Below are positions 1 through 28,786 of a stretch of DNA of 28,786 nt, in pieces. Both the position numbers and the translations under genes were made by a program. Source of the DNA: a virus; the IMG/VR virus record IMGVR_UViG_3300020435_000074, positions 1 through 28,786 of that record; one strand, 5' to 3'. Under the pieces are notes generated by a model. It was not told where the DNA came from. It worked only from the letters and a program-made list of their open reading frames with translations, and made no database searches. Positions within the stretch are counted from its first letter, which is position 1; each line of letters begins with the position of its first letter.

Positions 1-617
1 TCTACTGAGTTAGCTGACATATGAGCTAGGTCAATTGAACCATCTACATACATATCAGAATCAATAGCATTATCTGCAATCAAAGCTGCTGTAATTTGGT
101 CATTGGCAATATGTATTGTATCAATAGAGCCATCAACATATTGGTCAGAGTCAACTGAATTAGCACTCATATGTACTAAGTCAACTGCACCATCTGCTAT
201 TTCAGCTGAGTCAATAGCATCATCTGCCATTAACGCATTAGTAATATTGCTATTTGCAATATGTATCGTATCAATTGAACCATCCACGTATTGGTCTGAA
301 TCAATTGAGTTTACACTCATATGTGCTAAGTCAATTGAAGCATCTACAATATGTTCTGAATCAATTTGGTCATCTGCAATTAATGCCGATGTAATTTGGT
401 CAGCTGCTATATGTGCTGTATCAATTGAACCATCAACATACTGAGCTGAATCAACTGAGTTTGCTGCTAAGTGTTCATTATCAATTGAACCTGCTATATA
501 GTGTTCTGAATCAATTGTATCATCTGCAATAATTGAACCAACAATATTATCGGCTGCAATATGAGCTGTATCAATTGAGCCCGCAGTAATTTCTGCTGAA
601 TCAACTGAATTAGCTGC
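1..617 (-). repeat. Nested protein repeats: 10-aa units in 50-aa super-repeats
   Basis: Residues 132 onward of the partial fibre gene divide into about 20 consecutive decapeptides with no indels. Examples are VDGSIDTAHI, AADQITSALI, ADDQIDSEHI, VDASIDLAHM and SVNSIDSDQY. Those five, in that order, form a 50-residue (150-nt) higher-order unit. It recurs at about 587-438, 437-288, 287-138 and 137-1, and the last copy is cut by the window edge. Position 5 is I or V almost throughout and position 10 is usually I, Y, M or L, which suggests an inward-facing hydrophobic ladder. Confidence 0.85.
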
Positions 618-1010
618 AAGAGTTATAACACCAGTATCTGTAATTGTTGCATCACCTGACATAGCTGCATCGCGCCATGTTGATGTACCTGTATCGTATA
701 ATAACAATGAAGCATCGGCTGCTGATGTAATGTTAACATCATTGTCTTCAGCAAGAGTATTTTCACTAGCTATTTGAGCATCTACATAAGCTTTAACGGA
801 TTGCTGAGTAGGTACTTTAGTGGCTAGGTCACTTGCTAAGTTATCTTCATCAATAACAAACGAATACGCTGCCGTAGTAGTTTGAGCGCTTGTTACTATT
901 GTACCGGCATCATCCGGTAACGTTATTGTTCTATTTGTATCTGAATCAGGAGACGCTATTGTGAATACACCAGAGCCGCTTGAATCACCTGTAAATTTTA
1001 TTTTTGACAT
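1..1010 (-). CDS. Tail-fibre-like protein with decapeptide repeats (5' part; runs off window)
   Basis: Open reading from an ATG at 1010 to the window edge (336 codons, no stop), so the gene continues to the left. The start is well supported: AGGAGA lies just upstream and a late promoter core lies at 1037-1044. Residues 1-40 hold a fibre-type N-terminal segment with SGVFTIASP and RTITLPDDAGTIVT. Residues 53-80 contain the module ATKVPTQQSVKAYVDAQI, which also occurs in the 822-aa neighbour. From residue 132 the protein is an uninterrupted array of 10-residue repeats, roughly xxxSIDSxHI, described separately. Regular short repeats of this type usually form elongated beta-helical or coiled trimeric shafts in phage fibres, so the likely role is a receptor-contacting or shaft fibre on the virion. 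This role is inferred from repeat architecture and position; no receptor-binding domain is visible, because the C-terminus is outside the window. Confidence 0.85.
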   Translation of the reverse strand, partial: MSKIKFTGDSSGSGVFTIASPDSDTNRTITLPDDAGTIVTSAQTTTAAYSFVIDEDNLASDLATKVPTQQSVKAYVDAQIASENTLAEDNDVNITSAADASLLLYDTGTSTWRDAAMSGDATITDTGVITLAANSVDSAEITAGSIDTAHIAADNIVGSIIADDTIDSEHYIAGSIDNEHLAANSVDSAQYVDGSIDTAHIAADQITSALIADDQIDSEHIVDASIDLAHMSVNSIDSDQYVDGSIDTIHIANSNITNALMADDAIDSAEIADGAVDLVHMSANSVDSDQYVDGSIDTIHIANDQITAALIADNAIDSDMYVDGSIDLAHMSANSV

Positions 1011-1036
1011 TTATCGTCTCCTAATAAATTTGATTA

Positions 1037-1044
1037 TATTTATA
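1037..1044 (-). promoter_or_regulatory. T4-type late promoter core TATAAATA
   Basis: Exact TATAAATA on the minus strand, overlapping the stop codon of the 822-aa fibre gene (1040-1042). T4 spacing puts the transcript start near 1031, giving a leader of about 21 nt that contains AGGAGA before the ATG at 1010. This is a well-placed late promoter for the partial fibre gene. Confidence 0.7.
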
Positions 1045-3508
1045 CGATTGCCCAAGATGACCCTGAGCCAACTGTAACTGAGTAACCGCTATTAATTATT
1101 ATAGGTCCACATGATATTGCATTATTGCCATCTGTTATTGTATAGTTAGATGACACTACACTTTCATGTTCCCATAATGGTTCTTCGGTAGTGTTACCAC
1201 CACCAACTAATCCCCAAGCACTACCACTATATATCTCGGCACCACCGGTTGTTGTATTCCATCTGAAGTAACCTGCACTAGGTGAACCATCCCTTTGTGC
1301 TGTTGTTCCAGTAGGTATTTTTGCAGATGCCGTAGCACCTGATTCCATAACCGCGCCAGCAGCTTCTACATTCGTAGCATCTGTAACATCGGCGGCTGCT
1401 TCAATAGCATTTAATTTACTATATAGTGTAGGTGTAAACGATTGAGTAGACCTAACATAAGTTGAACCATCTGCAATATCATCTAAGTTTCCAGATAATT
1501 CACTTAAAGCATCTACTGTATCTACTTGAGCATCTACATATGCTTTAACAGATTGCTGTGTAGGTACTTTAGTTGCACTATTAGATCCCATTGCATCTTC
1601 ATCAATAACAATTCCCAAACCAGCAGTTGTAGTATCTGATAACATAAGAGCACCAGCAGCATTAACATTTGTTGCATCTGTTACATCAGCAGCAGTTTCA
1701 ATATTAGCTAGCTTAGTAAATTGTGCATCTGTAAAGGCTGAACTCTCTGCTTCATATAATGCTTTAATCTGTGCGCCTGTTTGGTCAGCTGTTGCTGAAG
1801 CTTCAATTAAATCTAGCTTAGCACCATCAGTTGCTACATCCCTACCATCAACTGTACCACCAACCGCTATGTTACCGGTTGTTGTAACTGTTGCACCTTC
1901 AATATTTGCTTTAAGAGTACCAGTTGTAATTGTTAAGTTGCCAGTTGAAGCACCTGTAAATGAACCTGTACCAACAACAAACTTATCATCACTCTCATCA
2001 AATCCAATAAAGACATTATCAGATGAACCACGTTCCATTACTAAACCTAAATCTCCTGATGGTGTACCACTTTGTCCATTTGCAAGTTCTATTAACTTGT
2101 CAGAAACCACCATATTGGTTGTAGCTACTGTTGTTGTAGTACCATTAACCGTTAAGTCTCCACTTAATACTAGGTCAGCAAATTGAACATCACTATCTGT
2201 GGCTACTGCTTGTCCAATAGATATTGCACCACTTGAATATCCAACACCTGTACCAGCACTTAAATGAGCTCTAACTTCTGCGGCACTTGGACCTGTATAG
2301 GTTATTACACCAGCAGAATAAGCAAGGGAACCATCACCACCAGAATCAGTAACACTAATATGTGCTCTTACTTCTGAGGCTGAAGGCCCTGTATATGTGA
2401 TAACACCTGTTGAAGAGTTATATGCTAATGCACCATCACCACCAGAATCAGTAACAGATATTGCACTTCTTGCTCTAGCAGTTGTATGGTATAAATTATT
2501 TGAACCCTCTGCAGTCTCATCAGTTGTTTGACCATCTACATAAGCTTTAATAGATTGTTGAGTAGCTAATTGAGTAGCTGAATTTGTACCCATAGCATCT
2601 TCATCAAGTATGGCTGAGCCACTCACTCCAGTATTTAATACTGCACTTGTTAAGGTTTTATTAGTTAGGGTTTGTGAACCAGTTAAGGTTGCGACCGTAG
2701 CGTCAATTCCAATCGTTGCTGCATTACCTGTAGCACTTGAACTTAATCCTGTTCCACCTAAGATAGATAATGTTTCACTATCTAAGTCAATAGCTATTGT
2801 ACCAGAATCTGTTGTTAAATCTAAATCTTGTGCAGTTACTTGAGAATCAACATAAGCTTTAATAGATTGCTGGGTTGCAAGTAAAGTTGCAGAATTGGAA
2901 GACATATCATCTTCATCTGCAACAGCTGAGCCACTTATGCCTGTATTAACAACAGGACTAGTTAATGTTTTATTAGTTAATGTTTGGGAGCCCGTTAATG
3001 TTGCGACAGTAGAGTCAATAGCAACTGAGACTTCATTGCCTGAACCAGTTGTGTCAATACCTGTGCCACCTGCGATGTCTAATGTCTCTGAATCTAGGTC
3101 AATGCTTAATGCACCACCTGAGTCACCTTGAAAATCGAGGTCTTGGGCAGTTACTTGTGCATCCACATAAGCTTTAATACTTTGTTGTGTAGCTAAATGT
3201 GTTGCAGAATCTGAGGACATATTGTCCTGGTCTTTAACTGGGACTACAAAATCGAGTGTCCCATCTGAATCGTCGTACGTTACAGTAATAAAGGTCTCAG
3301 TATTTGAGGTGACCATTGCACCTACTAAATCCTCTACATTTTCTATATTTTGTGTGAATTGAGCTAATGAATTCCAAGCAGTTGAGCCATCACCCATCTT
3401 AATGAAGTTATTAGTTTGGTCAAGCCCCATCTCACCTGAGGCAAGGGTAGGATTATTAGACGACCAATTGGCCGCCGTATCTCTTCTTATCTTGAATATT
3501 GTTGCCAT
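1040..3508 (-). CDS. Repeat-rich tail-fibre-like protein (822 aa)
   Basis: The gene begins directly after the preceding stop (TAAATG, no spacer), with GGAG inside the end of the previous gene as ribosome site. The N-terminus (residues 1-50, with LASGEMGLDQTNNFIKMGDG) looks like the adaptor segment that starts many marine phage fibres. Residues 62-89 carry the VGAMVTSNTE...DGTLDFVV module. Residues 92-196 and 197-300 are tandem near-copies of about 104 residues, and a third copy starts at 301. Further internal repeats include two ITYTGPSAxEVRAH units (around residues 355-410) and two AADVTDATNV units. The TQQSxKAYVD segment recurs near residue 640. The C-terminus (EIYSGSAWGLVGGG...) is glycine- and serine-rich. 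Probable trimeric virion fibre; whether it is a side, long or short fibre cannot be told from sequence alone. Confidence 0.8.
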   Translation of the reverse strand: MATIFKIRRDTAANWSSNNPTLASGEMGLDQTNNFIKMGDGSTAWNSLAQFTQNIENVEDLVGAMVTSNTETFITVTYDDSDGTLDFVVPVKDQDNMSSDSATHLATQQSIKAYVDAQVTAQDLDFQGDSGGALSIDLDSETLDIAGGTGIDTTGSGNEVSVAIDSTVATLTGSQTLTNKTLTSPVVNTGISGSAVADEDDMSSNSATLLATQQSIKAYVDSQVTAQDLDLTTDSGTIAIDLDSETLSILGGTGLSSSATGNAATIGIDATVATLTGSQTLTNKTLTSAVLNTGVSGSAILDEDAMGTNSATQLATQQSIKAYVDGQTTDETAEGSNNLYHTTARARSAISVTDSGGDGALAYNSSTGVITYTGPSASEVRAHISVTDSGGDGSLAYSAGVITYTGPSAAEVRAHLSAGTGVGYSSGAISIGQAVATDSDVQFADLVLSGDLTVNGTTTTVATTNMVVSDKLIELANGQSGTPSGDLGLVMERGSSDNVFIGFDESDDKFVVGTGSFTGASTGNLTITTGTLKANIEGATVTTTGNIAVGGTVDGRDVATDGAKLDLIEASATADQTGAQIKALYEAESSAFTDAQFTKLANIETAADVTDATNVNAAGALMLSDTTTAGLGIVIDEDAMGSNSATKVPTQQSVKAYVDAQVDTVDALSELSGNLDDIADGSTYVRSTQSFTPTLYSKLNAIEAAADVTDATNVEAAGAVMESGATASAKIPTGTTAQRDGSPSAGYFRWNTTTGGAEIYSGSAWGLVGGGNTTEEPLWEHESVVSSNYTITDGNNAISCGPIIINSGYSVTVGSGSSWAIV
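2609..3235 (-). repeat. Tandem ~104-residue duplication in the 822-aa fibre
   Basis: Residues 92-196 and 197-300 align along their whole length, sharing SATxLATQQSIKAYVD, QVTAQDLD, SIDLDSETL or AIDLDSETL, GGTG, and the identical VATLTGSQTLTNKTLTS, and ending NTGxSGSA. A third copy begins at residue 301 but diverges after about 28 residues. The two copies are more similar to each other than to anything else in the window, which indicates internal tandem duplication. Confidence 0.85.
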
Positions 3509-3787
3509 TTATGCATCTCCTCCGTCATAAGTTCCCTGTGTTACAAAGACTACATCATCTGAGTCTCCACCATCAAAATATACATCCCTATTATAATCTC
3601 CCATATCGACCGTTGGTGTAAATGAATCAGCACCTGAAGCTAAAGTAATGATAGCTCCTGCCGCGTTCTTAGAGTATAGTTTGATGTCAGCTGTATTTAA
3701 TGCTAACTCGCCTTGTTGAAGATCCCCAGCTGATGGTTCTTTACCTGCAACAGAGGACTGTTTGATTTTTACTACAGTACCAGCCAT
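3509..3787 (-). CDS. Small fibre-adaptor-like virion protein (92 aa)
   Basis: A 92-aa protein containing VVKIKQSSVAGKEP and GELALNTADIKLYSKNAAG, followed by a short acidic tail with FDGGDSDDVVFV. The GELALNT...KLY pattern is the kind of segment that forms the N-terminus of larger phage fibres, including the 822-aa gene just downstream and the 682-aa gene at 10283. Here it stands almost alone, so the protein could be a fibre-attachment or collar-like adaptor. It is preceded by two late promoter cores (3830-3837 and 3867-3874) and is directly adjacent to the 822-aa gene (TAA then ATG), so the two are probably co-translated. The specific function is unproven. Confidence 0.7.
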   Translation of the reverse strand: MAGTVVKIKQSSVAGKEPSAGDLQQGELALNTADIKLYSKNAAGAIITLASGADSFTPTVDMGDYNRDVYFDGGDSDDVVFVTQGTYDGGDA

Positions 3788-3829
3788 ATCTATGCCCTAA
3801 TTAAAATACGATTATCTAATCGATATTGT

Positions 3830-3837
3830 TATTTATA
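3830..3837 (-). promoter_or_regulatory. T4-type late promoter core TATAAATA (proximal)
   Basis: Exact TATAAATA in the 82-base gap before the 92-aa gene. The predicted transcript start near 3824 leaves a leader of about 37 nt, with AGGG before the ATG at 3787. It probably drives the 92-aa and 822-aa genes. Confidence 0.7.
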
Positions 3838-3840
3838 AAG

Positions 3841-3854
3841 TTTGAATATTCAAA
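3841..3854. promoter_or_regulatory. 14-base perfect palindrome between two late promoters
   Basis: TTTGAATATTCAAA is a perfect inverted repeat. It lies between the late promoter cores at 3830-3837 and 3867-3874. It has the size of a dimeric DNA-binding site, but in AT-rich DNA it may be chance. It has no U-tract that would make it a convincing terminator. Confidence 0.25.
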
Positions 3855-3866
3855 CATTCTTACCTT

Positions 3867-3874
3867 TATTTATA
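3867..3874 (-). promoter_or_regulatory. T4-type late promoter core TATAAATA (distal)
   Basis: Second exact TATAAATA, 37 bases upstream of the one at 3830-3837, overlapping the stop codon of the glycosyltransferase gene (3870-3872). It separates the enzyme cassette from the fibre genes downstream. Confidence 0.6.
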
Positions 3875-4544
3875 CTTTATGTGGTCCATTCAACAAACAA
3901 ATTGTAGCATCAGGTAAATAATATGGTTCGTCTGGCGGATTATGCCATGAGTTTTCTTCATATCCGAAGTATTTTGAATATATTATTCCTTGCTCCCAAT
4001 AGTTTTTTGGTTTAAATCCTTCACAATATATAAATCCATCTATTCCAGGATAGGCCAACATATAATCTTCAGGTGAAATCATAAAGTGTTCCCATATATG
4101 ATGGTTCTCATCATGATGAAATATCATAACACTTGAGTTTATATCATGGTCTCTAATAGTTCTACCCTCAAATATCCAATCATGTCTTAATGCTTTTATA
4201 GGTTTCCAATAGCATTTAACCATTGTAAATTCATTAGCATCCATATATAAATCATCTAACCTATGTTGTATTATAATATCTAGGTCTAGGTATAACCATT
4301 TACCTGCAGGTAATACACCTTCTTTAAACATAGCTAGCTTATTCCAAACCCCGTCAAGACCATAGTCTTTAAGAGGTAACCACTTTATATTATAATTTAA
4401 TCCTATAGAATCTTCTGTATAACAATAGAAATTAATTGAATCTTCATGTTCTCCCCACATTAACTTATTAATTATACTATCATATAATTCATTTACATCC
4501 TCGCATGAATATTTGTCGCCCCACTTAACTGTTATTATGTTCAT
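3870..4544 (-). CDS. GT-A-type glycosyltransferase-like protein (224 aa)
   Basis: The core has the pattern of a GT-A-fold transferase: an N-terminal strand (MNIITVKWGD), the segment VWNKLAMFKEGVLPAGKWLY ending in LDLDI, where D87-L88-D89 matches a DxD metal/nucleotide-sugar motif, and a late ICLLNGPHK segment. The expected reaction is sugar transfer from a nucleotide sugar; donor and acceptor are unknown. At 224 aa it is a single domain without a membrane segment, so it is probably cytoplasmic. Its start overlaps the methyltransferase stop as ATGA (4541-4544), showing that it is the last gene of the enzyme cassette. Candidate targets are virion fibres, host surface glycans or small metabolites. 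The fold call is from motif and layout; the exact family is not certain. Confidence 0.65.
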   Translation of the reverse strand: MNIITVKWGDKYSCEDVNELYDSIINKLMWGEHEDSINFYCYTEDSIGLNYNIKWLPLKDYGLDGVWNKLAMFKEGVLPAGKWLYLDLDIIIQHRLDDLYMDANEFTMVKCYWKPIKALRHDWIFEGRTIRDHDINSSVMIFHHDENHHIWEHFMISPEDYMLAYPGIDGFIYCEGFKPKNYWEQGIIYSKYFGYEENSWHNPPDEPYYLPDATICLLNGPHKV

Positions 4545-5116
4545 TTTCTTAATAATGCCTCCGTTGAACTTACGATTGGTAATTCAGGTTTAAGATATTC
4601 AAATTTTTTATATGCAATTGCTTTTGAATCAATATCCATATTATGTTCATATGGTTTATTTCTCCAAACACCTATCCCTGTCTCTCTATCAATAATATAA
4701 AACTCTTTATTTAATTTAAGTATATCAAATATAACACGCCAACTATTACCACACTTTGGAGTTGGGTCATCTTTTGTAAATGGATATTTTGCATGTTCTT
4801 CTCCAGGTGGAAGTAAATCATGTAAGAATATATAACCATTCGGTCTTAAAAACTTCATTGAGCTTTGAAAATCTTTCCAAACTTGTTCATGTTCATGGAA
4901 GCCATCAATAAATATAATATCAAAAGCTTGTAAATTAACTTTAAAGAATTCATCACTTGTCATACGAAGGGTACCACCAGAATTTGGGTCTACTCCTACT
5001 TTACTATTAGCTTTAATCTTATCAAAGCATTCATTATAAGCACAACCTATTTCTAAATAATCTTTACGGTGTTGCCGTTGCATATAATAATTAATTAAAT
5101 CATATCTAGTTAACAT
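4541..5116 (-). CDS. Class I SAM-dependent methyltransferase (191 aa)
   Basis: Rossmann-type methyltransferase. Motif I is YLEIGCAYNECF (residues 20-31), the acidic end of strand 2 is GVDP (D43), and motif IV-like FDIIFIDGFHEHEQV spans residues 65-79, followed by a GYIFLHD strand (94-100). The FIDGxHxxxxV arrangement is characteristic of the Methyltransf_24 group, which is often found with sugar-modification and O-methyltransferase functions. It would transfer a methyl group from S-adenosylmethionine; the substrate is not evident. Its start overlaps the 441-aa gene by 11 bases, and its end overlaps the following glycosyltransferase gene by four (ATGA). The pairing with a glycosyltransferase suggests methylation of a sugar, but protein or small-molecule methylation is possible. 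Confidence 0.75.
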   Translation of the reverse strand: MLTRYDLINYYMQRQHRKDYLEIGCAYNECFDKIKANSKVGVDPNSGGTLRMTSDEFFKVNLQAFDIIFIDGFHEHEQVWKDFQSSMKFLRPNGYIFLHDLLPPGEEHAKYPFTKDDPTPKCGNSWRVIFDILKLNKEFYIIDRETGIGVWRNKPYEHNMDIDSKAIAYKKFEYLKPELPIVSSTEALLRK

Positions 5117-6431
5117 GACCTATATCAAAAAGTTTATATTCTTTAAGCATATTCATATTATCCTTATGCCATTTATTCCAAACTAGTAAAAATTTTTCTT
5201 TATCTCCACCAAATTGTTCTACCCATTCTCCAGTAAAATTATCTTGCATAGTTATAAAGATTGGATTAATTTTATCTATAAGGTCTCTATTAACTTTCCA
5301 AAAATCCCAGATACATTCTTCATCATCTAAATTTCTAGAATGTCCAGACTCAGGAACTGTTTGCCACATAATCATCATATCTCTTATATAGTCTGTTAAT
5401 AATTCTGGATATATAAACATATTTTGAGTCCAAAAAATCATAGTATTTAATGAGTCAATATCAAATTTTTCAATAGGCACTTTCCATATATCTGGTTCTC
5501 CAAGAACGTATATAGTTTTATAATATAATGGTTTACTTTCATCATTAAGAAAATCTTCACCTATATAATTTTTAATAAACTCTATTCGTTCTTTAGTTTC
5601 TTCTTCTGTATGTGGCTTATATAATTTGTCTTTATTATCTCCTTTCCATTCATTATATCCAGCGCCATATCCCCATGACCATTTATCAATTAATGCAAGT
5701 TTACGTTCTCGTGTTTTTTCCGGTGACATATATACTTTCATATTAGTCATTATCATACAATATTTTTGCCATTCATCTGGATGATGTTCAATAAAGGTTG
5801 CATTTTTAAACGCGGCCATAGCTGGACTAATTCCATGTGTTCTTATTAAGTATGGTTTATCTTGTTGTGTAAATCTATTAAGTATTTCATCTAATGGTGT
5901 AGGAATATCTTTCCATGACCCAATTAAATGTCTATTAGGCAAATGTTCTGCCCACGAATGTTCAGGATCGCCAAAACCAAACATAGAATTTGGTCTCCAT
6001 AACTTTAACCACTCTTCATGATTTTCATATAACCTATTATAAAGCATTTCAAAATTAACATCTTCAAATTTTTGAATTGGATTAAGAAATGGTTCATCAT
6101 CATTAAAATTATGAGAGCTATTACCACAAGTTAAACTATCACGTAAAAACCAATCATAAAACATCCAATCTTGCCACATTGATGTACGATTATAATCATT
6201 TTCTTTCATGAGTGGACTCATTTTATCAGAGTCAGTATAATAACTTATAGTCTCCTCACCAGCTGGATGATTATGAAAAAAATCTTTTTCAAAGGTTCTA
6301 TTATAAAAGTAATCAGTTTCATCACATAAATAATGTACTATTTTTTCTCCACCCATACCACCTCTATAAGAATAGAATACAAACTTATGTTCATTATCTT
6401 TAAACCATTGAATTAATTTATCTTTAATCAT
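5106..6431 (-). CDS. Uncharacterised 441-aa protein, possibly sulfotransferase-like
   Basis: I take the ATG at 6431 as start. The reading frame is open up to an ATG at 6488, but that start would overlap the previous gene by 65 bases and adds 19 unremarkable residues; 6431 gives an 8-base overlap. Residues 17-31 (FVFYSYRGGMGGEKI) form a strand followed by a glycine-rich loop, as in the 5'-PAPS-binding site of sulfotransferase-like phage proteins. A second strand, PYLIRTHGI, could be the matching acceptor-side segment. The rest is rich in W, N, D and E and has no family I recognise. No membrane segment. Its position between an EEP-like gene and a methyltransferase supports a modifying enzyme. 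The sulfotransferase idea is tentative; any P-loop nucleotide-binding enzyme would fit equally well. Confidence 0.6.
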   Translation of the reverse strand: MIKDKLIQWFKDNEHKFVFYSYRGGMGGEKIVHYLCDETDYFYNRTFEKDFFHNHPAGEETISYYTDSDKMSPLMKENDYNRTSMWQDWMFYDWFLRDSLTCGNSSHNFNDDEPFLNPIQKFEDVNFEMLYNRLYENHEEWLKLWRPNSMFGFGDPEHSWAEHLPNRHLIGSWKDIPTPLDEILNRFTQQDKPYLIRTHGISPAMAAFKNATFIEHHPDEWQKYCMIMTNMKVYMSPEKTRERKLALIDKWSWGYGAGYNEWKGDNKDKLYKPHTEEETKERIEFIKNYIGEDFLNDESKPLYYKTIYVLGEPDIWKVPIEKFDIDSLNTMIFWTQNMFIYPELLTDYIRDMMIMWQTVPESGHSRNLDDEECIWDFWKVNRDLIDKINPIFITMQDNFTGEWVEQFGGDKEKFLLVWNKWHKDNMNMLKEYKLFDIGHVN

Positions 6432-7059
6432 ATATTTCAAACTGTATAGGGTGATGCCCTTGTCTATCTGTATTAAAACAATCCACATTAGATATTCTAT
6501 GATTCGTTGGTGTAGTTATAATTTTTTGAAGGCTTAACCATGCTCCATTATTTTTAAGGAATGATTTGCAATGAACATGATTCCATAGATTTCTTTTATC
6601 TAAATTAAGTTTATCTGGTAAATCCTGGTCCTCATTATGAAAGTCACCAACAAGTATAGTCTTATTATCAACTAAATTCATTACTTCAATAGCTTGATTT
6701 ATATACATTTCTTCAGGCATATCTTTATCTGGATATGATATACCAGCATTAATAATTTTTAAATTATTTAAATGAAATATTTGATAGTGTTTCCCTTGCA
6801 TTGTATTTGTATTCCAATTAACATCTACAAATTGATGGGTTTCGGTATAGCCTTCTTCTTTTTTATGAATTATACAAAGGCCACGAGACCATTCTGAATG
6901 AATAGGGTCTGCATAATTCTGAATCCATTCTGTTTTATATGGAATCTTATCAACCAGTCCACGAGGACATCGTTGAATAAACATATGGTTATATTCTAAG
7001 TTTTCATAATCTAATGAATCAAAATCCCTATCGGAAAATTGATATGATATTAATTTCAT
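6424..7059 (-). CDS. Endonuclease/exonuclease/phosphatase-like protein (211 aa)
   Basis: Two blocks match the C-terminal half of the EEP superfamily. ILVGDFHNED (residues 135-144) corresponds to the usual GDFN motif. NVDCF (191-195) followed by GHHPIQF (201-207) corresponds to the D...SDHxP ending. An upstream FHLNNLKIINAGI strand (95-107) corresponds to the usual HL strand. Departures from the family are notable: H replaces N in GDFN, G-H replaces S-D before the catalytic His, and the N-terminal Asn and the metal-binding QE motif are not obvious. It could be a divergent phosphodiesterase or phosphatase, or an inactive relative. The start overlaps the previous stop as ATGA (7056-7059), so it is translationally coupled to the oxygenase gene. 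Substrate unknown. Confidence 0.6.
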   Translation of the reverse strand: MKLISYQFSDRDFDSLDYENLEYNHMFIQRCPRGLVDKIPYKTEWIQNYADPIHSEWSRGLCIIHKKEEGYTETHQFVDVNWNTNTMQGKHYQIFHLNNLKIINAGISYPDKDMPEEMYINQAIEVMNLVDNKTILVGDFHNEDQDLPDKLNLDKRNLWNHVHCKSFLKNNGAWLSLQKIITTPTNHRISNVDCFNTDRQGHHPIQFEIYD

Positions 7060-7706
7060 TCTTCCTCGATATGTTCAATTATTATATCTCTCATGGTCTT
7101 ATTTCTTGCGTAAAACGCAATTGACCATCTAGGCTCGTTGGTCATAGCACAATGGAATGTTGATTTTTTTCCTGGTCCATAATATCCAGTCTTACAACTC
7201 CAGCCTGGTCTATCACCAATTGTATTTATACTTCCTGTCTCCCAATCGCGATATCTATAAAAAGAATTTCCACCCTTACTCCAATTAAATAATAGAGTAA
7301 ATCCTGGAGCATCCCTATTATCATGCCAACCTATATAACCATCTGATGGATAATAACAAAGTAAAGCATTTTGTTGGACACCTAGTTCTCTAGAAAAGTT
7401 ATATTTAACATCATCAGCAAAAACTCTCCAAGGACCACTAACAGGTGAACCATATAGTACACCTATGTCAATACCTTTCATAATTTCAGGTGGTCCCTCA
7501 AATCTATCTTCTGAAACTTTTTTTAATATGATTTGAAGATAATCTTTTGAGGTTGCGTAGTATTTATTTAATTTTTTTTGTGGAACTTGGTCGCCTAAAT
7601 TTCTTTCTCTAATATCTAATTGTTTCATATCAAGACTATTAATAGTATCAATAAAACCATTAAGCCTATTTAATATCTCTTTATTTTTGATTAATACTTC
7701 GCGCAT
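7056..7706 (-). CDS. 2OG-Fe(II) oxygenase-like protein (216 aa)
   Basis: The C-terminal half reads as a double-stranded beta-helix oxygenase: ALLCYYPSDGYIGWHDN (residues 114-130), FTLLFNWSKGGNSFYRYRD (136-154), the distal metal ligand in STFHCA (H185), and a downstream arginine in PRWSIAFYAR (R193), the usual 2-oxoglutarate carboxylate contact. The proximal motif is H128-D129-N130, so the expected H-x-D appears as H-x-N with an acidic residue one place off. Members of this fold hydroxylate or demethylate proteins, nucleic acids or small molecules, and are frequent in T4-like marine phages. The start is supported by AAAGGA eight bases upstream, although it overlaps the preceding glycosyltransferase gene by 26 bases. 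Substrate is not predictable from sequence. Confidence 0.7.
   Translation of the reverse strand: MREVLIKNKEILNRLNGFIDTINSLDMKQLDIRERNLGDQVPQKKLNKYYATSKDYLQIILKKVSEDRFEGPPEIMKGIDIGVLYGSPVSGPWRVFADDVKYNFSRELGVQQNALLCYYPSDGYIGWHDNRDAPGFTLLFNWSKGGNSFYRYRDWETGSINTIGDRPGWSCKTGYYGPGKKSTFHCAMTNEPRWSIAFYARNKTMRDIIIEHIEEE
7223..7230 (-). promoter_or_regulatory. Possible internal late promoter core TATAAATA
   Basis: Exact TATAAATA inside the oxygenase gene, about 160 bases before the EEP-like gene. It could boost the downstream enzymes or be chance in AT-rich coding DNA. Confidence 0.25.
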
Positions 7707-8409
7707 CTGCTGGGTCCTTTAGTGGTAATGTATAATGCCATACTACGATTTCGCTTTCACATTCATCTTTTTTATAAAGATATACAAAGTTAAATCGTGC
7801 ATCGTCTTTATATATACTTATATCTAAATCAGAATAGGTATTTTCAGTTAACCACCATAAAGTTAATTGGTCCCAACTAATTAATCTTTCTTTTGGTTCA
7901 ACATTAGGCCACCATTCACCAGTTCTTTGTTTACAATAATATTCCCACCAATCATTCATAAATTGAAGTATACGTGGAGTTGATTTATAACCAAAGACAC
8001 CACCATGCAATACCATTTCACCTCCAACAAACTTAGCTATCTTACCAGCGTATGGTCTTATATTAGTGAATACTAAATCAGAATCGAAATCAAACATTTT
8101 AGATACATCCTCATGTTGTATGAACATATCTGCATCTAAATATATTGTTTTATTAAATGGGGTTTTAGATAGAGCCCAGAGTTTGGCTCGTACATGGTTT
8201 GGTACATCGTGTACCATGAATAGGTTATCGCATCGATGGTCATCATCAGTCCACTCCTTATGAGCAAACAAAACGATATTAGCATTAGGCATATAGTCAA
8301 GCAATGAATCAATGAGCATATGAGCTGCTTCATAATACTCATAAAACTGACTTGCTACAATTAAAAATCCGTTAGGCTTTTGCTTTTGGTTTTTCTTCTG
8401 GTTTGGCAT
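7681..8409 (-). CDS. GT-A-type glycosyltransferase (242 aa)
   Basis: After a lysine/asparagine-rich start, residues 14-50 form the nucleotide-binding Rossmann-like beginning of a GT-A fold (GFLIVASQFYEYYEAAHMLI). RAKLWALSKTPFNKTIYLDADMF follows, with the DxD motif at D92-A93-D94, then HGGVFGYKS (135-143) and WDQLTLWW as acceptor/donor-side elements. The RAKLWAL...YLDAD layout resembles GT8-like and related nucleotide-sugar transferases. It would transfer a sugar from a nucleotide sugar using a divalent metal. The start at 8409 lies inside the preceding gene (38-base overlap) and has AGAAGA upstream. It is the first enzyme gene of the cassette. Sugar and acceptor are unknown. Confidence 0.75.
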   Translation of the reverse strand: MPNQKKNQKQKPNGFLIVASQFYEYYEAAHMLIDSLLDYMPNANIVLFAHKEWTDDDHRCDNLFMVHDVPNHVRAKLWALSKTPFNKTIYLDADMFIQHEDVSKMFDFDSDLVFTNIRPYAGKIAKFVGGEMVLHGGVFGYKSTPRILQFMNDWWEYYCKQRTGEWWPNVEPKERLISWDQLTLWWLTENTYSDLDISIYKDDARFNFVYLYKKDECESEIVVWHYTLPLKDPADARSINQK

Positions 8410-8830
8410 TTTCTTCTAAGATAATAGCTGCAGAATACGCCATGATTTCTACCATGTTTGTTGCTTTACGTACTTTAGATTTAAGTGCTCTATTTTTAGA
8501 AGTTTTAATTTCTGGTATTTCAAATGCATCAACTTTAGCAGCAAATAAAGCTTCATTCTTTCCTTTATCTATAGCTGCTTTTTCTTCAGCTATTCGAACT
8601 GCTTGATTAGCATGATGTTCATCAGCTTTCTTTTTAGTTATTAAGTTAATTTCATTATGAGTGAAATTATTAAATACTTCTTTCCAATCAGGATTATCTT
8701 TTTCACCTTTTGGAGTATTACCTATTGATACAGTCTGTGATGTACCATCTGGATAGACGAAGTCTGCTACAATAAGGTTTTTGGTGGAGTCCGCGTAATA
8801 CGGGTTTCGAATTTCTCTATCTTGCGCCAT
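8372..8830 (-). CDS. Uncharacterised lysine-rich protein (152 aa)
   Basis: Function not recognised. The N-terminal part (residues 1-60) is beta-rich with FVYPDGTSQTVSI and DNPDWKEVFNNF. The middle is a highly charged helix with KKKADEHHANQAVRIAEEKA. The end is helical and finishes in a low-complexity tail (EEKPKAKA). There is no signal peptide or membrane segment. It has its own late promoter core at 8866-8873 and a good ribosome site (GAGGAA about eight bases before the ATG). It lies at the boundary between fibre genes and the enzyme cassette, and its 3' end overlaps the first glycosyltransferase gene by 38 bases, so the two are likely co-expressed. A fibre assembly or chaperone role would fit position and charge, but the sequence does not show it. 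Confidence 0.7.
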   Translation of the reverse strand: MAQDREIRNPYYADSTKNLIVADFVYPDGTSQTVSIGNTPKGEKDNPDWKEVFNNFTHNEINLITKKKADEHHANQAVRIAEEKAAIDKGKNEALFAAKVDAFEIPEIKTSKNRALKSKVRKATNMVEIMAYSAAIILEENAKPEEKPKAKA

Positions 8831-8865
8831 AATTTATTCCTCAATCAATTATTATAATATAATTT

Positions 8866-8873
8866 TATTTATA
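8866..8873 (-). promoter_or_regulatory. T4-type late promoter core TATAAATA
   Basis: Exact TATAAATA placed directly after the stop of the 127-aa gene. The predicted transcript start near 8860 gives a leader of about 30 nt carrying GAGGAA before the ATG at 8830. It is the likely promoter for the 152-aa gene and the enzyme cassette that overlaps it. Confidence 0.7.
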
Positions 8874-8874
8874 C

Positions 8875-9258
8875 CTATGCTGGGTCGTACCAATCTTGAG
8901 CATGTGCTGCTCCAGTATCTGCGTTAATATCTTTAGTTACACTACTCCATCCACCAGTTTCTAGACCTGTTACATCATCCCAACCATTAGCATCAATGTC
9001 AGCTCTATATTTAGCTTCAGTCCATGTACGAACAAGATTATAACCATTGCCGGCAGTACCTGCAGAAACTTCTGAACCATTAGAAGCTAATACTTTTGTT
9101 TCAGTAAAATCAGTTTGAGCACCAACCGCAGAGTCATGATCTGCTAGAGTTGTTTCGGCTCCACCTATATCAGCTAAGTGTTGTTCAAGCGCTTCTTGTA
9201 ATGTGCTAAATACTGAACCTGATTTGGTCCATTCAGTAGTTACGATATGATCTGCCAT
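8875..9258 (-). CDS. Small virion or fibre-associated protein (127 aa)
   Basis: No family recognised. Residues 1-60 include a predicted helix (FSTLQEALEQHLADIGGAETTLADHD); the rest is glycine- and tryptophan-rich with LVRTWTEAKYRADIDANGWDDV and ends in AQDWYDPA. The start lies one base after the stop of the 317-aa gene (TAATATG), so the two are coupled. Composition rich in A, T, D and G, with few Lys and no Cys, matches the neighbouring fibre-like proteins. It may be a companion or cap of the 317-aa repeat protein. Assignment rests only on composition and position. Confidence 0.65.
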   Translation of the reverse strand: MADHIVTTEWTKSGSVFSTLQEALEQHLADIGGAETTLADHDSAVGAQTDFTETKVLASNGSEVSAGTAGNGYNLVRTWTEAKYRADIDANGWDDVTGLETGGWSSVTKDINADTGAAHAQDWYDPA

Positions 9259-9259
9259 A

Positions 9260-10213
9260 TTATGCTGTCCTTAACCAAAGCTTTAATGTTGATACAGTAT
9301 CTACTGCAGCCATAATAGTAGCACCAGTATATGTACCAGTATAATATCCAGTATAGTTTCCTGTATAGTTACCAGTATATGGACCTACTTGACGACCAGA
9401 ATAGTATGTTGAGTAGTAGCCTGTATATGTTCCTGAATATACACCAGTATATGGACCAGAATAATCTTGGTCTGTTCGTTGTTTTCTTGTATCAGAGAAA
9501 GCATCTCCAACTGTTTGCCATGTTCCTGAACCAGGAGCTGCTGCTTGTAATACATACTTACCAATACCAGTGTCGACGATAGATTCTTGATACATTTCTA
9601 CTAAATCATTAATTTCAGCATCAGACATTTCTTTTAATTGATTTGAATTCCATTTAATAGGTCGTGTTGCAGTTGTATTAGAACCAGTTGTTCTTTTCCA
9701 AAGTTGAGTACTATTAGCAACAGTATCTACAGCCAGTTTATTATTAATTGTAGCAATAGAAGTCCATGTTCCTGTTTCAGGAGCTGCTACTTGTAATACA
9801 TATGAACCTACACCACCTGCAGCAATTTTAATATTGATTCTATCTACGATATCAGCTCTGCATTCAGCATCTGTCATTTCAATAAGACCATCATAAGAAC
9901 CTGAATCATATTTAACCGCAAATGGTCTAGCTGTTGGAGACGGAGTTACGTCTGTTAAGTTTTGTCTAAAGACATAGTTGTCTGTATGAATGGTTGTATT
10001 AGCAGGGTGAGTTCCCTGTGCTTGGTCTCGTCTTGTGTCTGCGAATGTACCGATGTCTGTCCAACCTGCTTCAGCATTCATTGCGAGGTGGCCAGTATTA
10101 TCACTAGTCATTCCTGAGAAATGGTCTAGAATTAAATCTACGTTATCATCGATCTCAGCGGCGCTCATTTCTTTTAAGCTTGCTGAACCATTCCACTTAA
10201 TTGGTTTTGGCAT
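9260..10213 (-). CDS. Modular virion protein with xY(T/S)G tetrapeptide array (317 aa)
   Basis: The protein has three related modules. Residues 3-64 hold KPIKWN, LKEMSAAEI and WTDIGTFADTRRD. Residues 96-153 hold RPFAVKY, IEMTDAECRADIVDRI and GVGSYVLQVAAPETGTWTSI. Residues 184-246 hold RPIKWN, LKEMSDAEI, GIGKYVLQAAAPGSGTW and DAFSDTRKQR. They are followed by a 48-residue tyrosine/glycine-rich array (250-297), described separately, and a short C-terminus ending LWLRTA. The start is backed by AGGAGA upstream. Module repetition and low-complexity repeats suggest an extracellular virion appendage. No catalytic motif is seen. The enzyme cassette begins two genes downstream. Confidence 0.7.
   Translation of the reverse strand: MPKPIKWNGSASLKEMSAAEIDDNVDLILDHFSGMTSDNTGHLAMNAEAGWTDIGTFADTRRDQAQGTHPANTTIHTDNYVFRQNLTDVTPSPTARPFAVKYDSGSYDGLIEMTDAECRADIVDRINIKIAAGGVGSYVLQVAAPETGTWTSIATINNKLAVDTVANSTQLWKRTTGSNTTATRPIKWNSNQLKEMSDAEINDLVEMYQESIVDTGIGKYVLQAAAPGSGTWQTVGDAFSDTRKQRTDQDYSGPYTGVYSGTYTGYYSTYYSGRQVGPYTGNYTGNYTGYYTGTYTGATIMAAVDTVSTLKLWLRTA
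9323..9466 (-). repeat. Twelve-unit tetrapeptide array xY(T/S)G
   Basis: Residues 250-297 of the 317-aa protein divide into twelve tetrads: DYSG, PYTG, VYSG, TYTG, YYST, YYSG, RQVG, PYTG, NYTG, NYTG, YYTG, TYTG. Ten of the twelve match xY(T/S)G exactly. At DNA level this is a 12-base minisatellite of 144 bases. The regular Tyr and Thr/Ser spacing would display many hydroxyl groups along an extended chain. Confidence 0.9.
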
Positions 10214-10282
10214 AAGTAGTTCTCCTATCTCCTATATTCTATATTATATATATATCGTTTAAATGTTTCACTTTAAATTAAT

Positions 10283-12331
10283 TTAAAAAGTTCCGCCATC
10301 AATTGTTCCACTAGCTTGTGGAACTCCGCCGGAAGTAAATCCTAAATGCTGATATTGTGTACCAGTTATATAACTTAACGCTGTACCTCCAGCATTTGAT
10401 ACCCAATAACCGTTTCCAGTATGTGAGCTTACTCCTGTACCACCATCTGTTATTGGAATATCTGTACCAGTTGCATGATAAATTACATTACCTTCAACTG
10501 TTAAGATACCAGCTGCTGAGCGTGCTAGTGTTGTGTCAGATGCTGCACCAACATTTACTGCTGTAAATTGAGGTGAATCACCTGTGCCAACACCCATAGA
10601 TGTACGTAATGTTGCACCAGTTTCTAATACAAAGTTAGAACCATCGCCTACAATGAAACCACTATCAGTTACTGCTAAACCAGCAACATCTGCTAGTTGA
10701 GCATCATATGCTTGTACATCTGAACCAATCGCTACACCTAAGTTTGTTCTTGCTGTTGAGGCATCAGAAGCACCGGTACCACCATGTGCTACCGCAACAT
10801 CAGTTGCTGTCCATTGACCGGTAGTAATTGCACCTGTTGTGACAATCGTATTTTGACCAACATAGTCTGTAGCAATAGTGATAGCATCTGCTGAAACTGT
10901 AATTTTTCCGGCTGTTCCAACCGCATTGATTGTATTTCCACTCTTTGTTAAACCATTTCCAGCTGATATTTGACCAGCACCAGAGAATTGTTCAAAGGTT
11001 ATTGAAGTAGTACCAAGGGTTACTGCACCATCAGTAGATAATACATAACCATTGTCAGCATTTGCAGTACCTTCTTCGGTAAATGTAAATGCACCTGCAG
11101 TTAATTCAGAAGCTGCATCAGCATCTGGTGTTCTTGTTAGAACAAATGCTGCTCCAGCACCACCTGTTGCTGTGACTTTATAGAAACCATTTTGTGCTGC
11201 TGCTGCCTGGTCTTTAACAAGAATTCTGTCATCTGCTGCAACCGCTACACCATCAACTGTTAATGCACCATTAGCATCAGCTGTTAATGTACCTGCGCCA
11301 TTGTTATATGTACATGCAGCTAATGCAGCTGCTGTAGCTAATCTTACCGATGCTTTAACATCTAATCCATTTGCTACTGAGTCAACATATGATTTGTTTG
11401 CAAGGGAATCTGAAGTAAATCCAGCTCTTCCAGCATAGCCAGAAGGAACTGTTACTGTACCTGTTCCATTTGGAGTAAGGTCTAAATTACCGTTTGCGTT
11501 AGTTGTTGTAATTGCATTGCCATCTAATGTTAAGTTATCAACATCAATAGATGTTATTCCATTTAGGTCAGTGATTGTATCACCTAGTGAAGTATCATCC
11601 GAACCAATTGTTATACCATCATTTGCTAGTTTACCGTTAGCAATTGAACCTGCTAATTGAGCATTTGATACACCTAATGCTTTAATTGTTACATCACCTG
11701 ATGAAGTAGCAAATGAAGCAGTATTAAATGATGCGATACCCTTATTACTATCTGAGGCATCCTCACCAGCGATTGTAATTGTGTTATCAGATACCGTAGT
11801 ATCAATACCAGCACCACCACTATATGTTATTGTTTCACCCGTACTTACCGAATCATTTGAACCTGTATCGGCTGCAAGACTTAATGTACTTACAACTGTG
11901 GCAAATGATAAGTTACCTGAACCGTCTGTTTGTAAGAATTGACTTGCTGTACCATCAGCCGTTGGGTGTGATAACCCATCAATAACGACTTTACCTGAGC
12001 CGTGTGGGGTAATTGTAATATTACCGTTTGAATCTGTTGATGTAATGGCATTGCCATTAATGTTTATATTATCGACATTTAAATTGTCGAGTTTTGAACT
12101 TGCATCTACTACTAGTGCTGAGGACGCTGTTAACGTACCAGCTGTGTGGTCCAACATGTCTGTGTAGACTTGACCACCAATTACTCGTGCTACTACATCC
12201 GAACCCGATGTTTCGCCAATGAATAATTTATCTGAACTAAATGAGTAGGCTTGTTCACCAACGGATAATGCATCTGTTGCTGGTGACCCAGTGGCTAAAC
12301 TATATTTAGTTACAATGACTGTTCCTGCCAT
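10283..12331 (-). CDS. Large tail-fibre-like protein (682 aa)
   Basis: Start at 12331 with GGGAGA about eight bases upstream. Residues 1-50 form an adaptor-like N-terminus (ALSVGEQAYSFSSDKLFIGE). Two copies of a short shaft module follow: LNVDNININGNAITSTDSNG with PHGSGKVVIDG (about 83-120), and VDNLTLDGNAITTTNANG with PNGTGTVTVPSG (about 265-300). Next comes a fibre-type domain with SYVDSVANGLDVKASVRLAT, DRILVKDQAAAAQNGFYKV and FVLTRTPDAD (about 315-400), then GNGLTKSGNTINA, and a C-terminus ending ASGTIDGGTF. These are structural, not catalytic, elements. The final GGTF is shared with the small 83-aa protein encoded just upstream. Probably a trimeric fibre or whisker; the receptor is unknown. 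Confidence 0.8.
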   Translation of the reverse strand: MAGTVIVTKYSLATGSPATDALSVGEQAYSFSSDKLFIGETSGSDVVARVIGGQVYTDMLDHTAGTLTASSALVVDASSKLDNLNVDNININGNAITSTDSNGNITITPHGSGKVVIDGLSHPTADGTASQFLQTDGSGNLSFATVVSTLSLAADTGSNDSVSTGETITYSGGAGIDTTVSDNTITIAGEDASDSNKGIASFNTASFATSSGDVTIKALGVSNAQLAGSIANGKLANDGITIGSDDTSLGDTITDLNGITSIDVDNLTLDGNAITTTNANGNLDLTPNGTGTVTVPSGYAGRAGFTSDSLANKSYVDSVANGLDVKASVRLATAAALAACTYNNGAGTLTADANGALTVDGVAVAADDRILVKDQAAAAQNGFYKVTATGGAGAAFVLTRTPDADAASELTAGAFTFTEEGTANADNGYVLSTDGAVTLGTTSITFEQFSGAGQISAGNGLTKSGNTINAVGTAGKITVSADAITIATDYVGQNTIVTTGAITTGQWTATDVAVAHGGTGASDASTARTNLGVAIGSDVQAYDAQLADVAGLAVTDSGFIVGDGSNFVLETGATLRTSMGVGTGDSPQFTAVNVGAASDTTLARSAAGILTVEGNVIYHATGTDIPITDGGTGVSSHTGNGYWVSNAGGTALSYITGTQYQHLGFTSGGVPQASGTIDGGTF

Positions 12332-12364
12332 CCTATATCTCCCTTATGTTTGCCGAGTCACCCA

Positions 12365-12616
12365 TTAAAATGTCCCGCCGATTAATTTTAAATTACTATT
12401 AGTATCTTCTATATTAGGTTTTACCTTAAAAGTACCAGCAGCTCCATCCCATTGTATCATGGAACCATCTCCTCTAGCTGATGTATCTACATCTGTTAAA
12501 GCAGCCAATGTAGTTGTCACTCCAGAGACACTTATATTTTTAGCCATAATGACTTTCTTTTGTGTACCAGCACTTCGGTATCCCCTATTTGCTGTAATCT
12601 TTCCTTGTAATGCCAT
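12365..12616 (-). CDS. Small fibre-associated protein (83 aa)
   Basis: A short protein with MALQGKITANRGYRSAGTQ at the start, then TTTLAALTDVDTSARGDGSM, IQWDGAAGTFKVKP, and the end LKLIGGTF. The L..L.DVD...DG..IQWD pattern is common in phage fibre tips and linkers. Its last four residues, GGTF, are the same as those of the 682-aa fibre that follows. It overlaps the preceding gene as TAATG (12614-12618), so translation is coupled, and it has no strong ribosome site of its own. Possibly a fragment or minor copy of a fibre C-terminal module retained as a separate virion component. Confidence 0.65.
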   Translation of the reverse strand: MALQGKITANRGYRSAGTQKKVIMAKNISVSGVTTTLAALTDVDTSARGDGSMIQWDGAAGTFKVKPNIEDTNSNLKLIGGTF

Positions 12617-12951
12617 TATGTTTGTGTAATCCCTGGATTAATAGTTATTTGTCCTTCGACAACTCTGGTTTTTACACCACCATCATCTGTTATTTCTATA
12701 TCATATAAATAACGACCGGCCTTCATGCCATTTGTAGTCGTATTTGATAACTGAATAGTAACTATACCGCGTGCACTATCAGTTATACTAGTTGTAAAAT
12801 TCGTTGCAGTACTAGAAGAATAACTTTTTCTAATCTGTCCAGCTACTGTATAACTCGCTAAGTTAGCAACATTACCATTCGCGTCCTGTACTTCTATGTC
12901 AGCTGAGTAATCAGCACCTTGATCTATACTTAAATTTGATAATACTGCCAT
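12616..12951 (-). CDS. Beta-sandwich-like virion adaptor (111 aa)
   Basis: Predicted all-beta protein: LSIDQGADYSADIEVQDANG, ASYTVAGQIRKSY, ARGIVTIQLSNTTTNGMKAG, RYLYDIEITDDGG and VVEGQITINPGITQT. The order (dG...V...yt...iRks...G.v.i.ls...T...a.rYlYDie...G....v.eG.i.i.p.vT) is that of a small Ig-like or BppU-like module found in phage baseplate and fibre proteins. It probably forms a structural connector. The late promoter core at 12965-12972 is only 13 bases from the ATG, so the leader would be about 8 nt. It is followed by a TAATG overlap with the 83-aa gene. Confidence 0.7.
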   Translation of the reverse strand: MAVLSNLSIDQGADYSADIEVQDANGNVANLASYTVAGQIRKSYSSSTATNFTTSITDSARGIVTIQLSNTTTNGMKAGRYLYDIEITDDGGVKTRVVEGQITINPGITQT

Positions 12952-12964
12952 TCCTTCATACCTA

Positions 12965-12972
12965 TATTTATA
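12965..12972 (-). promoter_or_regulatory. T4-type late promoter core TATAAATA very close to a start codon
   Basis: Exact TATAAATA in the 32-base gap between the 413-aa and 111-aa genes. With T4 spacing the transcript would start near 12959, leaving about 8 nt before the ATG at 12951; GAAGGA abuts the ATG directly. Confidence 0.6.
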
Positions 12973-12983
12973 AAATTACTTAT

Positions 12984-14225
12984 TTAGAACAATTGATTGC
13001 CACCAACATCATAAACGTCTAGTTTAAGTGTGGTTGCAGCTGTTGTTGCTATACTTATTGAACCTAAGTTCGTCATTGTTGCAGCACCTGTTACGGCGCC
13101 TGTTAATGTTATGGTTGGGTCAATTACATCAAAGTCAAGTGTTCCATCACCATCTTGATATGTTACTGCAATACCTGATTCAGTATTACCAGTTATCATT
13201 GCTCCAACAATGTCTTGTACACTTTCAGCAAAGTCATCAATATTACCTATAACGTGATTATGTCCATCGTCTGCAATTACAAAATCGATTGTACCATCAT
13301 CATCTTGGTATGTTACTGAAATTCCACCCGATTCAGTATTACCCGTAACCATTGCACCAACTGCATCTTCAAATGCCTCACCTTGTGTGAAGAATTTAGA
13401 AGTTAAATCAGTTCCACCATAACTTAGTGTGGTTGCATTTAAATTACCAGATATATCTACTTTATGAGAAGCATGTACTGCACCACCAATACCTATTCTT
13501 TGGTTTGCATCAACTGTTATTGCCGTACCTGAACCAGTACCTAATGTTAATACTGTTGCAGCACTCACACCTGCTGTTGAACCACTTAGTCCAGAACTTG
13601 GAGTAACAAGTGTACCGGTCATTGTATCACCGGCTACTGCTACATAAGTTGTACCAATACCAGCAATATTTGCTGTGGCTGTGGTTAATTCACCATGTAA
13701 TTCAAGAATGGCAGGACCAACCGTGGATGCAGTTGTTCCCATTGCTGCAGCTGAGATTGTGCCTAATGCTGTTGTGTTAGTATTTGTTTCAGTATGTACT
13801 TCATTAATACCTGTTGTTAATGTGGTTGCAGTAGTATCAAGAGCAACTGCTGCGCCATCCCTTGCATATTGAGCATTAAGGATAGCTACTAAAGTTGTTT
13901 CTGCACCATTATATCCAGTTAAAGATGAACCAGCTAAGTCAATACCTGCAGTACCAGCGATAACACCAATATCTGAATGGTTCTTATTAATTGCTTCACG
14001 TAATGTATCATAAGTACCACCTGCATCCCATAAAGCTTCAACACCAACAATAGCGTCAAGCGCTTCTGTTCTAGTTTCATGGTCTCCTAATGCAGCAATA
14101 ATATCTGTTGCACCTGCTAATGGCTCAGTCAGATTAGTTAAGTTACCAATAGCTGTTCCAAGCTCATTAGTCTTGACTCTCCATTCTTCGAATGTGTTTG
14201 CTGTAGTTACGTTTACTGTTGCCAT
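12984..14225 (-). CDS. Fibre-like structural protein (413 aa)
   Basis: The N-terminus NTFEEWRVKTNELGTAIGNL (residues 11-30) is a helical segment typical of marine phage fibre or neck proteins. A long alanine/threonine-rich region with several helical stretches follows (GDHETRTEALDAIVG, TLREAINKNHSDIG, LDTTATTLTTGINEVHTE, STVGPAILELHGEL). Near residue 235 is AITVDANQRIGIGG. The C-terminal third carries two copies of the VGAM(V/I)TGNTES...DGT(I/L)DF module. No catalytic motif. The start is one base after the stop of the 64-aa gene (14227), so they are coupled. Likely part of the tail periphery; the exact role is unknown. Confidence 0.75.
   Translation of the reverse strand: MATVNVTTANTFEEWRVKTNELGTAIGNLTNLTEPLAGATDIIAALGDHETRTEALDAIVGVEALWDAGGTYDTLREAINKNHSDIGVIAGTAGIDLAGSSLTGYNGAETTLVAILNAQYARDGAAVALDTTATTLTTGINEVHTETNTNTTALGTISAAAMGTTASTVGPAILELHGELTTATANIAGIGTTYVAVAGDTMTGTLVTPSSGLSGSTAGVSAATVLTLGTGSGTAITVDANQRIGIGGAVHASHKVDISGNLNATTLSYGGTDLTSKFFTQGEAFEDAVGAMVTGNTESGGISVTYQDDDGTIDFVIADDGHNHVIGNIDDFAESVQDIVGAMITGNTESGIAVTYQDGDGTLDFDVIDPTITLTGAVTGAATMTNLGSISIATTAATTLKLDVYDVGGNQLF
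13125..13367 (-). repeat. Duplicated VGAM...NTES...DGTxDF module
   Basis: Two copies in the 413-aa protein, at about residues 287-317 (13367-13275) and 337-367 (13217-13125), share VGAM(V/I)TGNTESG, I(S/A)VTYQD and DGT(I/L)DF. A third relative is in the 822-aa fibre (residues 62-89). The linker between the two copies contains GHNHVIGNIDDF. Confidence 0.8.
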
Positions 14226-14226
14226 A

Positions 14227-14421
14227 TTATCTCTCTATTAATTGTTTTAACATATCTTTAATTTCTGATACATCTTGTTCTACTTTATCTAATCTTTCTG
14301 CATCGGCTTTAATTTTTGCTCGATTAGCAGAATATTCTTGTCCACCACTTGCCATATTTATAATAGCGCCTGAACTTGTGTCTCTTACTAAACCTGTATG
14401 TCCTTTAACTGGTATATGCAT
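14227..14421 (-). CDS. Small coiled-coil protein (64 aa)
   Basis: The N-terminal 25 residues are HIPVKGHTGLVRDTSSGAII and the following few; the remainder is a charged helix with heptad character (LDKVEQDVSEIKDMLKQLIER). I do not know a function. The VxGHxxLVRDxxSGAIIN beginning is a compact motif that looks like a binding peptide, for example a virion docking sequence, rather than an enzyme. It overlaps the 85-aa gene as TAATG and is one base from the 413-aa gene, so it is translated as part of the virion-protein series. The short length and coupling are confident; the function is open. Confidence 0.7.
   Translation of the reverse strand: MHIPVKGHTGLVRDTSSGAIINMASGGQEYSANRAKIKADAERLDKVEQDVSEIKDMLKQLIER
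14355..14362 (-). promoter_or_regulatory. Possible internal late promoter core TATAAATA
   Basis: Exact TATAAATA inside the 64-aa gene, about 130 bases before the ATG of the 413-aa gene. It could supply extra transcripts of the fibre block, or be chance. Confidence 0.3.
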
Positions 14422-14678
14422 TAATAACTATATGTCCCATCACTACTAGAAGAATTTAAAAGTTGATTAAATAAATCTTCGTGTTGTTCCATAATCTCCT
14501 CATCTACATTTAACATATCATCCATTTGGTCTTGCATTTTTTCAACTTGTCTTTCTAATTTATCAACCTTATCATCTATTACTGCTTGTGTAGTACTTAA
14601 ACTAAATGTCTGTGTCATTGTCCAACCACCCAAAGCTATGAGCAATCCAAGAAGTAACATAACAATTTGGTCTTTCAT
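14421..14678 (-). CDS. Small membrane-anchored or exported coiled-coil protein (85 aa)
   Basis: Residues 5-25 (IVMLLLGLLIALGGWTMTQTF) form one hydrophobic helix after a short start containing Lys, either a membrane anchor or an uncleaved signal. Residues 33-60 form an acidic coiled coil (DDKVDKLERQVEKMQDQMDD), and the tail is NSSSSDGTYSY. The layout, short cytoplasmic end, one membrane helix, periplasmic coiled coil, resembles inner-membrane spanin-like or other lysis/injection accessory proteins. Nothing confirms that, and no partner o-spanin is visible. It overlaps the 1658-aa gene as TAATG and the next 64-aa coiled-coil gene the same way, so the two small proteins may form a pair. Confidence 0.7.
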   Translation of the reverse strand: MKDQIVMLLLGLLIALGGWTMTQTFSLSTTQAVIDDKVDKLERQVEKMQDQMDDMLNVDEEIMEQHEDLFNQLLNSSSSDGTYSY

Positions 14679-17600
14679 TATACTCTCAACGCTATAGCCC
14701 TAAGGTCTTGACACTTAGGAATATAACTTGTACCAGTAGACCTCATTACAATCTTCACTGCAAATATTGTAAATGCTGCTGCTGGTGTAATATCATATAC
14801 TGTTTCATCATATGTAGTCCCATCTGAGTATGCAACTATTCCATTATTACCAGTTGGGGTTGCTTCAACCCATAATTCTTCATCAAAAGTTCCTGCTGTA
14901 TTACCAGTCTTATGATATACATCTACAAATGTTCCATTTGGACGATTAACATCTAAATAAATTTTAATTGTATCTGATGTATCATTTAATTCAATTGTCT
15001 TCGTTATATACTTAGCTAAGTTATCACCACCAGTAGCTGCTGTTTCACCACTTGTTACATTATCAATCCTATTTGAAATAGTTATTGCTGAACACCTCTC
15101 TAAATCAATTACTGGGGATAAGTAATTTGATGTTGAAGTAAATGTACCATTAAGTTGTAGTGTATGTGTTGCACCAGATTTAATTACTTTAGGATATAAT
15201 GGAGTATAATCTTCATTAGCAGTAATAGCTACAGCAGTTGCTGTTATAGTTCCACTAGATTCTAATGAATCTTGTACTGTCCAAGTTTGAGTAGTATCAG
15301 GTAATACAACTTGTTGAATGATTGGATGTAATGTATTCCAAGCTAAATGTTGTGTTGCTTGTACAGCTGTTCCACCACCAATACCAGTAGCATCACCTGT
15401 GCCAGACGATACAAAGGTATAACCATCTCGTGTGATTGCTGTAATTGTATGAGTTGTATTTAAATGTGTAGTAGTATGACCATTAAGTGTTGCTGCAAGT
15501 CCTGCTAAAGTAACTGTATCACCAACTTTCATTCCGTGGTCTCTATGAGCTACAGTAATATTAGTTGAAGCATTAGTAGTTGTAATAGGATTACTTACTA
15601 ATGCACGTGAAGGTAATGCAGCATTTCTTAATACACATGTACGTGAAGTTGAAATATCAAATACTGCTCTATTTATTACAAATCTTAAGTCTTTATTTTG
15701 GTCAGCTGTCCATGTTGAAGCATTTTGTGATTTAAATAATACTCCATTGTATGGTTGTTGTGAAATTCTATTACCATTTTGGTCTTCTTTACCAATCTCA
15801 GCATAATGTACAGTATAATTATTTGAATTAGCTAATACAACAATTGCATATTCAATACCATTTTGTAAGAATACTGGAGATGCAAATGTGAATGATGTAG
15901 CTGTACCATCTGCATTTACAGAACCTGGATTAAGTGTTACATCAGCAAATGGAACAACCTCTTGGGTTGGAAATCCATTAACCATTTTTCTAATTTGTAT
16001 TTGTACTGGTATAGCTGCATCTTTAGCAGTAAAATAAAGGTCAATTGATGTAATAAATGCACTTTGGTCAAGTAATATAGATTGAGCTAATGGGTCTTCC
16101 CAATTAGTTTGTATTTGTCTAGTTTGTAATGTTCGACTATCACCAGTTGAATCTGATACTGCATTTCTTTGAATTACAGGAGTTCGAGTTGAAATAATAA
16201 CATTTTCTCTTGTTTCAATTAAGCCTGCTGCAGTATACATTGCTGTAGATGATGTAGTAGTTACCTCATCATTATTAACAGATGATTGAGTTAACTTAAA
16301 TTCTTTTTCGCCTGTTGGGAAATTAAGTGTAGAGTTATTAGGTACTAAAAATGTACCTGATACTGCACCATTCGCATCAGTCGTTAATGTTGTTGCTGTG
16401 GCTGGGTGAGAAGTAACAGTATTAATACCAACTAATGGGTCATAACTTGAAGCATTTGTAGAGACATAATCTGCTACAGAAGTACCATCAAAGAATGCAT
16501 AAACTTGAGTTGCTGGTTTCATACGAGTTGCAGAGAATGCTACAAGTCTTGTTCTCATAAATGGAACAAAGTTAACTTCTACTATTCTATCACCAGTACT
16601 AAATCGTGATGTTTGAACTTCAATAGTTTGTTGAACACCTGTTCTTGTGCGTGTACCAGTTTGAATTAACGCTTGTGTATTGCCACCTACACCTTGCCAT
16701 GAACTTGAACCACTCCAGTTAGTTGACCATTCACCCCATACAGTACCTACTTGAGGTTGAAGCGCTGCTACCATAGCATCAAATTCACCATCATTATTAA
16801 TAACAACTTCTGGTCTCCTATCAATATCACGCCATTCATCAGTAGTAGGTGTAAGTGCTAATGAACCAGTCCAATTAAATACATCATAAGGGTTAACATT
16901 AATTTGACCAGAATATTGTGTCTGAGATATAATCGCTGCTGAAGTATATGGTAATGTTACTAAGTCACCGGTTTTTGTAGTTGTAGATGAGTCATGATAT
17001 GCAAATGCAGCATTACCTTGAGCAAATGGAGGTCTTAATACACGTTTAGCTATATCAACAGAAGCTTTATATTCTGGTGAAGCAGAATTTGACATTCTTG
17101 TATTTGAGAATGCATCTACTAAATAACCAGATTTCCATCTTGGATTATTAGACCCATCTAAAATTTGTTTATTTTGTGCTTCAGCTTCTAAGAATGAAAG
17201 CACACTATAGTATTCTATTTGACTTATTCGTTTATCAATAACACCAATATCACGCATAGTATATCTACGATTATCTATATAGTCAACATCAACTTCAGCT
17301 GTAGTTAATGTATATGCAGGAATAGTTAATGTATATAAATGCATTGCATCTTTAGGAATACCAGTTGCTTCTGGATAAGTTGCTGGAACACCTGGCGCAA
17401 CACCAAATACACCTTTAGAATCTAAATAAACTTTATCTATTCTTGGTAAGTAATATTGAATATCAGTTGAAAATTGTGAATACCTTGTAGGAGCAAATGA
17501 GGTAGAGTTACCACTACCTGTAAAGTTACCGCCAGCATCACCAACACGTGGTCTAAAATCAACTGCACTTCTTAATTCTATATCACCAATTTTAGGAATG

Positions 17601-19654
17601 GCATCATAATCGATTTGACCAGTATATGAGTCAACCGAGAAAAAGTCACCTGTTGAATGTGAGAAGTATTTATATGTAACTGTAAGTGCTACAGCTGCTG
17701 CATAATTAGATGTAGTTTTTAATTTAATTCTACCAACATTATAATAATCATCTCTTTGTCCATTGTCTAAGTCAAAGTGTTCGGTAACGTCAACAGATCC
17801 TGAAGTTTCAACAACTGTTACTAATTCATGTACATCTGCATGACCAAGTGCTTGACCAGTACCTGTAAAGTCTGTAGCAGCATTAAACGCTACTGCTGTA
17901 TTACCACTTAATGTTTTAGTCTTATGTGTTAAAGTTCTAACCATTGGAGCAATTAATCGACATGTATCACCAGAAGCAGATCCTGGTAGATTAGCTATAA
18001 CAACACTTGGAGGTGTTGCATTATTATCAATAGTAATATCACCTACTAATACTTCTTCACCGCCGACTGTTGAGTCAGTATCATTAATCAAAATCCAGTT
18101 TGTATTAGCTGCTTTAGAACCAAATTGTTCGCCAGAAGCTGCAGCAGTAAATGTTACTGCGCCACCACCCGATACTGCAGCTGCAGTAAGTAAGCGATTA
18201 GTATTATAACTAAAATCATATGCTACAGGATTGTTTTCATCTACTTCACCATTAAGTGTTTTAATTCTTTTATATGGTAATTCATATATTAAAGAGTCTG
18301 GGCCGATGTTAAAAACATTTACACTATTTGTTTGTGCGATTTGAGCAGAAAATGCAGTACCAGCTGCTGTACCTTCTTTATCATCTAGTTGAGTTGCATC
18401 TGTCATTGTACCAGTGAAATCAAATATATGTATTCTAAATCTTGAAGCAGTTGATGCACCATTACCACTTACACGTTCGATTGAACGAGCTCGACAAGTA
18501 CCAATTTCTGTTCCACCTGTATTCTCAATTGATATTTTACCGTATGTAGTAATATCAGGTGTACCAACCATATTATCAACTTCAATATAGTTATTGTGTA
18601 TTACCTCTGTAAGTTTATCTGAAACTACTTCTGAAGTTCTTGCTTTATCAAAGTGTACATTAGTTGTTATTAATGTTTCAATTTCATAACCTCTTACATA
18701 AGCTTTCGAAGGCTCAACACCAAGAGTTAATTTTGTAGAATCAGATGCATGTGCTTTAACAAGTGCTTTAAATGGATTTACATAATAATTACCAGACTCA
18801 TCAAATGTTCTACGAGCTAATTCATCAGCAAGGTGATTATAATCTGTTGTTCGTGCATTTTTTGTTATAACACCAGCTTCTAATCGAGCTATAAGAACAA
18901 AGTTACCACTATTTGCATTAACTGCTTGAGTACTTAGTGCTGCTGTAACAGAATAACGATGTGCACCAGGAGCAGATTCATTAGGAGTACCTGTAGCATT
19001 ATCATTTAATGATGTATCAGTACCTGAACTAATAAGAGCTTCGGTAACGAGTAGACCAATATCAAATGATACATTTGATGTATATTTAGCTAATACAATT
19101 GTATTAGCCTTAGCTGTAACAAAGTGCTTCTTAATATAATAGATACCATCTTCAATAGATACTATTGAACCAAAGCCTGTAGGTGTATCGGCCGCAGCAG
19201 ATACTGTAGCGGTCTTACTTCCTGTGGCTGTTAATGAAGCTTCAGCAGCAAATACACCACCGGATATATATTGTACCCATAGTGTAATTGGGTCTGAGCC
19301 AGAAGCTAAAGCTGCATGGATAACTTTAGCAACGTTTGTTCCATCACTATATTCAGTACCAACTATATCAACAACGGCAGCTGTATTACATGCAGATAAT
19401 TTAACAAAATCAATTTTATTATGGAGGTGAACTGCACCAGGGACAACAACTGAACCATCTTTAAATAAGTGATCACCTGTAGCTGATATTTGATGTTGCA
19501 GTGATGTTTGTAGTTGTGTTAACTCTCTTGCTTGTACTGCTTTACCAGGTCGGAACAATATTCTTTGATATTGTTCTTTAGGACTTAAAGTGTTGCCCGA
19601 AGCTACATCTTCAAAATCGTCCCAATATGGTTCTACGTTAAATGCTATTGCCAT
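14678..19654 (-). CDS. Giant DUF4815-like virion structural protein (1658 aa)
   Basis: The N-terminus is diagnostic: NVEPYWDDFE, LSPKEQYQRILFRPGKAVQA and RELTQLQTSLQHQI within the first 75 residues match the DUF4815 type of virion protein found in marine T4-like phages. Near residues 740-820 is the conserved block YYLPRIDKVYLDSKG ... DNRRYTMRDIGVIDKRI. About 1180-1310 is a beta-rich domain (WEDPLAQSILLD ... GIEYAIVVLANSN). About 1360-1420 is a small insert with HGMKVGDTVTLAG. The C-terminus ends PKCQDLRAIALRV. It sits just after gp8, where T4 has gp9-gp12, so it may replace those peripheral baseplate and fibre-attachment proteins. One frame, no interruption. The structural role is fairly certain; the exact place in the virion is inferred. 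Confidence 0.8.
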   Translation of the reverse strand: MAIAFNVEPYWDDFEDVASGNTLSPKEQYQRILFRPGKAVQARELTQLQTSLQHQISATGDHLFKDGSVVVPGAVHLHNKIDFVKLSACNTAAVVDIVGTEYSDGTNVAKVIHAALASGSDPITLWVQYISGGVFAAEASLTATGSKTATVSAAADTPTGFGSIVSIEDGIYYIKKHFVTAKANTIVLAKYTSNVSFDIGLLVTEALISSGTDTSLNDNATGTPNESAPGAHRYSVTAALSTQAVNANSGNFVLIARLEAGVITKNARTTDYNHLADELARRTFDESGNYYVNPFKALVKAHASDSTKLTLGVEPSKAYVRGYEIETLITTNVHFDKARTSEVVSDKLTEVIHNNYIEVDNMVGTPDITTYGKISIENTGGTEIGTCRARSIERVSGNGASTASRFRIHIFDFTGTMTDATQLDDKEGTAAGTAFSAQIAQTNSVNVFNIGPDSLIYELPYKRIKTLNGEVDENNPVAYDFSYNTNRLLTAAAVSGGGAVTFTAAASGEQFGSKAANTNWILINDTDSTVGGEEVLVGDITIDNNATPPSVVIANLPGSASGDTCRLIAPMVRTLTHKTKTLSGNTAVAFNAATDFTGTGQALGHADVHELVTVVETSGSVDVTEHFDLDNGQRDDYYNVGRIKLKTTSNYAAAVALTVTYKYFSHSTGDFFSVDSYTGQIDYDAIPKIGDIELRSAVDFRPRVGDAGGNFTGSGNSTSFAPTRYSQFSTDIQYYLPRIDKVYLDSKGVFGVAPGVPATYPEATGIPKDAMHLYTLTIPAYTLTTAEVDVDYIDNRRYTMRDIGVIDKRISQIEYYSVLSFLEAEAQNKQILDGSNNPRWKSGYLVDAFSNTRMSNSASPEYKASVDIAKRVLRPPFAQGNAAFAYHDSSTTTKTGDLVTLPYTSAAIISQTQYSGQINVNPYDVFNWTGSLALTPTTDEWRDIDRRPEVVINNDGEFDAMVAALQPQVGTVWGEWSTNWSGSSSWQGVGGNTQALIQTGTRTRTGVQQTIEVQTSRFSTGDRIVEVNFVPFMRTRLVAFSATRMKPATQVYAFFDGTSVADYVSTNASSYDPLVGINTVTSHPATATTLTTDANGAVSGTFLVPNNSTLNFPTGEKEFKLTQSSVNNDEVTTTSSTAMYTAAGLIETRENVIISTRTPVIQRNAVSDSTGDSRTLQTRQIQTNWEDPLAQSILLDQSAFITSIDLYFTAKDAAIPVQIQIRKMVNGFPTQEVVPFADVTLNPGSVNADGTATSFTFASPVFLQNGIEYAIVVLANSNNYTVHYAEIGKEDQNGNRISQQPYNGVLFKSQNASTWTADQNKDLRFVINRAVFDISTSRTCVLRNAALPSRALVSNPITTTNASTNITVAHRDHGMKVGDTVTLAGLAATLNGHTTTHLNTTHTITAITRDGYTFVSSGTGDATGIGGGTAVQATQHLAWNTLHPIIQQVVLPDTTQTWTVQDSLESSGTITATAVAITANEDYTPLYPKVIKSGATHTLQLNGTFTSTSNYLSPVIDLERCSAITISNRIDNVTSGETAATGGDNLAKYITKTIELNDTSDTIKIYLDVNRPNGTFVDVYHKTGNTAGTFDEELWVEATPTGNNGIVAYSDGTTYDETVYDITPAAAFTIFAVKIVMRSTGTSYIPKCQDLRAIALRV
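17667..17674 (-). promoter_or_regulatory. Late promoter-like TATAAATA inside the 1658-aa gene
   Basis: An exact core, but deep inside a coding region and 3 kb from the next start. It reads as ordinary Tyr-Lys-Tyr codons, so chance is the likely explanation. Confidence 0.12.
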
Positions 19655-19666
19655 GTTTCTTTCCTA

Positions 19667-21196
19667 TTAAAATGCGATTACTAATCTTACTGTCTCTACT
19701 TGACCTGAACCTCTGGTTGTTGCTGTTCTATTCTCTATAAACATTACATCACCTGAATGATGATTAATTAGAGGTACTCCTACTGCTGTAATATCATCAC
19801 CTGCAGAAGATGCACCCTCTGCGCGAGTGAAATGCGATGTAGTAAATGTACCAAAACCTGTAGATTCATTTTGTATATAATGTAATACACCATTAGCGTT
19901 ATTATATTCTACAACTATACCTTTAGCACCAACTGTACCACCTGTATGACCTTCAAATGCAAAATCAGCCACGTATGTACCAGATAATGAAGCAGGAATT
20001 GTTAAACTCTTACATGTATTATATGTATTAGCTTCTGCAACTTGAGCAATAGTACCTGTAGTTGAACCAGTTAATGTTGTAACAAGAGCTTTATATATTT
20101 CTCCAACAACTGGGTCACCACTTGTTGACCCTGCAGTTTCCCAAAGTGTATCAGTAGTAGTACCTATTGTTAAAATCTTATAAAAGTTACCAACTACCAT
20201 TGAGTCAGTAGCTGTTACTGTTGTGGGTCCCTCATTGGCTTGTTCAATTGGATTTTTAATAAGTGCCAATTGTCTAAAGTCATTTGAATCTGGAATACTA
20301 CCCGACTCATCACCTGTAAATGTAGTATTAATTGTTATGTAATGTGAACGTAAATCATTAGTTGCGTCTGCACCAAATCCACCTGGAGGACCAATCACTG
20401 GTCTTATTGCACCATTTGAACCTCCACCGCCGGTTACTGAAACCGTAGCGTGGGTATATCCTGTGCCAACGTTAGTCATTGTAATACCTGTAATAGCTCC
20501 ACCTGCTACCGTGGCCGTAGCCGTAGCTGATGCGCCATCACCTGTAATAGCTAATGTTGGAGCTGATGAATATCCAGTTCCTGCTGTTGTAATCTTCATA
20601 TTATATATTGCACCATCAACTGCGTTAGTCTGTACACTATATTGATTAACCAATGCTGTGTCAGAACCTCCTGGAGGTGTAACTTTAATATGTCTTGTTG
20701 GTATGAATGATGATGTTAAGAACTTTGTTACATCAGATGTTGGGACTGTAAACATATATTTCCATATGTAACCATCTGTGCCTGAATGATTGATAACACC
20801 AGATGTTTGAACACCTGTTGTATCTGGGTTTGTTGTACTTGTTCCTGACCCTGCCTTTAAGCACATATATACATTGTTATTATCTGAAATAACAAAATAT
20901 ACTTTGCTTTCTATGTTAGTGTCTTGGTCATCGTATTCTGCATAAGTTGTACCAGAAACCCAAAGGTTTCTTGGTGAACAATGAATAATGTCTGTACTAG
21001 CAATCTTCTTCATGGCAAACATGTTTTCCCATAAAGTATTATTAGCGTAATCATTTTCATATGGGGTATCTGGAACCGTATCATCAGTCCACGCATTAGG
21101 CCGTCCCAAGGCCATGTAGAATTGATTGTCACCAAGACTAGCCAAGAATTTATTAGTTGTATCTAATCTAAATTTGCTAGTTATTATTGCTGCCAT
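19667..21196 (-). CDS. 8: Baseplate wedge protein gp8 (509 aa, with insertions)
   Basis: Homologue of T4 gp8, the baseplate wedge protein. Matching blocks: ITSKFRLDTTNKFLASLG and YMALGRPNAW (residues 5-36), DGYIWKYMFTVP (141-152), DFRQLALIKNPIE (306-318), and the C-terminus LINHHSGDVMFIENR ... VETVRLVIAF (476-509). T4 gp8 is 334 aa; this one is longer because of two insertions. Residues about 196-266 hold a pair of GTGY-type repeats (TTAGTGYSSAPTLAITGDG, TNVGTGYTHATVSVTGGGG). Residues about 326-386 hold a separate beta module (GNFYKILTIGTTTDTLWETA). A late promoter core at 21273-21280 gives a leader of about 70 nt. It acts in the wedge assembled with gp6, gp25 and gp53. Confidence 0.88.
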   Translation of the reverse strand: MAAIITSKFRLDTTNKFLASLGDNQFYMALGRPNAWTDDTVPDTPYENDYANNTLWENMFAMKKIASTDIIHCSPRNLWVSGTTYAEYDDQDTNIESKVYFVISDNNNVYMCLKAGSGTSTTNPDTTGVQTSGVINHSGTDGYIWKYMFTVPTSDVTKFLTSSFIPTRHIKVTPPGGSDTALVNQYSVQTNAVDGAIYNMKITTAGTGYSSAPTLAITGDGASATATATVAGGAITGITMTNVGTGYTHATVSVTGGGGSNGAIRPVIGPPGGFGADATNDLRSHYITINTTFTGDESGSIPDSNDFRQLALIKNPIEQANEGPTTVTATDSMVVGNFYKILTIGTTTDTLWETAGSTSGDPVVGEIYKALVTTLTGSTTGTIAQVAEANTYNTCKSLTIPASLSGTYVADFAFEGHTGGTVGAKGIVVEYNNANGVLHYIQNESTGFGTFTTSHFTRAEGASSAGDDITAVGVPLINHHSGDVMFIENRTATTRGSGQVETVRLVIAF

Positions 21197-21216
21197 TTTA
21201 TTTCCTCTGTTTTATT

Positions 21217-22392
21217 TTATGAAATCACGAGTGAGTTATTTCCACCCAATCCGAATTGTGTACTTATATTGTTATTTATACTATCTTGAACTGTCCAGTG
21301 AGCAAAATCTGAGTTTGGACCTAAATATCTGAACTTCATGTTTTCCCAATGGTTTTGCATACCTATTTTCTTAAATTCTGAACTTCCGTTAGCGAAATGA
21401 GTATACGATTTCTCTAATATATGACTATTAAAACTTACTGGACCAATTTGTTCTGCCGATAAGTTAAGAGTAATTTTACCAGCTGTTGGTAACCAACCAT
21501 ATTGAGCTTGGTTATTTGCTGATGTTAATAAAGCTATAAATATTGATATCTCACCAAAAAATATAAATCCAGCTGGGTGAATTAATCTTGTAAATGGATT
21601 CTTCCAATCTGCTATGTTTTTACCAGTACGTAGTACGTATGAAAACTTTTGATAGTAATAAGAGTCTTGTAAATATTTTTTATCTGATAAGAAACCATTC
21701 GCACTAGTAAACAAACCTTTAGGATATGTTTTAACCACATCACCGTTTGACAATGCTGAAGTAAATGTTAATCTATATTTAGTTGTATTTGACTCTGAAT
21801 ATACATCTTCTGTATAGTCAGTACCTGAAGTTTTATATACGTCATTAACAAATACTATATCATCATCAAAAAATGCAGCATTACCTGCATCATTATTTCC
21901 ACTAACAACTGTTGGTGTTCCACTAATTGTAAACACATTCCAAGCTGTATAACTAGCTTGGTTGGCTATAATATCAGTTGCTTGGTCTGTCCAATCTCCA
22001 TCTGATGGTTCAAATAAATCTACAAATGGAAAATATGTCTCTACATCATCATCATATATCATTCTAAAAAATGATGTTATAGATTCTGGTGTACCTCTAC
22101 TTCTATAGAACTCAATAAGTCTTTTATAAAACATTCTTGGTTCTGTAGCAAAGTCTCTTGGTACTGCTATACCAATTTCATTTTGTAGTTCTGTAAGAAG
22201 ATTTTCTTCTACAAAGTTAATATCTCTTTGGATGTCTAATGAATTAAGATAAAATCCAGATTTATTAGTACGTTCTAAATAAAGAGCGTATACTTTAATA
22301 AATTCAACAAGGTCAGGATATGTACTTTCTACATGATCAGGTACCAAATCATTAATATATGATGATATATTATATTTGCCTAAACCAGACAT
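21217..22392 (-). CDS. Baseplate wedge-type protein, possibly gp7-like (391 aa)
   Basis: Lies between gp6 and gp8, where T4 has the wedge protein gp7. Residues 10-120 are the conserved part: YINDLVPDHVESTYPDLVEF, IKVYALYLER, DIQRDINFVEENLLTELQNE, FYKRLIEFYRSRGTPESITS and FFRMIYDDDVETYFPF. This helical pattern is shared with wedge and tail proteins of other contractile phages (P2 gpI/gp7-core type). The second half is beta-rich with GFLSDKKYLQDSYYYQKFSYVL and WKNPFTRLIHPAGFIFFGEI. At 391 aa it is far shorter than T4 gp7 (about 1030 aa), so if it is the gp7 counterpart it keeps only the core. It overlaps gp6 as TAATG. The baseplate role is well supported; the gp7 identity is inferred from position. 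Confidence 0.7.
   Translation of the reverse strand: MSGLGKYNISSYINDLVPDHVESTYPDLVEFIKVYALYLERTNKSGFYLNSLDIQRDINFVEENLLTELQNEIGIAVPRDFATEPRMFYKRLIEFYRSRGTPESITSFFRMIYDDDVETYFPFVDLFEPSDGDWTDQATDIIANQASYTAWNVFTISGTPTVVSGNNDAGNAAFFDDDIVFVNDVYKTSGTDYTEDVYSESNTTKYRLTFTSALSNGDVVKTYPKGLFTSANGFLSDKKYLQDSYYYQKFSYVLRTGKNIADWKNPFTRLIHPAGFIFFGEISIFIALLTSANNQAQYGWLPTAGKITLNLSAEQIGPVSFNSHILEKSYTHFANGSSEFKKIGMQNHWENMKFRYLGPNSDFAHWTVQDSINNNISTQFGLGGNNSLVIS
21273..21280 (-). promoter_or_regulatory. T4-type late promoter core TATAAATA before gp8
   Basis: Exact core near the 3' end of the 391-aa gene. The predicted start near 21267 gives a leader of about 71 nt to the gp8 ATG at 21196. Confidence 0.55.
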
Positions 22393-24281
22393 TAGCAGCT
22401 AGCTTCCGTTTCATAGTCAATACCAGCTGTGGTACCACCAGTAGCCATAGTATCAATTGACCCTGTAATAGCTGCACCTGATGTATTAATAGTTAATATT
22501 GTATTTCTCATAGGTGCTATATCAAATGATGATGGTTTAACTGTAACGTCAATAGTAGTTGACCCTGTAGGTAATGCTGTTGGATTAAAACTAGTTAATG
22601 TAATTGTACCAGTACTATGATTAATAGTACCAGCATTTGTACTTAATATTAAACCTCCTGTATCAATAATTCGAATAATTCTAGTTTCGGTTGACGTATC
22701 ATAGTAGTCTTTAAGTTTAGCATCAACACCAGCGTAAGTAAATACAGATGATGTTACATAAGAACCAAGAGATGATGTAGTAGCATCTAAAGCTCTTATT
22801 TCTTGATTAAATTTGAGTGAATATGCTTTTGCTGTACCAAGTGTTGGTGTAATCTTTTTAGTTAACTTAACACGAGTTACATTAGATAAGATAGCTACAT
22901 TAGTTGCATCTACTTTTTGAACAACATTTGATACTCTAAATACTCCACCAAAACTTTTTAATTCATCTGTATTATATCCGATAAGTGTACTCCTTATTGC
23001 ATTTGCAAGACCCGATGCAGTAACTGTAGCAAGATTAGGATTATATTTAAATAAAACTTCTAAATCTATGTAGATATATTCTGGGTCAATAAGAACTGGT
23101 GTGATGGATACAACGTTTTTTGGTTTAAGAATATTTTGTTTTATTGTTGCTTTTTGAGTATCTGTTAATGTAGCAGAAGATAATGGTTTAATACTTATAT
23201 AAACTTTACCATAATCTGGTACATCATGGTCTTCACCACCCCACACTTGAACAGATTCAACATCGGCAAATTCGTTTTGAATAATAGCTTTATAATCATC
23301 TGGTGTTACAGCTCTATTTTGAGATACATGAGCAAGAGGAGCATTAAATTTAATTGATTCTTTACTTTCTCTTGCAGCACCACCAGTAGCTTTAGTCACA
23401 AGTGTGATAGTCTCATCAGTATTACCGTTAAGTGAACCACTCATTGTAAATACTGTAGCGCCATTAACGTCAGCGGTAGAAGGTAAATGAGAATATTCAA
23501 TTTTAATAGTATTTCCATTTCCAGGTCTCTTACCAATAATGTTATCACCAAACTTAACTTCATAGTAACTATCTCTTCCTTCCTCTAAAAAGAATACTTC
23601 ACTCGTACCGTCTAAGTTTACTACATTACTATTTAAAGTATAAACCTTAGATGCACTTGTAGCAGAAGAATCTACCACAGTTACTTTAATTGATGATGTG
23701 TTTACATTAACAGAAGGAATTAAATATTGTTCATATGCATTATTTTGATACATATATGATATTGATGTTAATAAACCCTGTTCAATTCCAATATTCTCAA
23801 ATAACCAACCATTAGTTGAATCAAAATTTATTGTAGATGTTTTTGAAGCAAACATTGGATATGAAACCCCATCAATAACAGTTTGGAATGTAGTACCTCT
23901 TGGCATACTCAAAGGAAGTGGATCGTTATTTGAATCATGATTCCATAAAGGTGTAGCACTTTCATTATAATTCATTTTAACATTTACAAATGCTTGTGAA
24001 GGAGCAATAGACCTTGGAGTATAACCTAATAGTTTCGCATGAGATACAACAGAAGTTCGTAACTGCGCAGTATCTAAGAAAGTTTCATTAAGAGCAAAGT
24101 TTGCATTCATTGAATTGATATGAGTTACATATGCTAGTACATCAATCATGGTTGCCATTGCAGAACCATCATAATTATAATCATTAAAGGTAGTATCTGT
24201 TGCTTTCATATAAGCAACTAGATTTGATTTTATTTGGTCAAAGTCTAATTCACTTGATGTAATTCTACGTTCTATTGCCAT
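22392..24281 (-). CDS. 6: Baseplate wedge protein gp6 (629 aa)
   Basis: T4 gp6 homologue, close in size to T4 gp6 (660 aa). The N-terminus is typical: LDFDQIKSNLVAYMK, NYDGSAMATMIDVLAYVTH and NANFALNETFLDTAQLRTS, then LGYTPRSIAPS. The central part has the baseplate J-like core: AVTPDDYKAIIQNEF, VQVWGGEDHDVPDYGKVYIS and IKPLSSATLTDTQ, followed by NVVSITPVLIDPEYIYIDL. gp6 dimers form the inner iris of the contractile baseplate and connect wedges to the hub. The gene overlaps gp25 upstream and the 391-aa gene downstream as TAATG. No unusual features apart from a beta-rich C-terminal region. Confidence 0.93.
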   Translation of the reverse strand: MAIERRITSSELDFDQIKSNLVAYMKATDTTFNDYNYDGSAMATMIDVLAYVTHINSMNANFALNETFLDTAQLRTSVVSHAKLLGYTPRSIAPSQAFVNVKMNYNESATPLWNHDSNNDPLPLSMPRGTTFQTVIDGVSYPMFASKTSTINFDSTNGWLFENIGIEQGLLTSISYMYQNNAYEQYLIPSVNVNTSSIKVTVVDSSATSASKVYTLNSNVVNLDGTSEVFFLEEGRDSYYEVKFGDNIIGKRPGNGNTIKIEYSHLPSTADVNGATVFTMSGSLNGNTDETITLVTKATGGAARESKESIKFNAPLAHVSQNRAVTPDDYKAIIQNEFADVESVQVWGGEDHDVPDYGKVYISIKPLSSATLTDTQKATIKQNILKPKNVVSITPVLIDPEYIYIDLEVLFKYNPNLATVTASGLANAIRSTLIGYNTDELKSFGGVFRVSNVVQKVDATNVAILSNVTRVKLTKKITPTLGTAKAYSLKFNQEIRALDATTSSLGSYVTSSVFTYAGVDAKLKDYYDTSTETRIIRIIDTGGLILSTNAGTINHSTGTITLTSFNPTALPTGSTTIDVTVKPSSFDIAPMRNTILTINTSGAAITGSIDTMATGGTTAGIDYETEASC

Positions 24282-24679
24282 TATCGTAATCTCTCTATTG
24301 TGGTTGTTATATCAACTATGTCATTGGTTGACACAATTTTACCGGTTACTGTAATATATACTTCGTTATCTTCATCTCTTGTTTGAACATTTGTATTTAA
24401 TACTTGTATTCTTGGTTCATGATTTAATAAAGCATTTTCAACAGATGTTGCTATATTAGCTGCTGTTATATTAGTCATATTTTCGAATAAGTATGCTCTT
24501 AAGTTAGCACCAAAAGTATAATCAAATGGTCTTTCACCCCAATTAGTTCTTAATATATTAAGACAACTTTGTATTACAGCATCATTATTTTTTTTTATTC
24601 CAACGTCATTGGTATTAGGATTTTGCTTAAATGTAAAATCCAAATCTTTATAAGTTTCGTGTCGTGCTATTGTTGCCAT
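24281..24679 (-). CDS. 25: Baseplate wedge protein gp25 (132 aa)
   Basis: The same length as T4 gp25 (132 aa). Hallmarks are GERPFDYTFGANL (residues 48-60), LFENMT (64-69) and the strictly conserved EPR motif in NHEPRIQVL (E88-P89-R90). gp25 joins the wedge core bundle with gp6 and gp7, contacts gp53, and is the starting point for sheath polymerisation. The first 20 residues fit a gp25 N-terminus, so the ATG at 24679 is kept, although there is no clear Shine-Dalgarno sequence. Instead the late promoter core TATAAATA ends seven bases before it. It overlaps the gp6 start as TAATG. Confidence 0.95.
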   Translation of the reverse strand: MATIARHETYKDLDFTFKQNPNTNDVGIKKNNDAVIQSCLNILRTNWGERPFDYTFGANLRAYLFENMTNITAANIATSVENALLNHEPRIQVLNTNVQTRDEDNEVYITVTGKIVSTNDIVDITTTIERLR

Positions 24680-24685
24680 ATAACT

Positions 24686-24693
24686 TATTTATA
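24686..24693 (-). promoter_or_regulatory. T4-type late promoter core abutting the gp25 start
   Basis: Exact TATAAATA, ending seven bases from the gp25 ATG. With T4 spacing transcription would begin at about 24680, one base before the ATG, so this promoter would make a leaderless gp25 message. Confidence 0.5.
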
Positions 24694-24700
24694 CCTGTTA

Positions 24701-26242
24701 TCAGTTAGGACCGGAAGTATTTCCAGCACTTGAGCCACCTGAAATAGTATGAGCATGTGTGTCTAATACTAAGTCACCATCTGTAGTAGTTGTACCTTGC
24801 GTAACAATATTACCAGTTACTTCAACGTTACCATCTAAGTTTATAGTTGTTGACTTTAATGTCATATCAGCTGTGCTCTCTATATCTGTTGTACCAGTTG
24901 AAAATAATTTAAGAGTACCTGCTGAATTTACATCAATTTGACTTGAAGCACCTATGGCATTTATATCAATAATGCTTTCATCACCTGTGGCATCTATAAC
25001 AATATTACCTACTACATCCATATCAATATTACCTTTCACATCAATGTCTGCATTTTTTCTAATATCTAATTTAGCATTTTGGAATGCTATTACATCAACC
25101 TCACCACCAACAATAGCTTTTAAACCACCTTCAGTATGTAATTCAATATTACCGAATGAAGCTGTATATGATGTTTTATCTGGATATGTCCATTTGCCAT
25201 CAACCAATTTAACCTTGTCTCTATCATAGTCATCAAAGGTAGCTAACGCAGAGGCATACGGTGCTTGTGCTTCAGCTGATAATTCTTTAACCTTCCTCAT
25301 ATTTTTATGAGTCAAGGTGAATGTACTAGTCTTTACTGGAGGAAACCATTGTTCAATAGCTTTATTTTTTGTATAACCACCTAACACTACATGATGTACA
25401 GCAACACCGTCATCATCGTATATAACGTGTTCTGGATCGCTGGTCCCTACGTCAATATCAATATTACCCCTTACCTCGCCATCTATATCTCCTTTGACAA
25501 GTAAGTCTGCATTACCATCAACTGTTGTATATGCATTGCCGTTCACTATGGTAGTCATATCATTACCTACTTGAGCAGTTAAGTTTTTAGATACTGCTAA
25601 GTTAGCATCACCACTTACATAAATCTTAACATTACCTTTAACTTCAAGTGTATCATGTCCCATTACTACTTGATAATTATCTCTTACAATTCTTTCAATC
25701 TTTGAACCATTAGGTCCTATCTCATATTGAGTACCACTTTTATGTCTTTTTGTTATACGTTCATGTCCAGGTGTATCATCATACTCTGTAACGTGACCAC
25801 TCTCTGTTTCATATACATTATTATATGGATATTCTGGTGCATAACTACTTTCTGGTTCATATGTACCAGAAATTTCATCAGCATGTGGATTAGCTTCTGC
25901 TCTTACTCTTGGATTATTATCATGAGTATTTACTGTTTCACTTTCAGTTTCTTCACCATCTTCATTATACGTTGGTGTTGTGATATCAGTTTTTGTAGGA
26001 AGCGTTCCAGTTATGATAAATTCTTGTTGTGTTGAATCTAAAGGTTGACATGTAACTAATGTACCAACTTGTAAATTTACACTTGACCCTAACCCATTTT
26101 GCGCAGGGGTAGTTGCTGGCATTAAAACTATACTCCATCCTAGCTCGTCTGTTGGTATATTATCATGAATATGATATAATTTTACTTTACATCTTCCAAG
26201 CTTTTCTGGGTCATTTATATCTACTACTATTCCAAAAACCAT
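24701..26242 (-). CDS. 5: gp5-like baseplate spike protein without lysozyme domain (513 aa)
   Basis: Residues 1-83 are the OB-fold of gp5/gpV/VgrG spikes (GIVVDINDPEKLGRCKVKL, LGWSIVLMPAT). A long acidic linker follows (84-150). Residues 149-190 hold GHVTEYDDTPGHERITKRH and SGTQYEIGPNGSK, the standard entry to the spike. Residues about 190-265 are beta-helix repeats of the VxGxxxxx type (VKGNVKIYVSGDANL, TVDGNADLLVKGDIDG). Residues about 268-360 are an insertion. The beta-helix then resumes to about 490. The end, DTHAHTISGG...GPN, carries H496-A-H498, like the metal-binding HxH needle tips of P2 gpV and Mu gp45. T4 gp5 has a lysozyme domain between OB and helix; none is visible here. Sits on the gp27-like hub, encoded immediately upstream (TAATG). 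Confidence 0.88.
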   Translation of the reverse strand: MVFGIVVDINDPEKLGRCKVKLYHIHDNIPTDELGWSIVLMPATTPAQNGLGSSVNLQVGTLVTCQPLDSTQQEFIITGTLPTKTDITTPTYNEDGEETESETVNTHDNNPRVRAEANPHADEISGTYEPESSYAPEYPYNNVYETESGHVTEYDDTPGHERITKRHKSGTQYEIGPNGSKIERIVRDNYQVVMGHDTLEVKGNVKIYVSGDANLAVSKNLTAQVGNDMTTIVNGNAYTTVDGNADLLVKGDIDGEVRGNIDIDVGTSDPEHVIYDDDGVAVHHVVLGGYTKNKAIEQWFPPVKTSTFTLTHKNMRKVKELSAEAQAPYASALATFDDYDRDKVKLVDGKWTYPDKTSYTASFGNIELHTEGGLKAIVGGEVDVIAFQNAKLDIRKNADIDVKGNIDMDVVGNIVIDATGDESIIDINAIGASSQIDVNSAGTLKLFSTGTTDIESTADMTLKSTTINLDGNVEVTGNIVTQGTTTTDGDLVLDTHAHTISGGSSAGNTSGPN

Positions 26243-27447
26243 TATGCATACTCTCTTATTAATGACATATTTTGTCTATACTCAAATCCTTCTTGATTTC
26301 TAGAAAATGTATGATTAATATCAGCAATTATGTATGGACCATTTTGAGATTCATAACTATCATCACCACCACCCATTTCAACCATTATAGATTGACCACA
26401 ACCAAGCAATGGTATTGATATCATATCTATAAGAGAAAGAAATGTATTATAACTTCTTTTTTTCATATTTATTGCTGACATATTACCAGGTAAAACATTA
26501 TCTACAAATAATGATTTTTGTTGATATCTTGATGTTTGACCAGCAGGTCCAGATGGTTCAGTAACATAATCATATAAATTATCTGATATTTTAAATGTTG
26601 TTTTAATATCTGTACCTTCTTCCCATCCAAGTTTTTTATTTTTTTCAACTTTAGTTTTATCTAAATGTATATTATGAATTATATTTCCCCAATATCCTTC
26701 TGCTAATTTTTCAGTATAATCCATTTTATATTCTTCAAGTCTGTATTTATTAGTCGTTCCTATAGAAGCTTCATTTCCTTTATATCCCTCAGACTTCATA
26801 TCAGTAGCTGCTACCATAGCATCAGTTATACTAAATCGTTCACCCTTTTCATTAGGCATAAAATTATTAGCTATAGTATCATGAGAAGTAAGAGTTACTT
26901 TTCCTTTATTAATAAGTTTTTGAAAAACATAAAATCCTGAATAGTAATTATCTACTGCAGAATTTTTTACATTTTCTATAGCTTCAAATGCAGAAATATT
27001 TGGTACAATATATTTACCATCTGTTGTAGCTTTAGTTTCAGTCCCTAACCATTTATGACTTCCTACAGCTTCATTAAATATTTGATTTATAATTTCATGA
27101 CTTTTTCCTGAATATACTGCATTAATATTAACTAATTTTAAACTATGTTCTACAGGAGTAATTAAATGCATAATATATTCTTTCTTCGCTCTTTTTATTT
27201 GCATATCACTAAAACCATCAACATAAAATAACATATCATGTTCTATACCTAAATATTTAAAACTAAAACTAACAGGGATTAGTTTATCTGTAGTAGCAAT
27301 TACTTTATCATAATAGCCAATACCATCTAACATATGTAATTTTCCTTTCATATAACCATTTACACTTTCATATATAGTTAATGATTGTATTAAAGAAGTA
27401 ATTCCTTGGCCACTGAATGATTCAACGTTTAATGATTGTACATTCAT
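26242..27447 (-). CDS. 27: Baseplate hub protein, gp27-like (401 aa)
   Basis: Similar in length to T4 gp27 (391 aa) and next to gp5, with which it forms the central hub that attaches the spike to the tail tube. Typical elements are SLIQSLTIYESVNGYMKGKL (residues 18-37), DKLIPVSFSFKYL (54-66), FYVDGFSDMQ, the helix SGKSHEIINQIFNEA (113-127), and VPNISAFEAIENVKNSA followed by SGFYVFQ (148-177), which is the hub-domain signature. The C-terminus has LIDMISIPLLGCGQSIMVEM and a final beta strand set (YIIADINHTFSRNQEGF). The gene overlaps both neighbours as TAATG. Sequence similarity to T4 gp27 itself is low, so the name rests on pattern, length and context. Confidence 0.82.
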   Translation of the reverse strand: MNVQSLNVESFSGQGITSLIQSLTIYESVNGYMKGKLHMLDGIGYYDKVIATTDKLIPVSFSFKYLGIEHDMLFYVDGFSDMQIKRAKKEYIMHLITPVEHSLKLVNINAVYSGKSHEIINQIFNEAVGSHKWLGTETKATTDGKYIVPNISAFEAIENVKNSAVDNYYSGFYVFQKLINKGKVTLTSHDTIANNFMPNEKGERFSITDAMVAATDMKSEGYKGNEASIGTTNKYRLEEYKMDYTEKLAEGYWGNIIHNIHLDKTKVEKNKKLGWEEGTDIKTTFKISDNLYDYVTEPSGPAGQTSRYQQKSLFVDNVLPGNMSAINMKKRSYNTFLSLIDMISIPLLGCGQSIMVEMGGGDDSYESQNGPYIIADINHTFSRNQEGFEYRQNMSLIREYA

Positions 27448-28163
27448 TATGCGCCCATAGTTTTAGCGAATGTACGAGCTAGTCTTCTTACATATTGTGG
27501 TTTAATTATTTTTAAATTTCTATTTTGTTCAGTTACAGCAGACTCATAATCGATGTAAGTGAATCCTGTTGTACCAGCTGAACGTCTTGGTACCCAATCA
27601 CCAGTTGAATCATCTGTATGATGATGAGGTGCATAGGCTTGTGATTTAACAAAACCAGCAGCAATAGAATCTTGAGAATTTAAACCACTTATAGTTTCAC
27701 CAGCTATAGCAAATGTTCCAGTTTTAAGTTCAATAACGAGATAACCCATATTAACATGTATTTCTTTAAGAATACCGGTTGCATTAGATACTTGACCAGT
27801 TACTGTTTCACCTAAAATAAATTTTTCATTTAAATCATCATCAGTATCAGCTGCAAGATATTGATATTTTTCTATACAATATTCTGTTAATTGAGAATAC
27901 TTCATAGGCCAATCATCCCATATATTTTTTATTTGTGGATTAAGTACTAAAAATGTCCAAATAAATTCTTCACTATTATATAATCTTTTCGAAAGAATAT
28001 CAGGCCTTTCACCATCTTGAATTTCTACAGTTTGATAATATCCACCACTATCTAATAAGTCATCTGATACTTTTGCTCTAGCTGTTAAATTTTTCATGAT
28101 ATCAAGAGTACCATTTCCATCTATATCTATTACTACATCATTTATATATCTAAAATATGCCAT
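27447..28163 (-). CDS. 53: Baseplate wedge protein gp53 (238 aa, with beta insertion)
   Basis: T4 gp53 family (196 aa in T4). The LysM-like core is clear: EIQDGERPDILSKRLYNSEE (residues 47-66), FIWTFLVLNPQIKNIWDDWP (67-86), and the C-terminal NRNLKIIKPQYVRRLARTF (214-232). gp53 links adjacent wedges in the baseplate. The extra length comes from residues about 112-172, a small beta module (EKFILGETVTGQVSNATG, LKTGTFAIAGETISG) of a kind found inserted in several phage tail proteins. It starts one base after the preceding stop (TAATATG) and overlaps the hub gene as TAATG. Confidence 0.9.
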   Translation of the reverse strand: MAYFRYINDVVIDIDGNGTLDIMKNLTARAKVSDDLLDSGGYYQTVEIQDGERPDILSKRLYNSEEFIWTFLVLNPQIKNIWDDWPMKYSQLTEYCIEKYQYLAADTDDDLNEKFILGETVTGQVSNATGILKEIHVNMGYLVIELKTGTFAIAGETISGLNSQDSIAAGFVKSQAYAPHHHTDDSTGDWVPRRSAGTTGFTYIDYESAVTEQNRNLKIIKPQYVRRLARTFAKTMGA

Positions 28164-28164
28164 A

Positions 28165-28786
28165 TTAGAATCCTTGGTCTATATCATCACGATAAAGCGG
28201 TGTTATTTCTTTAAGTGTTAAAGATAACGCAACTTCTACTGGTGAATTATTATGTTTAAAATATGAAGCTGCATTTGGATTATATGTAACATTAACTGCT
28301 TCAATTACAACTGGTGGTAATTGAATCATATCACTAGCTCCATGAAATGATACAACAACATGATTAGGAACAGTTAACATAAGAAAATCTTGTCTACTTG
28401 CATGAGCCGCTTTTCTAAATTCTCTAATAATAGATGCTGTTGCTTTTGATTCATCTGGATTATCTGGTAAAAATGTCCAATTAAATGTAAAACTTCTCAT
28501 AGCAGTTGACTGATATGCAATATATTCATTAGGATTCATAAGTTCACCAGTATTTCTTTGCATTTCAGGACTGACTGTTGTTGCAATTGCAGCACCAGTT
28601 AAACCACCAAAAAGTGGACCTAGTTTTTTCAAAAAACCTTTTATCACACCATCGTCAACTACTTTACTTCCTTTAGTGAAAGCTTGTTTTACAGAACTAA
28701 TAGTACCAGCAGCAGTACCAGCCAATATTGCACCTGGACCTCCTATAACTGTTGCATCATAAAAATTACTCTTATCACCTGTCATT
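28165..28786 (-). CDS. Tail tube cap/baseplate initiator, gp48/gp54-type (3' part)
   Basis: The C-terminal region matches the gp48/gp54 family that caps the hub and starts the tail tube: GELMNPNEYIAYQSTAMRSF and FNWTFLPDNPDESKATASII, then REFRKAAHASRQ, and a final strand set VNVTYNPNAASYFKHNNSPV ending LSLTLKEITPLYRDD. An ATG occurs at 28785, one base from the window edge, but T4 gp48 is about 360 aa and gp54 about 320 aa, so the 206 residues seen here are probably the C-terminal part of a longer gene. A hydrophobic glycine/alanine-rich stretch lies at residues about 13-27 and 50-70 (LGPLFGGLTGAAIATTV). Whether it is gp48 or gp54 cannot be decided from this fragment. Confidence 0.75.
   Translation of the reverse strand, partial: MTGDKSNFYDATVIGGPGAILAGTAAGTISSVKQAFTKGSKVVDDGVIKGFLKKLGPLFGGLTGAAIATTVSPEMQRNTGELMNPNEYIAYQSTAMRSFTFNWTFLPDNPDESKATASIIREFRKAAHASRQDFLMLTVPNHVVVSFHGASDMIQLPPVVIEAVNVTYNPNAASYFKHNNSPVEVALSLTLKEITPLYRDDIDQGF

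Follow-up and report, generated by a model that had tools for sequence, protein, structure and literature searches.

The window analysed here (28,786 nt, IMG/VR record IMGVR_UViG_3300020435_000074) is a fragment of an uncultured marine T4-like phage of the Kyanoviridae type. In its fibre region, downstream of the baseplate, lies a minus-strand block of overlapping genes (Table 1). A 1658-aa DUF4815 baseplate-region protein, for which VrlC is a candidate identity only, is encoded upstream of the window's fibres and glycosyltransferases; gp14 lies outside the window. A sequence-only reading of this DNA had described six ORFs in the block, and all of them are present on the minus strand with the ends given there. 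The overlaps of 38, 26, 4, 8, 11 and 4 bases, from which a single translational unit had been deduced, agree with the coordinates, but p152, a gene omitted from that description, should be taken as the start of the unit (8830). The block consists of two parts: a core formed by p152, GT1 and a 2OG-oxygenase-fold protein (2OG), and a variable cargo (EEP-like, P-loop/sulfotransferase-like and methyltransferase genes) closed by GT2. The cassette proteins look cytosolic, as membrane-like segments are absent from all of them (maximal KD19 1.1).

Table 1. Features of the fibre-region block and its surroundings (window coordinates)
Feature	Position	Strand	Remarks
Repeat fibre protein, 317 aa, proposed substrate	9260..10213	-	aromatic tetrapeptide repeats YSGPYTGVYSGTYTGYYS...YTGA
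127-aa fibre-region protein	8875..9258	-	closest relatives only
T4-type late promoter core TATAAATA	8866..8873	-	36 nt upstream of p152 start codon
p152, small conserved core-module protein	8372..8830	-	informative family match absent
GT1, GT8-like GT-A-type glycosyltransferase, core module	7681..8409	-	DxD at residues 92-94
2OG-oxygenase-fold protein, core module	7056..7706	-	H128-x-N130 ... H185 ... R193
EEP-like cargo protein	6424..7059	-	no convincing family match
441-aa cargo protein, sulfotransferase-like (weak)	5106..6431	-	P-loop-like FYSYRGGMGGEKI and YLIRTHGI motifs
Class I SAM methyltransferase (MT), cargo	4541..5116	-	PF13578, 4.8e-11
GT2, second GT-A-type glycosyltransferase, closes cargo	3870..4544	-	LDLD motif
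Late promoter core TATAAATA	3867..3874	-	overlaps GT2 stop codon; serves next fibre genes; second copy 3830-3837
Small tail-fibre protein downstream of cassette	3509..3787	-	phrog_1699, 1.1e-8

The two GT-A assignments made from the sequence are backed to differing degrees. GT1 matches PF01501 below threshold (E 5.8e-4; 19.9 bits vs cut-off 24.3), and D92 and D94 of its DxD motif are invariant in 13 diverse members; the main coherent matches of its profile in the PDB are glycogenin(-1) chains, all weak (E about 0.1–0.8). GT2 matches phrog_1962 ‘glycosyltransferase’ (4.2e-7) and carries a DLD motif, while a PDB profile search with it returned nothing convincing. The third core protein, p152, is possibly an adaptor or a fibre chaperone.

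The oxygenase call was weak by sequence (family match at 0.0046, nothing convincing in a PDB profile search), and its support comes from the predicted structure. The AlphaFold model of 2OG (pLDDT 94.4, pTM 0.90) has a double-stranded beta-helix (cupin-like) fold; Foldseek matches it to ALKBH2, P4H and PHD2 (E roughly 1e-4 to 3e-5), thus to both prolyl hydroxylases and AlkB-type oxygenases. The top structural matches (Z about 10–11) are PHD2, PiuC and P4H-type enzymes, and the nearest solved folds include prolyl hydroxylases such as the P. putida P4H in complex with EF-Tu. Instead of the usual HxD/E...H triad, HxN is found in 155/155 aligned sequences (H128 and N130 both 100%), with the distal H185 and the arginine expected to bind the C5 carboxylate of 2OG (R193, 8 residues past H185) each 99.4% conserved. 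Since the HxD/E carboxylate is absent, hydroxylase activity is not assured. Human AspH, too, is described as lacking the usual metal triad while being active (PMC13168262), so an HxN protein may be active as well. A decayed pseudo-enzyme was considered because of the HxN and rejected as the simplest reading, since conservation of H, N, H, R and D165 is complete or almost complete. A prolyl/lysyl-hydroxylase-like activity on a protein residue is a putative function.

Across loci, p152-GT1-2OG is constant, while free variation is seen in the cargo and in the gene that follows 2OG. The SAM methyltransferase call is sound, its Pfam match lying above the cut-off; none of the close relatives has this gene, and a few other loci have more distant homologs close to the module. 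The EEP-like call, by contrast with the sequence-only reading, is unsupported: a PDB profile search gave nothing convincing, and of the expected motifs GDFHN is present and the SDH of SDHxP is replaced by QGH/RIH. This protein was found only in the window and in contig IMGVR_UViG_3300013113_000134 (one locus by profile search). The 441-aa protein starts at the ATG at 6431, a position that its alignment with relatives backs (the longest ORF starts at 6488), and was found in 10 loci by profile search, with 26–33% identity where neighbouring genes share 64–86%; elsewhere it adjoins an RfaE-like nucleotidyltransferase. Single-protein scans of IMG/VR and GenBank phages with the EEP-like and 441-aa proteins gave no matches, nor did plasmids for the latter. 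The earlier guess that it is sulfotransferase-like is weakly supported. Its P-loop-like GGxGGE is conserved in 5 members, and it aligns weakly with a sulfotransferase-like protein of locus L012 (hhalign E 0.006, probability 6%); Pfam, PHROGs and NCBIfam gave no match, the PDB profile search a chance match only, and an AlphaFold model from 5 sequences was unusable (pLDDT 41). Relatives carry other cargo, namely sulfotransferase-like and radical SAM genes in L012, a carbamoyltransferase and an FkbM methyltransferase, classes that would fit glycan or peptide tailoring. One conserved pathway of all six genes, as first read, is therefore rejected: conservation is limited to GT1, 2OG and the previously missed p152, and does not extend to the EEP-like, 441-aa and MT genes.

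The repeats of the window's fibre occupy residues 251–297 (nt 9323–9463), and homologs of this fibre occur in many IMG/VR loci and, in phage C48C1, within a fibre gene of 10 kb. The repeat consensus is [YF]-[TVAS]-[GR]-[NDTS]. Its aromatic residues vary least, and Thr makes up only ~36% of position 2; no one residue is therefore an obvious acceptor.

Linkage was assessed by scanning IMG/VR for DNA encoding (YTGx)4 repeats, a pattern blind to GT1 and 2OG, which yielded 53 distinct repeat-fibre loci. In counts that all come from related T4-like phages (protein identity down to about 25–40%) and are uncorrected for shared ancestry, p152, GT1 and 2OG lie directly downstream of the repeat fibre in 33/33 loci with at least 2.2 kb of downstream sequence, and 109 distinct p152 loci have repeat fibre, GT1 and 2OG together. 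Out-of-frame matches to the pattern, which served as a control, were accompanied by p152-GT1-2OG in 0/6 cases. Two p152 loci have a fibre and lack GT1 directly downstream; in both, GT1 follows another repeat fibre of that locus. GT1 and 2OG are also missing from six p152 loci that have no repeat fibre. Another six apparently had GT1 and 2OG without fibre, but on closer look repeats were mostly present, having been missed because they fell below the count cut-off, lay at least one gene upstream, or were in an uncalled ORF at a contig edge. No repeat-fibre genome without GT1/2OG was found among testable IMG/VR loci. L013 and L375 each have two different repeat fibres, with GT1 behind one and 2OG behind the other. 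Among 50,697 GenBank phages the module occurs in C48C1 only, where it is unannotated. This near-invariant linkage to one repeat-rich fibre gene suggests tail fibres that are chemically decorated by the phages' own enzymes.

The late promoter cores noted earlier at both ends of the block are present at the positions reported, with one further copy. Over the whole window TATAAATA occurs 12 times vs 6.6 expected, a number reached by 2/100 shuffles, and 10 of the 12 are on the coding strand. Among relatives it lies 20–50 nt upstream of p152 in 17/131 distinct loci vs 2.8 expected from shuffles, and before GT1 in 0/135.

We propose, with a probability of about 0.6, that p152-GT1-2OG is a dedicated late modification module for the adjacent repeat fibre, and that the cargo caps or varies the resulting glycan. 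The late, fibre-linked virion decoration of the sequence-only reading is supported, as the repeat fibre is accompanied by GT1 and 2OG in >100 distinct relatives and a late core precedes the module; the single conserved six-gene pathway is not. We infer the fibre to be the substrate, and the chemistry, step order and benefit as follows. The module would be made late, together with virion proteins. The 2OG-fold protein would oxidise, most likely hydroxylate, residues in or near the repeats, and GT1 would put a sugar on the fibre, either on the new hydroxyl or on the repeat's own Ser, Thr or Tyr, with p152 as a possible adaptor. In the window's phage GT2 may extend the glycan, which the methyltransferase, the sulfotransferase-like 441-aa protein and the EEP-like protein might cap or alter, and variation of the cargo would make the fibre surface differ between strains. 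More tentative, and in our view doubtful as a whole, is the broader proposal of a phage-encoded system, common in uncultured marine T4-like phages, in which O-glycosylation of a single repeat-fibre class depends on hydroxylation by a 2OG oxygenase with Asn for the metal-binding Asp (HxN), and a hypervariable set of capping enzymes diversifies the virion surface.

Alternatively, GT1 and 2OG could act independently, with GT1/GT2 decorating the fibre without hydroxylation and 2OG acting on the fibre, another protein or a small molecule. Hydroxyls of Thr, Ser and Tyr are already available in the repeats, the two genes are split between fibres in L013 and L375, and HxN for HxD questions ordinary hydroxylation; yet the genes are adjacent and usually overlapping in nearly all loci, which suggests one substrate, and we hold independent action to be possible rather than probable. 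Plain synteny, a late block inherited whole within one phage group, would draw on the shared ancestry for which the counts are uncorrected. However, the region is hypervariable except for the module, and p152 without the repeat fibre usually also lacks GT1 and 2OG, which makes simple co-inheritance an improbable account.

The remaining readings move the substrate away from the fibre. Modification of the host LPS O-chain or surface by the glycosyltransferases and their partners, excluding superinfecting phages, has been offered for the glycosyltransferases that lie with fibres and radical-SAM cassettes between VrlC and gp14 in the pelagimyophage host recognition cluster (PMC7029224). Carbamoyltransferase and FkbM methyltransferase cargo is indeed typical of surface polysaccharides, but such a role leaves unexplained both the late promoter and why, in every testable locus, p152-GT1-2OG is locked to a single type of fibre while the rest of the region varies, and the cassette proteins lack a membrane segment; we think it unlikely. 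Oxygenase–glycosyltransferase pairs that hypermodify DNA exist in phages, by TET/JBP-like base oxidation followed by glycosylation, and the Foldseek matches of 2OG include AlkB-type oxygenases of nucleic acids. The best structural matches are nevertheless PHD2, PiuC and P4H-type enzymes, and the fibre-block location, late promoter and strict repeat-fibre linkage likewise speak against DNA as the target, leaving it very improbable.

Marine T4-like phages often carry 2OG-Fe(II) oxygenases and glycosyltransferases that lack an explanation; the readings given so far are DNA repair or nitrogen signalling (PMC3037559) and alteration of the host LPS (PMC7029224). With the near-invariant link to one repeat-fibre type, there is now a concrete substrate that can be tested. 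Should the fibres be glycosylated, binding to the host and further interactions of the virion surface would depend on a phage-made glycan, which swaps of cargo genes could re-tailor; the invariant HxN motif poses a question of enzymology too.

Literature searches on C48C1, and on hydroxylated or glycosylated fibres with tetrapeptide repeats, found nothing relevant. The same gene order is found in C48C1 (OQ984149, CDS0201-0205), which has a 10 kb repeat fibre, p152, GT1, 2OG and a fibre assembly gene; CDS0201-0204 are annotated as hypothetical and 0205 is not. Unlike in the window, neither cargo (EEP, 441-aa, MT) nor GT2 follows 2OG there. In Pelagibacter phage Mosig EXVC030M, genes 00183-00191 similarly include a GT2 homolog, a putative sulfotransferase, a second glycosyltransferase and two methyltransferases, but this cluster adjoins ribonucleotide reductase genes, and tblastn did not find GT1 or 2OG of the module in that phage. 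The host recognition cluster of pelagimyophages and cyanomyophages, a hypervariable region from VrlC to gp14 with fibres, GT8 glycosyltransferases and radical-SAM cassettes, resembles the window in combining hypervariable fibre genes with GT8-type enzymes in T4-like marine phages; in the available part of its description (PMC7029224) the glycosyltransferases are read as host-LPS modifiers and the fibre-p152-GT1-2OG linkage is not raised. For mycobacteriophage virions, capsid glycosylation has been suggested (PMC11256854). Phage-encoded glycosyltransferases are thought to decorate virion proteins there too, although the hosts are unrelated. To our knowledge, neither an oxygenase partner nor a repeat fibre is known in that system. 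Mimivirus encodes enzymes for hydroxylation and glucosylation of collagen (PMC9546862). By description, it shares with the proposed module a virus-encoded pair of 2OG hydroxylation and glycosylation acting on a repetitive virus-encoded structural protein, and differs in its Gly-X-Y collagen repeat, its glycosyltransferase family and its being a eukaryotic virus. The Mimivirus collagen-modifying enzyme is presumably L230.

Relatives were collected with two alignment scans, one with the oxygenase-fold protein (2OG) and one with the glycosyltransferase GT1, each of which gave 80 loci. Of about 56 distinct loci around GT1, nearly all share the gene order repeat fibre – p152 – GT1 – 2OG, where p152 is a small conserved protein. 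The fibre repeat is a tetrapeptide, [YF]-[TVAS]-[GR]-[NDTS], with spacings of 4, 8 and 12, present in about ten to 200 copies. The gene order just given is found in Phage C48C1 (Kyanoviridae), the closest annotated genome; synteny with it spans the baseplate and fibre block, at a protein identity of about 25–37%. Nearly all of the coding in the window, a 28.8 kb IMG/VR virus record, is on the minus strand; baseplate-type genes occupy the right-hand part of the record and fibre genes the left-hand part. An ORF check bore out the six genes and overlaps of the late virion-decoration cassette proposed in the sequence-only reading, and the start of the 441-aa protein agrees with its relatives.

Positions of the features discussed
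Feature	Positions (nt)	Strand	Remark
Repeat fibre	9260-10213	minus	317 aa; proposed substrate
Tetrapeptide repeat	9323-9463	minus	residues 251-297 of the fibre protein
p152	8372-8830	minus	core
GT1	7681-8409	minus	core
2OG	7056-7706	minus	core; D165 within
EEP-like protein	6424-7059	minus	cargo
441-aa protein	5106-6431	minus	cargo; start at 6431
Methyltransferase	4541-5116	minus	cargo
GT2	3870-4544	minus	closes the cargo
85-aa ORF	14421-14678		among fetched loci, shared only with contig IMGVR_UViG_3300013113_000134

As an independent test of the linkage, IMG/VR was scanned for DNA encoding (YTGx)4. p152, GT1 and 2OG lay directly downstream on the same strand in 33/33 distinct loci where 2.2 kb or more of downstream sequence was available, 20 more being left out of the count because their downstream sequence was too short; at out-of-frame (YTGx)4 matches all three genes were absent (0/6). 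Counting from p152 instead, the repeat fibre and the GT1–2OG pair were both present at 109 distinct loci and both missing at 6, with 8 exceptions (Fisher value 5.6e-6, a figure that ignores common descent). In two of these exceptions, L013 and L375 (PBDY01000018.1), the repeat fibre is duplicated and the module is split: GT1 follows the first copy, p152–2OG–GT2 the second; most of the others are counting or ORF-calling artefacts. At four loci (L189, L220, L232, L240) p152 homologs accompany a different glycosyltransferase, with no GT1, 2OG or repeat fibre, and possibly belong to a parallel module serving another fibre type.

The late promoter sequence TATAAATA is placed 36 nt ahead of the p152 start codon in the window. 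Of 131 distinct loci, 17 have it in the 120 nt leading up to p152, where 2.8 would be expected, and all 17 occurrences sit 20–50 nt ahead of the start. Since the same survey found it upstream of p152 and never before GT1, its placement fits a single late unit that would run from p152 onward.

Sequence-level matches of 2OG to oxygenases are weak; its predicted structure is excellent (pLDDT 94.4), and the model matches PHD2, PiuC, P. putida P4H and AlkB-type enzymes. In an alignment of 155 sequences, H-x-N invariably takes the place of the HxD/E metal motif and H-x-D is never seen; D165 is also invariant, and the distal His and 2OG-binding Arg are retained. Oxygenase homologs were located by tblastn at three places in C48C1; one, CDS0046 (L002:16001-16675), is a second HxN paralog that adjoins a NifU-like gene outside the fibre region.

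The stretch between 2OG and GT2 differs within the window's own clade. It holds the EEP-like protein, the 441-aa protein and the methyltransferase in the window, a 441-aa homolog alone in L007, L086, L087 and L166, and sulfotransferase-like, methyltransferase-like, unknown and radical SAM proteins in L012; in L013 there is nothing between the two genes. Identity of the 441-aa protein is 26–33%, as opposed to 72–86% for GT1, GT2 and the repeat fibre of the same genomes, and EEP identity is 45% where 2OG reaches 83%. Genes for carbamoyltransferase, FkbM methyltransferase and radical SAM proteins lie close to the module in other loci.

Of the functions first assigned to these products, that of the methyltransferase is sure, and GT1 and GT2 count as GT-A-like, carrying DxD motifs and giving weak family matches. 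The EEP label found no support apart from a GDFHN-like motif. The 441-aa protein has a P-loop-like motif and YLIRTHG and gave no usable model on structure prediction; a sulfotransferase role keeps one weak tie, to the sulfotransferase-like protein of L012, and no other. Homologs of this protein also occur outside the fibre region (L368–L370), adjoining ribonucleotide reductase-like genes, and in L368 the homolog's gene overlaps one for a fusion protein, an RfaE-like nucleotidyltransferase joined to a mannose-6-phosphate isomerase domain.

Most likely, the core would oxidise and glycosylate the neighbouring repeat fibre, and GT2 with the cargo would lengthen and cap the glycan. Computation shows the oxygenase fold, the linkage and the late promoter; the fibre is here a putative substrate, and the chemistry and purpose of the modification are likewise presumed. 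The main rival on the substrate holds that the cassette modifies the host surface, as glycosyltransferases of this region are interpreted in a published account (PMC7029224), but this leaves the linkage to one fibre type unexplained. A second alternative retains the fibre as substrate and has GT1 and 2OG working independently of each other.

The GT1–2OG module is found in 1 of 50,697 GenBank phage records, where it is annotated as hypothetical. Glycosylation of virions by phage enzymes is of an already known kind, and mimivirus collagen (PMC9546862) is a known case of a viral repeat protein whose glycosylation is tied to hydroxylation.
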